Shown here: in pieces, positions 1-64,000 of the stretch | Position numbering within the stretch: the first letter of the stretch is position 1 | How the letters are laid out: every line of letters begins with the position of its first letter | Assembly (NCBI RefSeq): GCF_034555375.1 | Contig: NZ_CP140706.1 | Coordinates: forward strand, 4,021,001-4,085,000 | Length of the DNA stretch: 64,000 nt | Direction of reading: 5' to 3' | Source of the DNA: Pseudomonas sp. B33.4 | GTDB taxonomy: Bacteria; Pseudomonadota; Gammaproteobacteria; Pseudomonadales; Pseudomonadaceae | Program-made: the position numbers and the translations under genes | The notes under the pieces: generated by a model | What the model was told of the DNA's origin: nothing | Databases searched by the model: none | Seen by the model: only the letters and a program-made list of their open reading frames with translations

Positions 1-788
1 TAGGCGCCGAGGCGCACGCCGATCTGCCCGAGCTGACCGTCACGCGGCGCGACGATGCGGGTGTTCGACAGATCGATCCGCGCCAGTTGCACCGCCGCTT
101 CGGCGCTGGCCACTGCGGCTTCCAGCGAGCCGCGATTGATGATCACCGTTTGCAGATCCTGACGGGCGATTTCCAGATTGGCCTTGGCTTGCGCCACGGC
201 GGCAACGCTTTGCGCATTGGCCGCCAGCGCCACATCCATCTCGCGCTTGGACACCGAACCGTCGCGCACCAATTCCTGATTCCGTCGCAGATCAGCCTCG
301 CTTTTGCGCAACTGCGCTTCGCTGTCGGCCTGCACGGCCTGACGCAATTTGATTGTCGCCTCGGCGCTGTTGCGCTGCTGCACCACATTGGCCAGCGCCG
401 CTTTTTGCACCGCCAATTGCGCCAGTGACTGGTCGAGGCGCTGCTGATAGATGCGGTCATCCAGGCGCACCAACAAATCGCCAGCCTTCACGTACTGGAA
501 ATCCTGCACCGGTACTTCGTAGACATAACCGGCGAGTTGCGGACCGATGATCGTCACTTGCCCACGAATCAGCGCGTTTTCGGTGGTTTCAACCGCACTG
601 CTGAACGGCGGCAGTTGCCAGGCATAAAGCACAATCAACACGCCAACGATGGCAATCGCCGCGAAGCCCATGGAAGAAATAATCCGCACGCGCAACGAGC
701 GTGGCTCGGTGTTCGGCGATGACGGCGGCGCCACACCTTCGGGCGTGGCGGCAATGGCATTGGTGGTTGTGGTGGTCGGTTCGGTCAT
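1..788 (-). CDS. HlyD/EmrA-family membrane fusion protein, partial (3' end outside window)
   Basis: This is the periplasmic adaptor of a tripartite efflux pump, linking the inner-membrane transporter encoded just upstream to an outer-membrane channel. The visible 262 residues show a cytoplasmic Pro/Thr-rich start, one membrane helix (about residues 40-60), a biotinyl-lipoyl-like segment (ENALIRGQVTIIGPQLAGYV, then VKAGDLLVRLDDRIYQQRL) and a long alpha-helical hairpin rich in Ala, Gln and Glu, followed by the returning IVAPRDGQLGQIGVRLG strand typical of HlyD proteins. The ATG overlaps the stop of the transporter gene by four bases (ATGA), so the two are translationally coupled. The C-terminal part lies beyond base 1. 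Substrate is unknown. Confidence 0.9.
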   Translation of the reverse strand, partial: MTEPTTTTTNAIAATPEGVAPPSSPNTEPRSLRVRIISSMGFAAIAIVGVLIVLYAWQLPPFSSAVETTENALIRGQVTIIGPQLAGYVYEVPVQDFQYVKAGDLLVRLDDRIYQQRLDQSLAQLAVQKAALANVVQQRNSAEATIKLRQAVQADSEAQLRKSEADLRRNQELVRDGSVSKREMDVALAANAQSVAAVAQAKANLEIARQDLQTVIINRGSLEAAVASAEAAVQLARIDLSNTRIVAPRDGQLGQIGVRLGA

Positions 789-2440
789 GAAGAAGGGGCA
801 CCGCTCGAAGGTACGGAAGGCGTGGCGGCGACGGCTTTGGTGGTGCTCATCAGCCACAGCGCACGAATGGAAATCCAGATCATGGTCAGCACCGCAATCA
901 CGGCGATCAACATGAAGACATCGTTGTAGGCCAGCACGTTCGCTTCGCGCGTGGCGGCGTTGGACAGGCTGCGAATGCCGGCGAGGTTGCGCAGGCTCGG
1001 GTCGGCGAGCAACGAGCCATACGCCGAACCACCGCTCTGCACCCGCGCAGCGACCAGTGGATCGGACATCACCAGATGCTCGACGATGTGGCTGGAGTGG
1101 AATTTTTCCCGGACGATCTGGAAAGTACCAAGCAATGCCGCGCCGATCAGTCCGCCAAGGTTGTTACAGATCCCGAACAGCACGGAAAAACTCACCAGAT
1201 TGCGCGGATTGGTCAGCACGTTGCGCGTGCCGAGGACCATGGTCGGACCGAGGAAAAACGTGCTGCCGAAGGCCAGCAGGAACTGGCTGAAGTACAGGTT
1301 TTCCGGGCGGGTCAGGTTGTTCGAATAACTGTCCATCACCGAACCGGTGGCCATCAGCGCCAACGAGATGATCAGCGGCATGATCAGGTGTTTCGGGTCG
1401 ATGGTCAGCGCACTGGTCAACAGCCCGGCGACACTGCCCAGCAGCATCACCACGTACAGGCTGTGCAATTGCTGACTGCTCATATTCAGGTTTTGCATGA
1501 AGCCGACCGCGCCGGTGGATTGTTCGGAGGTCACCATGCGAATCAGCACCACCGCCAACGCTAGCCGCACCATCGCCCCGCTGCCCAGCCATCGGGTCAT
1601 CAGCAGCGGGTTGCTGCGATTATGTTCGATGGCCAGGCCCATGACGATCAGCGCAATCGACGAGGCCAGGGCAACGCCAATCCAGTCCGCCTCCAGCCAC
1701 CAGTCGATGCGCCCCAGCGACAACACCGCACACAACAACGCCACGCCCGTGGCGAGAATGGCGAAAGTGAGGAAGTCGAGTTTTTCGAAGGTTTTGAAGC
1801 GGTCGCCCGGCGGCAATTTGAGCAGCAACACACAACCCAGCGACAGCAACGCCATGCCCAATTCGAACAGGTACAAGCCGCGCCATTCGGCGATCTGCAG
1901 CAAGTCTTCGGAGAACAAACGCGCCAGCGGCAACGCCAGTTGCGAGGTGCCGAGACCGAGCACCAGCGCCTTCATCCGCCACTTCGCCGGAAACGCCTGA
2001 ACCATGTAATACAGGCCCAGCGAACTCAGCGCCGCGCCGACCATGCCGTGGGCCGCCCGCACCGCTACCGCTGAATTCAGATCGTTGACGAACAGATGGC
2101 CGAAGGTCACCAACGCATACAACACCAGAAACACCTCGGTGAATGCACGCAAACCGAACTGCTGGCGAAACTTCACCAGCAACAGGTTCATCGACACGTT
2201 GGTCATCACATACGCTGCCGGCAGCCAGGCCATTTCTGCGGTGGTCGCGCCGAGTGCGCCCTGCAGATAAGGCAGGTTGGCGACCACCAGCGAGTTGCCC
2301 AAACCACCGGTCAACGCCACCAGCAAACCGACCAGCGCATAGGCCAGGCGCTTGGGATTGGAGTGCAACGGCGTCGAGGGGGAACCGGGCAGACTGGGCT
2401 TTTCGTGCGGCTGCCAGTTGCGCGGGGCGTATTGATCCAT
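785..2440 (-). CDS. MFS efflux transporter, DHA2 (EmrB-like) family
   Basis: A 551-residue inner-membrane drug:H+ antiporter-type protein with about 14 predicted membrane helices, the size and layout of the DHA2 family. It begins with a hydrophilic 30-residue N-terminus, then GLLVALTGGLGNSLVVANLPYL, the usual first helix of EmrB relatives. It ends in a Ser/Pro/Ala-rich tail. The start at 2440 has an AAGG ribosome site about 8 bases upstream. It is the first gene of a two-gene operon with the HlyD-family adaptor, as in emrB-emrA-like pairs but with the transporter gene first. No dedicated regulator is visible in the window, and the exported compound cannot be read from the sequence. Confidence 0.9.
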   Translation of the reverse strand: MDQYAPRNWQPHEKPSLPGSPSTPLHSNPKRLAYALVGLLVALTGGLGNSLVVANLPYLQGALGATTAEMAWLPAAYVMTNVSMNLLLVKFRQQFGLRAFTEVFLVLYALVTFGHLFVNDLNSAVAVRAAHGMVGAALSSLGLYYMVQAFPAKWRMKALVLGLGTSQLALPLARLFSEDLLQIAEWRGLYLFELGMALLSLGCVLLLKLPPGDRFKTFEKLDFLTFAILATGVALLCAVLSLGRIDWWLEADWIGVALASSIALIVMGLAIEHNRSNPLLMTRWLGSGAMVRLALAVVLIRMVTSEQSTGAVGFMQNLNMSSQQLHSLYVVMLLGSVAGLLTSALTIDPKHLIMPLIISLALMATGSVMDSYSNNLTRPENLYFSQFLLAFGSTFFLGPTMVLGTRNVLTNPRNLVSFSVLFGICNNLGGLIGAALLGTFQIVREKFHSSHIVEHLVMSDPLVAARVQSGGSAYGSLLADPSLRNLAGIRSLSNAATREANVLAYNDVFMLIAVIAVLTMIWISIRALWLMSTTKAVAATPSVPSSGAPSS

Positions 2441-2520
2441 TGAAAGGCCTTGTGCGGAGGGTGGGTGAAGTTTGCCGCAAATTCATCGGCAACACACATC
2501 CCATGGACAACACAAATCCT

Positions 2521-2609
2521 TGTAGGAGTGAGCCTGCTCGCGATCGCGGAGTGTCAGTCAACATTTTCATCTCAGATAGACCGTTATCGCGAGCAGGCTC
2601 ACTCCTACA
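2521..2609. repeat. REP pair (REPIN), TGTAGGAGTGAGC subtype
   Basis: Two inverted REP arms (TGTAGGAGTGAGCCTGCTCG and its complement) separated by about 35 bases. It lies between the divergent efflux operon and the porin gene. Confidence 0.9.
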
Positions 2610-2650
2610 GGAGATCCGGGTGAACCAAAAAGTCATCGTATAACTTAGTG

Positions 2651-2710
2651 TTGACATTCCCGGGAAACCTAGGAAATATCCGCAACCACGTTGTACGACG
2701 ACGTATGACA
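2651..2710 (+). promoter_or_regulatory. Promoter and operators of the OprD-family porin gene
   Basis: A -35 box TTGACA (2651-2656) and an AT-rich -10 AAATAT (2674-2679) are 17 bases apart. The spacer contains the perfect palindrome TTCCCGGGAA (2657-2666). Just downstream is GTTGTA-N6-CGTATGAC (2690-2709), which is the reverse complement of the GTCATACG-N6-TACAAC element in front of udh. The element sits near or just after the expected transcription start, a position that suits a repressor. The regulator itself is not in the window. Confidence 0.65.
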
Positions 2711-2747
2711 AATAATAAAAACAACAAACGAAACAGGGAGCGTCACA

Positions 2748-4034
2748 GTGAGCACATTCGTCTGCAATTCCGTCCGCCCTTCCCGCTTTTCCAGCCGTTC
2801 CACACTTGGCCTGATCGGCTGCAGCAGCCTCGCCCTCGCCATGCCGATGAGCGCCGATGCCGAAGGTTTTCTCGAAGACAGCAAAGCCACGCTGAACCTG
2901 CGCAACGCCTACTTCAACCGCAACTTCGTCAACCCCGCCTACCCGCAGGGCAAGGCTGAAGAGTGGACGCAGAGCTTTATCCTCGATGCCAAATCCGGCT
3001 TCACCCAAGGCACCGTCGGTTTTGGCATCGATGTGCTGGGGCTGTATTCGCAAAAGCTTGATGGCGGTAAAGGCACGGGGGGCACGCAACTGTTGCCGAT
3101 CCACGATGACGGACGTCCGGCCGACAACTTCGGGCGCCTCGGTGTAGCGCTGAAGGCCAAGGTGTCGAAGACTGAACTGAAGGTCGGCGAATGGATGCCG
3201 GTGCTGCCGATCCTGCGCTCCGACGATGGCCGCTCGCTGCCGCAGACCTTTCGCGGCGGTCAGATCACGTCCACCGAGATCAATGGCCTGACCGTCTATG
3301 GCGGGCAGTTCCGTGGCAACAGCCCGCGCAACGACGCGAGCATGGAAGACATGTCGATGAACGGCCGCGGTGCGTTTACTTCCGATCGCTTCAACTTCGG
3401 CGGCGGTGAATACACCTTCAACGACAAGCGCACGCTGGTCGGCGTGTGGTACGCCGAACTCAGCGACATTTATCAGCAGCAGTACTTCAACCTCAGCCAC
3501 AGCCAGCCGTTGGGCGACTGGACGCTGGGCGCCAACCTCGGTTTCTTCACCGGCAAGGAAGACGGCAGCGCCCAGGCAGGCGACCTCGACAACAAGACGG
3601 CGTTCGCTCTGCTTTCGGCGAAATACGGTGGCAACACGTTCTATGTCGGTCTGCAAAAACTCAGCGGCGACGACGCGTGGATGCGGGTCAACGGCACCAG
3701 CGGCGGCACCCTCGCCAACGACAGTTACAACGCCAGTTATGACAACGCCAAGGAACGCTCCTGGCAGCTGCGCCACGACTACAACTTCGTCGCCCTCGGC
3801 ATCCCCGGGCTGACAATGATGAACCGCTACATCAGCGGCGATAACGTGCATACCGGCACGATCACCGACGGCAAGGAGTGGGGCCGCGAATCGGAACTGG
3901 CCTACACGGTGCAGAGCGGGCCGCTGAAGAACCTCAACGTGAAATGGCGTAACGCGACGATTCGTCGGGACTTCAGCACCAACGAGTTTGACGAGAACCG
4001 GATCTTTATCAGTTATCCGATTTCGTTGTTGTAA
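2748..4034 (+). CDS. OprD-family outer-membrane porin of the uronate cluster
   Basis: A 428-residue porin precursor. The GTG start is chosen because GGGAG lies seven bases upstream and a signal peptide follows (LGLIGCSSLALAMPMSADA). The mature part opens with EGFLEDSKATLNLRNAYFNRNF, the hallmark of OprD channels, and continues with alternating beta-strand segments (FGIDVLGLYSQKLD, GEWMPVLPILRSDDGRSLPQTFRGG). It ends with ENRIFISYPISLL, a C-terminal barrel signal. OprD channels pass small acidic or basic nutrients; placement directly ahead of udh and a TRAP importer implies uptake of hexuronates or their lactones. It has its own promoter, similar to that of udh. Confidence 0.9.
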   Translation: MSTFVCNSVRPSRFSSRSTLGLIGCSSLALAMPMSADAEGFLEDSKATLNLRNAYFNRNFVNPAYPQGKAEEWTQSFILDAKSGFTQGTVGFGIDVLGLYSQKLDGGKGTGGTQLLPIHDDGRPADNFGRLGVALKAKVSKTELKVGEWMPVLPILRSDDGRSLPQTFRGGQITSTEINGLTVYGGQFRGNSPRNDASMEDMSMNGRGAFTSDRFNFGGGEYTFNDKRTLVGVWYAELSDIYQQQYFNLSHSQPLGDWTLGANLGFFTGKEDGSAQAGDLDNKTAFALLSAKYGGNTFYVGLQKLSGDDAWMRVNGTSGGTLANDSYNASYDNAKERSWQLRHDYNFVALGIPGLTMMNRYISGDNVHTGTITDGKEWGRESELAYTVQSGPLKNLNVKWRNATIRRDFSTNEFDENRIFISYPISLL

Positions 4035-4059
4035 AGCCAGTCGCCACACCGAGTTTACC

Positions 4060-4150
4060 TGTGGGAGCGAGCCTGCTCGCGAAGGCGGCGTGTCAGTCGA
4101 TGCAAGAGTTGCCTGCACCGGCCTCATCGCTGGCAAGCCAGCTCCCACAG
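4060..4150. repeat. REP pair, TGTGGGAGCGAGC arm with TGGCAAGCCAGC arm
   Basis: The left arm is TGTGGGAGCGAGCCTGCTCG. The right arm is of the CTGGCAAGCCAGCTCCCACA subtype, so the two arms are from different REP sub-types. Between porin and udh. Confidence 0.85.
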
Positions 4151-4190
4151 GTATCGAAGTTGTTTTCGATGTCTGTGGCCACCACAACAC

Positions 4191-4282
4191 CCTGTGGGAG
4201 CTGGCTTGCCAGCGATGGCGGCGGCAGATTCAGCATCGATGTTGATTGATACACCGCTTTCTCGAGCTGGCTCGCTCCCACA
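4191..4282. repeat. REP pair, TGGGAGCTGGCTTGCCAGC subtype
   Basis: Left arm CTGTGGGAGCTGGCTTGCCA, right arm CGAGCTGGCTCGCTCCCACA. It follows the preceding REP pair within 45 bases, making a tandem of two pairs. With it, the 416-base gap between porin and udh holds only REP DNA and the udh promoter. Confidence 0.85.
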
Positions 4283-4361
4283 AGGGGATTGCATTGCAAC
4301 GAAGGAGTCGTGGTGATTGAAAAGTGAAAGAGCCCCTTCGTCATTTACACCAAAAGTCGCG

Positions 4362-4419
4362 TTGACAAGTTCCGGAAACCCTACCGATACTTCAGCACAG
4401 TCATACGACAACCTACAAC
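4362..4419 (+). promoter_or_regulatory. Promoter and operators of the udh operon
   Basis: TTGACA (4362-4367) and GATACT (4386-4391) are 18 bases apart. The spacer holds the palindrome TTCCGGAA (4370-4377), and GTCATACG-N6-TACAAC lies at 4400-4419. Each part matches the porin promoter in order and spacing, except that the last element is in the opposite orientation there. This supports co-regulation of the two transcription units. Confidence 0.65.
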
Positions 4420-4450
4420 AAACCTAATAACAATGTGTCCAGGGATTGCC

Positions 4451-5275
4451 ATGACGTCTACCTCTACTCCCCGCGCTCCATTCAATCGCCTGCTGCTGAC
4501 CGGCGCTGCCGGTGGCCTGGGCAAAGTCCTGCGCGAACGTATGCGCCCTTACGCCAATGTCCTGCGTCTGTCGGACATCGCCGCCCTCGCCCCGGCTGTC
4601 GATGATCGCGAAGAAATTGTCGTCTGCGATCTGGCCGACAAACACGCCGTGCACCAATTGGTCGAAGGCGTGGATGCGATCCTGCACTTCGGCGGCGTCT
4701 CCGTTGAGCGCCCGTTCGAAGAGATTCTCGGCGCCAACATCTGCGGTGTTTTCCATATCTACGAAGCGGCGCGCCGGCATGGCGTGAAGCGGGTGATCTT
4801 CGCCAGCTCCAATCATGTCATCGGTTTCTACAAGCAGGACGAGGCGCTCGACGCCAGCTCCGCGCGCCGCCCCGACGGCTACTACGGTTTGTCCAAGTCC
4901 TACGGCGAAGACATGGCCAGTTTCTACTTCGATCGCTACGGCATCGAGACCGTCAGCATCCGCATCGGCTCCTCGTTCCCCGAACCGCAAAACCGTCGAA
5001 TGATGCACACCTGGCTGAGCTTCGACGACCTCACCCAATTGCTCGAACGCGCGCTGTACACACCGAACGTCGGCCACACCGTGGTCTACGGCATGTCCGC
5101 CAACAAGGACGTCTGGTGGGACAACAAATTCGCCAGCCACCTCGGCTTCGAGGCGAAGGACAGCTCCGAAGTGTTCCGCGAAAAAGTCGAGGCGCAGCCA
5201 ATGCCGGCGGCCGATGACCCGGCGCGAATCTATCAGGGCGGCGCGTTTGTCGCGGCCGGTCCGTTTGGCGACTGA
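4451..5275 (+). CDS. udh: Uronate dehydrogenase
   Basis: NAD+-dependent oxidation of D-galacturonate or D-glucuronate to the aldarolactone, first step of the oxidative uronate pathway. The 274-residue product is an extended-SDR/epimerase-fold enzyme. The nucleotide loop TGAAGGLG is at residues 17-24 and the catalytic YYGLSK at 144-149 (Tyr145, Lys149). FASSNHVIGFY and RIGSSFPEPQN are close to recalled P. putida Udh sequence. The ATG at 4451 follows AGGGA at a good distance; an in-frame ATG at 4433 is less likely. Porin, lactonase and TRAP transporter genes around it fit the same catabolic regulon. The downstream aldarate dehydratases are not in the window. Confidence 0.93.
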   Translation: MTSTSTPRAPFNRLLLTGAAGGLGKVLRERMRPYANVLRLSDIAALAPAVDDREEIVVCDLADKHAVHQLVEGVDAILHFGGVSVERPFEEILGANICGVFHIYEAARRHGVKRVIFASSNHVIGFYKQDEALDASSARRPDGYYGLSKSYGEDMASFYFDRYGIETVSIRIGSSFPEPQNRRMMHTWLSFDDLTQLLERALYTPNVGHTVVYGMSANKDVWWDNKFASHLGFEAKDSSEVFREKVEAQPMPAADDPARIYQGGAFVAAGPFGD

Positions 5276-5305
5276 TCACTCTGACAACGACACAAGGGAT
5301 TGAGT

Positions 5306-6199
5306 ATGCAAGCCGAATTGATCGTCGATGCGCGCAACGCCGTGGGCGAAAGCCCGGTCTGGGTAGCAGAGGAAAACGCGCTGTACTGGGTCGACATTCC
5401 CAACGGCGGCCTGCAACGCTGGAGCGCTGACACCGGCCACGTACATGCCTGGAAAGCCCCGGAGATGCTCGCCTGCATCGCCCGTCACAGCCGTGGCGGC
5501 TGGGTGGCCGGGATGGAAAGCGGCTTCTTTCATCTGCACCCGCACAGCGACAGCAGCCTCGACAGTGAGCGGCTCGCCAGCGTTGCACACAGTCGCGACG
5601 ACATGCGTCTGAACGATGGCCGCTGCGACCGTCAGGGCCGCTTCTGGGCCGGCAGCATGGTATTGAACATGGGTCTGAATGCGCCCGAGGGTCGGCTCTA
5701 TCGTTACGGCGCCGGGCAGTCTGGCGTGATCGAAGCGCAACTCGACGGTTTCATCGTGCCCAACGGCCTCGGTTTCAGCCCCGACGGCAAGACAATGTAT
5801 CTGTCCGATTCGCACCCCGATGTGCAGTTGATCTGGGCGTTCGATTACGACACCGACACCGGCACACCGTCGAATCGCCGGGTTTTCGTCGACATGAACC
5901 ACTACCCCGGCCGGCCCGATGGTGCCGCCGTGGACGCCGAAGGTTGCTACTGGATCTGCGCCAACGACGCGGGCCTCATTCACCGCTTCGCGCCGGACGG
6001 CCGACTCGACTTCTCGCTGGCCGTACCGGTGAAAAAACCGACCATGTGCGCCTTCGGTGGAACCCGGATGGACACCTTGTTCGTCACCTCGATTCGTCCC
6101 GGCGACGACCACGATCCGCAGTCCCTGGCCGGCGGCGTGTTCGCCTTGAAGCCAGGCGTCAAAGGCCTTCCGGAACCCTTTTTCAACGATTTGCTTTAA
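5306..6199 (+). CDS. SMP-30/gluconolactonase-family lactonase
   Basis: A 297-residue six-bladed beta-propeller of the SMP-30/regucalcin family. Motifs seen include the N-terminal GESPVWVAEENALYWVD (metal-ligand Glu), MRLNDGRCDRQGRFWAGSM, IVPNGLGFSPDGKTMYLSDS and YPGRPDGAAVDAEGCYWICA (Asn and Asp ligands). It starts 30 bases after udh with a GGGA ribosome site. In this context it most likely opens the galactaro- or glucarolactone made by Udh to the free aldarate. The alternative, plain gluconolactonase activity, cannot be excluded from sequence. Confidence 0.88.
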   Translation: MQAELIVDARNAVGESPVWVAEENALYWVDIPNGGLQRWSADTGHVHAWKAPEMLACIARHSRGGWVAGMESGFFHLHPHSDSSLDSERLASVAHSRDDMRLNDGRCDRQGRFWAGSMVLNMGLNAPEGRLYRYGAGQSGVIEAQLDGFIVPNGLGFSPDGKTMYLSDSHPDVQLIWAFDYDTDTGTPSNRRVFVDMNHYPGRPDGAAVDAEGCYWICANDAGLIHRFAPDGRLDFSLAVPVKKPTMCAFGGTRMDTLFVTSIRPGDDHDPQSLAGGVFALKPGVKGLPEPFFNDLL

Positions 6200-6257
6200 A
6201 CCCTCTGCTGCACCGCTGCGCCTTGAATACAACAATAACAAGACTGGAGACACCCCC

Positions 6258-7229
6258 ATGGACTTCAAACGCACCTTGCTCGCCGCTGCACTTCCACTGA
6301 TGTTCACCTTTGCCGGTGCCGCTCAGGCGCTGGAACTCAAATTCGCTGACATTCACCCCGCCGGTTACCCGACCGTCGTAGCCGAAGAAAGCATGGGCAA
6401 GACCCTGACCAAGGAAACCAACGGCGAGTTGACCTTCAAGTACTTCCCGGGCGGTGTGCTCGGTTCGGAAAAGGAAGTCATCGAGCAGATGCAGGTCGGC
6501 GCGGTGCAGCTGTCGCGCGTCAGCCTGGGTATCGTCGGCCCAGTGGTGCCGGACGTAAACGTGTTCAACATGCCGTTCATCTTCCGCGACCAGCAACACA
6601 TGCGCGATGTCATCGACGGCCCGGTCGGCGACGAAATCCTCGGCAAAATCACCAACTCCGAATTCGGCCTGGTGGCACTGGCCTGGATGGACGGCGGCAC
6701 GCGCAACATCTACACCAAGAAACCGGTGCGCACGCTCGAAGACCTCAAGGGCATGAAAATCCGCGTGCAAGGCAACCCGATGTTCATCGACATGATGAAC
6801 GCCATGGGCGGTAACGGCATCGCGATGGACACCGGCGAAATTTTCAGTGCCCTACAGACCGGCGTGATCGACGGCGCGGAAAACAACCCGCCAACCCTGC
6901 TCGAACACAACCACTTCCAGAACGCCAAGTTCTACAGCCTGACCGGTCACCTGATCCTGCCAGAGCCGATCGTGATGTCGAAAATCACCTGGGAAAAACT
7001 CACCCCGGATCAACAGACGCTGGTGAAAACAGCCGCCAAGGCTGCCCAGGCTGAAGAACGCGTGCTGTGGGACAAGAAGTCCGCTGCCAGCGAAGAAAAA
7101 CTCAAGGCTGCCGGCGTCGAGTTCATCCAGGTCGACAAGAAACCCTTCTACGACGCCACCGCCTCGGTTCGTGAGAAATACGGCGCGCCGTATGCCGATC
7201 TGATCAAAAAGATCGAAGCCGTTCAGTAA
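6258..7229 (+). CDS. TRAP transporter substrate-binding protein (DctP family)
   Basis: A 323-residue periplasmic binding protein with a cleavable signal peptide (FKRTLLAAALPLMFTFAGAA-QA). The DctP fold is shown by ELKFADIHPAGYPTVVAEE at the mature start, LKGMKIRVQGNPMF with the ligand-binding Arg at about residue 169, and TGVIDGAENNPPTLL near 201-215. In DctP proteins the Arg and Asn of these motifs hold a carboxylate, which fits a uronate ligand. It lies 58 bases downstream of the lactonase gene in the same operon. The specific ligand (galacturonate, glucuronate or aldarate) is inferred from context only. Confidence 0.92.
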   Translation: MDFKRTLLAAALPLMFTFAGAAQALELKFADIHPAGYPTVVAEESMGKTLTKETNGELTFKYFPGGVLGSEKEVIEQMQVGAVQLSRVSLGIVGPVVPDVNVFNMPFIFRDQQHMRDVIDGPVGDEILGKITNSEFGLVALAWMDGGTRNIYTKKPVRTLEDLKGMKIRVQGNPMFIDMMNAMGGNGIAMDTGEIFSALQTGVIDGAENNPPTLLEHNHFQNAKFYSLTGHLILPEPIVMSKITWEKLTPDQQTLVKTAAKAAQAEERVLWDKKSAASEEKLKAAGVEFIQVDKKPFYDATASVREKYGAPYADLIKKIEAVQ

Positions 7230-7305
7230 GGCCTCCCGCTCCGTCCCCTTGAACAAGGCCCGGTGCGCCCGATGACTGCGGCGCGCCCGGTTACGGTGGA
7301 ACCCG

Positions 7306-7833
7306 ATGAAGAATCTACTGCTGCGTATCAACGACAAGATCTACATGACGTGCATCTGGATCGCCGGCCTTTCCGTCCTGGCGATTTCCCTGATGATTCC
7401 CTGGGGCGTGTTCGCCCGTTACGTGCTGGGCACCGGTTCGAGCTGGCCCGAGCCCACGGCGATCCTGTTGATGATGGTGTTTACCTTCATCGGCGCCGCC
7501 GCCAGTTACCGCGCCGGTGCGCACATGGCCGTGGCCATGCTCACCGACCGCATGCCGCCGCAGCTGAGAACCGCGGCGGCAATTTTTTCCCAGCTGCTCA
7601 TGGCAGCGATCTGCATCTTCATGACGATCTGGGGCGCCAAGCTGTGCATGTCCACCTGGAATCAGTTCATGGCAGCCCTGCCCGATCTGCGCGTTGGCGT
7701 GACCTACTTGCCCATTCCCGTGGGCGGCTTGCTGACACTGATTTTCGTGCTGGAAAAACTCTTGCTCGGTGACCAGAGCAAACGGCGGGTCGTGCAGTTC
7801 GACCTGGTTGAAGAAAATGAAGGTGCCGCTTAA
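7306..7833 (+). CDS. TRAP transporter small membrane subunit (DctQ family)
   Basis: A 175-residue inner-membrane protein with four predicted helices. It shows the DctQ pattern IPWGVFARYVLGTGSSWPEPTAILLMMVFTFIG followed by SYRAGAHMAVAMLTDRMPP. The stop codon TAA shares its last base with the ATG of the large subunit (TAATG), so the Q and M genes are coupled. Together they form the Na+-driven permease that works with the upstream binding protein. A 76-base gap separates it from the binding-protein gene. Confidence 0.93.
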   Translation: MKNLLLRINDKIYMTCIWIAGLSVLAISLMIPWGVFARYVLGTGSSWPEPTAILLMMVFTFIGAAASYRAGAHMAVAMLTDRMPPQLRTAAAIFSQLLMAAICIFMTIWGAKLCMSTWNQFMAALPDLRVGVTYLPIPVGGLLTLIFVLEKLLLGDQSKRRVVQFDLVEENEGAA

Positions 7834-9113
7834 TGGACGCTTTGATACTGCTGGGCAGCTTTATCGTATTGATCCTGATCGGCATGCCCGTCGCCTACGC
7901 GCTGGGCGCCGCCGCGCTCATCGGTGCTTGGTGGATCGACATCCCGTTCCAGGCGGTGATGATCCAGGTCGCTTCGGGGGTGAACAAATTCTCGCTGCTG
8001 GCCATTCCGTTCTTCGTGCTGGCCGGTGCGATCATGGCCGAGGGCGGCATGTCTCGCCGGTTGGTGGCGTGTGCCGGGGTATTGGTGGGTTTTGTGCGCG
8101 GTGGCCTGTCACTGGTCAACATTGTCGCCTCGACCTTTTTCGGCGCGATCTCCGGTTCGTCGGTGGCCGACACCGCGTCGGTGGGTTCGGTGCTGATTCC
8201 GGAGATGGAACGCAAGGGCTATCCACGGGACTTCTCCACCGCCGTGACTGTCAGCGGTTCGGTGCAAGCCCTGCTGACCCCGCCCAGCCATAACTCGGTG
8301 CTCTACTCCCTGGCCGCCGGTGGCACGGTTTCGATTGCCTCGCTGTTCATGGCGGGCATCGTGCCGGGCTTGCTGATGAGCGCCTGCCTGATGGTGCTGT
8401 GTCTGATTTTCGCGAGAAAACGCAATTATCCCAAGGGTGAAGTGATCCCGATGCGCCAGGCGTTGAAAATCGTCGGCGAAGCCCTCTGGGGCCTGATGGC
8501 GATGGTGATCATCCTCGGCGGCATCCTGTCCGGCATCTTCACCGCGACCGAATCGGCGGCCATCGCCGTGCTGTGGTCGTTCTTCGTCACGATGTTCATC
8601 TACCGCGACTACAAATGGCGTGAGTTGCCGAAGCTGATGCACCGCACCGTGCGAACGATTTCGATCGTGATGATCCTGATCGGTTTCGCCGCAAGCTTCG
8701 GTTACATCATGACCCTGATGCAGATCCCGGCGAAGATCACCACGCTGTTCCTGACCCTGTCGGACAACCGCTACGTGATCCTGATGTGCATCAACGTCAT
8801 GCTGCTGTTGCTCGGCACGGTGATGGACATGGCGCCACTGATCCTGATTCTCACGCCGATCCTGATGCCGGTGATTCTCGGCATTGGTGTTGACCCGGTG
8901 CAGTTCGGCATGATCATGCTGGTGAACCTTGGGATCGGATTGATAACGCCGCCGGTGGGTGCGGTGCTGTTTGTCGGTTCGGCGGTGGGCAAGGTCAGTA
9001 TCGAAAGCACCGTGAAGGCGCTGCTGCCGTTCTATGCCGTGCTGTTCCTGGTGTTGATGTTGGTGACTTACGTGCCGGCACTTTCGCTGTGGTTGCCGCA
9101 TTTGGTGTTGTAA
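7833..9113 (+). CDS. TRAP transporter large membrane subunit (DctM family)
   Basis: A 426-residue inner-membrane protein with about 12 helices, normal length for DctM. It shows GMPVAYALGAAALIGAWW near the start, the conserved GAISGSSVADTASVGSVLIPEM segment (around residues 105-128) and LLGTVMDMAPLILILTPILMPV (around 330-350) followed by GLITPPVGAVLFVGSAVGKVS. These repeat-like halves form the Na+/substrate translocation core. It is the last gene of the udh operon and is followed at once by a strong bidirectional terminator. Confidence 0.95.
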   Translation: MDALILLGSFIVLILIGMPVAYALGAAALIGAWWIDIPFQAVMIQVASGVNKFSLLAIPFFVLAGAIMAEGGMSRRLVACAGVLVGFVRGGLSLVNIVASTFFGAISGSSVADTASVGSVLIPEMERKGYPRDFSTAVTVSGSVQALLTPPSHNSVLYSLAAGGTVSIASLFMAGIVPGLLMSACLMVLCLIFARKRNYPKGEVIPMRQALKIVGEALWGLMAMVIILGGILSGIFTATESAAIAVLWSFFVTMFIYRDYKWRELPKLMHRTVRTISIVMILIGFAASFGYIMTLMQIPAKITTLFLTLSDNRYVILMCINVMLLLLGTVMDMAPLILILTPILMPVILGIGVDPVQFGMIMLVNLGIGLITPPVGAVLFVGSAVGKVSIESTVKALLPFYAVLFLVLMLVTYVPALSLWLPHLVL

Positions 9114-9118
9114 GCCGT

Positions 9119-9153
9119 TAAAAAATCGCAGCCCTTGATGGGCTGCGGTTTTT
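9119..9153. terminator. Bidirectional rho-independent terminator
   Basis: The stem is CGCAGCCC (9127-9134) with GGGCTGCG (9140-9147), preceded by six A and followed by five T, so it can serve both the TRAP operon and the convergent TSUP gene. Confidence 0.9.
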
Positions 9154-9156
9154 GCT

Positions 9157-9957
9157 TTACGCCCGCAACAACATATACCCCGCCACCACTAGACAAACAC
9201 TGGCAAACCCCACCTGCAACGTCCGCGCCGGCACCCGTGCGCAGAGCTTGCGTCCGATGATCATGCCGACAATGCTGGCCACGATAAACGCCGCACCCTG
9301 CGCATCAATCCGCACGCCTGCGTGAAACGAGCCGATCACCCCGATTGCCGAAATCAGACTGATCACCATCAACGACGTCGCGACAATTCCGCGCATCTGC
9401 ACGTCAGTCAGTTGCTTGAACGCCGGCACAATCAAGAAGCCGCCCCCGACCCCGAGCAAACCCGACACCACGCCGGTAATTGCGCCTAACGCAGCCAACG
9501 TTGCGGTGCATTTGGCCGTCCAGTCAAAGCGCCCGGTTTGTTCATTGAGCATGCAGTTCTTCTGACCCCAACTGGCGTGACCGTGATCGCTCGGCCCCTC
9601 CTGCTGACGCTCGCGGCGCAGCATGCGCCAGGCCACCATGACCATCAGCAGACTGAACAGGATCATCAGGATTTTCTCCGGCAACTGGTGCGCGAAGTAA
9701 ATGCCCAACGGCGAAAACACCGCACCCAGCGCCGCTATCAACAATGCCGCGCGATAGCGCACCAAGCCATGACGCAAACCGTCGATAGCGCCGACCGCCG
9801 CCGCACTGCCGACCGCAAACAGCGCCACTGGCGCTGCCTGCGTCATCGTCCAGCCAAGCCCGAGCACCAGCGCTGGCACCGCAAGAATCCCGCCGCCGGC
9901 CCCGGTCAAACCGAGGACCAATCCCATCACCATGCCAAACAGACTTGCCAGCAACAT
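9157..9957 (-). CDS. TSUP-family (TauE/SafE) sulfite/sulfur-anion exporter
   Basis: A 266-residue inner-membrane protein with about 8 helices in two homologous halves. Each half carries the family signature: GLVLGLTGAGGGILAVPALVLGLGWTMTQA at the N-terminus and GAITGVVSGLLGVGGGFLIVPAFKQLTDVQMRGIVATSL after residue 155. TSUP proteins move sulfite, thiosulfate or organosulfonates. It lies 9 bases downstream of the SQR-like gene and in the same direction, so it probably removes sulfite made by the persulfide dioxygenase across the divide. Earlier names in related genomes are simply sulfite exporter TauE/SafE. Confidence 0.9.
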   Translation of the reverse strand: MLLASLFGMVMGLVLGLTGAGGGILAVPALVLGLGWTMTQAAPVALFAVGSAAAVGAIDGLRHGLVRYRAALLIAALGAVFSPLGIYFAHQLPEKILMILFSLLMVMVAWRMLRRERQQEGPSDHGHASWGQKNCMLNEQTGRFDWTAKCTATLAALGAITGVVSGLLGVGGGFLIVPAFKQLTDVQMRGIVATSLMVISLISAIGVIGSFHAGVRIDAQGAAFIVASIVGMIIGRKLCARVPARTLQVGFASVCLVVAGYMLLRA

Positions 9958-9966
9958 AGGGTTTTC

Positions 9967-11211
9967 TCAGTCGACCTTGGACAGACCAGTCAGCCACTCG
10001 CGGCCCTTGAGCATGCCGTTCCAGTAGAACCACGGCAGCAGCGTCGCCTTGAGAAACCACGCCGAACGTCGCGCCACGGTCGGGTCCAGTGGAAAGGTCG
10101 GCAGCAACTTGCCGGCGTATCCAAACTCGGCAAGGATCACCTTGCCCTTCTCCACCGTCAGCGGGCAGGAACCGTAGCCGTCGTACTTCAGCGGCATAGG
10201 TTGTTGCTTGCGCAGGGCCAGCAGGTTTTCCGCGACCACCACGACTTGCTTGCGCACCGCTGCGGCGGTTTTTGCGTTGCTGGTGCCGCAGATATCACCG
10301 AGGGCGAACACTTCCGGATAACGCGGGTGCTGCAGGCTGTGCGGGTTTACTTCGCACCAGCCAGCCGCGTCAGCCAAAGGGCTTTGCGCGATGAAATCCG
10401 GCGAGATCTGTGGCGGCACGACGTGCAGCAGATCGAATGTTTTCGCCTCGCGGGTTACGTTGCCGTCAGCGTCCTTGATCTCGAACCACGCGATTTTCGC
10501 CGGGCCGTCGACCTTGACCAGATTCGAGTTAAAGGCCAATTGCGCGTTGTATTTCTCGATGTACTTCATCAACGGTGGCACGAACGTCGCCACGCCGAAC
10601 AGGGCGGCGCCGGCCAGATTGAATTCGACATTGATGCTGTCCAGCGCAGCGGTTTTACGCCAGTGATCGCAGGACAGGTACAACGCTTTTTGCGGCGCGC
10701 CGGCGCATTTGATCGGCATCGCCGGTTGAGTGAACAGGGCCTTGCCGCCGCGCAGTTTCTGCACCTGATCCCAGGTGTACTGCGCGTGCTGGTAGCTGTA
10801 GTTGGAGGTGACGCCGTGCTGACCGAGGCTTTCCGCCAAGCCTTCGATCTTCTCCCAGGCCAGGCGCAGGCCGGGGCAGACGATCAGGTTTTGATAGCTG
10901 ACGGTGCGTTGATCGTTGAGGGTGAGTTGGCGCTGGTCCGGGTCGATTGCGGTGACTGCCGCTTGCAGCCAGTTTGCTTGCTTTGGCATGACCTTGTTCA
11001 TCGGCCGTGCGGTGTCTTTGACGTCGTAGGCACCACCGCCGACCAGCGTCCACGCCGGTTGGTAGTAATGCTGGGCGCTGGGTTCGATCACGGTAACTTT
11101 CAGCGCAGGATCACGCTTGAGCAGGCTGGCGACGAAACCGATACCGGCCGTACCACCGCCGATGACCACGATGTCTGCACTGATGGATGGGCCCCAGTGT
11201 TGATCGTTCAT
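9967..11211 (-). CDS. Sulfide:quinone oxidoreductase-like FAD-dependent protein
   Basis: A 414-residue flavoprotein of the SQR family. The FAD-binding loop VVIGGGTAGIGFVASLL is at residues 15-31. Two candidate redox cysteines are visible: Cys169 in MPIKCAGAPQKA and Cys349 in YGSCPLTVEKG, the positions expected for the sulfide-oxidising pair. The C-terminal amphipathic segment (AWFLKATLLPWFYWNGML) suits membrane attachment. It would oxidise H2S to persulfide and pass electrons to quinone. The ATG at 11211 is preferred to one seven codons earlier because AAGGA sits seven bases before it. It forms an operon with the TSUP gene, downstream of the ArsR-type regulator. Confidence 0.87.
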   Translation of the reverse strand: MNDQHWGPSISADIVVIGGGTAGIGFVASLLKRDPALKVTVIEPSAQHYYQPAWTLVGGGAYDVKDTARPMNKVMPKQANWLQAAVTAIDPDQRQLTLNDQRTVSYQNLIVCPGLRLAWEKIEGLAESLGQHGVTSNYSYQHAQYTWDQVQKLRGGKALFTQPAMPIKCAGAPQKALYLSCDHWRKTAALDSINVEFNLAGAALFGVATFVPPLMKYIEKYNAQLAFNSNLVKVDGPAKIAWFEIKDADGNVTREAKTFDLLHVVPPQISPDFIAQSPLADAAGWCEVNPHSLQHPRYPEVFALGDICGTSNAKTAAAVRKQVVVVAENLLALRKQQPMPLKYDGYGSCPLTVEKGKVILAEFGYAGKLLPTFPLDPTVARRSAWFLKATLLPWFYWNGMLKGREWLTGLSKVD

Positions 11212-11264
11212 TGCTTGTTCCTTTTGCTGCACGCAAGGATTTCTCAGCCTTCACACAAATCCAT

Positions 11265-11353
11265 TGTAGGAGTGAGCCTGCTCGCGATAGCGGTGTGTCA
11301 GTTAATGAATGTGTGGCTGACACACCGCAATCGCGAGCAGGCTCACTCCTACA
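11265..11353. repeat. REP pair (REPIN), TGTAGGAGTGAGC subtype
   Basis: Full-length inverted arms. The interior carries a second inverted repeat (GGTGTGTCAG with CTGACACACC), so the whole unit can fold as one long hairpin. Confidence 0.9.
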
Positions 11354-11376
11354 TGGGTTTTGTGTTGGCTGGCACT

Positions 11377-11718
11377 TTATTGATGACCGAGACTTTTCAG
11401 CACGGCGCCGCAATAGAGCCCGGACAGGGTCTTCATCACCTGAATCACTTCCGGACTGGCAAGGCCGTAAAAAATGTACTTGCCTTCACGACGGGTCGCG
11501 ACCAGCCCTTCATCGCGCAGGATGCCCAGTTGCTGGGACAGCGTCGGTTGGCGCACACCGGTCATTTTTTCCAGTTCGCCGACGTTGCGCTCACCCTGAG
11601 TCAGTTGACACAGGATCAACAGGCGATCCTCATTGGCCATGGCCTTGAGCAACGCGCAGGCCTTGGAGGCCGAGGCACGGAGTTGGGCAACTTCACATTC
11701 GGTCAGACTGGATTGCAT
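11377..11718 (-). CDS. ArsR-family persulfide sensor (BigR/SqrR-like)
   Basis: A 113-residue winged-helix repressor. The recognition region is GVRQPTLSQQLGILRDEGLVATRREGKYIFYGL (about residues 54-86). Two cysteines, Cys37 (LILCQL) and Cys103 (GLYCGAV), are 66 residues apart, the same spacing as the disulfide/tetrasulfide-forming pair Cys42-Cys108 of BigR. This supports sensing of persulfides and regulation of the divergent dioxygenase gene and the SQR-TSUP genes. The ATG at 11718 is chosen; an in-frame GTG two codons upstream is possible, as GAAGG could serve either. The only gene-start gap is the AT-rich 91-base divergent region. Confidence 0.88.
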   Translation of the reverse strand: MQSSLTECEVAQLRASASKACALLKAMANEDRLLILCQLTQGERNVGELEKMTGVRQPTLSQQLGILRDEGLVATRREGKYIFYGLASPEVIQVMKTLSGLYCGAVLKSLGHQ

Positions 11719-11809
11719 TTGCACGATGCCTTCAAGGTCACTTAAGCTGCGAACATTATGTTTTTAGATAAAGTGTTGCAACCCATTTCCCTTGTTCAGG
11801 TTGGTGTCC

Positions 11810-12673
11810 ATGCCCGCGCAGATTGAATCGTTCCTCGACCCCGCCTCTTCGACCTACAGCTACGTGGTCTATGAAACCGACGGCGGGCAATGTGCGATCG
11901 TCGATCCGGTGCTCGATTACGACGGCGCTGCCGGGCGTACCTGCACTGCCCAGGCCGACAAAATCATCGCCTTCGTTCGCGCCCACAACCTGCAAGTGCA
12001 GTGGCTGCTGGAAACCCATGCCCACGCCGATCACCTGTCCGCCGCACCGTATCTGCGTCGGGAACTGGGTGGCAAAATCGCCATCGGTGAATCGATCAGC
12101 AAAGTGCAGAACGTGTTCAAGGCACTGTTCAATCTAGAGCCGGAGTTTTGCGTTGATGGCTCGCAGTTCGATCACCTGTTTGCGCCGAACGAGTCGTTTC
12201 GCATCGGCAACCTCAAGGCCACCGCCCTGCACGTCCCCGGCCACACCCCGGCGGACATGGCTTATCTGATCGATGGCGAGCAGATTCTGGTGGGCGACAC
12301 GCTGTTCATGCCCGATGTCGGCACCGCGCGCTGCGACTTTCCCGGTGGCAATGCCCACCAATTGTTCAACTCGATCCACAAACTGCTGGCCTTCCCGGCC
12401 AGCGTGAAACTCTACGTGTGTCACGATTACCCGCCAGAGGGTCGCCAATCGCAGTGCCAGAGTACCGTCGGTGAGCAGCGCAAAAGCAATATTCACGTGC
12501 ATGACGGCATTGATGAAGCGGGGTTTGTCGAGATGCGCACGAAGCGTGACGCCGGGCTGGGCATGCCGACACTGTTGCTGCCAGCGATTCAGGTGAATGT
12601 GCGGGCGGGGAATTTTCCGGCGGCGGACGACAATGGTGTGACGTACCTGAAGATCCCGATCAACAAGCTTTAA
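11810..12673 (+). CDS. Persulfide dioxygenase (ETHE1/Blh-like metallo-beta-lactamase fold)
   Basis: A 287-residue metallo-beta-lactamase-fold protein. The metal motif THAHADHL is at residues 69-76 (His70, His72, Asp74, His75). VPGHTPADMAYLI and ILVGDTLFMPDVGTARCDFPGG give the further His and Asp ligands, and YVCHDYPP is typical of ETHE1-type enzymes. It oxidises glutathione persulfide to sulfite. It is divergent from the BigR-like sensor, so sulfide oxidation (SQR), persulfide oxidation (this protein) and export (TSUP) sit in one locus. There is no fused rhodanese or DUF442 domain. The ATG at 11810 follows a modest CAGG site. Confidence 0.9.
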   Translation: MPAQIESFLDPASSTYSYVVYETDGGQCAIVDPVLDYDGAAGRTCTAQADKIIAFVRAHNLQVQWLLETHAHADHLSAAPYLRRELGGKIAIGESISKVQNVFKALFNLEPEFCVDGSQFDHLFAPNESFRIGNLKATALHVPGHTPADMAYLIDGEQILVGDTLFMPDVGTARCDFPGGNAHQLFNSIHKLLAFPASVKLYVCHDYPPEGRQSQCQSTVGEQRKSNIHVHDGIDEAGFVEMRTKRDAGLGMPTLLLPAIQVNVRAGNFPAADDNGVTYLKIPINKL

Positions 12674-12675
12674 CG

Positions 12676-12758
12676 TCAAAAGATCGCAGCCTGCGGCAAC
12701 TCCTACAGGAGAAACGCGAATCCAATGTAGGAGCTGCCGAAGGCTGCGATCTTTTGAT
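12676..12758. repeat. REP pair, GTAGGAGCTGCCG...GATCTTTTGA family
   Basis: Inverted arms of the second REP family (GATCGCAGCCTGCGGCAACT and GTAGGAGCTGCCGAAGGCTG). It fills the gap between the convergent dioxygenase and bkdR genes. Confidence 0.85.
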
Positions 12759-12760
12759 CT

Positions 12761-13249
12761 TCACGCCCCCAACGTTAACCCATTCGCCGGCAGCGGCAGC
12801 GCGGTCTTGTAGCGCACCTGCTTCAGCGCAAAGCTTGAGCGAATGTTCGCCACGCCGGGAACCTTTGTAAGGAAGTCCATCATGAAGCGCTCCAGCGACT
12901 GAATGGTCGGCACCAGGACCCGGATAAGGTAATCCGGGTCTCCGGCCATGAGATAGCACTCCATCACTTCGGGGCGATCGGAAATGGCTTCCTCGAAATG
13001 CTGCAGCGCTTCCTCGACCTGCTTCTCCAGGCTGACGTGGATGAACACGTTAACGTGCAGCCCCAGCAGGTCGGCATCCAGCAGCGTCACCTGCTCGCGA
13101 ATCAGGCCTAATTCTTCCATCGCCTTGACCCGGTTGAAGCACGGCGTTGGCGACAGATTCACCGAGCGTGCGAGGTCGGCGTTGGTGATGCGCGCATTCT
13201 CCTGAAGGCTGTTGAGAATGCCGATGTCGGTACGGTCCAGTTTGCGCAT
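12761..13249 (-). CDS. bkdR: Lrp/AsnC-family activator of the bkd operon
   Basis: A 162-residue Lrp-type regulator. The N-terminal helix-turn-helix is [39 protein letters not shown], and the C-terminal RAM domain shows [28 protein letters not shown], which binds branched-chain amino acids in this family. It is divergent from bkdA1 with 185 bases between them, the arrangement known in P. putida, where BkdR activates branched-chain keto acid dehydrogenase synthesis when valine or leucine is present. The REP pair at its 3' end supplies no terminator with a T-run. Confidence 0.95.
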
Positions 13250-13389
13250 GAGACAAAACCACCTGTTTTTTATGTTTATGCAGAATTTCTATCTGCAAAT
13301 CGTCTTCAGCGCAACGAAACAGAGATAAATATTCTTCTTGCCCGGGCCTATGATTGTTGTAGGACAAGATTTCTTCTACCGAAGAATGA

Positions 13390-14670
<1,281 letters not shown>

Positions 14671-14671
14671 C

Positions 14672-15730
14672 ATGAACGACCACAACAACAATATTCAGTT
14701 GGAAACCGCCATGACCACGACCACCATGACCATGATCCAGGCCCTGCGCTCGGCCATGGATGTGATGCTTGAGCGTGATGACAATGTCGTGGTGTTCGGT
14801 CAGGACGTCGGCTACTTCGGCGGCGTGTTCCGCTGCACCGAAGGCCTGCAGACCAAGTACGGCACCTCGCGGGTGTTCGACGCACCGATCTCGGAAAGCG
14901 GCATCGTCGGTGTTGCCGTCGGTATGGGCGCTTACGGTTTGCGTCCGGTCGCCGAGATTCAATTTGCCGACTACGTTTACCCGGCTTCCGACCAGATCAT
15001 TTCCGAAGCGGCGCGCCTGCGTTATCGCTCGGCTGGCGAGTTCACCGCACCGATGACCCTGCGTATGCCATGCGGCGGCGGCATCTATGGCGGTCAGACG
15101 CACAGCCAGAGCATCGAGGCGATGTTCACTCAGGTGTGCGGCTTGCGCACCGTGATGCCGTCCAACCCATATGACGCCAAAGGCCTGCTGATCGCCTCCA
15201 TCGAGAACGATGACCCGGTGATCTTCCTTGAGCCGAAACGCCTGTACAACGGCCCGTTCGACGGCCACCACGACCGCCCGGTAACCCCGTGGTCGAAACA
15301 CCCACAAGCCCAGGTTCCGGACGGTTACTACACCGTGCCGCTGGACGTTGCCGCGATCACCCGTCCGGGCAAGGACGTGACGGTGCTGACCTACGGCACC
15401 ACCGTTTACGTCTCGCAAGTCGCTGCCGAAGAATCCGGCGTGGATGCCGAAGTCATCGACCTGCGCAGCCTGTGGCCGCTGGACCTGGAAACCATCGTCA
15501 AGTCGGTGAAGAAAACCGGCCGCTGCGTGGTAGTACACGAAGCCACCCGCACCTGCGGTTTCGGCGCCGAACTGGTGTCGCTGGTGCAAGAGCATTGCTT
15601 CCATCACCTGGAAGCGCCGATCGAACGCGTCACCGGTTGGGACACTCCCTACCCGCACGCGCAGGAGTGGGCGTATTTCCCAGGGCCGTCCCGAGTGGGT
15701 GCGGCGTTGAAACGGGTCATGGAGGTCTGA
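14672..15730 (+). CDS. bkdA2: Branched-chain 2-oxoacid dehydrogenase E1 beta subunit
   Basis: A 352-residue partner of the alpha subunit; together they form the E1 heterotetramer. Typical segments are VVVFGQDVGYFGGVFRCTEGLQTKYG, FDAPISESGIVGVAVGMGAYG and the C-terminal VTGWDTPYPHAQEWAYFPGPSRV. The ATG at 14672 is one base after the bkdA1 stop and gives the leader MNDHNNNIQLETA. An internal ATG at 14711 would give a shorter protein starting MTTTTMTMIQALRSAMD. The upstream start is kept because of the tight coupling and because the leader resembles recalled P. putida BkdA2 sequence. Confidence 0.96.
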   Translation: MNDHNNNIQLETAMTTTTMTMIQALRSAMDVMLERDDNVVVFGQDVGYFGGVFRCTEGLQTKYGTSRVFDAPISESGIVGVAVGMGAYGLRPVAEIQFADYVYPASDQIISEAARLRYRSAGEFTAPMTLRMPCGGGIYGGQTHSQSIEAMFTQVCGLRTVMPSNPYDAKGLLIASIENDDPVIFLEPKRLYNGPFDGHHDRPVTPWSKHPQAQVPDGYYTVPLDVAAITRPGKDVTVLTYGTTVYVSQVAAEESGVDAEVIDLRSLWPLDLETIVKSVKKTGRCVVVHEATRTCGFGAELVSLVQEHCFHHLEAPIERVTGWDTPYPHAQEWAYFPGPSRVGAALKRVMEV

Positions 15731-17002
15731 ATGGGCACGCACGTTATCAAGATGCCGGACATCGGCGAAGGCATCGCAGAAGTAGAACTGTCGCAGTGGC
15801 ACGTCAAGGTGGGCGATCTGGTCGTTGAAGATCAGGTGCTGGCGGATGTGATGACTGATAAGGCGATGGTTGATATTCCATCGCCCGTGCACGGCAAGGT
15901 GATTGCCCTCGGTGGTCAGCCGGGTGAAGTGATGGCGGTTGGCAGTGTGCTGATCAGCATCGAGGTTGAAGGTGCCGGGAACTTGAAAGAGTCCGCCGCA
16001 CCTGCGCCTGTTAAAGAAGCGCCGGTTGCGCCGAAAGTTGAAACCGTTGTTGAGAGCAAACCTGCTCCAGCCGCGCCGCGCCCTGCTGCGGTTTGCCAAG
16101 GCCCGATGGTTGCGCGCGAAGCAGACGAACGCCCGCTCGCCTCCCCGGCCGTGCGCAAACATGCGCTGGATCTGGGCATTCAATTGCGCCTGGTGCGCGG
16201 TTCCGGCCCGGCCGGTCGTGTGCTGCACGAAGACCTTGAAGCCTATCTGGCGCAAGGTCAGTCCAACGCTTCAGCACCAGTCGCCGCCGCTTACGCCCAG
16301 CGTAACGACGAAGAACAGATTCAAGTGATCGGCATGCGCCGCAAGATCGCCCAGCGTATGCAGGACGCCACGCAGCGTGCCGCGCACTTCAGCTATGTCG
16401 AAGAAATCGACGTCACCGCGATTGAAGAACTGCGCGCGCATCTCAATGAAAAACACGGCGCCAGCCGTGGCAAGTTGACCTTGCTGCCGTTCCTCGTCCG
16501 TGCGCTGGTCGTCGCCCTGCGCGACTTTCCGCAAATGAACGCCCGCTACGACGACGAAGCCCAGGTCATCACCCGCCTCGGCGCGGTGCATGTCGGCGTC
16601 GCCACGCAAAGCGATGTCGGCCTGATGGTGCCGGTGGTGCGTCACGCCGAGGCGCGCAGCTTGTGGGACAGCGCCACGGAAATCTCCCGTTTGGCCAACG
16701 CCGCGCGCAATGGCAAGGCCAGTCGCGATGAGCTATCCGGTTCTACCATCACCCTGACCAGCCTCGGTGCGCTGGGCGGCATTGTCAGCACGCCGGTGCT
16801 GAACCTGCCGGAAGTGGCGATCGTCGGCGTCAACAAAATCGTCGAACGGCCAATGGTCGTCAAAGGCCAGGTGGTGATCCGCAAGATGATGAACCTCTCC
16901 AGTTCCTTCGATCACCGCGTGGTCGATGGCATGGACGCGGCACTCTTCATCCAGGCCATTCGCGGCTTGATCGAACAACCTGCCACTTTGTTTGTGGAGT
17001 AA
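15731..17002 (+). CDS. bkdB: Branched-chain 2-oxoacid dehydrogenase E2 (dihydrolipoyl acyltransferase)
   Basis: A 423-residue E2 core protein. There is one lipoyl domain (residues 1-80) with the lipoyl lysine Lys44 in VMTDKAMVDIPSP, then a Pro/Ala/Val linker. The E1/E3-binding domain runs from about 135 to 175 (LASPAVRKHALDLGIQLRLV, GRVLHEDLEAYL). The acyltransferase domain ends with SSSFDHRVVDGMDAA, containing the catalytic His and Asp. The first base of the ATG directly follows the bkdA2 stop. It transfers the acyl group to CoA, giving isobutyryl-, isovaleryl- or 2-methylbutyryl-CoA. Confidence 0.97.
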   Translation: MGTHVIKMPDIGEGIAEVELSQWHVKVGDLVVEDQVLADVMTDKAMVDIPSPVHGKVIALGGQPGEVMAVGSVLISIEVEGAGNLKESAAPAPVKEAPVAPKVETVVESKPAPAAPRPAAVCQGPMVAREADERPLASPAVRKHALDLGIQLRLVRGSGPAGRVLHEDLEAYLAQGQSNASAPVAAAYAQRNDEEQIQVIGMRRKIAQRMQDATQRAAHFSYVEEIDVTAIEELRAHLNEKHGASRGKLTLLPFLVRALVVALRDFPQMNARYDDEAQVITRLGAVHVGVATQSDVGLMVPVVRHAEARSLWDSATEISRLANAARNGKASRDELSGSTITLTSLGALGGIVSTPVLNLPEVAIVGVNKIVERPMVVKGQVVIRKMMNLSSSFDHRVVDGMDAALFIQAIRGLIEQPATLFVE

Positions 17003-17005
17003 GGC

Positions 17006-18379
17006 ATGCAATCTCTGAACACTACGCTGCTGATCATCGGCGGCGGCCCCGGCGGTTATGTGACGGCGATTCGCGCCGGTCAACTGGGCATTCCGACCAT
17101 TCTGGTTGAAGGCCAATCGCTGGGCGGCACCTGCCTGAACATCGGCTGCATCCCGTCGAAAGCGCTGATTCATGTGGCTGAGCAGTTTCATCAGACGCAG
17201 CACCACAGCCAGCATTCGGCGCTGGGCATCAGCGTTGCCGCGCCGAGCCTCGACATCACTAAAAGCGTCGAGTGGAAGGACGGCATCGTTGATCGCCTGA
17301 CCACCGGCGTCGCTGCCTTGCTGAAAAAGAACAAGGTTCAGGTCATCAATGGCTGGGCCAAAGTCATCGACGGCAAAACCGTTGACGTTGGCGACACGCG
17401 CATCCAGTGCGAGCACCTGGCGCTGGCCACCGGTTCGACCAGCGTCAATCTGCCGATCCTGCCAATTGGCGGGCCGATCATCTCTTCCACCGAAGCACTC
17501 GCGCCGAAATCCGTGCCAAAACGTCTGGTGGTGGTGGGCGGTGGTTACATTGGTCTGGAACTGGGCATTGCTTATCGCAAGCTTGGTGCTGAAGTCAGTG
17601 TGGTCGAGGCGCAGGATCGCATCCTGCCGGCCTACGATGCTGAACTGACGCAACCGGTGCATGACGCGCTGAAGCAACTGGGCGTGAAGCTGTATCTGAA
17701 GCACAGCGTGCTGGGCTTCGATGGCACCTTGCAGGTACGCGATCCCGAGGGCGAAACCCTCAACCTGGAAACCGATCAGGTGCTGGTCGCCGTTGGTCGC
17801 AAACCGAATACGCAGGGCTTGAATCTGGAAGCGCTGAATCTGGACATGAACGGTTCGGCGATCAAGATCGACAGCCGCTGCCAGACCAGCATGCGCAACG
17901 TCTACGCGATTGGCGATTTGAGCGGCGAACCGATGCTGGCCCACCGCGCCATGGCTCAGGGCGAAATGGTTGCCGAGTTGATCAGCGGCAAGAGCCGCGA
18001 GTTCAACCCGACGGCCATTGCTGCGGTGTGCTTCACCGACCCGGAACTGGTGGTCGTCGGCAAGACCCCGGACGAAGCAAAAGCTGCGGGACTGGACTGC
18101 ATCGTTTCCAGTTTCCCGTTCGCCGCCAATGGCCGGGCGATGACGCTGGAGTCGAAAAGCGGCTTCGTGCGTGTGGTCGCTCGTCGGGACAATCATCTGA
18201 TTGTAGGCTGGCAAGCGGTGGGCGTGGGTGTTTCCGAATTGTCGACCGCGTTTGCGCAAAGCCTGGAAATGGGTGCGCGGCTGGAAGACATCGGCGGCAC
18301 CATTCATGCGCATCCGACCTTGGGTGAAGCGGTGCAGGAAGCGGCGTTGCGTGCCCTCGGGCATGCGTTGCACCTGTAG
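17006..18379 (+). CDS. lpdV: Dihydrolipoyl dehydrogenase of the bkd complex (LPD-Val)
   Basis: A 457-residue E3 flavoprotein. The FAD loop is [19 protein letters not shown] (residues 11-29), the redox disulfide is Cys43-Cys48 in [13 protein letters not shown], the NAD site is [16 protein letters not shown], and the catalytic base lies in [16 protein letters not shown] near the C-terminus. It reoxidises the lipoyl arm of BkdB. It starts three bases after bkdB and is the last gene of the operon. Pseudomonas carries several E3 paralogues; this one is assigned as LPD-Val by its place in the bkd operon. Confidence 0.96.
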
Positions 18380-18383
18380 GCCC

Positions 18384-18464
18384 CTTCGCGAGCAGGCTCG
18401 CTCCCACATTTGGAATGCGTTTCCCTGTGGGAGCGACGGTGCGACGATTCGACCTGCTCGCGAA
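18384..18464. repeat. REP pair with an expanded right arm
   Basis: The left arm is TTCGCGAGCAGGCTCGCTCC. The right arm has the extended loop GGGAGCGACGGTGCGACGAT before the CCTGCTCGCGAA end, a distinct REP variant. Between lpdV and ilvE. Confidence 0.8.
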
Positions 18465-18608
18465 TTCTTGAGGTCAACACGAACTATCTGCCTGTCATCC
18501 GATAGTCCGGGCTGCGAAACCGCTCAAGAATGAAGTATTGTTGTGCCCATCCAAAAAACGTCAGAAGCCTTGAACCGTTTCGACGGTTGTTCAGTGATAG
18601 AGGGTGTC

Positions 18609-19628
18609 ATGGGTAACGAAAGCATCAATTGGGACAAGCTGGGTTTTGACTACATCAAGACCGACAAACGCTATCTGTCGTACTTTCGCGATGGCGAGTG
18701 GGACAAAGGCACCCTGACCGAAGATAACGTGCTGCACATCAGCGAAGGCTCGACGGCCCTTCACTATGGCCAGCAGTGCTTCGAAGGCATGAAGGCCTAT
18801 CGTTGCAAGGACGGCTCGATCAACCTGTTCCGCCCGGACCAGAACGCCCTGCGCATGCAACGCAGCTGCGCGCGTCTGTTGATGCCAACGGTCGACACCG
18901 AGCAGTTCATCGAAGCCTGTAAAGAAGTGGTTCGTGCCAACGAGCGCTTCATTCCGCCCTACGGCACCGGCGGCGCGCTGTACCTGCGTCCGTTCGTGAT
19001 CGGCGTGGGTGACAACATCGGCGTGCGCACTGCACCCGAGTTCATCTTTTCGATCTTCTGCATCCCGGTCGGCGCCTACTTCAAGGGCGGCCTGACCCCG
19101 CACAACTTCCAGATCTCCAGCTACGACCGCGCCGCCCCACAAGGCACCGGCGCAGCCAAGGTCGGCGGCAACTACGCAGCCAGCCTGATGCCGGGCTCGA
19201 AAGCGAAGAAAGCCAACTTCGCCGACGCGATCTATCTGGATCCGATGACCCACACCAAGATCGAAGAAGTCGGCTCGGCCAACTTCTTCGGGATCACCCA
19301 CGACAACAAGTTCATCACGCCGAACTCGCCGTCGGTTCTGCCAGGCATCACCCGCCTGTCGCTGATCGAACTGGCGAAATCGCGTCTGGGCCTGGAAGTG
19401 GTTGAAGGCGACGTGCTGATCGACAAACTGTCGGACTTCAAGGAAGCCGGCGCTTGCGGTACGGCTGCGGTGATCACGCCGATCGGTGGTATCAGCTACA
19501 ACGACCATCTGCATGTGTTCCATAGCGAGACCGAAGTGGGTCCTGTGACCCAGAAGCTCTACAAAGAGCTGACGGGCGTACAGACCGGCGACATCGAAGC
19601 GCCAGCGGGCTGGATCGTCAAGGTTTGA
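18609..19628 (+). CDS. ilvE: Branched-chain amino acid aminotransferase
   Basis: A 339-residue class IV PLP aminotransferase that interconverts Leu, Ile and Val with their keto acids. The PLP lysine is Lys184 in GAAKVGGNYAASL. ALHYGQQCFEGMKAYR and EVGSANFFGI are conserved family segments. The ATG at 18609 (MGNESINWDKLGFDY) is preferred to the upstream in-frame start because it is the family's usual beginning and follows GAGGG. It adjoins the bkd operon but is separated by a REP pair and has its own terminator, so it is probably transcribed separately; it supplies the keto acids that the bkd complex uses. Confidence 0.95.
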   Translation: MGNESINWDKLGFDYIKTDKRYLSYFRDGEWDKGTLTEDNVLHISEGSTALHYGQQCFEGMKAYRCKDGSINLFRPDQNALRMQRSCARLLMPTVDTEQFIEACKEVVRANERFIPPYGTGGALYLRPFVIGVGDNIGVRTAPEFIFSIFCIPVGAYFKGGLTPHNFQISSYDRAAPQGTGAAKVGGNYAASLMPGSKAKKANFADAIYLDPMTHTKIEEVGSANFFGITHDNKFITPNSPSVLPGITRLSLIELAKSRLGLEVVEGDVLIDKLSDFKEAGACGTAAVITPIGGISYNDHLHVFHSETEVGPVTQKLYKELTGVQTGDIEAPAGWIVKV

Positions 19629-19650
19629 TTTGACGGGTGTTGATGTAGAA

Positions 19651-19689
19651 AAGCCCTCCACCGAGTGATTGGTGGAGGGCTTTTTATTG
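19651..19689 (+). terminator. Rho-independent terminator of ilvE
   Basis: Arms AAAGCCCTCCACC (19651-19663) and GGTGGAGGGCTTT (19672-19684) pair perfectly and run into a T-rich tail. Confidence 0.93.
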
Positions 19690-19723
19690 TGCCGGGATTT
19701 TTATGTCGTGCTGGAGATCCTCG

Positions 19724-19884
19724 CCCCCTCACCCCAGCCCTCTCCCCCAGGGGGGCGAGGGGGAAAGGGAGCCGATCTCGGTTGTTCTCCAGACCGAAGT
19801 TCGACGCAAACTTTCAGGTCGATGGATCAAGTCCGAACACCTCGGTCAGTCCCCTCTCCCTCTGGGAGAGGGTTAGGGTGAGGG
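19724..19884. repeat. CCCTCACCC...GGGTGAGGG inverted repeat unit
   Basis: A left part CCCTCACCCCAGCCCTCTCC and a right part GGGAGAGGGTTAGGGTGAGGG are inverted copies about 110 bases apart. Each has its own small hairpin (CCCCCAGGGGGG and CTCCCTCTGGGAG). This is a different repeat family from the REPs and the only copy here. Confidence 0.75.
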
Positions 19885-19891
19885 TAGGCTT

Positions 19892-20716
19892 TTAGCTCTT
19901 CAAGGCAATCCGTTTACCTGCACGGTTGGCAATCCCACTCGCCTGCCCATTCTGCTGCTTCCCCATCCGCGCCTGCGTAATCAATCCGGGAATCAACTCC
20001 CCCTCGGGAAGATTCTTCCAGAACCGCGCCGGCAAATGCCCCTGCATGACCTTCTCGTTCAACCGCGCTGGATTAAAGATGTGGCTGTAATACGTCAGCC
20101 ACAGATCCCCATGAGGATCATCGACATTCTGCGCCAGCTGCTGCCATTCCACCGGGCATTGACGCTGATAGATCAGTTGCTCGCCATCGTAATAAACCCC
20201 GTCACGCGGCGTGGCGATCAACCAGCGGTGGCGGCCCATTCGCCCGATGAAATGCTCACTGGCGCTGTGCAAAATGTCATGGGCCGGTTCATGCCAAGCC
20301 ACATATTGCGGACCCGCGCTGGATGAAGGGCGTTCGATGAAACGCACAAACGCATGCAGGTGATGGGCTTCGCGATTGACTTGTTTGATTCGTCGCTGCA
20401 GTTCGCTGCCCAGTTTGTCCCCGGCCATCATCGCCGTGCGGTCGCCGTGGCTGACGCGCCACAACACTTCATACAACAAACTCCAGCGTTGATCGCCGCG
20501 ATAGCGCGAAGCCTGTTCCAGCGTGTCGAGCAACGCGCGCGGGATCTTTGCCACAAACGGCCCCTGCCCCTCAGGCACCGGATCATCATTGGCAAACAGA
20601 TCACCCACCCCCTCCGAGGCCCAGCTCACCAGACTCGGATCGACTTCATGGCTCAGCAACCAGCGCGCCTGTTGGCGCCACGTGTCGAACAGGTCGTCGC
20701 AATCGAGATTGATCAT
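19892..20716 (-). CDS. DUF4130/TIGR03915-type putative DNA metabolism protein
   Basis: A 274-residue protein of the family that accompanies the UDG-linked radical SAM protein. Segments recognised are ASRYRGDQRWSLLYEVLWRVSHGDRTAM, the conserved KQVNREAHHLHAFVRFIE, WHEPAHDILHSASEHFIGRM and VEWQQLAQNVDDPHGDLWLTYYSHIFNPARLN. In many bacteria this domain is fused to a uracil-DNA glycosylase (UdgX) domain. Here the protein ends in a short Lys/Arg-rich tail with no glycosylase part. Its ATG overlaps the radical SAM stop by four bases (ATGA), so the pair is co-translated and shares the LexA-type promoter. Biochemical role unknown. Confidence 0.8.
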   Translation of the reverse strand: MINLDCDDLFDTWRQQARWLLSHEVDPSLVSWASEGVGDLFANDDPVPEGQGPFVAKIPRALLDTLEQASRYRGDQRWSLLYEVLWRVSHGDRTAMMAGDKLGSELQRRIKQVNREAHHLHAFVRFIERPSSSAGPQYVAWHEPAHDILHSASEHFIGRMGRHRWLIATPRDGVYYDGEQLIYQRQCPVEWQQLAQNVDDPHGDLWLTYYSHIFNPARLNEKVMQGHLPARFWKNLPEGELIPGLITQARMGKQQNGQASGIANRAGKRIALKS

Positions 20717-21933
20717 CCCCACAGCCCCATCTGGTGCGGCATCGGCCGGTCGCGCAATTGTTGATAGAGCAAATGGCTGGTGACTTCGGCCTGTTGCGGA
20801 TGGTAGTCGCTGGTGATGATGAACGGCTTGGCCTTGGCCAGCACACAGCGCATGCGCGCGACGTCTTCGTAACGAATGCGCCGTTGTCGGCGCAACTCCA
20901 CCAGACGTTCGGTGGTACGCAAACCAATGCCGGGAATACGCGCAATCAGGGATGCTTCGGCACGGTTCAGATCGAGCGGGAACACCTCGCGATTCTGCAA
21001 GGCCCAGGCGAGTTTCGGGTCGATGTCCAACGCGAGATTGCCCGGTCCCTTGAGCAGTTCATCGGCACTGTAGCCATAACTGCGCAAGAGAAAATCGGCC
21101 TGATACAAGCGGTGTTCGCGCATTAGCGGCGGCGCGGCCAGCGGCACGCTTTTCGGACTGTCAGGGATCGGGCTGAAGGCCGAGTAATAAACCCGCCGCA
21201 GACGGAAGTTGCCGTACAAGGCCTGGGCACTGTGGAGAATGGTGCTGTCGTCGGTGTCGTCGGCGCCGACAATCAACTGCGTGCTCTGCCCGGCCGGAGC
21301 GAACTTCGCCGAGCGCGGTTCGTTCAACACGGTCTGCACGCCAGTGTAGATGGTGTTCATTGCCTGTTTGATCGACGCGATGTCCTTCTCCGGCGCCAGC
21401 ACTTGCAGGCTGGCATCGGTCGGCAGTTCGATATTGACGCTCAGGCGATCAGCGTAGCGTCCCGCTTCTTCGATCAATGCCGGATCGGCTTCGGGAATGG
21501 TCTTGAGATGGATGTACCCGCGAAACTCATGCTCTTCGCGCAGCAGCTTCGCCACCCGCACCAGTTGCTCCATCGTGTAGTCCGCCGAGCGGATGATCCC
21601 CGAACTGAGGAACAATCCGCTGACGCAGTTGCGCCGGTAGAAATCCATGGTCAACGCGACGACTTCCTCGGGGGTGAAACGAGCGCGCGGAACATCGCTG
21701 GAGCGGCGGTTGACGCAGTATTGGCAATCGTAAAGACAGAAGTTGGTCAGCAGAATCTTCAACAACGACACGCAACGCCCGTCCGGCGTGTAGCTGTGGC
21801 AGATGCCCATGCCATCGGTCGAGCCCAACCCGCTCTTGCCTTCGGAGCTGCGCTTGGGCGCGCCGCTGCTCGCGCAGGAGGCGTCGTACTTGGCGGCGTC
21901 GGCGAGGATGCTCAGCTTGTCGATGATTTGCAT
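20713..21933 (-). CDS. UDG-linked putative DNA modification/repair radical SAM protein (TIGR03916-type)
   Basis: A 406-residue radical SAM protein. The 4Fe-4S motif CLYDCQYC has Cys66, Cys70 and Cys73, and further cysteines at 20, 45 and 54 (DASCASSG, GICHSY, GRCVSL) lie in the N-terminal extension. The C-terminal third carries a helix-hairpin-helix, ARIPGIGLRTTERLVELRR (about residues 330-348), a non-specific DNA-binding fold. FSPIPDSPKSVPLAAPPLMREHRLYQADFLLRSYGY is the recognisable family segment. The SAM chemistry and substrate are not known; DNA repair is inferred from the HhH motif, the partner gene and the LexA box 16 bases before the start codon. Confidence 0.85.
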   Translation of the reverse strand: MQIIDKLSILADAAKYDASCASSGAPKRSSEGKSGLGSTDGMGICHSYTPDGRCVSLLKILLTNFCLYDCQYCVNRRSSDVPRARFTPEEVVALTMDFYRRNCVSGLFLSSGIIRSADYTMEQLVRVAKLLREEHEFRGYIHLKTIPEADPALIEEAGRYADRLSVNIELPTDASLQVLAPEKDIASIKQAMNTIYTGVQTVLNEPRSAKFAPAGQSTQLIVGADDTDDSTILHSAQALYGNFRLRRVYYSAFSPIPDSPKSVPLAAPPLMREHRLYQADFLLRSYGYSADELLKGPGNLALDIDPKLAWALQNREVFPLDLNRAEASLIARIPGIGLRTTERLVELRRQRRIRYEDVARMRCVLAKAKPFIITSDYHPQQAEVTSHLLYQQLRDRPMPHQMGLWG

Positions 21934-21943
21934 GGCGCGGGCC

Positions 21944-21969
21944 CTATACTGTTTGCATATACAGTATAG
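21944..21969 (-). promoter_or_regulatory. LexA (SOS) box upstream of the radical SAM operon
   Basis: The core is CTG-N10-CAG (21949-21964), the Pseudomonas/E. coli LexA consensus. It lies inside a longer perfect inverted repeat with 8-base arms CTATACTG and CAGTATAG. The box ends about 10 bases from the start codon at 21933, so a bound LexA would block transcription directly. This predicts DNA-damage induction of the radical SAM and TIGR03915 genes. Confidence 0.85.
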
Positions 21970-22026
21970 AGTCGTCTGCGGTGATACAAGGTGGCAGATG
22001 CGCCCCTCGTCGGTCAGAAGCTGAAA

Positions 22027-22130
22027 ATCAAAAGATCGCAGCCTTCGGCAGCTCCTACATGGATTGGGTAGAGTCGAGATTTATCGGGTGTACGCGATTC
22101 CTGTAGGAGCTGCCGAAGGCTGCGATCTGT
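22027..22130. repeat. REP pair of the GATCTTTTGA family, overlapping a coding 3' end
   Basis: Arms AGATCGCAGCCTTCGGCAGC and CTGTAGGAGCTGCCGAAGGC are separated by about 40 bases. The arm at 22100-22130 lies inside the end of the neighbouring regulator gene. Confidence 0.88.
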
Positions 22131-22839
22131 TGGTCTGCCCGTCTACCGGCCACTCAACGCCAAACCGCGCACCGATCTCCTTGCGCCCCGCCGCCGTCAA
22201 CGCCAGCGCCCGACTGTCCAGATCCTGCGTCACCCACTTGCGCTTCAGCGCGGTCTGCAACAGCGCAGCGCCCAGCGAGCCACCAAGATGCGGCCGGCGC
22301 ATGCTCCAGTCCAGGCACGGGCAGGCAAACTTGCGGCGCAGGGTGGTCAAATCCTGCACTTCGATGCCCAGTCCAACAAACAACACTTCGCCCGTATCAC
22401 TCAAGCGATACACCTGCTCGTCGGTCTGCACCAGCCAACCCGCTGCGAGTAAACGATCATGCAACAACACCGCCAGCGTTCCGGCCATGTGGTCGTAACA
22501 CGTACGGGCGAATTGCAGGCGATCCGGGGTGTGCGGCTTGAACGTCGGCGCGGCGTTCTGACCGATTACCATCAACGCTTCCAGCGCTTGCGCCACACGC
22601 TGATCGGCGAGGCTGTAATAGCGATGACGGCCTTGCACATGCAGACGCACCAAGGCCAGGTCCTTGAGTTTCGCCAGGTGCACACTGGCGGTCGAGGCGC
22701 TGACTTCGGCGATCGTCGCAAGCTCCGTGCTCGTGCGGGCGTGGCCGTCCATCAGCGAACAGAGGATTTTGGTTCGCGCCGGCTCGGCGATGGCGGCGGC
22801 CACCTGCGATACGCCGATGTCTTGATGTTCTGCGTGCAT
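22081..22839 (-). CDS. ArsR-type winged-helix regulator with C-terminal effector-like domain
   Basis: A 252-residue regulator. The N-terminal winged helix (IAEPARTKILCSLMDGHARTSTELATIAEVSASTASVHLAKL, wing GRHRYYSLAD) spans residues 13-80. A roughly 150-residue C-terminal domain has CPCLDWSMRRPHLGGSLGAALL, a Cys-x-Cys segment of the type seen in this regulator family. The start is ATG 22839 with GGGAGCG upstream. It is divergent from the P450 gene with 79 bases between starts, so it probably controls it. The last 16 or so residues (TNRSQPSAAPTGIAYTR) are encoded by a REP arm, which has displaced the original stop codon. Confidence 0.85.
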   Translation of the reverse strand: MHAEHQDIGVSQVAAAIAEPARTKILCSLMDGHARTSTELATIAEVSASTASVHLAKLKDLALVRLHVQGRHRYYSLADQRVAQALEALMVIGQNAAPTFKPHTPDRLQFARTCYDHMAGTLAVLLHDRLLAAGWLVQTDEQVYRLSDTGEVLFVGLGIEVQDLTTLRRKFACPCLDWSMRRPHLGGSLGAALLQTALKRKWVTQDLDSRALALTAAGRKEIGARFGVEWPVDGQTNRSQPSAAPTGIAYTR

Positions 22840-22918
22840 AGTTCGCTCCCGGACGAATCGTCGTCGTTGCGCAGTGGAGATAGTAGCAACACTTTCCCCG
22901 CCGACAAGGATGCAAACC

Positions 22919-24022
22919 ATGAACCCGATCAGTGCCGCAACGCATGTCGATCCTTATCCCTACTACGCCGAACTGCGCGCAGCAAGTGGAATGACGTTTC
23001 ATCCGGAGTTGAAACTGTGGGTCGCCAGCAGCGCCCGCGCGGTGTGTGCGGTGTTGGCCCACGCTGATTGTCGGGTGCGCCCGGCGCAGGAACCCGTACC
23101 CACGGCGATTGCAAAAAGCATGGCCGGCAAGGTCTTCGGCCAATTGATGCGCATGAATGACGGCGAACGCCAGCGCTGCCCGCGTTCGGCAATCGAGCCT
23201 GAGCTGGCAGCGCTGGACCTTGAGACGATCAATGCTTTGGTCGCCGCCCGGCTGATCACAGCGGACGCCGACGGTGTGTACAAGGCAATGTTTCGCGGCC
23301 CGGCATGCGTAATCGCGGCGCTTTTGGGATTCACCCCGGCGCAGGCGCGGGCAGTCAGCGAGCTGACGGCGGACTTCGTCGCCTGCCTGTCGCCGCTGAG
23401 CAATGACCTGCAACTGGCCGCAGCGAATGCGGCGGCCGAACAACTGCGCGGCTACTTCATCGAGTTACTCGCCGAGCCTGCCAGCAATTTGTTGGGAGCC
23501 ATCCAGCAGCGTTTTGCCGGCGATGGAGAAACCCTGATCGCCAACCTGATCGGCCTCTGCTCGCAGACGTTCGAAGCCTGCGCCGGGCTGATCGGCAACA
23601 CGCTGTTGGCGCTACGTCGTCAGCCAGCACTGCGCGGCGAATCCATCGAAGCACTGCTCAACGAAGTCCAGCGCTTCGATCCGCCGGTGCAGAACACCCG
23701 GCGCTTCGTCGCCGCGCCGTGCGAGATTGCCGGTGTGCGTGTCGAGGCGGGTGATGTGATTCTGGTTTTGTTGGCCTCGGCCAATCGTGATCCGGCGCTT
23801 AACGCACACCCTGAGCAGTTTCTGCCGCAGCGCGCCAACCGCCGCAGTTTCAGTTTTGGCAGTGGCCGACATCAGTGTCCGGGGCAAGCGTTGGCGATGA
23901 GTATTGCCGGGGCGACGGTGCGGGAAATACTTGGGCGTGGCATCGATCTGAATCGCTTGAACTGGCACTACCGGCCTTCGCTCAATGGGCGCATTCCAAT
24001 ATTTAGCGATGTCGGAGCCTGA
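22919..24022 (+). CDS. Cytochrome P450
   Basis: A 367-residue soluble P450, short for the superfamily but complete. The heme motif FSFGSGRHQCPG places the thiolate at Cys320. The K-helix ExxR is in LLNEVQRFDPPVQNTRRFV. The I-helix region is SQTFEACAGLIGNTLLAL, with ACAGLIG where the oxygen-binding A/G-G-x-D/E-T/S usually lies; the acid-alcohol pair is not obvious, so the oxygen-activation step may be atypical. AAGGA sits eight bases before the ATG. No ferredoxin, ferredoxin reductase or biosynthetic gene is adjacent, only the divergent ArsR-type regulator. Substrate unknown. Confidence 0.9.
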   Translation: MNPISAATHVDPYPYYAELRAASGMTFHPELKLWVASSARAVCAVLAHADCRVRPAQEPVPTAIAKSMAGKVFGQLMRMNDGERQRCPRSAIEPELAALDLETINALVAARLITADADGVYKAMFRGPACVIAALLGFTPAQARAVSELTADFVACLSPLSNDLQLAAANAAAEQLRGYFIELLAEPASNLLGAIQQRFAGDGETLIANLIGLCSQTFEACAGLIGNTLLALRRQPALRGESIEALLNEVQRFDPPVQNTRRFVAAPCEIAGVRVEAGDVILVLLASANRDPALNAHPEQFLPQRANRRSFSFGSGRHQCPGQALAMSIAGATVREILGRGIDLNRLNWHYRPSLNGRIPIFSDVGA

Positions 24023-24031
24023 TACTCCGCA

Positions 24032-24120
24032 TTCGCGAGCAAGCTCGCTCCCACAAGGTTACGAGGTGTACACACTGTTGAAATCACCTTGGAAACTGTG
24101 GGAGCGAGCCTGCTCGCGAA
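24032..24120. repeat. REP pair, TGTGGGAGCGAGC subtype
   Basis: Arms TTCGCGAGCAAGCTCGCTCC and TGTGGGAGCGAGCCTGCTCG are inverted around a 45-base interior. Between the convergent P450 and mntH genes. Confidence 0.88.
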
Positions 24121-24150
24121 GAGGCCAGCCCAGTCACTGCAAATGCTGGA

Positions 24151-25470
24151 TCAAACCGCCCACTGCAAAATCAACCAGCTGTTAGCGCCACTGATCACCA
24201 CAAACAACCCCCAAGCCAACACCCGGGTTGGCCAGCGATTTACAAACGGCCCCATCAGCTGTTTGTCGTTGGTCATGCGAATCAATGGATACAGGGCAAA
24301 CGGCAGTTGCAGACTGAGCACCACCTGACTCAACACTAGCAACTTGCCAATCGCGTTATCGCCCATCAGCCACACGCCGATAAACGCTGGAATCAATGCC
24401 AGTCCGCGAGTGATCAAGCGTCGCTGCCAGCACGGGATCCGCAGGTTCAGGTACCCCTCCATGATCACCTGGCCGGCGATGGTGCCGGTGAAGGTCGAAC
24501 TTTGCCCCGACGCCAGTAGCGCGACGCCGAACAACACGCTGGCCAGCGCACCGCCGACCAGCGGATCGAGCAAGTGGTAGGCGTCCTGAATGTCCACCAC
24601 ATCGGTGTGCCCGGACTGGTGAAACGCCGCAGCGGCGAGGATCAGGATCGCCGCGTTGACCAGCAACGCCAGCGCCAGCGAACCGATGGTGTCGATGCGC
24701 GCCAGTTTCACCGAGTCCTGCTTGCTCGCCAGATCCTTGCCGATCATCCGTGTCTGCACGATCGAGGTGTGCAGATAGAGGTTATGCGGCATCACCGTGG
24801 CGCCGAGAATACCGATGGCCAGGTACAACGGCGCCGCCTCGCCAATCGCCGCCAGCGACGGTTTGAAACCTTGGGCGACATCCGGCCAGTAGGGTTTGAT
24901 CAGCAACAGTTCAACGAAGAAACACACGCCGATGGTTGCGACCAGCACCAACATGATCGCTTCCAGTCTGCGGAAACCACGATTTTGCAGGGCCAGCACC
25001 AGCAAGGTGTCGAACGCCGTCAGGGCAATGCCGAAGGTCAGCGAACAGCCGAGCAACAAGTGAAACGCCAGCGCACAACCAAGCACTTCAGCGAGGTCCG
25101 TGGCGATGATCGAGATTTCCGCCAGTACCCACTGCAGCCGTGCAGTCGGCGTGCTGTAGCGCTCGCGGGACAATTGCGCCAAATCGCGCCCGGTGGCGAT
25201 GCCCAGCCGCGAACACAAACATTGCACGACCATGCCCGCCAGACTCGCCAGCAACACCACGAACAACAGGCTGTAGCCAAAGCGTGAACCGGCCTCGATA
25301 GCGGTAGCCCAGTTGCCCGGATCCATGTAACCGATCGACACCAGCAAACCGGGACCGGCGAAGCGCAGCACCCGTTTGAAGAACGAGGCATTGGGATCAA
25401 CCGCAACACTGCCAGCCACTTCCGGTGGGCAAAACGGCGCGGTGGCGATTTTGGGCAAACTGAATTTCAC
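24151..25470 (-). CDS. mntH: NRAMP-family Mn2+/divalent metal:H+ symporter
   Basis: A 439-residue protein with 11 predicted helices. It carries the metal-binding DPGN of helix 1 (SIGYMDPGNWATAIEAGSRFGYSL) and the MPH of helix 6 (ILGATVMPHNLYLHTSIVQTR), both needed for Mn2+ coordination in NRAMP transporters. The start GTG at 25470 (VKFSLPKIATAPFCPPEVAGS) is chosen because it matches recalled related proteins; the ribosome site there is weak, and a TTG 22 codons upstream is the alternative. A chalcone isomerase-like gene ends 73 bases upstream in the same direction. No clear MntR or Fur box was seen. Confidence 0.88.
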   Translation of the reverse strand: MKFSLPKIATAPFCPPEVAGSVAVDPNASFFKRVLRFAGPGLLVSIGYMDPGNWATAIEAGSRFGYSLLFVVLLASLAGMVVQCLCSRLGIATGRDLAQLSRERYSTPTARLQWVLAEISIIATDLAEVLGCALAFHLLLGCSLTFGIALTAFDTLLVLALQNRGFRRLEAIMLVLVATIGVCFFVELLLIKPYWPDVAQGFKPSLAAIGEAAPLYLAIGILGATVMPHNLYLHTSIVQTRMIGKDLASKQDSVKLARIDTIGSLALALLVNAAILILAAAAFHQSGHTDVVDIQDAYHLLDPLVGGALASVLFGVALLASGQSSTFTGTIAGQVIMEGYLNLRIPCWQRRLITRGLALIPAFIGVWLMGDNAIGKLLVLSQVVLSLQLPFALYPLIRMTNDKQLMGPFVNRWPTRVLAWGLFVVISGANSWLILQWAV

Positions 25471-25542
25471 GCACACATCCAGAAACAAGTCGGAAAGACG
25501 CAGCTTAGAGGTTTCCGCCTGAGCCTTGAAGCGCAAAAAAAT

Positions 25543-26079
25543 CTATTGGCTCATACCTAATAACTGTTCGCGCAACTCGGGACTGCGCGTGCGCGGATCG
25601 AGCCAGATAGCAAAAAACGCTCGGGCAAACAGCGGGTCATCGATCTCGTGCTGTAACTGCTGGCCGACAAAAAACCGCGCGCCCTGCCCCGGCAGATACA
25701 CCCCGGTAATGCGCGTGCCGGCTTGCACATCGACGAACGATTGCTGCATCTGGATCTGCCAACCGGCCAATTGCGCCGGGCTGACGCGGCCATCAGCCAG
25801 GCGTTTGATTTCATCGACACTGGCCTTGACCAGGTCGTCGCGGGAAATGTTGCGGCGGTAGATCAGCTCCAGCGCAAACGGCTGACCGTCGACCAGGGGC
25901 CGCGCGGCACTCCACAGGCGCGCGTTGTAGACATCGAAACCAAATACGCTGTAATCGCCGGTGCCGATGATTTGCGCGCCGGGCACGGCGTCCTGCCAAT
26001 TGGCCCAGGTTGGCGTCAGCAATAGCGCCCACAAGCCTATGCCGCAACATCCCCGTAACACCTTGGGTGTTTTGTTCAT
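25543..26079 (-). CDS. Chalcone isomerase-like periplasmic protein
   Basis: A 178-residue protein with a signal peptide (CCGIGLWALLLTPTWA-NW). The mature part has the bacterial chalcone isomerase-like pattern: YSVFGFDVYNARLWSA, FALELIYRRNISRDDLVKASVDEIKRL and GVYLPGQGARFFVGQQLQHEIDDPLFARAFFAIWLDPRT. In bacteria this fold does not imply flavonoid chemistry, and its function is unknown. It is upstream of mntH on the same strand, with a divergent membrane protein gene on the other side. Confidence 0.75.
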   Translation of the reverse strand: MNKTPKVLRGCCGIGLWALLLTPTWANWQDAVPGAQIIGTGDYSVFGFDVYNARLWSAARPLVDGQPFALELIYRRNISRDDLVKASVDEIKRLADGRVSPAQLAGWQIQMQQSFVDVQAGTRITGVYLPGQGARFFVGQQLQHEIDDPLFARAFFAIWLDPRTRSPELREQLLGMSQ

Positions 26080-26140
26080 CGCGGTATCGACTCCGGCAAG
26101 CCCTGATAATCAAAGCATAGCCGGGTATCGTCGTCGGCAC

Positions 26141-26152
26141 TTTGTATACAAA
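26141..26152. promoter_or_regulatory. Perfect palindrome TTTGTATACAAA in a divergent promoter region
   Basis: A 12-base perfect palindrome lies between the start of the chalcone isomerase-like gene (26079, minus) and the membrane protein gene (26227, plus). TTGTATACAA is a form often bound by GntR-type regulators, but no such gene is nearby, so the assignment is tentative. Confidence 0.4.
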
Positions 26153-26226
26153 AACCGCACACATAGGCAGCAATCGCCGATCGACAATGCTAACGTGGCG
26201 AACCTTCAACGGATGGAGACTCCTGC

Positions 26227-27000
26227 GTGCTGATCCTCAAACTGCTGCTGATTCCCGGTTTTCTGCTGCTGATTTCCCTGGCGGGCAAACGCTGGGGGCC
26301 GAGCGTGGCCGGGTGGCTGTCGGGGTTGCCGGTGGTGGTCGGGCCGATTCTGTTTTTCCTCGCTATCGAGCAGGGTCCGGGCTTTGCCGCGCAATCAGCG
26401 GTGGCGGCGTTATCGGCGATGTTCGCGATGATTGCGTTCTGCATCACTTACGCGCAGGTGGCGCAACGGGCGAACTGGCCGCTGGCGTTGGCGGCGTCGC
26501 TGTCGGTGTGGGCCGTGATCGCAGGGGTGCTGTCGCTGATTCCGGCGTCGCTGCCGTTTTCAGTGGCAGCGGCGGCGGTTGCGTTATTGGCATCGCCGTA
26601 TCTGTTTCCCACCGTGCAACCGGTGCTCAGCGGCAAGGCGCCGAAGTCGGACAAACTGATCTGGCGGATGATCGCCGGCGCCGCGTTGACCTTGGTGGTG
26701 ACGATGCTCGCCAGCACCGTCGGCGAGCGCTGGAGCGGTTTGCTCGCAGTGTTCCCGGTACTCGGCAGTGTGATGGCGGTGTTCTCGCAACAGACCCGCG
26801 GCCCGGCATTTACCGCCGCATTGTTAAGGGCGACGGCGACCGGCATGTATTCGTTCTCAGCGTTTTGTCTGGTCTCGGCATTGACCTTGCCAAGCATGGG
26901 CCTGAGCGGATTTGCCGTCGGCGTTGCGGTGTCGGTGGCCATGCTCGGCGTGACCAAACGCCTGCTGGCCCGTCCGTTGGCGAAAGCGCAGACACAGTAA
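26227..27000 (+). CDS. Integral membrane protein of unknown function
   Basis: A 257-residue, very hydrophobic protein with about eight predicted helices. It starts with a GTG preceded by GGATGGAG. Features include the opening KLLLIPGFLLLISLAGKRWGPSVAGWLSGLPVVVGPILFFLAIEQG, a central Lys-rich loop (SGKAPKSDKLIW), and AVFPVLGSVMAVFSQQTRGPAFTAALLRAT. The two halves look weakly alike (GWLSGLPVVVGPI and GLLAVFPVLGSVM), suggesting an internal duplication. I do not recognise the family beyond a general transporter-like look. It may share a transcript with the secreted protein 84 bases downstream. Confidence 0.75.
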   Translation: MLILKLLLIPGFLLLISLAGKRWGPSVAGWLSGLPVVVGPILFFLAIEQGPGFAAQSAVAALSAMFAMIAFCITYAQVAQRANWPLALAASLSVWAVIAGVLSLIPASLPFSVAAAAVALLASPYLFPTVQPVLSGKAPKSDKLIWRMIAGAALTLVVTMLASTVGERWSGLLAVFPVLGSVMAVFSQQTRGPAFTAALLRATATGMYSFSAFCLVSALTLPSMGLSGFAVGVAVSVAMLGVTKRLLARPLAKAQTQ

Positions 27001-27084
27001 CCGCTCAGATGATTCGCGCTGGAACGACCGGCACGCTCCGTGGGATGATCGCCCGCCTCGCGCGACCATCCACCGGAGATTCAC

Positions 27085-27642
27085 ATGTCATTGTTGAGCA
27101 AAAAAACCGTCGTCCTGCTGGTGGCGGCCCTCGCCGGTTTCGGCGCCATTCACGCGCAAGCGGCCAAGAAAAATGCCGGCACCGAGAAAGTCTCGATGCT
27201 CGAGGGCAAGTTCACCTTTGTGCTGCCAAAAGGTTTCGTCGCCGACCCGCTACCGACCAGCCCGAGCGGGACCACGGGCACGATGTACACCAACGAGGCC
27301 ACGAAAACCGTGGTCATTACCGCTGAAAACAAGATCCCCGAAGGCCAGCACGTCAAGGACAACGACGGGCAGTTCCTCGACGGCAGCGTGTCGAGCTTCA
27401 TCGAAGACCAACGCAAGGCGCTGCCGGACTTCAACAAACTCAGCGAAAAGAGCCTGACCCAGAAAGGCACCGGCCTTGGCTTGCGTCAGGTCGACAGCAC
27501 CGCGACCCAGGGCGGTGGCCAGACTCTCAACACCACGCTGATGGCCGGTTCCGGCACGAAGATGGCGCTTGTGCAGGTGATCTCCCGCGCCAGCGACAAG
27601 AAAGGTCACGATGCCCTGGTGAAAACCATCCTCAAGGATTGA
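27085..27642 (+). CDS. Secreted/periplasmic protein of unknown function
   Basis: A 185-residue protein with a signal peptide (KKTVVLLVAALAGFGAIHAQA-AK). The mature domain begins KVSMLEGKFTFVLPKGFVADPL and contains TGTMYTNEATKTVVITAENKIPEGQHVKDND and TLMAGSGTKMALVQVISRASDKKGHDALVKTIL, a mixed alpha/beta pattern with no cysteine and no catalytic motif that I can name. The start has GGAG about nine bases upstream. Its 3' end overlaps the end of the convergent esterase gene by 11 bases. Confidence 0.75.
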   Translation: MSLLSKKTVVLLVAALAGFGAIHAQAAKKNAGTEKVSMLEGKFTFVLPKGFVADPLPTSPSGTTGTMYTNEATKTVVITAENKIPEGQHVKDNDGQFLDGSVSSFIEDQRKALPDFNKLSEKSLTQKGTGLGLRQVDSTATQGGGQTLNTTLMAGSGTKMALVQVISRASDKKGHDALVKTILKD

Positions 27643-28348
27643 GCTGCTGCAACCAGCCGTTCAAGTCGCGCAGCTCGGCCGCACTGATACTGTGGCCGAC
27701 GCCGGGATAGGCATGGAACTGCGGGTTATAACCGAGTTTCTGTAGCTGCGTGTTAGCCTCGGTGCCGTTTTTATACGGCACCGGATCATCGGCGGTGCCG
27801 TGGCCGATGAAGATGCTCAGCGGCAACGGCTGCTGTTCGCTTTTGAGTTCGGCCTTCAACACCGGCAACAAACGCCCGCTCAGCGCGGCGATCCCACCGA
27901 CCGCCACTGGCGGCCTCAGCCCCACTTCGTAGGTCATCATCGCGCCCTGGCTGAAACCGATCAGGTACACCTTGTCTGGGGTGGTGTGATATTTCTGCGC
28001 CGCTTGCGCGATAAAGTCGCGCAGCTTCTGGCCACTGACCTTCAGATCATCGGTCTCGCCGTTGTAGGCACCTTCGCCTTTCTTGCGAAACCACTGGAAA
28101 CGTCCTTCACCGAGCGACAACGGTGCCTGCACCGACAGGTAGTTGTATTGCGCCGGCAGCTGGAATTTCATGCCGATCAGATCGGCTTCGTTACTGCCGT
28201 AGCCGTGCAGAAAAATCACCAGCGGCCGCGCCTCGGCATCGGCGTGAACCTGTTCGAGGTACTTGAGCGGCAGATCGGATTGCAGCGTGGTTTGCGCCTG
28301 CACAGTAGTGGACGCCAGCAGGGTCAACAGAGCAAAGACCTTCAACAT
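27632..28348 (-). CDS. Secreted alpha/beta-hydrolase (phospholipase/carboxylesterase family)
   Basis: A 238-residue protein with a signal peptide (LKVFALLTLLASTTVQA). The catalytic triad is visible: nucleophile Ser in GFSQGAMMTYEV, Asp in HGTADDPVPY and His in YPGVGHSIS. The oxyanion segment LVIFLHGYGSNEADL is present. The pattern matches the carboxylesterase/lysophospholipase group. The ATG at 28348 is chosen over an upstream in-frame start because AAGGAAGG lies just before it. Natural substrate unknown; export suggests an extracellular or periplasmic ester. Confidence 0.85.
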   Translation of the reverse strand: MLKVFALLTLLASTTVQAQTTLQSDLPLKYLEQVHADAEARPLVIFLHGYGSNEADLIGMKFQLPAQYNYLSVQAPLSLGEGRFQWFRKKGEGAYNGETDDLKVSGQKLRDFIAQAAQKYHTTPDKVYLIGFSQGAMMTYEVGLRPPVAVGGIAALSGRLLPVLKAELKSEQQPLPLSIFIGHGTADDPVPYKNGTEANTQLQKLGYNPQFHAYPGVGHSISAAELRDLNGWLQQLNP

Positions 28349-28437
28349 AGAGCCTTCCTTCACGGAGAGTCGGGTTCGGGGGGGAGCCTAACATCCTCGG
28401 CCAAGGATCCAAATTCGGTGGTGTTGCTGATGCCGCC

Positions 28438-28503
28438 ATCGCGAGCAGGCTCACTCCTACATTTGGAATGCATTCCCCTGTAGGAGTGAGCCTGCTCGCG
28501 ATG
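28438..28503. repeat. Compact REP pair, TGTAGGAGTGAGC subtype
   Basis: Arms ATCGCGAGCAGGCTCACTCC and GGAGTGAGCCTGCTCGCGAT face each other around an 18-base interior (TTTGGAATGCATTCC), the tight form of the pair. Confidence 0.9.
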
Positions 28504-28530
28504 AGGCCATTAGCCCCAACGGAGATCCCG

Positions 28531-29643
28531 TCAGTCGTTCGTCAATTTACCCGTCCGAAACGCCACCCGCCCCGCCACTTTCGCCTGCCAGATCCCCGGC
28601 TCGGTGTAGCGTCCGCGATCCAGCGCAAACAACACGCCGCTGGTGCCGGCGCGCACGGTGGTCACACGATCCTGCAACGGATCCACCACCTCAAACAGCG
28701 CATCGCCCTTCTCCACCCACTCGCCGGCATTGCGCAGGAAACTCACCACGCCATGGTGCGGTGCGAACAGGTATTCGGTGCCCTCGAACGGCAGGCCTTC
28801 GCAGCACTCGCTTGGCGCCGCCGGCCATTCGCCGCTGATAAAACCCTGCTCGGCGAGGAAGCCCAGAATCGCCTCGCAATTGGCCTGCGCCTGATCGACC
28901 CGGGTGTCGCCCATACTGCCCAGCTCCAGCGTGGTCGCCAGATTCGCCGCAGGAATCGCAGCGTTAGGAAATGCCCGCGCCAGCCGCAACCACGGCGTCG
29001 AGCAGGATTCATCGAACGAACTGCCGCCGGAATCTTCACACAACAGCGCCACCCCGGCCTTCAAACGAGCTGCCAACGACTGCCACTGCGGCCAGTGCTG
29101 CGGCAGCGCATACAAATGAATCGCCGCGTCGAAATCGCAATGCAGATCGAGGGTGATGTCGGCATCGCAGGCATGGCGCAGCAGCAAGCGATGCAAGGCT
29201 TCCAGTTGCGAGGCCGGGGCCGGCAGCTCATCGAACACCTGGCCCATGGTTTGGCGGATCAGCGCAACGTTGGCCTCGGCATCAGCACCCAAACGCTCAC
29301 CGATCAACGCCGCGACCGGCGCGCTGAGTTCGACGAAGGCACGGTTGAAGTTCTTGCCGCTGCCCAGTTCGAAACGGCCCATGTGCGCACCTTGCACGTG
29401 TTGATCGAGGCCGATCGGGTTGGCTACCGGCACCAGCTCGATCACGCCCTGCAAACGGCCTTGTTGTTCCAGCTCATTGAGGCGCTGCTTGAGTTCCCAC
29501 GCGGTGCGCATGCCCGGCAGTTCATCGGCGTGCAGGCTGGCCTGGATGTACACCTTGCGGGTGCCCGCGCCATAGCGAAACACGCTGAGCGAGCGCTCGC
29601 TGCCCAAGTGGCTCCAGGGCAGAACATGGTCGATGCGTTGCAA
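28531..29643 (-). CDS. Succinylglutamate desuccinylase/aspartoacylase-family zinc amidohydrolase (AotO-like)
   Basis: A 370-residue M14-like metallohydrolase. The zinc motif is ASLHADELPG (His and Glu ligands) with the third His in ITLDLHCDFDAAIHLY. The C-terminal region has a barrel-sandwich-like EYLFAPHHGVVSFLRNAGEWVEKGDALFEVVDPL. It resembles the AotO protein encoded within the arginine/ornithine transport operon of P. aeruginosa. Here it follows an AotJ-like binding-protein gene, with a REP pair and a terminator between them, so it may be separately transcribed. Substrate is uncertain: an N-acylated amino acid is likely. Confidence 0.8.
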   Translation of the reverse strand: MQRIDHVLPWSHLGSERSLSVFRYGAGTRKVYIQASLHADELPGMRTAWELKQRLNELEQQGRLQGVIELVPVANPIGLDQHVQGAHMGRFELGSGKNFNRAFVELSAPVAALIGERLGADAEANVALIRQTMGQVFDELPAPASQLEALHRLLLRHACDADITLDLHCDFDAAIHLYALPQHWPQWQSLAARLKAGVALLCEDSGGSSFDESCSTPWLRLARAFPNAAIPAANLATTLELGSMGDTRVDQAQANCEAILGFLAEQGFISGEWPAAPSECCEGLPFEGTEYLFAPHHGVVSFLRNAGEWVEKGDALFEVVDPLQDRVTTVRAGTSGVLFALDRGRYTEPGIWQAKVAGRVAFRTGKLTND

Positions 29644-29681
29644 GGGAAAATCTCCTCAATATCTGGATCACAAAGATCCCC

Positions 29682-29771
29682 TGTAGGAGTGAGCCTGCTC
29701 GCGATAGCGGTTTAACATTCAACATTATCGTTGTCTGACACACCGCTATCGCGAGCAGGCTCACTCCTACA
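29682..29771. repeat. REP pair (REPIN), TGTAGGAGTGAGC subtype
   Basis: Full inverted arms with a GATAGCGG...CCGCTATC inner extension, in the 200-base gap between the AotO-like gene and the binding-protein gene. Confidence 0.9.
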
Positions 29772-29796
29772 AGGGTCTCATCACAATTAGAGCGCA

Positions 29797-29833
29797 AAAA
29801 AAGTGGCCATCGCGCAAACGGGGCCACTTTTTT
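29797..29833 (-). terminator. Rho-independent terminator of the binding-protein gene
   Basis: AAAAAAGTGGCC (29797-29808) and GGCCACTTTTTT (29822-29833) pair perfectly, giving a stem flanked by A and T runs just after the stop codon at 29844. Confidence 0.92.
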
Positions 29834-29843
29834 CTACGGCGTA

Positions 29844-30623
29844 TTAATGGCCGTACACATCAAAGTCGAAGTACTTGTCCTGGACTTTCTTGTACTCGCC
29901 ATTGGCGCGGATTTCGGTGATGGCTTTGTTGAACTGCTCGGCCAGCGCGGTATCGCCCTTGCGCACTGCAATGCCGGCGCCGCCGCCGAAGTACTTGGCG
30001 TCTTCGTAGGTCGGGCCAACGAATTCAAAACCTTTACCGGCATCGGTTTTCAGGAAACCGTCGCTGAGGTTGACCGAGTCGGCCAGCATCGCGTCGATAC
30101 GCCCGGAAACCATGTCGAGGTTGGCTTCCTGTTGCGAGCCGTAACGCACCAGGTCGATCCCGGCCGGCACCAACACTTCGGTGGCGTAACGGTCATGGGT
30201 GCTGGCACGCAGCACGCCGACTTTCTTGCCCTTGAGCTCGGTCAGCGGGTCTTTGACACCGGAGCCTTCCTTCATCACGAAGCGCGCCGGGGTGTGGTAG
30301 TACTTGATGGTGAAATCGACGTTTTTCTTGCGGTCGTCGGTGATGGTCATCGACGACAGGATCGCGTCGATTTTCTTCACTTTCAGCGCCGGGATCAGGC
30401 CATCGAATTCCTGCTCGACCCAGGTGCATTTGACTTTCATCTGCGCGCACAGCGCATCGCCGATGTCGACGTCGAAACCGGTCAGTTTGCCGTCAGGGGT
30501 TTTCATCGAGAATGGCGGGTAACCGGCTTCGATACCGATGCGGATCGGCTTGGCGTCTTCGGCCACAGCGGTCAGGGACAACATCGACAGTGCCAGGGCA
30601 CCGAACATCACTAGCTTCTTCAT
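29844..30623 (-). CDS. ABC transporter periplasmic basic amino acid-binding protein (AotJ/HisJ/ArgT-like)
   Basis: A 259-residue precursor with a signal peptide ([21 protein letters not shown]). The mature protein shows the family 3 solute-binding pattern: [71 protein letters not shown] and the C-terminal [14 protein letters not shown]. It is close to recalled P. aeruginosa AotJ and so probably binds arginine, ornithine or lysine. No permease or ATPase gene adjoins it and it has its own terminator, so it is an orphan that must borrow a transporter encoded elsewhere or act as a sensor. Confidence 0.88.
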
Positions 30624-30774
30624 TTATAACTCCTGTGTGCGGAGGCTTTTATTGGCAGCTTTCGATTCAGCGTTCGGTCATGGCCAATTGGCTGCAAAAA
30701 CCGAAGTGGCCGGCAGTCTATGGCGGCGCGCACAGGGTAAATTGTGTTTAAGCGACAAATACTTATGAAAGATC

Positions 30775-30808
30775 GGCGCACCGATTGACCGGGGTCAACG
30801 GGTGCGCC
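30775..30808. repeat. Strong two-step inverted repeat upstream of the orphan binding protein
   Basis: Outer arms GGCGCACC (30775-30782) and GGTGCGCC (30801-30808) enclose inner arms TTGACC (30785-30790) and GGTCAA (30793-30798). All pair perfectly. There is no T-run, so it is not an ordinary terminator; it may be an operator or a transcript end. The rest of the 337-base gap holds only a REP pair. Confidence 0.55.
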
Positions 30809-30868
30809 GTCGTGGTGCAAGGGCTGTAGGACAAGGGCATTTCCAGCGCAGAAAAACGCTGATTTCCC

Positions 30869-30954
30869 TGTAGGAGCTGCCGCAGGCTGCGATCTTTTGA
30901 TCTGTTTTTTTAACCATCAAGATCAAGAGATCGCAGCCTGCGGCAGCTCCTACA
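30869..30954. repeat. REP pair of the GATCTTTTGA family
   Basis: Arms TGTAGGAGCTGCCGCAGGCT and GATCGCAGCCTGCGGCAGCT are inverted about a 30-base interior, directly before the rhodanese stop codon. Confidence 0.88.
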
Positions 30955-30960
30955 AGGGGA

Positions 30961-31389
30961 TCAGCATTCGCAGCCGATGGCCGCATTGACCCCTTGCGGC
31001 ACACTCAACTGAAAGCCTTCATACAGCCATCCGGTAACCCCGCCGATCATTTCTTTGACCGGGTAACCCAGTGCCGCCAGTTTCACCGCCGCCTTGTTCG
31101 CGCCGTTGCAGTGCGGGCCGGCGCAATAGACCACGAACAGCGTGGTTTTCGGGTAACTCGCCAGTTCCGCCGCCGTCAGCAAGCGGTTCGGGATATTGAT
31201 CGCGCCCGGCACATGCCCGCGCTCAAAGGCCAGCGAGCCGCGAACGTCGACCAGGACAAAATCGATCTCGCCAGCCTCTTGGCTGCTGAACACGTCGGAA
31301 CAATCGGTCTCGAAAGTCAGACGATTGCTGAAGTGCATCAGGGCGATCGCCGACGGTGCTGCGGGGATGTCGCGAACCAGACTAACCAT
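30961..31389 (-). CDS. Rhodanese-like sulfurtransferase domain protein
   Basis: A 142-residue single-domain rhodanese. The core shows DFVLVDVRGSLAFERGHVPGAINIP and the active loop VVYCAGPHCNGANKAA, with the catalytic Cys in YCAGPHC. The loop is longer than in classic thiosulfate sulfurtransferases and has a second Cys. The start is supported by AAGGAG eight bases upstream. It is divergent from an FtrA-like AraC regulator gene, a pairing often seen, so it is probably that regulator's target. The C-terminal NAAIGCEC adds two more cysteines. Confidence 0.87.
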   Translation of the reverse strand: MVSLVRDIPAAPSAIALMHFSNRLTFETDCSDVFSSQEAGEIDFVLVDVRGSLAFERGHVPGAINIPNRLLTAAELASYPKTTLFVVYCAGPHCNGANKAAVKLAALGYPVKEMIGGVTGWLYEGFQLSVPQGVNAAIGCEC

Positions 31390-31490
31390 GAGTGTTGCTC
31401 CTTTATCTGAACGGGTGTGAACAGACTTTATCGAGCGGCCGCTTGCGGCTACAGTGGCGCACAAGACACTCACCGGGAATTTTCCGCCAA

Positions 31491-32465
31491 ATGCCGACAT
31501 CACCAGGTCTGGTCGCGATTCTGGCCTACGACGGCCTCTGCACATTCGAGTTCGGCATCGCCGTGGAGGTCTTCGGCCTGACCCGGCCGGAGTTCGATTT
31601 CCCGTGGTACACCCACGCCATTGCGGCGGTCGATCAAGGCCCGATGCGCGCCTTGGGCGGGATTCAGGTGCTGGCCGATGGCGGTCTGGAATTGTTGGCC
31701 GAAGCGCGCACCATCATTATTCCCGGCTGGCGCGACCGTAACGCGGCGGTGCCTCCAGCATTGATCGACGCGTTGCGTCAGGCCCATGCCCGAGGCGCGC
31801 GATTACTGTCGATCTGCTCCGGTGTATTTGTGCTGGCGGCCACCGGCCTGCTCGACGGCCACGGCGCCACAACCCATTGGCGTTACGCGGCGGAACTGGC
31901 GCAGCGCTTCCCGGCAATTGCGGTTGATCCGGATGTGCTTTATGTCGACTCCGGTCAATTGATCACTTCGGCTGGTAGCGCCGCCGGGATCGATGCCTGC
32001 CTGCATCTGGTGGCGCGGGACTTCGGCACGCAAGTCGCCAACTCGGTAGCGCGGCGTCTGGTGATGTCGCCGCAGCGTACTGGCGGCCAGGCGCAATTCA
32101 TTCCAACCCCGGTCAGCCCGACGCCGCGCAACGATCTGTCGCGGGTGATGCAATGGGCGCGCGAGCGTTTGCATGAACCGCTGGAAGTGCGCGATCTGGC
32201 CAGCGAAGCGGCGATGAGTGAGCGTACGTTTCTGCGGCGTTTTACCGAGGCCAGTGGGCAGTCGCCCAAGGCCTGGTTGCAGCACGAACGATTAGCGAGG
32301 GCGCGAGAGTTGCTGGAGAGCACGCCGCATAACACCGAGCAGATTGCCGAGCGTTGTGGTTATCGGTCGGTGGAGAGTTTTCGTGTGGCGTTTCGCGGGG
32401 TGGTGGGTGTGCCGCCGTCGGTGTATCGGGAGCGGTTTGGGCGGGGTGTGAGGGTTGAATCCTGA
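31491..32465 (+). CDS. AraC/GlxA-family regulator with DJ-1/PfpI domain (FtrA-like)
   Basis: A 324-residue regulator. The N-terminal DJ-1/PfpI-like domain (residues 5-185) has ILAYDGLCTFEFGIAVEVFG and the nucleophile-elbow-like LLSICSGVFVLAATGLLDG. Two C-terminal AraC helix-turn-helix motifs follow: LEVRDLASEAAMSERTFLRRFTEASG and TEQIAERCGYRSVESFRVAFRGVVGVPPSVYRERF. The ATG at 31491 gives the normal family length. It is divergent from the rhodanese gene. The effector bound by the DJ-1-like domain is not known. Confidence 0.9.
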   Translation: MPTSPGLVAILAYDGLCTFEFGIAVEVFGLTRPEFDFPWYTHAIAAVDQGPMRALGGIQVLADGGLELLAEARTIIIPGWRDRNAAVPPALIDALRQAHARGARLLSICSGVFVLAATGLLDGHGATTHWRYAAELAQRFPAIAVDPDVLYVDSGQLITSAGSAAGIDACLHLVARDFGTQVANSVARRLVMSPQRTGGQAQFIPTPVSPTPRNDLSRVMQWARERLHEPLEVRDLASEAAMSERTFLRRFTEASGQSPKAWLQHERLARARELLESTPHNTEQIAERCGYRSVESFRVAFRGVVGVPPSVYRERFGRGVRVES

Positions 32466-32482
32466 AGTGATTTTGAAGGCGC

Positions 32483-32552
32483 CTTCGCGAGCAAGCTCGA
32501 TCCCACAGTTTGGAATGCATTCCCCCTGTGGGAGCGAGCCTGCTCGCGAAGG
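32483..32552. repeat. Compact REP pair, TGTGGGAGCGAGC subtype
   Basis: Arms CTTCGCGAGCAAGCTCGATC and TGTGGGAGCGAGCCTGCTCG with the interior TTTGGAATGCATTCC, almost the same interior as the pair at 28438-28503. Confidence 0.88.
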
Positions 32553-32584
32553 CGCCCAGTCAAACGCAGCATCATTTAGACATC

Positions 32585-32880
32585 AGCCACAAGGCTACAG
32601 CGCCTTGCGCCTTTGCCTACAACTACGCCAGAATCCGCCGGCTTGTGCGGCTTGGGAGCTGCCGGTAACTTGGATCGCGTCACTGAATGTTCAGTGATCG
32701 GGTTTAGTCGCTCGGTGTCATCTCTAGCTAGCAAGCTGTTATTCAGTCTGGCATTTCCATGCCTGCACTCAATGGCGGCTATGCGCAGGGCGCTTTCGAG
32801 CGCGCCGGTTTAGCTAGGGGGCCGGTCGACTAACCTGCGTATAGCTGTCACCCAATGTTTAGTCGCAAACGGTGTCAGCC
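32585..32880 (+). ncRNA. Candidate structured leader/ncRNA upstream of the DUF6124-like gene
   Basis: No ORF is convincing here, but several short hairpins are: AAGGC/GCCTT (32591-32606), CCGC/GCGG (32635-32650), an 8-base-arm palindrome TCACTGAA-TG-TTCAGTGA (32680-32697), GGCAT-TTCC-ATGCC (32750-32763) and GCGCT-TTCG-AGCGC (32790-32803), the last closing a stable UUCG tetraloop. A direct repeat GTTTAGTCGC-N2/4-GGTGTCA occurs at 32702-32720 and 32857-32877, the second ending about 20 bases before the ATG. I infer a folded transcript or mobile non-coding element; no known RNA family is assigned. Confidence 0.45.
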
Positions 32881-32900
32881 TCATTGAGGTTTCCTAGCAT

Positions 32901-33281
32901 ATGTTCAAAATAACGCCGAATCCGCCCGAAACAGATGCGGAAATCGATCAAAATCCGACATCCCCCTATTCCACACCGGGCTCCAGAAAACTCCACGAAG
33001 CCGCCGAACGCGCCCTCGACCACTACCTGAAACCCACACCGCCTTCACCACCGCGCAGACCCAGCACCATGTTCCTCGTCGACCCGAACACCGGCGCCGA
33101 AGACCTCATGGCCCACGCCTGCGAATCCATGGCTTCGGCCAGCATCATGCTCAGCGACTTCGCCGCCCTGCTCGACTCGCCCTACCGCAACACCGTGCTC
33201 GGCATCCAGCAAGTGGTCATGCTCGGCGAACTCGCGGTCAACCGCGCCCTCGACAAAATCGAACCCGCCCTGAGGCAATAA
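32901..33281 (+). CDS. DUF6124-like small protein
   Basis: A 126-residue protein I assign, from memory of the family, to the Pseudomonas-restricted DUF6124/DUF3077-like group. Residues 1-58 are Pro/Thr/Ser-rich and polar (PNPPETDAEIDQNPTSPYSTPGSRKLHEAAERALDHYL). Residues 60-126 form a helical domain (FLVDPNTGAEDLMAHACESMASASIMLSDFAALLDSPYRNTVLGIQQVVMLGELAVNRALDKIEP). No signal peptide, membrane helix or catalytic motif is seen. GAGG lies about 15 bases upstream. It is coupled to the HEAT-like gene two bases downstream. Function unknown. Confidence 0.7.
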   Translation: MFKITPNPPETDAEIDQNPTSPYSTPGSRKLHEAAERALDHYLKPTPPSPPRRPSTMFLVDPNTGAEDLMAHACESMASASIMLSDFAALLDSPYRNTVLGIQQVVMLGELAVNRALDKIEPALRQ

Positions 33282-33283
33282 AC

Positions 33284-33553
33284 ATGTCCAACAAAACCGA
33301 TGCACAAGTCGTCGCGGCACTGGTGGCCATGGGCTTCAACGAACGCGACGGACGCTGGGCACAGAACGCCTGCCTGGTGCTCTTCGAAAGCGAACGCGAA
33401 TCCATCGTCGCCTCCGCCGTCACCGTCCTTCCCCAACTCGATGAACTGGAAATCGACACCGTGCTGCCCGCACTGCGCCGCGTGACCCGCCGGTTCCCCT
33501 CACTGCAAAGGACCGTGGCCGACACACTGGCCGAGATGGCGCATGCAGCCTGA
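33284..33553 (+). CDS. Small HEAT-like helical protein, copy 1
   Basis: An 89-residue, all-helical protein starting two bases after the DUF6124-like gene. Its sequence DAQVVAALVAMGFNERDGRWAQNACLVLF, then SIVASAVTVLPQLDELEIDTVLPALRRV and PSLQRTVADTLAEM, aligns over nearly its full length with the protein at 34145-34480. The pattern of paired helices resembles two or three HEAT repeats, as in many small immunity proteins. This copy is GC-rich like the host genome, whereas the other copy is not. No function can be read directly. Confidence 0.7.
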   Translation: MSNKTDAQVVAALVAMGFNERDGRWAQNACLVLFESERESIVASAVTVLPQLDELEIDTVLPALRRVTRRFPSLQRTVADTLAEMAHAA

Positions 33554-33571
33554 TTGACCGCGGGATCGTTC

Positions 33572-33664
33572 TTCGCGAGCAGGCTCGCTCCCACAGTTGT
33601 TCGCGGTTACTCGCGGCATTCGAGTACACCGCCGTCCCAATGTGGGAGCGAGCCTGCTCGCGAA
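33572..33664. repeat. REP pair, TGTGGGAGCGAGC subtype
   Basis: Arms TTCGCGAGCAGGCTCGCTCC and TGTGGGAGCGAGCCTGCTCG are inverted around a 45-base interior that has its own small inverted repeat (TTCGCGG...). It separates HEAT-like copy 1 from the lower-GC ORFs. Confidence 0.88.
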
Positions 33665-33719
33665 AGCGTTCTTTCTGCTGGTGAATATCTAAAAGCCAAA
33701 TACCAGGAAGGCTTAAACC

Positions 33720-34136
33720 ATGAAGGAACATCCCTCCCGATTCCAAAGTTTCACTTGTGTCTGGGATGCACTGGAAGACACACCGCAGGACGCCGCCAAT
33801 ATGCGCCTGCTGGCCAAGTTGAGGCGCACGCTTTCACGAGAGAACTCCCCCGTCAGACCAGCCACTCCAATGGATGAGGCAGACAGGAAGCTACAGATGT
33901 TTTTATGGATTAGCGGTTTCTTAAAAGGTGACGACGAAGACGACACCTTAAAATACGAACTTACAGTTGGGCCGAAATTTGAACCGGCAGTTTTGGCTGC
34001 AATGGGTTGGAAGAGCCTTGATGAAAGTCCCGACGGCGAATGGCTGCTGACACTCGATCAAGCTCAAAAAATCGGTATGGCGGTTAACGAACAACTGCCA
34101 TCGGAATTCGATCTTTTTATCGGCATCAGGGGTTAA
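33720..34136 (+). CDS. Small protein with XRE-antitoxin-like start and unknown C-terminal domain
   Basis: A 138-residue ORF with a good GGAAGG ribosome site. Residues 7-33 (RFQSFTCVWDALEDTPQDAANMRLLAK) resemble the N-terminus of HTH_37/HigA2-type XRE antitoxins, but the helix-turn-helix that should follow is missing. After a Pro/Arg linker, residues 50-138 form another domain (MDEADRKLQMFLWISGFLKGDDEDDTL, KYELTVGPKFEPAVLAAMGW, LTLDQAQKIGMAVNEQLPSEFDLFIGIRG), acidic and of a size common in immunity proteins. Base composition is clearly more AT-rich than the neighbours. It may be a recombined remnant or a true fusion. Confidence 0.6.
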   Translation: MKEHPSRFQSFTCVWDALEDTPQDAANMRLLAKLRRTLSRENSPVRPATPMDEADRKLQMFLWISGFLKGDDEDDTLKYELTVGPKFEPAVLAAMGWKSLDESPDGEWLLTLDQAQKIGMAVNEQLPSEFDLFIGIRG

Positions 34137-34144
34137 CTTCGGCA

Positions 34145-34480
34145 ATGGGCCTCATCTATCAAGATCCATCCATAAGCCATGACGAGGCCATAAGACTCCT
34201 TGCCAGTGATACGGATGCAAACGTGATCGCCGCACTCGTATCCATTGGCCTGAATGAAACCGATAGAAACTGGGCTCAGGACATCTGCCTGAAACACCTC
34301 ACCAGCAAAGCCGAAGCAATTGTGGCCGCTGCGGCTACTGCACTCGGGCACATCGCTCGCCGACATGGCGAGCTGGATACTGAAACAGTTTTTGCGGCAC
34401 TCGAATCAGCCAAGCAAACGCACCCTTCACTGCAAGGGATCATCGAAGACACGCTTGACGATATAGACGTATTCACCTGA
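34145..34480 (+). CDS. Small HEAT-like helical protein, copy 2
   Basis: A 111-residue paralogue of the protein at 33284-33553, with a 20-residue N-terminal extension (YQDPSISHDEAIRLLASDT). The shared core is DANVIAALVSIGLNETDRNWAQDICLKHLTSKAEAIVAAAATALGHIARRHGELDTETVFAALESAKQTHPSLQGIIEDTLDDI. It starts eight bases after the XRE-like chimera and shares its lower GC, so these two genes probably arrived together. HEAT-like helix pairs suggest protein binding, for example immunity to a polymorphic toxin; no toxin gene is present in the window. Confidence 0.65.
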   Translation: MGLIYQDPSISHDEAIRLLASDTDANVIAALVSIGLNETDRNWAQDICLKHLTSKAEAIVAAAATALGHIARRHGELDTETVFAALESAKQTHPSLQGIIEDTLDDIDVFT

Positions 34481-34494
34481 TCCAACCTGACGGC

Positions 34495-34525
34495 ATTTGG
34501 ATGAAGTAACGGACTTCATCCAAAT
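34495..34525. terminator. Perfect 13-base hairpin between convergent genes
   Basis: ATTTGGATGAAGT (34495-34507) and ACTTCATCCAAAT (34513-34525) pair without mismatch around the loop AACGG. No long T-run follows. It lies between the HEAT-like gene and the convergent FKBP gene and probably ends both transcripts. Confidence 0.7.
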
Positions 34526-34540
34526 CGTCGCCCCCCCACC

Positions 34541-34879
34541 TCAATCCTCCCGCGTCAGCACTTCCAACAACTCAATCTCAAACACCAGATTCGAACCCGG
34601 CGGGATCTTGCCCATCGTCCGCTCGCCATACCCCAGATGCGCCGGCACCAGCAATTTGCGTTTGCCCCCCACCTGCATGCCCATCAAACCCTGATCCCAC
34701 CCCTTGATCACGCGCCCGGTGCCAATCACGCACTGAAAAGGTTTGCCACGGCTGTAGGAAGAATCGAACTCGCTGCCGTCTTCCAGCCATCCGGTGTATT
34801 GGGTGGTGATCAGTGCGCCTTTGACGGCGGTTTTGCCTTCGCCGATCTGAAGATCGATAACCTGCAGTTCATCATTCAT
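34541..34879 (-). CDS. FKBP-type peptidyl-prolyl cis-trans isomerase
   Basis: A 112-residue single-domain FKBP. Typical segments are ITTQYTGWLEDGSEFDSSYSRGKPFQCVIGTGRVIKGWDQGLMGMQVGGKRKLLVPAHLGYGERTMGKIPPGSNLVFEIELLEVL, with the active-site Tyr, Phe, Asp, Trp and Ile residues in place. There is no signal peptide, so it is cytoplasmic. An in-frame ATG three codons upstream (34888) is possible; neither has a strong ribosome site. Unusually short and without the N-terminal dimerisation domain of FkpA or Mip. Confidence 0.92.
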   Translation of the reverse strand: MNDELQVIDLQIGEGKTAVKGALITTQYTGWLEDGSEFDSSYSRGKPFQCVIGTGRVIKGWDQGLMGMQVGGKRKLLVPAHLGYGERTMGKIPPGSNLVFEIELLEVLTRED

Positions 34880-35042
34880 AACATTCACTCTATTGTTCAG
34901 CTGGCCGCCGTTTTCCCAGAATTACCGGTAATTGGCAACCTGCCAGCGCCGATCAACGTGGTATCCGAACCGAGTATTGAAGCATTAACATAGCCAACCG
35001 CCATTACTCCACGGATAGATCCGCCATGCTGGCAGCGCCCGA

Positions 35043-36119
35043 ATGACTCTGTTCTGGATCAGCCTTGCCGTGGGCGCGAGCATGCTGGCCGTCATTGCCC
35101 TGCTGCTGTGGCGCGAGCGCGGTTTGCGCCGGCAGCTCGCGCAATATCGGGATCTGCTGAGACGGGCCGCCGATGGCCAACACATTCAGCAGGACGGCGA
35201 CGTCGAGCGCTTCAAACGCAGCCAGTACTTTGCACGCATCGGCACCTGGGACTGGGAAGTCGACACGGATCGGCTGTACTGGTCGGATGCGATTTACGGC
35301 ATGTTCGGGTTCAAGATCGGTGAAATCACCCCGTCCTATGCGCTGTTCTGTTCCTGCGTGCACCCGGACGACCGCACCAAGGTGCGCGAAGGTGAACTGC
35401 GCTGTCTTGAAACCGGCGAAAACCATGATGAGGAATACCGCGTGGTGTGGCCCGACGGCACGATTCGCTGGCTGCGGGAAACCGGCAACGTGGTGCACAA
35501 CGACCACGATGCGGTGGTGAAGATGATGGGCGTGGTGCGCGACATCACCGAAGAAAAAGCCTCGGCCAGTTACCTGCAACACCTCGCCCATTTCGACCCG
35601 CTGACCGGCCTGCCCAATCGCCTGGTGCTGGAACAACGCTTGTCCGAAGCGCTGGACCACGCGCGACAGAGCGACACGCGCGTCGCACTGGTGTTCGTCG
35701 ACCTCAACGGTTTCAAAACCATCAACGACCGCTACGGTCATGCCGCCGGCGACCGCGTGCTGATCACCACGGCCACGCGGCTGAAACGCATCCTGCGCGC
35801 CACCGACACCGTTGCGCGCATTGGCGGCGACGAGTTCGTGGTGATCCTGCAAGGCCTGGCGCCGAACCTGAGTTTGCCGGACGAAGCCCGCAGTATCTGC
35901 CAGAAAATCTTCATCGAACTGTCGCCCCCGATCAGCATCGGCAACGACCAGCGCCACATCGGCACCAGCCTTGGCGTGGCGGTGTTTCCGGATCATGCGA
36001 CGGCCATGGATCGCTTGCTGCACATTGCCGATCTGGCGATGTATGAGGCCAAGCGCAGTGGTAATAATCAGTATCGGTTGGGGGGTGGGCAGGTGATGAA
36101 TCAGGTTCGGGTCGAGTAG
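35043..36119 (+). CDS. Membrane-anchored PAS-GGDEF diguanylate cyclase
   Basis: A 358-residue protein that should make cyclic di-GMP. One membrane helix (residues 3-23), a short coiled segment, a PAS/PAC domain (about 58-172, RIGTWDWEVDTDRLYWSDAIYGMFGF to MMGVVRDITEEK) and a GGDEF domain (180-345) are present. The active motif GGDEF at 261-265 is intact and the RATD inhibitory I-site at 252-255 has correct spacing, so product feedback is expected. FDPLTGLPNR is the standard domain entry. There is no periplasmic sensor, so the input is probably cytoplasmic through PAS. Confidence 0.93.
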   Translation: MTLFWISLAVGASMLAVIALLLWRERGLRRQLAQYRDLLRRAADGQHIQQDGDVERFKRSQYFARIGTWDWEVDTDRLYWSDAIYGMFGFKIGEITPSYALFCSCVHPDDRTKVREGELRCLETGENHDEEYRVVWPDGTIRWLRETGNVVHNDHDAVVKMMGVVRDITEEKASASYLQHLAHFDPLTGLPNRLVLEQRLSEALDHARQSDTRVALVFVDLNGFKTINDRYGHAAGDRVLITTATRLKRILRATDTVARIGGDEFVVILQGLAPNLSLPDEARSICQKIFIELSPPISIGNDQRHIGTSLGVAVFPDHATAMDRLLHIADLAMYEAKRSGNNQYRLGGGQVMNQVRVE

Positions 36120-36124
36120 CTCGA

Positions 36125-36589
36125 TCAGTCCGCAGGCAGCCCAAACGGAATACCATTGAAGGTATGCGTGCAGCAACGGCAATGAGGTTTCATATCTTCG
36201 GGAGTCAACTGCGGGTTGACGATTTGCAGCTGCTTTTGCTCATCGACGAACAGGCCGTTGAAGTAGGCCGACTCGCCCAGTCGCACAATGTCCTTGCGAT
36301 CGTCTTCGTGGATGGCAACCATCCAGAAAACCGGTTCTGGTCGATCAAGGCGAGATACCGCTTCGCTGAAAATCTCATCCCAATGACCGCCGACGCGGGA
36401 TAACAGAAAACGAAACAACGGCGTGTAGTCGTAGCCGTGGTGTTTGATGCCATGCATCGAGCCGCGCGTGGCCTCGCTGCGGCTTTGCGCTTTGGTGTTT
36501 CGTTGGTCGCGGTAGTGCCCGCCTGGGTTGTTGCGCCAGACATTGTGGGCGGTGGTGTTTTCTTTGCGATACAGCGGTTTCTTTTCCAA
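36125..36589 (-). CDS. Hypothetical protein with C-terminal CxCC motif
   Basis: A 154-residue protein starting at TTG with AGGAG upstream. The N-terminal 45 residues are basic and polar (KKPLYRKENTTAHNVWRNNPGGHYRDQRNTKAQSRSEATRGSM, with many Asn and Arg). The rest is mixed (YDYTPLFRFLLSRVGGHWDEIFSEAVSRLDRPEPVFWMVAI) and ends in DMKPHCRCCTHTFNGIPFG. The Cys/His cluster HCRCCTH could hold a metal. I do not recognise the family. The start is uncertain; the reading frame is supported by good codon usage and by the convergent diguanylate cyclase ending just beyond it. Confidence 0.65.
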   Translation of the reverse strand: MEKKPLYRKENTTAHNVWRNNPGGHYRDQRNTKAQSRSEATRGSMHGIKHHGYDYTPLFRFLLSRVGGHWDEIFSEAVSRLDRPEPVFWMVAIHEDDRKDIVRLGESAYFNGLFVDEQKQLQIVNPQLTPEDMKPHCRCCTHTFNGIPFGLPAD

Positions 36590-36690
36590 CCTGTTGCTCC
36601 TGACTTCCCTTCACTCGAAACGCCCCACGGGTTTTACCCGAACGGCGCTCGATTGCAATCAACCGTCCATGGCTGATTGTTGCCGGAGGT

Positions 36691-36996
36691 TTAACGCGGG
36701 ACCGGTTTCATCTCGACAATGGTGCCGTTGGTGATCATCACCATGACGTACTGGTCATTGATCTGTACCCATTGCGCCTGATCAACAGGTTTTTTCAGGC
36801 CCTTGGTTTTCCAGTCGATGGCTTTTTCACTGCGCTGATAAATATCCGGAGCACGGTCGTTGACCTTCAGTTCGCGGTCGCTGACCGGGGATTGCACGGC
36901 CTGTTCATTTGAGGTTTGCGCCGCTTGAACAAGTGGACTGATCCCGGCGATGCCGGCGACGAGGGCCAGGCTGGCGATTAGGGTTTTGCTGTTCAT
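36691..36996 (-). CDS. RcnB-like small periplasmic protein
   Basis: A 101-residue protein with a signal peptide (KTLIASLALVAGIAGISPLVQA). The C-terminus WVQINDQYVMVMITNGTIVEMKPV is the RcnB-type pattern (tryptophan, DQYV, then a hydrophobic strand). RcnB proteins are periplasmic and have been linked to Ni/Co homeostasis in E. coli, but no metal-binding His or Cys cluster is seen here, so the function may differ. It is divergent from lemA with about 125 bases between starts. Confidence 0.75.
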   Translation of the reverse strand: MNSKTLIASLALVAGIAGISPLVQAAQTSNEQAVQSPVSDRELKVNDRAPDIYQRSEKAIDWKTKGLKKPVDQAQWVQINDQYVMVMITNGTIVEMKPVPR

Positions 36997-37121
36997 CGGT
37001 GAACCTCCTGAGATGTGTGCTACCTGAACTCGGACTGCCGGGTTCGGGAATCATTCCTTGTTTTTTTGCATTTGCGCTAACATGCCGCGCCCCATTCCAC
37101 CGTGTGAACAAGGACATCACC

Positions 37122-37718
37122 GTGAACAGCACCCTCGTCATCCTTTTGGTCGTTGGCGGCCTCCTCGCCCTCTATGCCATCTTCCTTTTCAACAGCCTCG
37201 TCGCTCGACGCAATCAAATCAAAAACGCCTTCGCGCAACTCGAAGTGCAACTCAAGCGCCGCTATGACCTGATACCCAATCTGGTGGCCACCGCCAAGGG
37301 TTATATGGCCCACGAGCGCGAAACCCTGGAAGCGGTGATTGCCGCGCGCAACAACGCCGTCGCCGGCCTTCAGGCCGCTCAGGCGCAGCCGGGCAATGCC
37401 CAGAGCATCGTGCAACTGGGCCAGGCCGACAATGCGCTGAGCAATGCCATGGGCCGGCTGAATGTAACGGTTGAAGCGTACCCGGAACTCAAAGCGTCGC
37501 AAAACATGCAGCAACTGAGTGAAGAGCTGAGCAGCACCGAAAACAAAGTCAGTTTTGCCCGCCAGGCTTACAACGATGCAGTGATGACCTACAACACGCT
37601 CAAGCAAAGTTTCCCGGCAGCCCTGCTCGCCCCGCTGTTCGGCCACGGTGCCGATGCCTCGGCGTTGACGTTCGCTGATAGCGCGGCCATTCAGGAAGCG
37701 CCAAAGGTTTCGTTCTAA
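37122..37718 (+). CDS. lemA: LemA family protein
   Basis: A 198-residue membrane-anchored coiled protein of the LemA family. The N-terminal helix (STLVILLVVGGLLALYAIFLFNSLVARRNQIKNAF) anchors it. The diagnostic segments are LEVQLKRRYDLIPNLVATAKGYMAHERETLEAVIAARN, YPELKASQNMQQLSEELSSTENKVSFARQAYNDAVMTYN and FPAALLAPLFG. The GTG start at 37122 is taken because AAGGA precedes it and it gives the usual length. It is paired with an M48 metalloprotease 22 bases downstream, an association common in proteobacteria. Not the same as the GacS/LemA sensor kinase. Confidence 0.92.
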   Translation: MNSTLVILLVVGGLLALYAIFLFNSLVARRNQIKNAFAQLEVQLKRRYDLIPNLVATAKGYMAHERETLEAVIAARNNAVAGLQAAQAQPGNAQSIVQLGQADNALSNAMGRLNVTVEAYPELKASQNMQQLSEELSSTENKVSFARQAYNDAVMTYNTLKQSFPAALLAPLFGHGADASALTFADSAAIQEAPKVSF

Positions 37719-37740
37719 CCCTCAGCCAACGGATGGCAAC

Positions 37741-39696
37741 ATGAATTTCTTTGAACAACAGCGCCGGGCCAAGCGCCGCACCGTGTACCTCATTTTCTTG
37801 ATGTTCATGGCCGTGCTCAGCCTGATCGCCGTGTCGTGTGTGCTGATGACCATTCCGGTCGAGGATGGCAGCGGTAAAGTCCTGATGGATCTGGAACTCG
37901 ACCAGCAACTGGTCATGACCGTGTCAGCCGTGGTCGTCGGCATCGTGCTGCTGGCAAGTCTGTCCAAGCTTGCGGAGTTGTCAGAGGGCGGCAAAGTGGT
38001 TGCGCGGCGCCTCGACGGGCGCGTGATCAACCACAGCGCGCAGACGCTGGAAGAGCAGCGATTGATGAACGTGGTGGAAGAAATGGCCATCGCCTCCGGC
38101 ACTGCCGTGCCCTCGGTGTACTTGCTGCCCGATCTGGGCATCAACGCCTTCGCGGCGGGACTCACACCACAGGACGCCGTCATCGGCGTCACTCAGGGCG
38201 CAATCAATGTATTGACCCGCGAAGAGCTGCAAGGGGTGATCGCCCATGAGTTCAGTCATATCTATAACGGTGACATGCGCCTCAACACCCGACTGATTGC
38301 CATCGTCCACGGGATCATGGTTCTCGGGTTGACCGGCAGCTATATCCTGGAAGGCACCGAGCAGGTCGGTAAAACCCCGCTACAGCGCAGCAAGTTCGTC
38401 GCGATACCGATGTTGATTGGTTTTGTACTGTTGTTTGTGGGTATCGCGGGGACGATTTTTGGCAATATGATCAAATCTGCAATCAGTCGACAGCGTGAAT
38501 TCCTCGCCGATGCTACGGCGGTGCAATACACCCGCAACCCGCAAAGCATCGCCGGAGCGTTGAAGAAAATTGGCGGTTATGAACTGGGCGCAAGCATCCG
38601 TTCCGCACGCGCGGAGGAATACAGCCACTTGTACTTTGGACCGGGTTACTCGAACACCGACTCGACGGCTTCCCATCCGGATTTGAATGAGCGGATCCGT
38701 CGGGTCGATGCGCAATGGGACGGCAGCTTCATCAAAGTGGCGGCGCCGCCCGCAGATGCACAACCTTCGGTCGCTCTGCCTGTGCCCGATGCATTCGGCG
38801 GCATCCCCGCTGCGGCCAAGTCGGTGCTCTACGACATGAATGCGGTCCAGGCTTCCGTGGCGGCCATTGGCGCGCCGCAGCCAGAACATCTGCTGGAAGC
38901 TCGCCGCGTGCTGGAAGACATTCCGCACACACTCAAAATGGCAGCACGCAATATTGAAGGCGCCCAGGCCGTTGTGTATGGGCTGCTGCTGTCGCGTTCA
39001 ACCTCCCTGCTGGGCATGCAAGTCGAGCTACTGAAGCCGGAAATCGACGCCACGGTGTTCGACTATTTGAGTCAGCTGCGCGAGCCCCTGTCGTCGCTGA
39101 GTCCCGGCCTGCGCCTGCCATTGCTGGATCTGGCCATCCCGAGTCTGCGAGAGCTTGGCAAAAAGCCCTTTGCCAAGGTCAAGCACAACCTGAATTTGCT
39201 GATCGAAGCGGATAACGAAACAGAGTTGCTGGAGTGGACGCTGTTGCGCATCGTCGAGCGCAATGTTGAAGGCGCGACACCGGTGCAGTTCAAATTCGGA
39301 CTGTTCCAGTGCGCCGAAGAACTCATGGCCCTGTTGACCGCGATGGCCCGTGCCGGGCAGGACAATTTATCGGCAGCGTCGCAGGCCATTCAGTTTGCCT
39401 GGCAAGGTCTTGCGTTCGAACAGCCTGAAGAAATGCGCGCCGAACTGGAAGATCTGGCGGGGCTGGAAGCGGCGATCAAGCGCCTGCGCCATCTCATGCC
39501 GGAGGAGCGTCCGGCATTGCTTGATGCCATGACCCGCTGCGTGATGCACGATGGCGTGATCACCGTGGCTGAAGCAGAACTGTTTCGCGCCGTCGCGGAC
39601 TTGCTCGACTGCCCGCTGCCACCGTTGCTTGCCGTACACGCCGAAATGGCTGACAGCACCCGTGACACTGTTCACCATGCAGTTGCAACGTCCTGA
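37741..39696 (+). CDS. M48-family membrane metalloprotease with long C-terminal extension
   Basis: A 651-residue protein. Two N-terminal membrane helices (residues 16-38 and 58-74) precede a zinc-protease domain with HEFSH at 169-173 and the third ligand Glu253 in SRQREFLADATAVQYTR. Two more helices lie at about 184-203 and 221-243, as in HtpX. Beyond residue 330 there is a helical region of roughly 320 residues (KSVLYDMNAVQASVAAIGAPQPEHLLEARRVLEDIP and onwards) that plain HtpX lacks. Paired with lemA, it is likely to act on membrane proteins. The extension's role is unknown. Confidence 0.9.
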   Translation: MNFFEQQRRAKRRTVYLIFLMFMAVLSLIAVSCVLMTIPVEDGSGKVLMDLELDQQLVMTVSAVVVGIVLLASLSKLAELSEGGKVVARRLDGRVINHSAQTLEEQRLMNVVEEMAIASGTAVPSVYLLPDLGINAFAAGLTPQDAVIGVTQGAINVLTREELQGVIAHEFSHIYNGDMRLNTRLIAIVHGIMVLGLTGSYILEGTEQVGKTPLQRSKFVAIPMLIGFVLLFVGIAGTIFGNMIKSAISRQREFLADATAVQYTRNPQSIAGALKKIGGYELGASIRSARAEEYSHLYFGPGYSNTDSTASHPDLNERIRRVDAQWDGSFIKVAAPPADAQPSVALPVPDAFGGIPAAAKSVLYDMNAVQASVAAIGAPQPEHLLEARRVLEDIPHTLKMAARNIEGAQAVVYGLLLSRSTSLLGMQVELLKPEIDATVFDYLSQLREPLSSLSPGLRLPLLDLAIPSLRELGKKPFAKVKHNLNLLIEADNETELLEWTLLRIVERNVEGATPVQFKFGLFQCAEELMALLTAMARAGQDNLSAASQAIQFAWQGLAFEQPEEMRAELEDLAGLEAAIKRLRHLMPEERPALLDAMTRCVMHDGVITVAEAELFRAVADLLDCPLPPLLAVHAEMADSTRDTVHHAVATS

Positions 39697-39718
39697 GTTT
39701 GCAGGTGCGACAAAACCT

Positions 39719-39807
39719 GTGGGAGCGAGCCTGCTCGCGAAGGGGTTGGTACATTCGACATCTTCTTTGCTTGGACCACCGCTTTCGCGAGCAGGCTCGC
39801 TCCCACA
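39719..39807. repeat. REP pair, TGTGGGAGCGAGC subtype
   Basis: Arms TGTGGGAGCGAGCCTGCTCG and CGAGCAGGCTCGCTCCCACA are inverted. The 274-base gap before the MFS gene otherwise holds only a promoter region with no clear motif. Confidence 0.9.
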
Positions 39808-39970
39808 ATGGTCTGCGGTATCGGCTTAGAGGGATTGATCCACTCTGCACATCAATCCATGCCAACAATGCAATTAACATCCAGTTACACCTGCGCCACC
39901 ATCCGCCTCAATAAAAACCGTGCGCCGCCCTCCCGTCGCGCACGTCATAAAAGCGGTGGAGTACTTTTCT

Positions 39971-41263
39971 ATGACAGCCTCAATCCCACACAACGGCTCG
40001 CGGGCCGGTGCCATTTTCCGGGTGACCTCGGGCAACTTCCTCGAACAGTTCGACTTCTTTCTGTTCGGTTTCTATGCCACGCAGATCGCGGCGGTGTTCT
40101 TTCCGGCGAGCAGTGAGTTCGCTTCCCTGATGATGACCTTTGCCGTATTCGGCGCAGGCTTTTTGATGCGTCCGCTGGGCGCCATTGTGCTCGGTGCGTA
40201 CATCGATGATGTCGGCCGGCGTAAAGGTTTGATCGTCACCCTGTCGATCATGGCCAGCGGCACGATCTTGATTGTGCTGGTGCCCGGATACGAAAGCATC
40301 GGCCTGTTTGCGCCGGCACTGGTGTTGATCGGGCGCTTGTTGCAAGGCTTCTCGGCCGGTGCGGAATTGGGCGGTGTGTCGGTGTATCTCGCCGAGATCG
40401 CGACGCCGGGCCGCAAAGGTTTCTTCACCGCTTGGCAGTCGGCCAGTCAGCAAGTGGCGATCATTGTTGCCGCTGCGCTGGGCTACGCCTTGAACGCGTG
40501 GATGGCACCGGATGTGATTGCCGATTGGGGCTGGCGGATTCCGTTTTTCGTCGGCTGCATGATCGTGCCGTTCATCTTTTTCCTGCGGCGTAACCTGGCG
40601 GAAACCGAAGAGTTCGCCGCACGCAAACACCGCCCGAGCATGGGCGAAGTGTTCCGCACCCTCGGCCAGAACTGGGGCGTGGTACTCGGCGGCATGTTGA
40701 TGGTCGCGTTGACCACCACCGCGTTTTACCTGATCACCGTGTACGCGCCGACCTTCGGCAAAACCGTGCTGCATCTGAGTACTTCGGACGCGCTGTTGGT
40801 GACCTTGCTGGTCGGTGTGTCGAACTTCTTCTGGCTGCCGATTGGCGGCCTGTTGTCCGACCGTATCGGCCGTCGTCCGGTGCTGATCGCCATGTCGCTG
40901 CTGGCCTTGGCCACGACCTATCCGGCGTTGTCGTACCTGGTGCAGGCGCCGAGCTTCAGCCACATGTTGTTGTCGCTGTTGTGGCTGTCGTTTATCTACG
41001 GTTTATACAACGGCGCAATGATTCCAGCGCTCACCGAGATCATGCCGGTTGAAGTGCGGGTTGCCGGTTTCTCCCTCGCCTACAGCTTGGCAACCGCCAT
41101 TTTCGGTGGTTTCACTCCGGCGATGTCGACCTTCCTGATTCAGTACACCGGCGACAAAGCCGCGCCGGGTTACTGGATGAGCATCGGTGCGCTGTGTGCC
41201 CTGTGCGCCACTCTTTATCTGTACCGCCGTGCCGGTGGTCGTCTGCAACCTGTCGCGGCCTGA
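39971..41263 (+). CDS. MFS transporter, citrate/tricarboxylate-type metabolite:H+ symporter
   Basis: A 430-residue protein with 12 helices. It has the metabolite:H+ symporter hallmarks: [28 protein letters not shown] at the first helix, [23 protein letters not shown] for the loop 2-3 motif, [38 protein letters not shown] and [13 protein letters not shown]. This matches the citrate/alpha-ketoglutarate group (CitA/TcuC-like). The ATG at 39971 fits the family length. It is followed 12 bases later by a ModA-like binding protein and then by a convergent LysR gene, forming a small carboxylate-use locus. The true substrate is inferred only. Confidence 0.88.
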
Positions 41264-41275
41264 GGGAAATTCGCC

Positions 41276-42046
41276 ATGAAAAAACTGTTTACTGTCACCG
41301 CCCTGCTCGCCGGTCTCGCGTTCAACCTCACGGCCCAGGCCGAAGAATTGAGCGTGATGACCTCCGGAGGCTTCACTGCCGCCTACAAGATTCTCGGCCC
41401 GAAATTCGCCGCCGCCAGCGGCAACACTTTGACCACCAGCCTTGGTCCATCGATGGGCAAGGCGCCGGAGGCGATCCCCAATCGCCTCGCGCGCGGTGAA
41501 CACGCCGACGTAGTGATCATGGTCGGTTACGCCCTCGATGACCTGATCAAGCAAGGCAAGGTCGACCCGGCCTCGCGCGTGGAACTGGCGGACTCGCGGA
41601 TCGGCCTGGTGGTGCGTGAAGGCGCGCCGAAACCAGACATCAGCAGCGTCGACGCCTTGAAGAAAACTCTGCTCGACGCACAATCGGTGGCCTACTCCGA
41701 CAGCGCCAGCGGCGTGTACATCGAGCAGCAGTTGTTCAAGAAACTGGGCATCGAAGATCAGCTGAAACCCAAGGCCAAAATGATCCCGAAAATCCCGGTC
41801 GGCTCGGTGGTTGCCACTGGCGACTATCAATTGGGCTTCCAGCAGGTCAGCGAATTGCTGCCGGTGCCGGGCGTGAGTTTCGTCGCGAAGATTCCGGAAC
41901 CGGTGCAGTCGGTGACGCGCTTTGCCGCCGGGATCCCGGTCGGCGCACAGCATCCTGAAGAAGCCAAAGCCCTGCTCGCTTACCTCGCCGCGCCAGCCGC
42001 ACAAGCTGACGTGCAAGCCACCGGACTGGATTCGGTCAAGCGCTGA
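41276..42046 (+). CDS. ModA-like periplasmic substrate-binding protein
   Basis: A 256-residue precursor with a signal peptide (KKLFTVTALLAGLAFNLTAQA). The mature protein opens ELSVMTSGGFTAAYKILGPKFAAASG and contains NRLARGEHADVVIMVGYALDDLIKQGKV and SVAYSDSASGVYIEQQLFKKLGI, the SBP_bac_11/ModA-type pattern. There is no ABC permease nearby, and molybdate-coordinating residues are not obvious. Its position behind an MFS carboxylate transporter suggests an organic acid ligand or an enzyme-like role. It overlaps the end of the convergent LysR gene by 11 bases. Confidence 0.82.
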   Translation: MKKLFTVTALLAGLAFNLTAQAEELSVMTSGGFTAAYKILGPKFAAASGNTLTTSLGPSMGKAPEAIPNRLARGEHADVVIMVGYALDDLIKQGKVDPASRVELADSRIGLVVREGAPKPDISSVDALKKTLLDAQSVAYSDSASGVYIEQQLFKKLGIEDQLKPKAKMIPKIPVGSVVATGDYQLGFQQVSELLPVPGVSFVAKIPEPVQSVTRFAAGIPVGAQHPEEAKALLAYLAAPAAQADVQATGLDSVKR

Positions 42047-42950
42047 TCGTAGGCGGCTGGACTTTCATCTCCACCACCAGCCGCTCCAGTTCCAGTGCCG
42101 CCGGGGTCAACGTGCGACCCCGGCGCTTGATGATGCCGACACTGCGCATCACTTGCGGATCGGTCAGCGGCACCCGCGTCAGGATCGGATGATCCGGCCC
42201 GGGCATCGCCATCAGCGGCACCGCCGCCACGCCCAACCCCGCCTCGACCAGACCGATCATCGTCGTCACATGCCGGGTTTCGCAGATGCTTGAGCGCTGC
42301 GGCACCACGCTGCTCAACGCCTGATCGAGCAGAAAGCGGTTGCCGGACGTCTTGTCGAGCGAGATGTAATCCTGCTGATAGAACTCGTCCCAGCTCACAC
42401 TGCTGCGTCCGGCCAACGGGTGATCGCGGCGGCAGGCAACGACGTAGCACTCCTGCACAAGCGGTTCGAACTCGACTTTGGCATCCTGCGTGCCGAGAAA
42501 ACTCAAGCCGAAATCCGCCTCGCCATTGACCACCGCACTCAACACATCATGCGCGCTGGAGTCGAGCACTTTGACTTTGATCCGTGGGAATTGCTGGTGA
42601 TAGCGCGCGACCACGCGGGGCATGAAGTAGTACGCCGCCGAGGGCACGCAGGCGACGGTGACGTGGCCCAAACGGGTCGAAGCGACTTCGCTGATGCCCA
42701 ATAAGGCAACGTCGAGATCATCGAGCAAACGCTCGACGCTGGGCATGAAACCACGCCCGGCCTGGGTCAGGCTGACCTTGCGCGTGGTGCGTTCGAAGAG
42801 TTTTACGCCGAGGGCGTCTTCAAGCTTCTCGATGCGCCGGCTCAACGCCGGTTGCGACAGGCGCACGGTGTCGGCGGCCTTGCGAAAACTGCCCTGCTCG
42901 ACCACGGCGCGGAAGGCTTGCAGGTCGTTGAGGTCGAAGTTGATGGCCAT
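42036..42950 (-). CDS. LysR-family transcriptional regulator
   Basis: A 304-residue LysR-type regulator. The N-terminal helix-turn-helix is LNDLQAFRAVVEQGSFRKAADTVRLSQPALSRRIEKLEDALGVKLFERTTRKVSLTQAG (residues 6-64) and the effector domain starts at GHVTVACVPSAAYYFMPRVV. It is convergent with the MFS/binding-protein pair, so it may or may not regulate it. Its start region faces the Kef-type gene 262 bases away, a gap that holds a REP pair and no clear LysR box. Confidence 0.92.
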   Translation of the reverse strand: MAINFDLNDLQAFRAVVEQGSFRKAADTVRLSQPALSRRIEKLEDALGVKLFERTTRKVSLTQAGRGFMPSVERLLDDLDVALLGISEVASTRLGHVTVACVPSAAYYFMPRVVARYHQQFPRIKVKVLDSSAHDVLSAVVNGEADFGLSFLGTQDAKVEFEPLVQECYVVACRRDHPLAGRSSVSWDEFYQQDYISLDKTSGNRFLLDQALSSVVPQRSSICETRHVTTMIGLVEAGLGVAAVPLMAMPGPDHPILTRVPLTDPQVMRSVGIIKRRGRTLTPAALELERLVVEMKVQPPTISA

Positions 42951-43032
42951 GGCGAGACTCGGGAGATTGATTCGCAGAGATTATGAATGTAACCAATTGA
43001 TGCAAATTATTACAGGCCACATGAAGATCCCC

Positions 43033-43132
43033 TGTAGGAGCTGCCGCAGGCTGCGATCTTTTGATCTTGATTCTTCGAAGGCAAAAGCAAGATCAAAAGA
43101 TCGCAGCCTCGTTGCACTCGACAGCTCCTACA
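43033..43132. repeat. REP pair of the GATCTTTTGA family with a variant right arm
   Basis: The left arm is TGTAGGAGCTGCCGCAGGCT. The right arm reads GATCGCAGCCTCGTTGCACTCGACAGCTCC with an expanded loop (TCGTTGCACTCGA), parallel to the expanded arm at 18384-18464. Confidence 0.85.
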
Positions 43133-43212
43133 GGGGATCTTCTGTGGATATGGAATCGCGGTAGCCCTTATCCTTGTCACCCCCGCCGTACCGTTGTCAG
43201 GAGTAATCCCCC

Positions 43213-45021
43213 ATGCCCCATGAAGGCAATCTGTTGCAAGCCGCTGTCGTCTTTCTGTTCGCGGCCGTGCTCACCGTGCCTTTGGCCAAACGTCTGCAAC
43301 TGGGCGCCGTGCTCGGTTATCTGTTTGCCGGGGTGATTATCGGCCCGTCGGTGTTGGGTCTGATCGGCAATCCGCAGAGCGTGGCGCACATTTCCGAACT
43401 GGGCGTGGTGCTGCTGCTGTTCATCATTGGCCTTGAGCTGTCGCCGCGACGTTTGTGGGTGATGCGCAAATCAGTGTTCGGCGTCGGTCTGGCGCAGGTG
43501 CTGCTGACGGCTTCGGTGATCGGCGTGCTGGCGTTGTCGGTGTTTGGCCAACCGCTGAACAGCGCGATTGTGCTGGGCCTCGGTCTGGCGCTGTCTTCGA
43601 CGGCATTCGGGTTGCAAAGCCTGGCCGAACGCAAGGAACTGACCAGCCCCCACGGGCGTCTGGCGTTTGCGATTCTGCTGTTCCAGGACATCGCCGCGAT
43701 CCCGTTGATTGCGCTGGTGCCGATGCTCGCCGGTGGTTCTCACGACACCAGTAGCGCCGAAAGTCTGAATCACGCGTTGCAGGTACTCGGCGGTATCGCC
43801 GTGGTCGTGGTCGGTGGGCGCTATCTGTTGCGGCCGGTGTTCCGCGTGGTGGCGAAAACCGGTTTGCCGGAAGTGTCGACGGCTACGGCGTTGCTGGTGG
43901 TGATCGGCACGGCGTGGTTGATGGATCTGGTCGGTGTGTCGATGGCGCTGGGCGCGTTTCTTGCCGGTCTGCTGTTGGCGGATTCGGAATATCGTCATGA
44001 ACTGGAAGCGCAGATCGAGCCGTTCAAAGGGCTGCTGCTCGGGCTGTTTTTCATCAGTGTCGGCATGGGCGCCAACTTGAGTTTGCTGCTCAGTGCGCCG
44101 ATGACCGTGTTGGGGCTGACGCTGCTGTTGATCGGGCTGAAACTGCCGCTGCTGTTTGTCGTCGGACGTCTGGCCGGTGGCTTGAACAAGGTCAGTGCGA
44201 TTCGTCTCGGTATCGTGTTGGCGGCGGGTGGTGAATTTGCCTTTGTGGTGTTCAAGATCGGTCGTGATCAGGGCCTGTTCGAACCGCGTCTATATGATCT
44301 GCTGGTGCTGACCATCACCCTGTCGATGGCGGTGACGCCGTTGTTGCTGTTGCTCTGCGCGCGGCTGGTCAGTCCGAAAGTGCAGCCGGTGGAAGTACCG
44401 GAAAAATACCGCGAGATCGACACTGACACGCCGCGTGTGGTGATTGCGGGTATGGGCCGGATGGGTCAGATCGTGGCGCGGATTCTGCGGGCGCAGAACA
44501 TCAAGTTCGTCGCGCTGGACACCTCGGTGGAAACCATCGAACTGTCACGCAGTTTTGGCGGTGTGCCGGTGTTCTACGGTGACCCGATGCGCCCGGAAAT
44601 TCTTAACGCGGCCAAGGTCGGCGAGGCGGAATATTTCGTGATTGCCACGGATGATCCGGAGACCAACATCAAGACCGCCGAGGTGGTGCGCAAGCTGTAT
44701 CCGCACATGAAGATCATCGCCCGGGCACGTAACCGTCAGCATGTGCATCGGTTGGTCGATGTCGGCGCCGAGGCGATTCGAGAGACTTATTATTCAAGTC
44801 TGGAAATGAGTCGACGTACGTTGGTGGGGCTTGGTCTGACCCAGGCCCAGGCCGATGCGCGGATCAAGCGCTTCAAGCATCACGACGAACAGGTGCTGGA
44901 GGCACAACACGCGATCTACGACGACGCGGCCAAAGTCCTGCAAACCGCCCAGGAAGCCCGGGCGGAACTGGCGCGGTTGTTTGAGTCGGATCAGCTGGAA
45001 GAAGAGTCGCGCAAATCCTGA
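43213..45021 (+). CDS. CPA2 monovalent cation:proton antiporter (KefB/KefC-like) with TrkA-N domain
   Basis: A 602-residue inner-membrane protein. Residues 1-390 contain about 12 helices with the family segments GYLFAGVIIGPSVLGLI, LLLFIIGLELSPRRLWVMR, LALSSTAFGLQSLAERKEL and FLAGLLLADSEYRHELEAQIEPFKGLLLGLFFISVGMG. A RCK/TrkA-N domain starts near residue 410 (RVVIAGMGRMGQIVARIL) and binds a nucleotide. Together these indicate K+ efflux in exchange for H+. No KefF/KefG quinone reductase partner is adjacent. It is a single-gene unit flanked by REP pairs. Confidence 0.9.
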   Translation: MPHEGNLLQAAVVFLFAAVLTVPLAKRLQLGAVLGYLFAGVIIGPSVLGLIGNPQSVAHISELGVVLLLFIIGLELSPRRLWVMRKSVFGVGLAQVLLTASVIGVLALSVFGQPLNSAIVLGLGLALSSTAFGLQSLAERKELTSPHGRLAFAILLFQDIAAIPLIALVPMLAGGSHDTSSAESLNHALQVLGGIAVVVVGGRYLLRPVFRVVAKTGLPEVSTATALLVVIGTAWLMDLVGVSMALGAFLAGLLLADSEYRHELEAQIEPFKGLLLGLFFISVGMGANLSLLLSAPMTVLGLTLLLIGLKLPLLFVVGRLAGGLNKVSAIRLGIVLAAGGEFAFVVFKIGRDQGLFEPRLYDLLVLTITLSMAVTPLLLLLCARLVSPKVQPVEVPEKYREIDTDTPRVVIAGMGRMGQIVARILRAQNIKFVALDTSVETIELSRSFGGVPVFYGDPMRPEILNAAKVGEAEYFVIATDDPETNIKTAEVVRKLYPHMKIIARARNRQHVHRLVDVGAEAIRETYYSSLEMSRRTLVGLGLTQAQADARIKRFKHHDEQVLEAQHAIYDDAAKVLQTAQEARAELARLFESDQLEEESRKS

Positions 45022-45041
45022 GCCCCTTGCCCAGATCCAAA

Positions 45042-45130
45042 TGTAGGAGTGAGCCTGCTCGCGATGACGGTGTGTCAGTCGACTTATTCATTACTGACAG
45101 ATTGCTATCGCGAGCAGGCTCACTCCTACA
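45042..45130. repeat. REP pair (REPIN), TGTAGGAGTGAGC subtype
   Basis: Full inverted arms. The interior (GACGGTGTGTCAGTCGACTT...CTGACAGATTGC) resembles that of the pairs at 52827-52914 and 57043-57130. Confidence 0.9.
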
Positions 45131-45140
45131 GGAGGTTGTG

Positions 45141-46400
45141 TCAGGCCAGCTCGAGTTCGGACGCTTGCTTGACCGGAGCCCCTGCAAACCGATCCGCCAG
45201 AAACGGTGTGATATCCAGCGGCAGCGGCTCATCGTTGACCAGTTTGTCCAGCAGCACGCCAGTAATCGCCGAGGTCAGAATCCCGGTACGGAAGTGCCCG
45301 CAGGCATTCAAATACCCTTCCACCCCACGCATCGGCCCGAGAATCGGCAACTCATCCGGCGAACCCGGACGCAAGCCCGCCCACGTGCGTTTCAGATTGA
45401 CGTCCTTGAGTTCCGGCAGGCAACGCACCGCACCTTGCACCAGCCCGGCGATTTCCGGGTAGGTGGTGGTGACGTCGAAGCCTTTGTCTTCGGTGGTGCT
45501 GCCAATCAGGATCTCGCCGTTGTCCTTCTGCGCCACGTAGCAGTCGCTGGTGGTCAGGCAGCCGTTTAGAATCTTCGGCATGCGCTCCGTCAGCAGAATC
45601 TGGCCTTTCACCGGTTTTACCGGGATGCGAATCCCCGTGGCCCAATCGCTCAGATCCGCCGCCCAGGCACCGCCGGCGTTGATCAGGGTCTTGCAGTGGA
45701 ACACGCCCTCTTCAGCCGTCTGCACACCGGTCACGCGGCTGCCGTGATGCAACACACCGGTGACGTTGGTGTTGACGAAGATGTCGACGCCGTTCTGCCG
45801 CGCGCCTTCCATGTAGGCGTCGGCGAGGCGAAACGGGCTGACCTGATGGTCGCAGAGAAACTCCAGCGCGCCGCGTGCTTCATGGCTGACGCTCGGCTCA
45901 GATTCGCGCAACGCCGCCTGATCGAGCCAGCGCACCTGATCGGCCAAGTGCGGGATGCAACCGACGATGTGCTCGGCGTAGAGGCGGTCTTCGTCGTCAT
46001 AAATGACGAATTTCAGCCCGGTCTTTTCAAACTTGAAATCCATGCCGTGATTGTCTTTCAGCTCACGGTGCAACGCCGGGTACAGGGCGTTGGACTGCAG
46101 GGCAAAATCGAAAAACGACTCCGGCAAAATATGCGGCGTGCTCGCGTCCACCGCCACCGCCGCGCCCTGGGTTTCGCGCTTGCGGTTGGCCGACATCATG
46201 CGGAAGAAAATCACCCCGCAGCCGAGGCCGACCGACTCACCGATCGCCCACAAACCGCCGGCCGAAGCGCGGGTCGCGTTGCCGGGGCGCTTGGCGTCGA
46301 TCAGTGCCACCTTGAGGTTTTTGCGCTTGGACAATTGATAGGCGCAGGACGCCCCGATCACGCCACCACCGGCGATGACCACGTCATAGAACTTACTCAT
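45141..46400 (-). CDS. FAD-dependent amino-acid dehydrogenase subunit (DAO family, HcnC-like)
   Basis: A 419-residue flavoprotein of the glycine/D-amino acid oxidase family. The FAD loop is YDVVIAGGGVIGASCAYQLSKRKN (residues 5-28), with GNATRASAGGLW and PVKPVKGQILLTERMP as further conserved segments. The C-terminus ends LPILGPMRGVEGYLNACGHFRTGILTSAITG. Its ATG lies inside the end of the upstream subunit gene (8-base overlap). With the two preceding genes it forms an HcnABC/opine oxidase/D-hydroxyproline dehydrogenase-type heterotrimer. The oxidised substrate, probably an imino or amino acid, is not known. Confidence 0.85.
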   Translation of the reverse strand: MSKFYDVVIAGGGVIGASCAYQLSKRKNLKVALIDAKRPGNATRASAGGLWAIGESVGLGCGVIFFRMMSANRKRETQGAAVAVDASTPHILPESFFDFALQSNALYPALHRELKDNHGMDFKFEKTGLKFVIYDDEDRLYAEHIVGCIPHLADQVRWLDQAALRESEPSVSHEARGALEFLCDHQVSPFRLADAYMEGARQNGVDIFVNTNVTGVLHHGSRVTGVQTAEEGVFHCKTLINAGGAWAADLSDWATGIRIPVKPVKGQILLTERMPKILNGCLTTSDCYVAQKDNGEILIGSTTEDKGFDVTTTYPEIAGLVQGAVRCLPELKDVNLKRTWAGLRPGSPDELPILGPMRGVEGYLNACGHFRTGILTSAITGVLLDKLVNDEPLPLDITPFLADRFAGAPVKQASELELA

Positions 46401-47802
46401 GGGCAGCGGCCTCCGTGCCGACAGACTGAAACGCGGAAAAAGGAATCGGATCAATCGGGAATCGCGGACGCAGCCAACCGACGTCCTTGCGGCCGGTGGC
46501 CTGGCGCAGACGGTCGCTGCAATAACCGACGCACATGCGCCCCTGGCAATCGCCCATGCTTACGCGGGTGCGCATTTTCAGGCTGGCGATGTCTTGCACG
46601 CCCTGCTCCAGCGCCAGGTCGATGTCGGCGCGGGTCGCGTGTTCACAGCGACAGATCACCGTGTCGGCGGCGGGCAATGCAGTCTGGCCGACGCCGCGTT
46701 CGGTGTAGCGATCGACGGCGGCACGGAAGCGCACGATGGCTTTGAGTTTGCTCAAGTAGCGGTCGCGACGAACCCGCGCCAGCTCTTCTTCGAGCACTCC
46801 GCGCTGCAGCAGAATCGAGGTCGCCGCGATCTTGCCGGCGAGCATTGCCGCTTCACCACCGCGAATCCCGCCCATGTCGCCGGCCAAATGCACGTGAGGT
46901 TCGTTGCTTTGCTGCCAGACGTTGGCGTTGGCGCGCAGATAACCGTCGTCGCTGAAGCCATGATCCAGGCCCATCTGCTGGCTCAGTTGCGTGCGCGGAA
47001 TAAAGCCGTAACCGACCGCGAGGGTCTTGGCTTCAAAGCGCTCGACGCGGCTCATGTCCGGTTCCCAAGTGGCCGAGTACGGCGCGACGCTGACGCTTTT
47101 CAGCTCGCCCTCGCCGTGGGCTTCGACCACGCCCCAACCGTAGTTCATCGGGATGCCGTGCAGCTTCAGGTAGGCGAGCATGCTCAAGCCATCGAGGAAC
47201 AGTTGCGGTTTGTTCAGCAGCGCCAGACTTTCGCGGGCAATCTTGCCGAACGCGCATGCCTCATACACGCCCGCAACGCTGACGCCGGCGGCATGCAGTT
47301 GTGTCGCCACCAGCGGCAGCAACGGCCCGGTGCCGGCGATGATCACCGGCCCTTGCGGCTTGACCACGCCGCTTTTGATTTGCAGTTGCAGACCACCGAG
47401 CATGATCACCCCCGGCAAGGTCCACCCGGGAAACGGCACGCTGCGTTCATGGCAGCCGGCAGCCAACAGCAACTGCGGATACTCGATCTCATGCAATTGC
47501 TCGTCGCCATCGAGCACCACCAGCGCGCGGGTGCCTTCGGCGCCGACCACGCGATGGTTGAGGCGCACGTCGATCAGCCCGGACTGTTCCTGAAAATCAC
47601 CGTGCAGTTTGCCCAGCGCTTCGGAGTAACGCGGGCCGAGATAATCCAGCTGCACGCCGTCACGCAACGGCCCGCGATAGACCACACCGCCGAGGCGCGA
47701 AGCTTCTTCGAGCAGGGTGCAGCGCACGCCGTGGCGCGCCAGTTCGATGGCTGCCGCCATCCCCGCCGGGCCGCCGCCGACGATGACCGGTTGCAGGCTC
47801 AT
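46393..47802 (-). CDS. FAD/NAD-type oxidoreductase subunit with BFD-like [2Fe-2S] domain (HcnB-like)
   Basis: A 469-residue subunit. It begins with the FAD-binding VIVGGGPAGMAAAIELARHGVRCTLLEEA and has a central second nucleotide site (GPVIIAGTGPLLPLVATQLHAAGV). The C-terminal BFD-like domain carries VICRCEHATRADIDLALEQGVQDIASLKMRTRVSMGDCQGRMCVGYC, with four conserved cysteines for a [2Fe-2S] cluster. The ATG overlaps the stop of the ferredoxin-like gene (ATGA), and its end overlaps the next gene. It passes electrons between the two flavoprotein subunits and the small ferredoxin-like one. Confidence 0.87.
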   Translation of the reverse strand: MSLQPVIVGGGPAGMAAAIELARHGVRCTLLEEASRLGGVVYRGPLRDGVQLDYLGPRYSEALGKLHGDFQEQSGLIDVRLNHRVVGAEGTRALVVLDGDEQLHEIEYPQLLLAAGCHERSVPFPGWTLPGVIMLGGLQLQIKSGVVKPQGPVIIAGTGPLLPLVATQLHAAGVSVAGVYEACAFGKIARESLALLNKPQLFLDGLSMLAYLKLHGIPMNYGWGVVEAHGEGELKSVSVAPYSATWEPDMSRVERFEAKTLAVGYGFIPRTQLSQQMGLDHGFSDDGYLRANANVWQQSNEPHVHLAGDMGGIRGGEAAMLAGKIAATSILLQRGVLEEELARVRRDRYLSKLKAIVRFRAAVDRYTERGVGQTALPAADTVICRCEHATRADIDLALEQGVQDIASLKMRTRVSMGDCQGRMCVGYCSDRLRQATGRKDVGWLRPRFPIDPIPFSAFQSVGTEAAAHE

Positions 47803-48128
47803 ACGATCACCTCTTGCGCGGTGATGCGGTTGACCTGGGTTTCGATCTGCATGCCGTCACGCACCACGGTCTGACAGGCACGGCGCTTGTGTCGACCGTT
47901 GATTTTCACCAGGCAGCACTGGCACACACCCATGCCGCAATAGGCGCCGATGATCTGGTTGTGATCGTTGCGCGCGATCTGGCGCACGCCGAGGGACTGG
48001 ATAACGCTGAGGACGGTTTCGCCGATGGCGGCGGTGACCGCTTGACCGTTGATGTGGACGGTCATATCCGCCTGCGCCAATGGCTGGATATCGAAAGTTC
48101 TTTCTTGGCAGTGCATTGCGATGTTCAT
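47799..48128 (-). CDS. (2Fe-2S) ferredoxin-like small subunit (HcnA-like)
   Basis: A 109-residue protein with a ferredoxin fold. MTVHINGQAVTAAIGETVLSVIQSLG is followed by GAYCGMGVCQCCLVKINGRHKRRACQTVV, giving the plant-type pattern C-x4-C-x2-C-xn-C. It is the first of three overlapping genes. The ATG at 48128 is chosen; an internal ATG at 48116 and an upstream in-frame start at 48170 are possible. Known members of this three-part family include glycine dehydrogenase (cyanide-forming), opine oxidases and D-hydroxyproline dehydrogenase. Confidence 0.87.
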   Translation of the reverse strand: MNIAMHCQERTFDIQPLAQADMTVHINGQAVTAAIGETVLSVIQSLGVRQIARNDHNQIIGAYCGMGVCQCCLVKINGRHKRRACQTVVRDGMQIETQVNRITAQEVIV

Positions 48129-48167
48129 CCGTGAAAGTTCGGTTGAGGTGGTGTCAGCTCCTTGCTG

Positions 48168-48261
48168 CACTACAGCGTGTCGACGCGTTTATTGTTGCTG
48201 TGATGGGGCGTCGACGCGGGTACTTCGTCAGCGCAACAAGGTGCGCGTGAAGCACTGTAGT
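48168..48261. promoter_or_regulatory. Nested inverted and direct repeats upstream of the HcnABC-like operon
   Basis: Outer inverted arms ACTACAG (48169-48175) and CTGTAGT (48255-48261) enclose the inner pair TTGTTGC and GCAACAA. Between them are two direct copies of GTCGACGCG (about 48179-48187 and 48210-48218). The segment lies in the 229-base gap between the operon start and the convergent-facing small membrane protein gene. It may be a regulator binding array; no gene is seen here. Confidence 0.45.
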
Positions 48262-48357
48262 TCATACCTCAGCAAAGGCCGGGATCATTTACGTTAGGCG
48301 ATCTCGCCGCTCGTAATATTGATCCAGGCCAGTGAAAGCGGTTGGATTGTCCAACGA

Positions 48358-48906
48358 TCAATTGGAGAAAACGTACTGCCCCTTGATCTTCCTTGTACCG
48401 ACCAAAGCGAGGTCCGGAAACAACAGCCATTTGACCCAGGCGGCGTAGAACACCATGGCCAGAATGAACGCCACGCCGAGCAGAGTCGACACGGGCTCTT
48501 CACTGAAGCCGTAAAATTCACGAGGAATCTGGCTGATCGTGAAGGTGACATAGATTGTGTAAACCACCGCGATGCCCTTGTAAAAGCCCCACGCAAACAA
48601 GAGCGGAATCACGCCAATAATCAACACCATGGTCAATGCCATAGCGATGCCGCCGTCATTGATTTGAAGAAGCCCGGCTATCGCCCCGAGGAGTCCCCAG
48701 ATACCCATCAGTGCGACCAGAATGTTGACTTTAACGGCGTGTCGTTTTCTCAGGGCGGGATCCGGATGCGCCCCGATCCAGCCCGCCAGCACTCGATCCT
48801 TGACCTTGCCACCCGAAAACGCCTTGAAGGTTTCGGCCCTGGAATGCCCGCCATCGAGCATTTCGACGACCTTTCGTTTGATTTGTTGCTTGTCCAACGT
48901 ATTCAT
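48358..48906 (-). CDS. Hypothetical membrane protein, four helices
   Basis: A 182-residue protein. The first 55 residues are hydrophilic and helical (LDKQQIKRKVVEMLDGGHSRAETFKAFSGGKVKDRVLAGWIGAHPDPALRKRHAVKVN), suggesting a small cytoplasmic domain. They are followed by about four helices (ILVALMGIWGLLGAIAGLL, ALTMVLIIGVIPLLFAWGF, IAVVYTIYVTFTISQIP, LLGVAFILAMVFYAAWVKWLLFPD). The start is uncertain, as AAGG abuts the ATG; a TTG three codons inside is the alternative. I do not recognise the family. Confidence 0.65.
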   Translation of the reverse strand: MNTLDKQQIKRKVVEMLDGGHSRAETFKAFSGGKVKDRVLAGWIGAHPDPALRKRHAVKVNILVALMGIWGLLGAIAGLLQINDGGIAMALTMVLIIGVIPLLFAWGFYKGIAVVYTIYVTFTISQIPREFYGFSEEPVSTLLGVAFILAMVFYAAWVKWLLFPDLALVGTRKIKGQYVFSN

Positions 48907-48975
48907 CCTTAAACGTGCGCGCAACGGCCGCCCCGTTGCCGACGCGGATTCTCGCCTTATTGCCCGCCAGAAAGC

Positions 48976-49008
48976 AAAAAGCCGCTTCCACCCGAGAGTG
49001 GAAGCGGC
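48976..49008 (-). terminator. Rho-independent terminator of the membrane-microprotein operon
   Basis: GCCGCTTCCAC (48981-48991) and GTGGAAGCGGC (48998-49008) pair perfectly. The five A at 48976-48980 become the T-run on the minus strand. Confidence 0.93.
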
Positions 49009-49033
49009 CGAGGCATGGGCCTCAATGGAGCAG

Positions 49034-49108
49034 TCAGTGCACGAACAGGGCGATCAGGATGATGATCGGGATTGGCACGCCGAGGAAAAACAGCAGTAGT
49101 GAGCGCAT
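49034..49108 (-). CDS. 24-residue single-helix membrane microprotein
   Basis: Too short for ordinary gene calling, but well supported. AAGGAG lies seven bases before the ATG at 49108, the peptide MRSLLLFFLGVPIP continues as a hydrophobic Ile/Leu helix ending FVH, and a strong terminator starts 26 bases after its stop. It begins 15 bases after the 309-residue membrane protein gene and is in the same transcript. The Pro-x-Pro in the middle of the helix is notable. A second ATG two codons upstream is less well spaced. A regulatory or assembly partner of the upstream protein is a guess. Confidence 0.7.
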   Translation of the reverse strand: MRSLLLFFLGVPIPIIILIALFVH

Positions 49109-49123
49109 GGTCATGCTCCTTGT

Positions 49124-50053
49124 TTAACGGACTGGAGTGGTCGTGGTGTAGGTGTCGACTTCAACGTACTCGACCGCATCGCGGCGACGACCGCCGAAGG
49201 TGGCAGCGAGGCTGGCGAAGAACGCACCGGCCAACAGCGAGATGAACATCCACAGCGAGGTCCAGGCAGCGACTTTCGCAGCGGTGTCGGCGGCTTGTTG
49301 CGCTTTGACTTTGGCGTCGGCCAGGGCTTTCTGAGTGCGCGCATAGATTTCATCGACGCGGCGCTCGGCATCGGCCTGAGTCAGGTTGGTCCGTTGTGCG
49401 ACCAGTTGCGCGAGGTAGGTACGGTCTTCGGCACTGAGCTGACCGTTGGCCAGGCTTTGCGCGAAGATCCGCGCCACGGCGCCATGCGCCGCGTCATCGC
49501 TGACGGAGGCCGGACGGTCATCGCGGAACAGGCTGTCGATGTAGTAACCGTACTGGTTGCTGTCGGTGTTCGCCGCAGCGGTACCAGCCGCTTGGGTCAT
49601 GGCACTGGCAGCACCGCCAGCGACACTCGCACCGGCCTGGACACCACCACTGATCACGCTGCTGACCGAACCGACGACCAGTACAGCGGTGACCAACGTC
49701 GCCACACACCAGGCGAGGAAGCCGTGCGCAGTGTCGCGGAAATACACTTCGTCACCGTGCATGTTTGCCCACTTCACCCGCAGGCGACCGGCGATGTAGC
49801 CACCCATGCCGGAAGCGATGATTTGCGTCGCCGCCAGCCAGACGATTGTCGAAATGCCCAGGCCTTTGGCACTGACGCCCTCTCCGGCCCACGGTGAAAC
49901 TGCAGAGAAACCCAAACCGAAACCGAGCAGGACCAGAATCATCGACAGTGCAGCGGCAGCCGCAGCACCGGCGAAGATCGCGCCCCAGGACACGCCCGAA
50001 ACGCTGCTCGACTCTTCAACGGCGGGATAAAACCCATCAGGGGATCTATTCAT
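49124..50053 (-). CDS. Hypothetical membrane protein with three or four helices
   Basis: A 309-residue protein. SVSGVSWGAIFAGAAAAAALSMILVLLGFGLGFSAVSPW forms the first helix, GISTIVWLAATQIIASGMGGYIAGRLR the second, and HGFLAWCVATLVTAVLVVGSVSSVISG the third. A soluble loop of about 120 residues rich in Ala, Asp and Gln (AVARIFAQSLANGQLSAEDRTYLAQLVAQRTNLTQADAERRVDEIY) precedes a last helix (TSLWMFISLLAGAFFASLAATFGGRRRD). The Gly/Ala-rich helices and the loop resemble small Pseudomonas envelope proteins of unknown role. The start at 50053 has GGAG ten bases upstream. Confidence 0.75.
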   Translation of the reverse strand: MNRSPDGFYPAVEESSSVSGVSWGAIFAGAAAAAALSMILVLLGFGLGFSAVSPWAGEGVSAKGLGISTIVWLAATQIIASGMGGYIAGRLRVKWANMHGDEVYFRDTAHGFLAWCVATLVTAVLVVGSVSSVISGGVQAGASVAGGAASAMTQAAGTAAANTDSNQYGYYIDSLFRDDRPASVSDDAAHGAVARIFAQSLANGQLSAEDRTYLAQLVAQRTNLTQADAERRVDEIYARTQKALADAKVKAQQAADTAAKVAAWTSLWMFISLLAGAFFASLAATFGGRRRDAVEYVEVDTYTTTTPVR

Positions 50054-50245
50054 TGTTGTTCTGCTCCAGGCATGAAAAATGGTGTTACAACTCGTCATCA
50101 GAGGAATTGCAGTGACCGTGCCAGTCGCGAAAAATAAATAAATCCTTCAGTTTCAATCAGTTAGAAAGAATGAACTTCGCCGGACCATGCAAATTGCAAC
50201 AAGGGCCGAATAACAGCGGGTTTTATGCATTGGCACAAATGCCAG

Positions 50246-50581
50246 TTATTTGCGTTTGTAGCTCTTGTTACCGCTTGGGGTCAGGCAATACACCCCGCCG
50301 CGTGGGCCAGTGCAGAAGGAACCGGTGCCGCAGGCGCAGCCATCATTACTTTGCAGGAAGTTTTGCGGGCGGGCCTGCTGGCGCTCGCCAAACATCGCCG
50401 CGCAGCTTTTCTTCGAGCCGCTGATGGAGCCGTCATTGCACAGGAACAGGTCGCCATCGCAGCGATCGATCCCGCCTTTCTTCCCGGAACACGGCGTATT
50501 GGCGGCCCATGCCGAGGCGCTGAACAGCACCAGCAACAGACCGGTGATCGGCATCCAGCCACAGCGAATCGAAAGACGCAC
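50246..50581 (-). CDS. Cysteine-rich secreted protein of unknown function
   Basis: A 111-residue precursor with a signal peptide (GWMPITGLLLVLFSASAWA-AN). The mature 80 or so residues hold eight cysteines (TPCSG, DRCDG, FLCND, KSCAA, DGCACG, SFCTG, VYCLT), an even number consistent with four disulfides, and end in a basic tail (NKSYKRK). Charged and Gly-rich stretches (GGIDRCDGDLFLCNDGS) suggest a small disulfide-stabilised exported protein. Family not recognised. The 192 bases between it and the membrane protein gene hold nothing else that I can support. Confidence 0.7.
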   Translation of the reverse strand: MRLSIRCGWMPITGLLLVLFSASAWAANTPCSGKKGGIDRCDGDLFLCNDGSISGSKKSCAAMFGERQQARPQNFLQSNDGCACGTGSFCTGPRGGVYCLTPSGNKSYKRK

Positions 50582-50747
50582 GGCACCACTCCTGATGGAA
50601 ATTGTGGCCAGATGATATCAACGTTGCGGCAAATAAATCCCCAAGGCGCGCAAACGACAGCTACAACATGAAAGTTAATTTAAAGCGTCAGCGCAATTTC
50701 TTGGCAAAATGCTGCCATTCCGTTTGAACCGATCAGCAGGCCTGCCT

Positions 50748-51431
50748 ATGACTCGTATCTTGACCATCGAAGACGACGCCGTGACCGCCCGGGAAATCGT
50801 CGCCGAACTGAGCAGCCACGGGCTGGAGGTTGACTGGGTCGACAATGGCCGCGAAGGCCTCGACCGCGCCGTGAGCGGCAATTACGACTTGATCACCCTC
50901 GACCGCATGCTGCCCGAACTCGATGGTCTGGCCATCGTCACCACCCTACGCACCATGGGCGTGGCCACACCGATTCTGATGATCAGCGCCCTCTCCGATG
51001 TCGATGAGCGCGTACGCGGCTTGCGCGCTGGCGGCGACGATTACCTGACCAAACCGTTCGCCACCGACGAGATGGCCGCGCGAGTTGAAGTGTTGTTGCG
51101 CCGACAGAACAGCGGCGCGGCTCAGACGACAACGTTGCAGGTGGCCGACCTCGAGCTGGATTTGATCAGCCACGAAGCGCGCCGTGCCGAACAGGTGCTG
51201 ACGCTGTTGCCGACCGAGTACAAATTGCTCGAATTCCTCATGCGCAACAGCGGCCAGATCCTCTCGCGGATGATGATTTTCGAAGAGGTCTGGGGTTATC
51301 ACTTCGACCCCGGCACCAACCTGATCGACGTGCACATCGGCCGTCTGCGCAAGAAGATCGACGCCGTCGGCAATGTGCCGCTGATCCGCACGGTACGGGG
51401 CTCGGGTTATGTCATTGCCGAACCCGTCTGA
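50748..51431 (+). CDS. OmpR-family response regulator
   Basis: A 227-residue regulator. The receiver domain (residues 1-118) has the acidic pair EDD at 8-10, the phospho-acceptor Asp52 in LITLDRMLPELDG and the Lys in DDYLTKPFA. The C-terminal winged helix shows LLPTEYKLLEFLMRNSGQILSRMMIFEEVWGYHFDPGTNLIDVHIGRLRKKID and VRGSGYVI. The next gene, a sensor kinase, starts 23 bases before its stop, so they form one two-component system. DNA targets are not evident from the window. Confidence 0.94.
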   Translation: MTRILTIEDDAVTAREIVAELSSHGLEVDWVDNGREGLDRAVSGNYDLITLDRMLPELDGLAIVTTLRTMGVATPILMISALSDVDERVRGLRAGGDDYLTKPFATDEMAARVEVLLRRQNSGAAQTTTLQVADLELDLISHEARRAEQVLTLLPTEYKLLEFLMRNSGQILSRMMIFEEVWGYHFDPGTNLIDVHIGRLRKKIDAVGNVPLIRTVRGSGYVIAEPV

Positions 51432-52803
51432 CGGCTGGCGCTCCTCCAGCAGCCGCTTGCTGGCGCTGTACAGTTCGCTGTTCGTGGCCTGGAGCGCGAT
51501 CCTCATGGGGGTCATGTATTACGAGGTCTCCGGCTACCTCGACAACCTCGCCAAACATTCGCTGATGCAACGTCAGCACCTGTTTTCGCACTTTCGCGGC
51601 GCACAGCTGGAAGACGCCCTCGCCGCCAGCATGACCTTCGATATTCGTGGCATCGACGCCTATGGCTTGTTCGATGCCGACGGCGTTTACCTCGGTGGCG
51701 CGTTGCAGCAGATTCCCGAAGGCCTGCCGCTGGACGGCAAGATCCACATGCTCGCCGACTGCGCCGACTCCGACGACCCGACCCTGCCCAATGACAGCTG
51801 CGACGCGGTCGCCACGCAAACCCGCGACGGTCGCTGGCTGGTGTTGTTGCGCGACAACGGCTCGCTGTTTGCGGTGACGCGAATCATTTTGCATGCGTTG
51901 TTCTGGGGCGTGTCGCTGACGATTCTGCCGGGGATTGCCGGCTGGCATTTGCTGCGACGCCGACCGTTGCGGCGGATTCGGGCGATTCAGGCCAGTGCCC
52001 AGTCGATTGTCGCCGGCGACCTGACCCACCGTTTGCCGCTGTCCAATCGCCGCGATGAACTGGACATGCTCGCCGCCATCGTCAACGCCATGCTCGAACG
52101 CATTGAGCGCTTGATGAATGAAGTCAAAGGCGTCTGCGACAACATCGCCCATGATTTGCGCACGCCGCTGACGCGCCTGCGCGCGCAGTTGTATCGCATG
52201 CAGCAGCAGGCCGGCGAAGGCTCGCAGGAGGCGGCGCAACTGGATCTGGTGCTGGCCGAAGCGGACACGCTGATGGCGCGGTTTCGCGGGTTGCTGCGGA
52301 TTTCCGAACTGGAGGATCGTCAGCGACGCTCAGGTTTTGTCGAACTCGACCCGGTGCAATTGCTTGAAGAACTGCACGAGTTTTACCTGCCGCTGGCCGA
52401 AGAAGGCGAGTTGCGTTTCGAGCTGAACATGCCGGAAACATTGCCGCCGCTGAATGGCGATCGGGCGTTGTTGTTCGAAGCGCTGGCGAATCTGCTGAGC
52501 AACTCGATCAAGTTCACGCCGGTCGGCGGCACGGTGATGCTGCGTGGGGTGAACGCGGGTGGGCAGACGCGGATTGAAGTGCACGACTCGGGGCCAGGGA
52601 TTCCCGAGGCAGAGCGCGAGGCGGTATTCCAGCGGTTCTATCGTGCAGAGGGCGGGCAGCCGCAGGGCGGATTTGGCTTGGGGCTGTCGATTGTGGCGGC
52701 GATTGTCAGCTTGCATGGCTTCAGTCTTGAAGTCGCCAGCAGTGATCTGGGCGGGGCGAAACTGGTGCTGGATTGCCGGCAGAGCCTGATCGAGAATTCC
52801 TGA
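51409..52803 (+). CDS. Sensor histidine kinase, partner of the upstream regulator
   Basis: A 464-residue membrane kinase. Helix 1 (about residues 16-38) and helix 2 (about 157-180) bracket a roughly 120-residue periplasmic sensor region that contains two cysteines (CADSDDPTLPNDSC) able to form a disulfide. A HAMP domain follows (RRRPLRRIRAIQASAQSIVAGDLTHRLP). The phospho-acceptor is His248 in CDNIAHDLRTPLTRLRAQL. The ATP domain has EALANLLSNSIKFTP, VHDSGPGIP and GGFGLGLSIVAAIV. The signal sensed is unknown. The start ATG lies within the regulator gene. Confidence 0.93.
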   Translation: MSLPNPSDGWRSSSSRLLALYSSLFVAWSAILMGVMYYEVSGYLDNLAKHSLMQRQHLFSHFRGAQLEDALAASMTFDIRGIDAYGLFDADGVYLGGALQQIPEGLPLDGKIHMLADCADSDDPTLPNDSCDAVATQTRDGRWLVLLRDNGSLFAVTRIILHALFWGVSLTILPGIAGWHLLRRRPLRRIRAIQASAQSIVAGDLTHRLPLSNRRDELDMLAAIVNAMLERIERLMNEVKGVCDNIAHDLRTPLTRLRAQLYRMQQQAGEGSQEAAQLDLVLAEADTLMARFRGLLRISELEDRQRRSGFVELDPVQLLEELHEFYLPLAEEGELRFELNMPETLPPLNGDRALLFEALANLLSNSIKFTPVGGTVMLRGVNAGGQTRIEVHDSGPGIPEAEREAVFQRFYRAEGGQPQGGFGLGLSIVAAIVSLHGFSLEVASSDLGGAKLVLDCRQSLIENS

Positions 52804-52826
52804 TTCCCACTTTGGAACGCAACCCC

Positions 52827-52914
52827 TGTAGGAGTGAGCCTGCTCGCGATAGCGGTGTGTCAGTCAACTTATTCGTTACTGACAGATTGCTATCGCGAGC
52901 AGGCTCACTCCTAC
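52827..52914. repeat. REP pair (REPIN), TGTAGGAGTGAGC subtype
   Basis: Full inverted arms. The interior GGTGTGTCAGTCAACTTATT...CTGACAGATTGC is nearly identical to that of the pair at 45042-45130, although 7.7 kb away. Confidence 0.9.
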
Positions 52915-52932
52915 GTTGGATCGTGGTGTTCT

Positions 52933-53343
52933 TCAGGTTGGGTAATTGGCTCGGAGTGCCTCGAGGCCACCCTGATAGATGCCGCTAAACAGCGCCACCA
53001 CTTCCTCATCGCTCACGCCTTTGGCATTAAAGCGCCCTGACCACGTCACCCGCGAGCCCTGCCCCTGGGCTTCGACCTTGATCGTCGCCAGATAATCAGT
53101 GGCCGGGAACGGTGCATGTTCGATCGAATAGCTGTAAGTCTTCGCGGCGTTGTCGAACGCTTGCAATCGCTCGACCACCACGCCGCCGTCAGCGGTTTGC
53201 AGCGTGCGCACACGGCCGCCGTCGCTCAGTTCACTGTTGGGAATAAAGGGCAGCCAGTCGGGCAGCGTGTTGAAGCCGCCGATCAATTGCCAGACCTGAT
53301 CGGCCGAAGCCGGGATGTCGATGGTTGCAGATGCTGTTGGCAT
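52933..53343 (-). CDS. SRPBCC-family (polyketide cyclase/START-like) protein
   Basis: A 136-residue single-domain protein of the SRPBCC ligand-binding fold. Typical segments are ATIDIPASADQVWQLIGGFNTLPDWLPFIPNSEL, GRVRTLQTADGGVVVERLQAFDNAAKTYSYSIEHAPFPATDYLATIKVE and RVTWSGRFNAKGVSDEEVVALFSGIYQGGLEAL. It belongs to the same short operon as the SDR and aldo-keto reductase genes, 24 bases downstream of the SDR gene. Small-molecule binding is likely; the ligand is unknown. Confidence 0.85.
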   Translation of the reverse strand: MPTASATIDIPASADQVWQLIGGFNTLPDWLPFIPNSELSDGGRVRTLQTADGGVVVERLQAFDNAAKTYSYSIEHAPFPATDYLATIKVEAQGQGSRVTWSGRFNAKGVSDEEVVALFSGIYQGGLEALRANYPT

Positions 53344-53366
53344 AAATAAACGTCTCTCTCGGAAAT

Positions 53367-54164
53367 TCAGATGGTCAGGCTGTCGACCACGCCGCCATCG
53401 ACGCGCAAAGCAGCGCCGGTGGTGGCCGAGGACAGCGGCGAAGCAATGTAGGTCACCAGATGCGCGACCTCTTCGACATCCGCTACGCGCTGGATGATCG
53501 AGGTCGGGCGGGCCTTGCGTACAAAGGCGTCGGCTTCATCGCGCAGGTTGCGCCCGGATTCGGCAGCGGCATCCTTGAGCATGTCTTCCAGGCCATCGGT
53601 GAAGGTCGGCCCCGGCAGGATCGCATTGACGGTCACCCCGGTGCCAGCCAGACGTTTGGCCAGGCCGTGGGACACCGCCAGATTGGCGCTTTTGGTCACG
53701 CCGTAGTTGATCATGTCGGCTGGCGTGGCGACGCCGGATTCCGAGGACAGGAAAATCACCCGGCCCCAGCCCTGCTCGACCATCGCCGGCACGTAATGCC
53801 GCGCCAGGCGCACGCCGGAAATCACGTTGACCTCATAGAAACGCGTCCACTCGCTGTCCGGCGCATCGAAGAAATCCACATCATTAAAGATGCCGAGGTT
53901 GTTCACCAGAATGTCCGCACGCGGTTCAGCAGCGAACAACTTTTGCGCACCTTCGGCGGTGCCCAGATCAGCGGTCAAACCGCGCAACTGTGCGCCGGGG
54001 ACTTTCTGCCGAATGCTCGCCAGCGCCTGCTCGACCTTGGCCGTATCACGGCCGATCACCACCACCGTGGCGCCCGCTTCGGCCAGCGACTGGCTAATAC
54101 CCAGACCAATGCCCGCAGTGCTGCCGCTGACAATGGCCAGTTTTCCACTCAGATCAATCTTCAT
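53367..54164 (-). CDS. Short-chain dehydrogenase/reductase
   Basis: A 265-residue classical SDR. The cofactor motif is AIVSGSTAGIGLGISQSL (residues 10-27), VNNLG is conserved, and the catalytic residues are Ser (SSESGVAT) and Tyr-x3-Lys (NYGVTKSANLAV). The arginine following the nucleotide-binding loop (VIGRDTAKV) suggests NADP(H). The ATG overlaps the stop of the aldo-keto reductase gene by four bases. The operon order is aldo-keto reductase, SDR, SRPBCC. Natural substrate unknown. Confidence 0.9.
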   Translation of the reverse strand: MKIDLSGKLAIVSGSTAGIGLGISQSLAEAGATVVVIGRDTAKVEQALASIRQKVPGAQLRGLTADLGTAEGAQKLFAAEPRADILVNNLGIFNDVDFFDAPDSEWTRFYEVNVISGVRLARHYVPAMVEQGWGRVIFLSSESGVATPADMINYGVTKSANLAVSHGLAKRLAGTGVTVNAILPGPTFTDGLEDMLKDAAAESGRNLRDEADAFVRKARPTSIIQRVADVEEVAHLVTYIASPLSSATTGAALRVDGGVVDSLTI

Positions 54165-55183
54165 GCTTTCACCTCATCGATTGGCAATGGTGCACGTTCG
54201 GAGACTAGTTTGGCGTCGCGCATCGCCTGCCAGAAACCGGCAGGAATAACGGCTGACAATGCGGCGACATCTTCAGCAATACGACCCGGTTTACTTGCAC
54301 CGGGAATAACCGCAGCAACCGCTGGATTGGCCAGCGAAAACTGTAGCGCAGCGGCTTTGATATCGACGTTGTAAGCGGCGGCGATGCGTTTGATCTGCTC
54401 GACCTTGGCGATGACTTCAGGGCTGGCCTGCTGGTATTCGAAGTGCGAGCCACCGGCCAGGATTCCAGAGCTATAAGGGCCACCGACGACGATTTCAACG
54501 TTCTGCGCTCGGGCCGAATCCATCAAGCGTTGCAACGGGCGCTCGTGATCGAGCAGCGTGTAGCGACCGGCCAACAGAAAACCGTCCGGCTGTGCTTCGC
54601 TGAGGTCGAGGGTCAATTCGCACGGTTCGACTTTGTTCACGCCCAGGCCCCAGCCCTTGATCACGCCTTCTTCACGCAACCGGGTCAGTACTTTGAATGC
54701 GCCGGTGCGGGCCTGGTTGAAGTATTCCAGCCACTGATCGCCGTAGAAGTCCTGAGCGATGTCGTGCACCCAGACGATGTCGAGGCGATCGGTTTGCAGG
54801 CGTTTGAGGCTGTCCTCGATCGAACGCAGCGTTGCATCGGCGCTGTAGTCATTGACGATCTTGTTCGGGCGACCGTGTTCGAATACTCCACTTTTCTCAC
54901 CGAGATCACGGGCAGCGGCGTCTTCGACTTCATCGAGGATGACCCGACCGACCTTGCTGCTCAGCACATAGTCGTCACGCTTGTATTGCTTCAGCGCTTC
55001 ACCGAGGCGGATCTCCGACAGACCGGAACCGTAGAACGGCGCGGTATCGAAGTAACGCACGCCGGCATCCCACGCGGCATGCACGGTGGCTTGCGCTTCG
55101 GCTTCCGGGATGGCGCGGAACATGTTGCCCAGTGGCGCGGTGCCGAAGCCCAGTTGGCCGGGGAGTTTGTCTTTCAAGCTCAT
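54161..55183 (-). CDS. Aldo/keto reductase
   Basis: A 340-residue aldo/keto reductase close to D-threo-aldose 1-dehydrogenase and pyridoxal 4-dehydrogenase types. It shows LGFGTAPLGNMFRAIPEAEA, then VRYFDTAPFYGSGLSEIRLGEAL with the catalytic Asp and Tyr, YVLSSKVGR with the Lys and LDIVWVHDIAQDFYG with the His. NAD(P)-binding residues lie in AAVIPGASKPGRIAEDV. It is first in a three-gene operon and divergent from a LysR gene with 113 bases between starts. The substrate may be a sugar aldehyde or an aromatic aldehyde. Confidence 0.88.
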   Translation of the reverse strand: MSLKDKLPGQLGFGTAPLGNMFRAIPEAEAQATVHAAWDAGVRYFDTAPFYGSGLSEIRLGEALKQYKRDDYVLSSKVGRVILDEVEDAAARDLGEKSGVFEHGRPNKIVNDYSADATLRSIEDSLKRLQTDRLDIVWVHDIAQDFYGDQWLEYFNQARTGAFKVLTRLREEGVIKGWGLGVNKVEPCELTLDLSEAQPDGFLLAGRYTLLDHERPLQRLMDSARAQNVEIVVGGPYSSGILAGGSHFEYQQASPEVIAKVEQIKRIAAAYNVDIKAAALQFSLANPAVAAVIPGASKPGRIAEDVAALSAVIPAGFWQAMRDAKLVSERAPLPIDEVKA

Positions 55184-55296
55184 TGGATTTTCCTCAATAG
55201 GTTCTGGGTCGGTGTGACCGTTGAGCAGATCCTAGATTGCGACACCGAGACCGTCCAAGACATAATGCGCAGCACTTGAGTCCCTATAGGTCTGAC

Positions 55297-56193
55297 ATGA
55301 TCGACATCCGCCAATTGCGCTACTTCGTTGTTGTCGCCGAAGAAGAACACGTCGGCCGCGCCGCCGAACGACTGCACATTTCCCAGTCGCCGCTGAGCCG
55401 ACAGATCGCCCAGCTCGAAGAGCGCTTGGGCCTGACCCTGTTCGAACGCAGCCAGCAACGCATTCGCCTGACCCGCGACGGCCAGACCTTCCTCGCCGAA
55501 ACCCGCGCCCTGCTCACCCACGCCAATCGCCTGGAATCCCTCGGCAAACGTCTCGGTCGAGGCGAAGAAGGTGGTTTGTGCATCGGCTATATCGAAAACG
55601 CCATGCACGCCGGAGTCTTGCCTAATGCCTTGCGCGTGTTGCGCGCCGATCGGCCGAATGTGCACGTCGCCTTGTACAACCTCAGTTCCGCCGAGCAATT
55701 GGAAGGCCTGCGACAGCGTAGTCTCGATATTGCCTTGGTGAGTGAACCGCCGACCGATGACGATCCGGATCTGCTGGGCTTTCAGGTGCTGGATGATCCG
55801 ATGCTGCTGGCGCTGCCGGAGCATCATCCATTGGCGCAGCAAGCGGCGTTGAACCCCGAGGATCTGGCCGAGCAGGAATGGATCGGCGTGCAACCGCGTC
55901 AGGATGCCAATGACGAGTTTGCCAGCGCCTGCATCCGCGCAGGCTTCACCCCCGATGTGCGCATGCAGGCGACCGAACCGTTTACCGCGCTGGGGCTGGT
56001 GGCGTCGGGGCTGGGGATTGCGATGATTCAAAAAGGCCTGAGCCATAACGCGCCGCCGGGCGTGGTGTTGCGGGAGCTGCCGTGGCTGACCTTGACCACG
56101 CCATTGTGGGCGGCGTGGCACCGGATCAATCTGCGGCCATTGGTCGAGACCTTCCGCACCGTTTTGACAGGTAATGAGATTTCCGCTGACTGA
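55297..56193 (+). CDS. LysR-family regulator divergent from the reductase operon
   Basis: A 298-residue LysR-type regulator with the helix-turn-helix RQLRYFVVVAEEEHVGRAAERLHISQSPLSRQIAQLEERLGLTLFERSQQRIRLTRDGQ (residues 4-62) and a co-inducer domain starting GGLCIGYIENAMHAGVLP. The ATG at 55297 is chosen; an in-frame upstream start at 55237 lies inside the shared promoter region. It most likely controls the aldo-keto reductase/SDR/SRPBCC operon, the standard divergent LysR arrangement. Confidence 0.92.
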   Translation: MIDIRQLRYFVVVAEEEHVGRAAERLHISQSPLSRQIAQLEERLGLTLFERSQQRIRLTRDGQTFLAETRALLTHANRLESLGKRLGRGEEGGLCIGYIENAMHAGVLPNALRVLRADRPNVHVALYNLSSAEQLEGLRQRSLDIALVSEPPTDDDPDLLGFQVLDDPMLLALPEHHPLAQQAALNPEDLAEQEWIGVQPRQDANDEFASACIRAGFTPDVRMQATEPFTALGLVASGLGIAMIQKGLSHNAPPGVVLRELPWLTLTTPLWAAWHRINLRPLVETFRTVLTGNEISAD

Positions 56194-56196
56194 ACG

Positions 56197-56299
56197 GGCC
56201 TCATCGCGGGCAAGCCCGCTCCCACAGGTTCATGGGTGAGCCTGAACTTTGTGTACGCCGCAAATCCCTGTGGGAGCGGGCTTGCCCGCGATGAGGCCA
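56197..56299. repeat. REP pair, GGGCTTGCCCGC subtype
   Basis: Arms CATCGCGGGCAAGCCCGCTC and GTGGGAGCGGGCTTGCCCGC are inverted; this REP subtype is otherwise absent from the window. Confidence 0.88.
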
Positions 56300-56365
56300 G
56301 CAGCCACAACCATTGCCCTCGGGCGTTCTACACTCAACGGATACGCACCCAGCCGTGAGTTGACC

Positions 56366-57025
56366 ATGAAAATGTCTGCGCAAATGACCGTTGTCGCGGT
56401 ACTCGCCACCCTTGCCTGGCTGGGTCTGGCGGTGTGGGGCATTGGCGGCGTGGGGATGTTCTTTTCCCACGGTTCATTGGTGGTCGTGGCATTGGCGACG
56501 GTAGCCATGGTGATCGCCTCACTGTTCAGCGAGGTCAACCTCAGCTCTGGCGAACGTGAAGATCGCGCCAATCGTTGGGTGATTCCAGCGTTTGGTGTGA
56601 TCGGGCTGGTCAGTGGTTTTTTGCCGGCCTATTGCGACCGGGTGAATTTCTGGACGTTTGGCGGTGAAGGCATGCGCTGGCTCGGCGCTTTGCTGTTTAT
56701 CGTCGGCGGCGCGCTGCGACTGTGGCCGGTGTTTGTGCTGGGGCGGCGCTTCAGTGGATTGGTGGCGATTCAACCGGGGCACCGGTTGGTTACCGATGGC
56801 ATCTATCAGCACCTGCGCAACCCGAGTTATCTGGGGCTGGTGATCAATGCTGTGGGCTGGGCATTGGCGTTTCGCTCGGTGGTCGGACTGATGCTGGCGG
56901 CGCTGACACTGATCCCGTTGATTGCCCGGATTCATTCGGAAGAAGCGCTGCTGCGTGCGCAATTTGGGGCGGAGTACGAGGCTTATTGTGCGCGGAGTTG
57001 GCGTTTGGTGCCGGGGGTTTATTGA
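56366..57025 (+). CDS. Isoprenylcysteine carboxyl methyltransferase-like membrane protein
   Basis: A 219-residue membrane protein with about six helices. The C-terminal half has the ICMT/PEMT pattern: RRFSGLVAIQPGHRLVTDGIYQHLRNPSYLGLVINAVGWALAF, with RNPSYLG at the SAM-binding region, and ARIHSEEALLRAQFGAEYEAYCARSWRLVPG at the end. Bacterial members methylate unknown small acceptors or lipids and do not act on prenylated proteins. The ATG at 56366 was chosen for MKMSAQMTVVAVL, which starts the first helix. Isolated gene between REP pairs. Confidence 0.85.
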   Translation: MKMSAQMTVVAVLATLAWLGLAVWGIGGVGMFFSHGSLVVVALATVAMVIASLFSEVNLSSGEREDRANRWVIPAFGVIGLVSGFLPAYCDRVNFWTFGGEGMRWLGALLFIVGGALRLWPVFVLGRRFSGLVAIQPGHRLVTDGIYQHLRNPSYLGLVINAVGWALAFRSVVGLMLAALTLIPLIARIHSEEALLRAQFGAEYEAYCARSWRLVPGVY

Positions 57026-57042
57026 TTTGCGAACACGTCCCC

Positions 57043-57130
57043 TGTAGGAGTGAGCCTGCTCGCGATAGCGGTGGGTCAGTCAAATCCATGTGTCTGACAG
57101 ACCGCTATCGCGAGCAGGCTCACTCCTACA
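57043..57130. repeat. REP pair (REPIN), TGTAGGAGTGAGC subtype
   Basis: Full inverted arms with an inner GATAGCGGTGGGTCAGTC...GTCTGACAGACCGCTATC hairpin. Confidence 0.9.
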
Positions 57131-57144
57131 AGGGATTGTGTTTG

Positions 57145-57810
57145 TCAGTTGCGTTGCAGGTGCAGGCCGTTACTGTCGACTTTGACGCTGACCGCAGCGT
57201 AACTGGCCAACGTCGCGTGCGCCGTTTCCAGCGGATGCTGATGCGTCGTGGTAATGATCATCAGCGGCGCACCGGCGGCTTCGGCAGCCTGAATACCGAC
57301 CGTAGCGTCTTCAAAAATCAGGCAATCACGCGCTTCCAGGCCAAGACGTTTGGCTGCCAGAAGATAGCCGGCCGGATCAGGTTTGCCAGCCTTCACATCT
57401 TCAGCGGTGATCATCACCGCAGGCGCGGGAATCCCCGCCGCCGCCATCCGCCGCAACGCCAGATCCCGTGGCGCCGACGTCACCATCGCCCAGCGATCGT
57501 TGGGCAGGCTGTTGAGAAACTGCGCGGCGCCGGGAATTTCGACAATGCCCTCAACGTCTGCGATTTCCGCCTCGGTGATGAACGCTGCTTGCGCCTCGGC
57601 ATCCACGCCCGGCAGATTCAGGCGATTGATCGTGTCGATGGCACGCGCGCCATGAATGGTCGGCAAAAAGGTTTCCACGTCGACGCCATGGCGCACGGCC
57701 CAGGCTGACCAGATCCGCTCGGCAGCGGCGATGGAATTGAGGACGGTGCCGTCCATGTCGAACAGAAACGCGCCGAACGCGCGATTGAAAAGAGTGTCGT
57801 GAGCAGGCAA
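57145..57810 (-). CDS. HAD-superfamily phosphatase (subfamily I)
   Basis: A 221-residue haloacid dehalogenase-type phosphatase of the phosphosugar phosphatase group. Motif I is AFLFDMDGTVLNS (nucleophile Asp), motif II AMVTSAP, motif III Lys in KAGKPDPAGYLLAA and motif IV LIFEDATVGIQAAEAAG. The start TTG at 57810 is preferred because GAGGAAG lies just upstream; a longer form would begin in a less likely context. Likely a small phosphorylated sugar or polyol is the substrate. Confidence 0.85.
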   Translation of the reverse strand: MPAHDTLFNRAFGAFLFDMDGTVLNSIAAAERIWSAWAVRHGVDVETFLPTIHGARAIDTINRLNLPGVDAEAQAAFITEAEIADVEGIVEIPGAAQFLNSLPNDRWAMVTSAPRDLALRRMAAAGIPAPAVMITAEDVKAGKPDPAGYLLAAKRLGLEARDCLIFEDATVGIQAAEAAGAPLMIITTTHQHPLETAHATLASYAAVSVKVDSNGLHLQRN

Positions 57811-57866
57811 AAGTTCGCTTCCTCTGGCAAGGGGCCGGGCAGATGTGCCCGGCAATGTAGCACTTG

Positions 57867-58280
57867 TCAGTGCAGGCGCGGTGCCTTGGATTTGAAGGCG
57901 CTGTCGACGCAGTCGAGCAATTGACCGATGGCCCAGGGTTTCTTGATGAACGCCACCGGATGCTTGACCCCGGAGGTCTCGGGCGTTTCATAGCCGGACA
58001 TGACCATCACCGGTTTGTCCGGCCAGCGGTCGCCGACCAGATTGGCCAGATCAGCGCCATTGAGGGTGCCGGGCATGGTGATGTCGGTCAGTAGCAACGC
58101 CACGTTCGGGGCGTTCTGCTCAAGATAAAGTGATGCGGCGTCGGCACTGGTCTGCGGCTCGACCTTGAAACCTTCCTCCTGAAGAATTTCGCAGAGAAAC
58201 TCCAGAATCAACGGATCATCCTCAACCACCAGAATCAATCCGTCAGGAAGGTGCGCGTCCGCCGTCGGTGTTGGGCACAT
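57867..58280 (-). CDS. Single-domain response regulator
   Basis: A 137-residue protein made only of a receiver domain. VVEDDPLILEFLCEILQEEGF gives the acidic pair, Asp66 in LLLTDITMPG is the phospho-acceptor and FIKKPW holds the conserved Lys. No output domain follows, so it signals through another protein. GGGAG precedes the ATG at 58280; longer in-frame starts exist but are not needed. No histidine kinase is adjacent. The 12 bases of its own end adjoin a HAD gene in the same direction, 56 bases away. Confidence 0.88.
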   Translation of the reverse strand: MCPTPTADAHLPDGLILVVEDDPLILEFLCEILQEEGFKVEPQTSADAASLYLEQNAPNVALLLTDITMPGTLNGADLANLVGDRWPDKPVMVMSGYETPETSGVKHPVAFIKKPWAIGQLLDCVDSAFKSKAPRLH

Positions 58281-58479
58281 GGAACTGCACTCCCTGAATT
58301 GCATTAACGATTTAGCGGCTTGAATCCGCTGCTTAACTGGTATGAGCAGCGGGCTCTGCAGAAATTCATTTTTGATACAGCTCTTTTGCGAAACGGCGCT
58401 TTTGCCCGTCAGCGGCAATCGTTCGCGGCGATGTATTTGTGGTTAAAATGCCGGCCCTTTTGCTTGCCGATCCTGACCG

Positions 58480-59421
58480 ATGACCCCTGAAGCCCTCGCC
58501 ACCCTCCACGCCCATCTGCTGCCGGCCCTCGCGGCAGCACCGAGCGAAACCCGCCGCCTGTTCCACGGGCGCGGACGCTGCTGGCCGGGGCTGGAGCAGT
58601 TGACCGTGGACTGGCTGCAAGGCGTGGTGCTGGTGTCGCTGTTCAAGGAACCGCTGCCTGAGCAACTGGACAATCTCAAGGCGTTGCTGCTGGAACTCAC
58701 GGGTTCCGCCGAATGGAAACAGTCGGGCGCGCACACGCTGTTGATCCAGCATCGCTATTTGCCACAGAGCACCGCCGAATGGCTGCTGGGCGATGAGATC
58801 GAGGAAATGAGCATCGTCGAGGGTGGTTTGCACTACCGCGTCGACCTGGGACGCAAACAAAACGCCGGGCTGTTTCTCGACATGCGTTACGGGCGCAACT
58901 GGGTGCGCGAACAGGCCAACGGTAAACGCATACTCAATCTGTTTGCCTACACCTGCGGTTTTTCCGTGGCCGCCATCGAGGGCAGCGCCAGCCATGTGGT
59001 CAATCTGGACATGTCCCGCGCGGCCCTGAGCCGTGGCCGCGACAATCATCGCTTGAACGGTCATGACCTGAGCAAAGTCAGTTTTCTCGGCCACGACCTG
59101 TTCAAGTCCTGGGGCAAGGTGATCAACAGTGGCCCGTATGATCTGGTGATCATCGACCCGCCGTCGTTCCAGAAAGGCAGTTTCCTGCTGACCAAGGATT
59201 ACCAGCGCGTGCTGCGCCGCCTGCCGGAATTGCTTACGGCGCAAGGCACAGTGCTGGCGTGCATGAACGACCCGGCATTCGGTTCGGACTTTCTGATTGA
59301 GGGCGTGACGCAGGAAGCGCCGAGTCTGCGTTTTGTAGAGCGGCTGGAGAATCCGCCGGAGTTTGCGGATATTGATCCTGAAAGCGGCCTCAAGGCTTTG
59401 GTCTTCCAGCGCACTATCTGA
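58480..59421 (+). CDS. Class I SAM-dependent methyltransferase (RlmI/RlmK-like Rossmann domain)
   Basis: A 313-residue methyltransferase. The SAM-binding region is RILNLFAYTCGFSVAAIEG, with VVNLDMSRAALSRGRDNHRLNG and YDLVIIDPPSFQKGSFLLTKDYQRVLRRLP, closely like RlmI and RlmK. The N-terminal 130 residues (CWPGLEQLTVDWLQGVVLVSLFKEPLPEQLD and onwards) replace the PUA domain of RlmI. The expected target is a 23S rRNA base, by analogy only. It is divergent from the receiver gene and has its own short promoter gap. Confidence 0.85.
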   Translation: MTPEALATLHAHLLPALAAAPSETRRLFHGRGRCWPGLEQLTVDWLQGVVLVSLFKEPLPEQLDNLKALLLELTGSAEWKQSGAHTLLIQHRYLPQSTAEWLLGDEIEEMSIVEGGLHYRVDLGRKQNAGLFLDMRYGRNWVREQANGKRILNLFAYTCGFSVAAIEGSASHVVNLDMSRAALSRGRDNHRLNGHDLSKVSFLGHDLFKSWGKVINSGPYDLVIIDPPSFQKGSFLLTKDYQRVLRRLPELLTAQGTVLACMNDPAFGSDFLIEGVTQEAPSLRFVERLENPPEFADIDPESGLKALVFQRTI

Positions 59422-59437
59422 CACCCCGAAGATCCCT

Positions 59438-59526
59438 TGTAGGAGTGAGCCTGCTCGCGATAGCGGTCTATCAGTCAAATAGGTGATATCTGACACACCG
59501 CTATCGCGAGCAGGCTCACTCCTACA
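59438..59526. repeat. REP pair (REPIN), TGTAGGAGTGAGC subtype
   Basis: Full inverted arms with an inner GATAGCGG...CCGCTATC hairpin, between the convergent methyltransferase and LuxR genes. Confidence 0.9.
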
Positions 59527-59542
59527 GGGGGATTGTGTTGGG

Positions 59543-60322
59543 TCAGGGAGTTGGTGGGCGCAGCACCAGCGCAAACAACTCGCCATGCCCGGTGACATTG
59601 AGCTTGTGATACAGATTGCGCCGATGCACCTTGACCGTCTCCGGCGAAATCCCCATCTGCTGGGCCATCGCCTTGCTGGAGAAACCCTGCAGGATCAGCC
59701 GCGCCGTGTCGACCTCCCGCACGGTCAGCCGCGCATCGAAGCGATCGAGTAACGTCGCCAGATCCCCAACCGGCGTTTCAGCCACCGCGCCCTGCGGTGG
59801 CAGCAACTGCACATGCCGACGCATCGCCGCCAGCACCCAATCGCGCACGCACAGCAATCGGCCCTGCTCGGCCATGTCGAACGGCGTCGAGCGACCCAAT
59901 GACAATCCGAGCACGCCGCCCTCGACATTGACCATGAACTGCAACTCGTCCTCGCCGACCACCGAACGGAAGTAACTCTGGTAGTACTCGCTGTGCAGAA
60001 ACTGGTCCGGCGCCACCGAGGCGAGGCTGTGCAAGCCGTCGGCAATGCCAGTCGATGCGGCTTGATAAAACGGATCGAGCAGGTACATCCCGGCGCTGTA
60101 GCCGGCCAGTTCTTCTTGCTCGTCGGCGCGACCCTGGCTGTCGAAGTCGATGAGCAACTGCGGCGCCTGCCCGGCTTGCATCAGCGCTACCAGTGCGTTG
60201 TCCAGCGGCACCAGCAACCGCAAGGTGTCCACCAGCGCGCGCCAGAAACCGGCCTGACCGACACCGGCAAATACCCGCGCCAGGCTTTGATGCACTGGCA
60301 GTTCCTGCAGCAACGCGTCCAC
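59543..60322 (-). CDS. LuxR-family transcriptional regulator
   Basis: A 259-residue regulator. The C-terminal LuxR helix-turn-helix is LTVREVDTARLILQGFSSKAMAQQMGISPETVKVHRRNLYHKLNVTGHGELFALVL (residues 198-253). The N-terminal 190 residues (FWRALVDTLRLLVPLDNALVALMQAGQAPQLLIDFDS) have no recognised autoinducer-binding motif or receiver domain. It starts at GTG with AAGGGG upstream. It faces the polyamine-type binding-protein gene divergently, with 110 bases between starts and a palindrome at 60342-60360, so it may regulate that gene and the peptidase behind it. Confidence 0.88.
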   Translation of the reverse strand: MDALLQELPVHQSLARVFAGVGQAGFWRALVDTLRLLVPLDNALVALMQAGQAPQLLIDFDSQGRADEQEELAGYSAGMYLLDPFYQAASTGIADGLHSLASVAPDQFLHSEYYQSYFRSVVGEDELQFMVNVEGGVLGLSLGRSTPFDMAEQGRLLCVRDWVLAAMRRHVQLLPPQGAVAETPVGDLATLLDRFDARLTVREVDTARLILQGFSSKAMAQQMGISPETVKVHRRNLYHKLNVTGHGELFALVLRPPTP

Positions 60323-60341
60323 GCACTACCCCTTTTGAGTA

Positions 60342-60360
60342 ACCCATGATGGGAATGGGT
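60342..60360. promoter_or_regulatory. Inverted repeat ACCCAT...ATGGGT in the LuxR/binding-protein divergent region
   Basis: ACCCAT (60342-60347) and ATGGGT (60355-60360) are inverted with 7 bases between, centred about 30 bases from the LuxR gene start. It is a plausible operator for the LuxR-type protein, but the length is short. Confidence 0.4.
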
Positions 60361-60432
60361 CAGGCCTGGCCGGCCCGATAGGCTGACCACTCTTGTTCAT
60401 CACCGGCCTGCACAGGCCAGGAGTGCCGCATC

Positions 60433-61548
60433 ATGCGTCGTCGCCGTGGCTGTATCAACCTCAGCAGTAAACTGGGCCTGCTGGCCGGGATTGGCGCCAG
60501 CTCGATCGCCCTGGCCGCTGACGCGCCGAGCGTGCACGTCTACAACTGGTACGACTATATCGGCCCGAACACCCTCCACGACTTTCAGCGCGACAGCGGT
60601 ATCCAACCGGTCTACGACACCTTCGACAGTGCCGAAGTCCTCGAAGGCAAACTGATGACCAGCCGCAGCGGCTACGACGTGGTGGTGGCAAGTAACTTCA
60701 GCCTGCCGACGCTGATCAAGGCCGGCGCCCTCGCCCCGCTGCCACGCGAGCAACTGCCGGGCTGGAAGAATCTCGACAGCGAGCTGCTGGCGAAACTGGC
60801 CAACAACGATCCCGGCAATCAATACGCGGTGCCGTACCTGTGGGGCACCAACGGCATCGGCTACAACGTCGACAAGGTGCGCGCGGCGCTGGGCGACAAG
60901 GCGCCGGTGGATTCGTGGGATCTGGTGTTCAACGAAGCCAACCTCGCCAAACTCGGCCAGTGCGGTGTGGCGATGCTCGATTCGCCGTCGGAGATGCTGC
61001 CGGTCGCCCTGCATTATTTGGGGCTGCCTCCGAACAGCACCGACCCTGAAGACTATAAAAAAGCCGAAGCGCTGCTGCTGAAACTGCGGCCGCACATTGC
61101 CTACTTCAATTCGTCGAAATTCATCAGCGACCTGTCCAACGGCAACATCTGCGTGGCAGTGGGCTGGTCGGGGGCGATGCTGGAAGCCAAGACCAATGCC
61201 GAGCAGGCCAACAACGGCGTGAAGATCGCCTACAGCCTGCCCAAGGAAGGCGCACCGGTGTGGTTCGACACGCTGGTGCTGCTCAAGGACGCACCGAATC
61301 GTCCTCAAGGCCTGGCCTTTATCGACTATCTGCTGCGGCCCGAAGTGATCGCGCCGGTCAGTGATCATCTGTCTTATCCGAATGGCAATCGTGCGGCAAC
61401 AGCGCTGGTGGCCGAAGCCACGCGGGACAACCCGGCGGTTTATCCGTCTGCCACGGCGATGGCCACGCTATACACCCTTGAACCTTTGCCGAAAGCCACC
61501 GAACGCGTGCGCACGCGGGTGTGGAGCAAGGTCAAGAACGGCCAGTAA
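60433..61548 (+). CDS. Polyamine-type (PotF/SpuD-like) periplasmic binding protein
   Basis: A 371-residue precursor with a signal peptide (NLSSKLGLLAGIGASSIALA-AD). The mature protein starts APSVHVYNWYDYIGPNTLHDFQRDSGI, the polyamine-binding-protein hallmark, followed by YDVVVASNFSLPTLIKAGALAPLPREQLPGWKNLD and YAVPYLWGTNGIGYNVDKV. Aromatic and acidic residues of PotF/SpuD-type pockets are largely kept. No ABC permease gene is adjacent. The next gene, a DmpA-type aminopeptidase, suggests uptake and hydrolysis of a gamma-glutamyl-, beta-alanyl- or acyl-amine compound, a guess from context. Confidence 0.88.
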   Translation: MRRRRGCINLSSKLGLLAGIGASSIALAADAPSVHVYNWYDYIGPNTLHDFQRDSGIQPVYDTFDSAEVLEGKLMTSRSGYDVVVASNFSLPTLIKAGALAPLPREQLPGWKNLDSELLAKLANNDPGNQYAVPYLWGTNGIGYNVDKVRAALGDKAPVDSWDLVFNEANLAKLGQCGVAMLDSPSEMLPVALHYLGLPPNSTDPEDYKKAEALLLKLRPHIAYFNSSKFISDLSNGNICVAVGWSGAMLEAKTNAEQANNGVKIAYSLPKEGAPVWFDTLVLLKDAPNRPQGLAFIDYLLRPEVIAPVSDHLSYPNGNRAATALVAEATRDNPAVYPSATAMATLYTLEPLPKATERVRTRVWSKVKNGQ

Positions 61549-61572
61549 GACCTTTTGAACATTGCACAAAAC

Positions 61573-61650
61573 CCTGCTCGCGAAAGCGGTGGGTCCAGGC
61601 ACTGATGTGTTGAAAGTGCCGACGCCTTCGCGAGCAGGCTCGCTCCCACA
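61573..61650. repeat. REP pair with truncated left arm
   Basis: The left arm lacks its outer TGTGGGAGCGAGC part and starts at CCTGCTCGCGAAAGCGGTGGG; the right arm TTCGCGAGCAGGCTCGCTCC is complete. It lies only 40 bases before the peptidase gene. Confidence 0.75.
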
Positions 61651-61693
61651 GGGGCCGTGCGCAACCCAGCATTTTTTAGAGAGACAACAATCG

Positions 61694-62812
61694 ATGAAAC
61701 CTCGTGCTCGTGACCTCAACATCCGCATCGGCCAACTGCATCCCGGCCCGTTCAACGCCATCACCGACGTGCCCGGCGTGCGCGTCGGCCACAGCAACGT
61801 GCGCGGACGCAGCAGCGCCGGACGCGACATCTGCACCGGCGTCACACTGATCGAACCGCGCGCTGGCTCGACCAATCAGCAACCGTGTTTTGCCGGCGTG
61901 CATGTGCTCAATGGCAATGGCGACGCCACCGGGCTTGAATGGATTCGCGAGGCGGGGCTGCTGACCAGCCCGATTGCCTTTACCAACACCCACAGCCTTG
62001 GTGTGGTGCGCGATGCATTGATTGCACTGGATCGCCAGCAGCAACCCGACGACGGTCGCCTCTACTGGAACATGCCGGTGGTACTGGAAACCTTTGACGG
62101 TTTGCTCAACGACATCAACGGTTTCCATGTCCAGCCTGAACACGTTGCCCAAGCGTTGAGCGCAGCCGTCGACGGTCCCGTGGTAGAGGGCGCGGTCGGC
62201 GGTGGCAGCGGCATGATCTGTCATGAGTTCAAGGGCGGCATCGGCACTTCGTCGCGCCGCTTGAGCCGTGCTCAGGGTGGCTGGACCGTCGGCGCGATCG
62301 TGCAGGCCAACCACGGCATTCGCAGTGAATTGCGGGTCGATGGCTACCCGGTCGGGCGCTACATGGAACAGAAGGATTCGCCGTTCTTGCGCGCGTCGTT
62401 GCCGCATCCGGGTATGGGCTCGATCGTCGTCTGCCTGGCGACCGATGCGCCGCTATTGCCCCATCAATGCACTCGCCTGGCACAGCGCGCGAGCTTGGGT
62501 CTGGCGCGCACCGGCGGTGGCAACGAGGATCACAGCGGCGACATTTTCATCGCCTTCGCCACCGGCAATGATCACGTACCGCCCGCCGCCTACGAAGGCA
62601 AAGGCGCGCCGACCTGTGACGGTTTGCGCATGGTCAACAATGACCATATCAGCGAGCTGTTTCTGGCGGCGACCGAGGCGGTTGAAGAAGCGATCATCAA
62701 TGCCCTGCTGGCCAGCGAGAGCACCGAAGGCAACGGGCATTCAGTACCGGGACTGGATGCCGAAACCCTGTTCGCCGCCCTCGAAAAATCAGGCTGGCCC
62801 GGCGCCCGCTGA
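61694..62812 (+). CDS. P1-family (S58, DmpA-type) L-aminopeptidase/D-esterase
   Basis: A 372-residue Ntn-hydrolase precursor of the DmpA family. RIGQLHPGPFNAITDVPGVRVGHSNV is the N-terminal hallmark, GAVGGGSGMICHEFKGGIGTSSRR (about residues 175-195) contains the region of autocatalytic cleavage that exposes the Ser nucleophile, and GGGNEDHSGDIFIAFATGNDH is near the C-terminus. Such enzymes release N-terminal residues from short peptides and amides. The ATG at 61694 begins MKPRARDLNIRIG. No signal peptide, so cytoplasmic. It may share a transcript with the upstream binding protein, 145 bases away across a REP pair. Confidence 0.88.
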   Translation: MKPRARDLNIRIGQLHPGPFNAITDVPGVRVGHSNVRGRSSAGRDICTGVTLIEPRAGSTNQQPCFAGVHVLNGNGDATGLEWIREAGLLTSPIAFTNTHSLGVVRDALIALDRQQQPDDGRLYWNMPVVLETFDGLLNDINGFHVQPEHVAQALSAAVDGPVVEGAVGGGSGMICHEFKGGIGTSSRRLSRAQGGWTVGAIVQANHGIRSELRVDGYPVGRYMEQKDSPFLRASLPHPGMGSIVVCLATDAPLLPHQCTRLAQRASLGLARTGGGNEDHSGDIFIAFATGNDHVPPAAYEGKGAPTCDGLRMVNNDHISELFLAATEAVEEAIINALLASESTEGNGHSVPGLDAETLFAALEKSGWPGAR

Positions 62813-62826
62813 CACCGCAAAAACCC

Positions 62827-62904
62827 TGTAGGAGCTGCCGAAGGCTGCGATCTTTTGATTTTAAGAACAAGATCAAAAGATCGCAGCCTTCGGCAGCTCC
62901 TACA
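62827..62904. repeat. REP pair of the GATCTTTTGA family
   Basis: Arms TGTAGGAGCTGCCGAAGGCT and AGCCTTCGGCAGCTCCTACA pair perfectly, including the inner AAGATCAAAAG stretch, a tight form. Confidence 0.9.
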
Positions 62905-62908
62905 GGGG

Positions 62909-63496
62909 TTATGTGAGCATTTGGCTACCGAGTTCCCTTGCAACCGCCAACTGCTCCCGTGGATCGCGCAACTCCGATTCCGGCAGCAACGTCGAACTCA
63001 GTACCGTCGCTCCGCAGTAATCGAAAATCCCGTGTTCGATCTGCGCTTTCATCGCCGCGCCATAACCATGGCGCTCATAGGTTCGCGCCTCCGCGCCGGC
63101 AAGGCCAACCAGATGCACACGCAGGCGCTGCAGCAGCTTCACGTGCTTGAGATCGCCGGTGAAATCGAAGGCCCAGCCATTGCTGAACACCCGATCGATC
63201 CAGCCTTTGAGCAGCGCCGGCATCGACCACCAGTACACCGGGTAGACCAGCACCAACGTATCGGCGCGGTCGATGCGTGCCTGCTCGGCCAGTATGTCCA
63301 CAGGCGGCATGGACTTACGGTGATGCACCGCGAAATCCGCAGCGCCGAAACGTGGCTCGAAGCCTTCGGCGTAGAGATCAGCGATTTCAAAGGTGTTGGC
63401 CGGATCGGCCTGAACCAGGCTTTCGGCAATCTGCGCGGCCACGCTGTGGGTCAGCGAGCGCGGGTCGTGGTGGGCAACAACAATCAAGGCGTGCAT
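62909..63496 (-). CDS. NAD(P)H dehydrogenase (quinone)/MdaB-KefF-type flavodoxin-fold protein
   Basis: A 195-residue flavoprotein. MHALIVVAHHDPRSLTHSVAAQIAESL is the FMN/FAD entry, and DTLVLVYPVYWWSMPALLKGWIDRVFSNGWAFDF is the characteristic quinone reductase segment. It probably carries out two-electron reduction of quinones using NAD(P)H. The gene is divergent from a TetR-family regulator, with 85 bases between starts and direct-repeat operators in between, so it is a likely target of that regulator. Confidence 0.9.
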   Translation of the reverse strand: MHALIVVAHHDPRSLTHSVAAQIAESLVQADPANTFEIADLYAEGFEPRFGAADFAVHHRKSMPPVDILAEQARIDRADTLVLVYPVYWWSMPALLKGWIDRVFSNGWAFDFTGDLKHVKLLQRLRVHLVGLAGAEARTYERHGYGAAMKAQIEHGIFDYCGATVLSSTLLPESELRDPREQLAVARELGSQMLT

Positions 63497-63543
63497 GGAA
63501 AATCTCCGGCTGGTGATTGCTCAGCAAGGCTTATATACTTGGA

Positions 63544-63566
63544 GTAAGTTACCAACAGTAAGCTAC
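63544..63566. promoter_or_regulatory. Direct-repeat operator candidate in the quinone reductase/TetR divergent region
   Basis: GTAAGTTAC (63544-63552) is a palindrome with a central base. A close copy GTAAGCTAC follows at 63558-63566, with a 14-base period. This suits two regulator dimers on one face, in the gap that should hold the promoters of both genes. Confidence 0.5.
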
Positions 63567-63581
63567 GTATGGTAGATAAGC

Positions 63582-64000
63582 ATGTCAACCGGTAAAACTT
63601 CAGCACAGCAATCCTCCGCTCAACCGCGCCGCCGCTTGGCGCGCGAAGACCGCTTGCGCCAGTTGCTCGACGTCGCATGGCAAATCATCCGTGCCCAAGG
63701 CACCGAAGCCTTGACCCTCGGTTATCTGGCAGAAAAAGCCGGGGTGACCAAACCGGTGGTCTATGACCATTTCGTCACCCGTGCCGGTTTACTTGCAGCG
63801 CTGTATCGGGAATTCGATGCACGACAAACGGTATTGATGGATGCCGCCATCGCCCGCAGCGAACCGACACTGAGCGGCCTCGCCTCAGTGATTGCCAAGG
63901 CGTACGTCGATTGCGTCATGTTCCAGGGCACGGAGATTCCGGGGATCATCGCCGCGCTGGCGAGCACCCCGGAGCTGGAAAAGATAAAGCGCGAATACGA
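63582..64000 (+). CDS. TetR-family transcriptional regulator, partial (3' end outside window)
   Basis: The first 139 residues are visible. After a basic, Gln-rich N-terminus (MSTGKTSAQQSSAQPRRR), the TetR helix-turn-helix reads EDRLRQLLDVAWQIIRAQGTEALTLGYLAEKAGVTKPVVYDHFVTRAGLLAALY. The ligand-binding domain then starts and is cut by the window end. The ATG at 63582 is preferred; an ATG at 63569 is in another frame. Its divergent partner, the quinone reductase, is the likely target. The inducer may be a quinone or similar electrophile. Confidence 0.9.
   Translation, partial: MSTGKTSAQQSSAQPRRRLAREDRLRQLLDVAWQIIRAQGTEALTLGYLAEKAGVTKPVVYDHFVTRAGLLAALYREFDARQTVLMDAAIARSEPTLSGLASVIAKAYVDCVMFQGTEIPGIIAALASTPELEKIKREY

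Follow-up and report, generated by a model that had tools for sequence, protein, structure and literature searches.

A C4-type antisense RNA leader as a likely self-addressed switch for DUF6124 genes in Pseudomonas

The DUF6124 gene and its neighbours

The window analysed here is a stretch of 64,000 nucleotides from Pseudomonas sp. B33.4 (NZ_CP140706.1, positions 4,021,001 to 4,085,000), and coordinates are positions within it; the leader features and the two ORFs directly behind them lie on the + strand. The presumed controlled gene (32901–33281, 126 aa) matches DUF6124, as a sequence-only reading of this DNA had supposed (PF19619; E = 8.2e-20; 70.9 bits against a gathering cut-off of 27). 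Two bases 3' of it lies an 89-aa HEAT-like ORF (33284–33553), followed by a pyocin-S6-type immunity gene, which that reading does not mention, and a second HEAT-like ORF (34145–34480). The two had been called HEAT-like paralogues: their kinship stands (43% identity to each other), but HEAT matches remain below cut-off in the second and the first has no Pfam match. The first also occurs in the orthologous loci of G019, G016 and G029. Among the own-genome loci around C4 RNA copies (see below), tblastn finds HEAT-like genes at the window locus only, and they were rejected as a component of the system.

The cassette protein is under purifying selection: dN/dS is 0.13 for the window DUF6124 gene against its G019 ortholog and 0.13 when pooled over 31 orthologous cassette ORFs (31 of 34 ortholog pairs, omitting those with no usable start or with more than 35% amino-acid-changing differences). 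By sequence, no solved structure was found for DUF6124. Defence models run against four window ORFs gave a best match of E = 0.0029, which is not convincing, and a single superfamily of DUF6124, DUF3077 and “LLID” small proteins was not established (hhalign probabilities 1.5–7.3).

Structure of the leader

The leader (32585–32900) is rich in hairpins, at a density that exceeds chance: the fold of 32660–32905 has z = -4.09, and 0 of 200 shuffles fold equally well. All elements listed in the sequence-only reading were located, namely the dense hairpins, two tetraloops, arms of 8 bases and a repeated GTTTAGTCGC/GGTGTCA element. The description of the leader as lacking an ORF is essentially true; with a minimum of 60 aa, the mechanical ORF list has two + strand entries, of 80 and 66 aa, that overlap it.

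From 5' to 3', a putative promoter read from the sequence (TTGTGC, 17-base spacer, TAACTT; 32643–32671) stands directly 5' of the hairpin of the upstream target element; it is tentative because a sigma-70 consensus scan found no promoter. Words resembling TTGTGC/TAACTT were spotted by eye in many cassette leaders. The hairpin itself, of the c4-a1b1 type, has 8 predicted pairs (GTCACTGA-ATGT-TCAGTGAT, 32679–32698). GTTTAGTCGC occurs at 32702–32711 and 32857–32866, its only exact copies in the 64 kb window, and GGTGTCA follows each (32714–32720 and 32871–32877). A palindrome, CTAGCTAG, occupies 32724–32731. The GGCAT-TTCC-ATGCC hairpin, read from the sequence at 32750–32763, lies directly 5' of the C4 RNA. 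For the 55 bases immediately 5' of C4, best-stem scores (mean 13.5 versus 11.3 shuffled; above the shuffle mean in 32/43 cassettes) weakly support a general hairpin at this place across cassettes. REP-type inverted repeats flank the window cassette.

A C4 RNA in the leader

The core of the leader, 32768–32855, is a C4 antisense RNA (RF01695; covariance model 73.2 bits, cut-off 45, E = 2.3e-12) with the cloverleaf helices P1, P2 and P3. The other tetraloop hairpin, GCGCT-TTCG-AGCGC at 32790–32803, is its helix P2. The variable loop a, or address (TTTAGCTAGGGGG, 32809–32821), pairs with two target boxes named a1 and a2; box b (CGACTAA, 32827–32833) pairs with b2. Alone, the window C4 folds as a stable P1-P2-P3 cloverleaf (z = -4.10; 0 of 200 shuffles equally good).

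The sequence-only reading had proposed covariation as a check, and covariation is present. Among 42 own-genome paralogues, two-sided changes occur at 16 of 27 pairs (122 cells, 96.6% paired), a result reached by 0 of 500 shuffles; the alignment (A3, model R1) holds 42 of the 43 C4 copies of the genome, with 1167377 omitted. The RNA belongs to a kind already known, the Rfam C4 family of phages P1 and P7, and the suggestion of an undescribed system fails for the RNA itself. Other known RNA families in the window were ruled out, only C4 reaching its Rfam cut-off: isrK gave no match at its cut-off in the window, and c4-a1b1 (RF03163) scores 24.6 bits at 32666–32718, below its cut-off of 46.7, though the pairing of loop a with a1 is present.

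C4 cassettes in the chromosome, in relatives and in viral contigs

The Pseudomonas chromosome carries 42 C4 copies over cut-off and 43 hits in all. A same-strand DUF6124 match lies 13–228 bases downstream of 33/43 hits; conversely, 33 of the 39 own-genome DUF6124 matches have C4 upstream and 6/39 lack a C4 of their own. Spacing is regular: the start codon, as chosen by script, lies 45–55 bases 3' of C4 in 37/43 cassettes, and the best a2 site 29–40 bases 3' of it in 41/43. A c4-a1b1 match (E <= 0.0015) stands directly upstream of 41/43 copies, 20 of them over cut-off.

The same order recurs elsewhere. C4 lies upstream of DUF6124 in 80/80 named loci, a set biased to close relatives because the best 80 of 537 were taken, and in 56/61 viral-contig loci. 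Of 29 C4 loci from other genomes, 8 have a leader in which isrK exceeds its Rfam cut-off. One record in the phage collection matches the window DUF6124 protein; the plasmid collection holds no match to it.

A conserved RNA or a mobile non-coding element travelling with DUF6124 genes had been suggested, and of these the conserved, gene-linked RNA is what is found; a mobile element independent of the gene is ruled out by the linkage in the own genome and the named loci. That the leader is a functionless, decaying phage remnant, or a mobile non-coding element with no relation to the gene, is most improbable: the most familiar C4 RNAs are encoded by phages, REP-type repeats surround the cassette and some copies are broken, but covariation, cognate pairing (see below), purifying selection and linkage in all 80 named loci speak against it.

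Address pairing within cassettes

The leader repeats are real and correspond to C4 target boxes, b1 and a1 upstream of the RNA and b2 and a2 at the DUF6124 start site. Box b1 (GTTTAGTCGC, 32702–32711) is complementary to box b with one extra base, and a1 (CTCTAGCTA, 32722–32730) to the C4 loop, with nine pairs including one G-U (score 20.5). Downstream, b2 repeats GTTTAGTCGC (32857–32866), a likely Shine-Dalgarno sequence (GAGG, 32886–32889, read from the sequence) lies 11 bases 5' of the ATG, and a2 (TTTCCTAGC, 32890–32898) at the translation start is complementary to loop a (score 17.5; 16.5 with a shorter loop call).

Cognate and non-cognate scores were compared by label permutation with loop-only scoring, which superseded a first test with stem bases included; that test was weak (cognate strictly best in 4/43 rows for a2 and 7/43 for a1). 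On average, the C4 loop pairs far better with its own cassette's start site than with those of others. For a:a2, a:a1, b:b2 and b:b1, respectively, z is 21.0, 15.8, 14.3 and 13.5 in the own genome (n = 43; controls 0.8–1.5), 26.7, 18.5, 19.2 and 15.2 in the 80 named loci (controls 1.5 and -0.5), and 17.3, 14.0, 10.8 and 9.6 in 52 distinct viral-contig loci (controls 0.1 and -0.5; one C4 per locus, 4 duplicate rows dropped from 56). The sister genome G019 (n = 42) gives z = 21.2 for a:a2 alone, run without a control. The effect is one of averages: in only 26/43 own-genome rows does loop a score strictly highest with its own a2, and five copies pair weakly (2293883, 1765211, 1167377, 2767819 and 3576592), two of them adjoining damaged genes. 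A “c box” (GGTGTCA/GTGGCAGCT type) that would touch the 3' arm of helix P1 was rejected as a third interaction specific to each cassette (z 3.3 and 2.8 versus control 0.8 and 2.4); a shared, non-specific contact there is possible.

Since C4 base-pairs with the start site, control of DUF6124 is the natural reading. The earlier expectation that the leader controls the small genes behind it is favoured by the pairing for DUF6124; the HEAT-like genes lie outside the recurrent cassette. We consider it likely that the leader acts as an antisense RNA switch of C4 type, self-addressed to the DUF6124 gene that it precedes.

Pairing in cis inside one transcript is a possible alternative to pairing in trans, and the sequence would fit both. 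In its full form, the leader would be a cis-acting attenuator whose loop a and box b contact a1/b1 or a2/b2 solely on the nascent transcript that carries them, with no separate trans RNA. The cognate pairing data fit this equally well, and when the whole leader is folded, the predicted minimum-energy structure pairs a1 and b1 with loop a and box b and contains no cloverleaf, so the cloverleaf needs cutting or co-transcriptional folding. Against this, C4 alone is a stable, covarying cloverleaf, the P1/P7 relatives are described as acting in trans as antisense RNAs (PMC12197685), and C4-like RNAs of A. baumannii look processed by RNA-seq (PMC5320573); we judge a purely cis-acting leader quite unlikely.

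Relation to known systems

The immI region of phages P1 and P7 (c4-icd-ant) is described with the same cloverleaf, loop a, box b and targets on both sides, one of them where translation of a small first ORF starts, and loop differences underlie their heteroimmunity (PMC12197685, PMC5320573). P1 C4 is known to act on icd/ant (PMC8198154, PMC12197685), and RNase P is reported to trim the P1/P7 RNA to about 77 nt, with similar processing suggested in A. baumannii (PMC5320573). Here, unlike immI, the cassettes are chromosomal, number about 40 per genome and precede DUF6124/DUF3077-type genes; behind the window C4 there is no antirepressor among the ORFs (DUF6124, the two HEAT-like ORFs and the pyocin-S6-type immunity gene).

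The c4-a1b1 element, named in Weinberg 2010 (PMC2864571), resembles the upstream target with its hairpin, and 20 copies here pass its cut-off; the window copy does not. P4 CI RNA with seqA/seqC is likewise an antisense RNA that shares a transcript with a target on either side of it, and Gifsy-1 IsrK-orf45-AnrP likewise sets a short leader RNA and a small ORF ahead of the next gene; both differ in the replication or antirepressor phage genes behind them (PMC4825925). The Group 1 C4-like sRNAs of A. baumannii come close in number (21 similar sequences in one chromosome), in their variable loop and in RNA-seq evidence of processing, but belong to another genus, and the sections of that report on them leave the targets open and give no downstream family or paired boxes (PMC5320573).

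In the C4 literature searched, no description was found of C4 on such a scale or of a link to DUF6124, and the combination of many C4 copies with differing addresses and a tie to DUF6124/DUF3077 is possibly undescribed. It places about forty copies of a phage-type immunity RNA, with differing addresses, in one chromosome, and turns two abundant, unexplained Pseudomonas gene families into a testable regulon.

Proposed regulation

For the window system, we infer transcription, processing, action in trans, repression and a part for Rho as follows. One transcript, probably starting near 32675, would carry a1/b1, C4, b2/a2 and the gene in that order. C4 would fold into its cloverleaf and probably be excised by RNase P, as in P1/P7. 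Its loop a and box b would then pair with a2/b2 and mask the ribosome-binding site, and DUF6124 would therefore go untranslated; by analogy with P1 icd/ant, C4 most likely blocks translation of the small gene. Rho-dependent termination, a feature of P4-type systems, may come next. The upstream a1/b1 would offer another binding site, comparable to P4 seqA or Gifsy-1 IsrK, through which transcription could be ended early or C4 retained within the unprocessed transcript. For DUF6124 itself, the favoured role, because its position matches that of P1 Icd, would be a small host-modulating, possibly growth-inhibiting protein that is kept unexpressed until the C4 level drops or C4 is titrated.

A sharper, non-exclusive version of this switch is a type I toxin–antitoxin-like module, in which DUF6124 is a growth inhibitor that its own C4 silences, and addiction maintains the cassette. 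C4 is retained beside truncated or damaged genes (2293883, 1763300 and 1769799) and at the window locus of G011, where the DUF6124 start and a2 are deleted, and viral contigs also carry cassettes; neutral decay, however, can also leave orphan C4 copies. Type I toxins are usually very short, under about 60 aa, and DUF6124, at 126 aa, exceeds this. By position it corresponds to P1 icd, which encodes an inhibitor of cell division (PMC8198154). On balance we regard an addiction module as rather doubtful. If DUF6124 is inhibitory, the cassettes would add a new and sizeable group to the genes guarded by RNA.

Joint change of loops and targets

Loops are distinct within genomes: none is shared between two cassettes inside G000 or inside G019 (0/1764 pairs). 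This, together with the occurrence of the same cassettes in viral contigs and the role of C4 in P1/P7 heteroimmunity (PMC12197685), would suit an immunity repertoire compatible with the switch, in which resident C4 RNAs act in trans to silence cassettes of the same address that arrive with prophages or satellites, the addresses behaving like heteroimmunity groups. It is unlikely all the same, as only one loop is common to the named loci (63 distinct loops) and the viral contigs (25 distinct), and cross-pairing within genomes is not avoided. Cross scores of at least 16 occur in 137/3528 pairs within genomes versus 135/3540 between them, and because the two are equal, selection for orthogonality, or against cross-talk, is not supported.

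A broader proposal, which we hold with little confidence, is a large repertoire, in Pseudomonas chromosomes, of small genes locked by C4, whose addresses (7–16 bases) recombine as blocks independently of the guarded gene. It would act in chromosomal heteroimmunity or sensing: resident C4 would silence incomers of the same address, and foreign RNA bearing an address would titrate C4 and free the DUF6124/DUF3077 protein.

Whatever their use, dozens of natural antisense/target pairs per cell make it possible to test directly how the specificity of RNAs diverges, and their joint replacement between sister genomes is a clear study case. Among 34 ortholog pairs, two (loop identity 0.80 and 0.83) fell in neither class. 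Of the 20 pairs that had changed, 12 were left out: they lay in tandem or rearranged clusters, had matching flanks on one side only or, for A3576592, reflected an artefact of the loop boundary. In the eight securely matched cassettes of G000 and G019, a clean set picked after the results had been seen, the loop and both targets have changed jointly while flanks and gene are kept. At the window locus, too, loop a differs from that of G019 jointly with its targets.

The C4-type leader at the window locus

On sequence features, a C4-type leader occupies the stretch ahead of the DUF6124 gene. An Rfam scan of the window gives a match to C4 antisense RNA (RF01695) at 32768-32855, with 73.2 bits against a cut-off of 45, and C4 is the sole Rfam family over cut-off anywhere in the 64 kb; a c4-a1b1 match at 32666-32718 scores 24.6 bits, under its cut-off of 46.7. 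Sequence reading places an 8-pair hairpin (32679-32698), the b1 box (32702-32711) and a palindromic a1 site (about 32722-32731) as putative upstream targets, followed by a further hairpin (32750-32763), the TTCG hairpin P2 of C4 (32790-32803), and the b2 (32857-32866) and a2 (32890-32898) boxes before the ATG of the DUF6124 gene (32901). The hairpins, palindrome and repeats of the sequence-only reading are real, and all map onto this anatomy.

That reading had also put the stretch forward as a candidate for an undescribed system. This does not hold for C4 and c4-a1b1 themselves, which Weinberg 2010 (PMC2864571) lists for phages and Proteobacteria; Pseudomonadales are among their hosts according to a paper on A. 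baumannii that also describes a chromosome with 21 similar C4-like RNAs (PMC5320573). It may hold for the tie to DUF6124/DUF3077: C4 control of such genes was not found in the literature searched, although supplements and most subscription journals lay outside the search and absence is unproven. In the literature found, DUF3077 appears only in a paper on furfural tolerance.

Structure and proposed action

The covariation expected of a conserved structured RNA is present. Across 42 own-genome copies, 96.6% of C4 cloverleaf cells are paired, and for 16 of the 27 pairs one or more copies show two-sided changes (122 cells in all), a level reached by 0/500 shuffles; slid structures on the same alignment are just 35-47% paired.

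In P1, full repression of the icd + ant operon requires C4 antisense RNA, and Icd is an inhibitor of host cell division (PMC8198154). The C4 binding site lies around the ribosome-binding site, and P1/P7 heteroimmunity rests on C4 (PMC12197685). P4 CI pairs with the flanking seqA and seqC, leading to premature termination; SeqA and IsrK are structural homologues (PMC4825925). The Pseudomonas cassette (a1/b1 leader, C4, b2/a2, small gene) has an identical order of parts, and because of this order C4 would probably repress translation of the small gene, perhaps with termination added. A purely cis-acting switch is unlikely, and folding predictions bear on it. Isolated C4 (z -4.10) and the whole leader (z -4.09) each fold better than 200/200 shuffles; the cloverleaf is predicted for C4 alone and is absent from the whole-leader fold, where loop a is taken up by a1 and box b by b1. 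This predicted fold somewhat favours the cis-acting switch, making it slightly more likely and translational repression by C4 slightly less so.

Cassette-specific pairing

For each C4 loop, the highest-scoring ungapped pairing with the boxes of every cassette was taken, and own and other cassettes were compared by label permutation. In the own genome (n = 43), loop a, the variable "address", pairs with its own a2 at a mean of 18.8 versus 10.7 for others (z 21.0); z is 15.8 for a:a1, 14.3 for b:b2 and 13.5 for b:b1, and 0.8-1.5 for controls, in which the P1 arm or the loop was set against coding sequence, or the loop against the reversed box. In the same order of boxes, z values are 15.8, 11.1, 11.2 and 10.6 in other genomes (n = 34, several near-identical; controls 2.4-2.7), 26.7, 18.5, 19.2 and 15.2 in named Pseudomonas loci (n = 80, the best 80 of 537; controls 1.5 and -0.5), and 17.3, 14.0, 10.8 and 9.6 in viral contigs (52 distinct loci out of 56; controls 0.1 and -0.5). 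In the sister genome G019 (n = 42), a:a2, the single box tested there, gives z 21.2. Counting against a simple picture of private addresses, in just 26/43 own-genome rows does no other a2 score as high as the cassette's own, five copies pair weakly, and 33/43 own pairs score at least 16.

Loop differences between sister genomes

There are 42 C4 matches in G019, and 34 cassettes were matched to the own genome by at least one flank. Loops are identical in 12, whose C4 is otherwise 95-100% conserved, intermediate in two, and below 80% identity in 20, even though in these 20 identity over the first 300 bases of the gene averages 89%. Of the 20 loop-changed pairs, 18 score higher for own than for crossed pairing at a2 and 19 do so at a1. 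Twelve of the 20 were set aside post hoc as less secure: they sit in tandem or rearranged clusters, have a matching flank on one side only or, in one case, reflect a loop-boundary artefact. The secure eight, where the DNA matches on either side (1366825, 2089346, 966600, 849317, 505491, 1506861, 4302317 and the window's 4053768), favour own pairing in 8/8 at a2 and 8/8 at a1, one only narrowly (29 vs 28). Over all 20 changed pairs, median identity is about 80% in the leader ahead of C4 and 93% in the gene body, as if the leader had been exchanged as one unit. In the window's cassette this leader is 95% identical to that of G019, so the change there is local.

Shared loops occur in 0/1764 pairs within one genome (own and G019) and in 4/1770 non-orthologous pairs between the two, some of which may be true counterparts displaced by rearrangement. 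Loops differ in each of the 33 close paralogue pairs (gene bodies at least 85% identical; 10 in the own genome, 23 in G019); two G019 neighbours, for example, have gene bodies 98% identical and loops 45% alike. Selection against cross-talk is not claimed, since cross-pairing is no weaker within these genomes than between them.

Copy number and linked genes

The own genome (6.60 Mb, single contig) holds 43 C4 matches, 42 over cut-off, and 39 DUF6124 matches, six without a C4 of their own. A c4-a1b1 match (E <= 0.0015) lies directly upstream of 41/43 copies, 20 over cut-off. The suggestion that the element travels with DUF6124-like genes is borne out: behind 33/43 copies, in the same orientation, a DUF6124 match starts after 13-228 bases. 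Among the other ten, DUF3077 is over cut-off behind 1366825 and, after a short ORF, 325145; the protein behind 3130807 scores just under that cut-off, and that of 5974277 aligns with these three (59% identity to that of 1366825). Four further copies are followed by other small ORFs (94-106 aa) that match no Pfam family, another copy by a 52-aa ORF and the last by a truncated remnant. Behind the highest-scoring C4 of this genome (G000:C1:5361143; L010, L338) come ORFs of 52 and 94 aa, a third small ORF and a protein of 968 aa, which we take to be primase-like, in an arrangement presumably as in P4-like satellites.

The genus sample has C4 in 110/119 genomes (with up to 33 matches scored per genome, high counts being lower bounds) and DUF6124 in 95/119. 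The class sample has C4 in 18/274, own genome included; judged by eye, the ORFs behind C4 in 26 class loci include what we take to be antirepressor-like and primase-like proteins, some of them preceded by a small first ORF. The leader upstream of C4 contains isrK (Rfam, Gifsy-1) over cut-off in 8/29 Pseudomonas loci (L051, L053, L064, L067, L068, L071, L075, L078).

Cassette ORFs are under purifying selection, with a pooled dN/dS of 0.13 over 31 orthologous ORFs, DUF6124 and others (0.13 for the window's DUF6124 gene); two values are high, 0.73 (a pair of unequal length) and 0.57. DUF6124 proteins have a TPNPP-like N-terminal motif and the domain towards the C-terminus; a sequence search found no related solved structure. 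DUF6124, DUF3077 and a third group are similar in layout; profile comparison did not establish homology. The role of the DUF6124 protein we infer by position only.

Among viral contigs, L226 and L254 (the latter near what we take to be tail genes) have at least two C4 matches in their DUF6124 cassettes, and other viral loci likewise have two. Pseudomonas phage DVM-2008 (EU982300, L080), the only phage-collection record hit by either the DUF6124 protein or the leader of this locus, has C4 and DUF6124 at the record end, near prtR.

The window locus in relatives

Four relatives have C4 adjoining the same FKBP gene, with differing loops. Pairing at a2 and a1 is strong in G029 (25.5 and 20.0), 22.0 and 15 in G016, and weaker in G019 (13.5 and 16.0); G011 has kept C4 (a1 score 15) and lost a2 and the gene start. 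In L116 (G011), this orphan C4, at 1337-1565, is over cut-off, and the a2 box and first part of DUF6124 are absent. G033 and G034 have AraC-type and FKBP genes at one locus with other DNA between and no C4 over cut-off.

Two inverted repeats, presumably REP-type, at 32478-32556 and 33571-33668 flank the C4-DUF6124-ORF2 block. The ORF at 33720-34136 matches a pyocin-S6-family immunity protein (NF040643, 8.8e-32, residues 61-137), and its first ~40 residues resemble, we assume, the start of an XRE-type regulator; it looks chimeric, since bases 33783-34144 have no match in G019. The HEAT-like ORFs on either side of it (33284-33553 and 34145-34480) are paralogues with 43% identity, and G019, G029 and G016 also have relatives at their orthologous loci.
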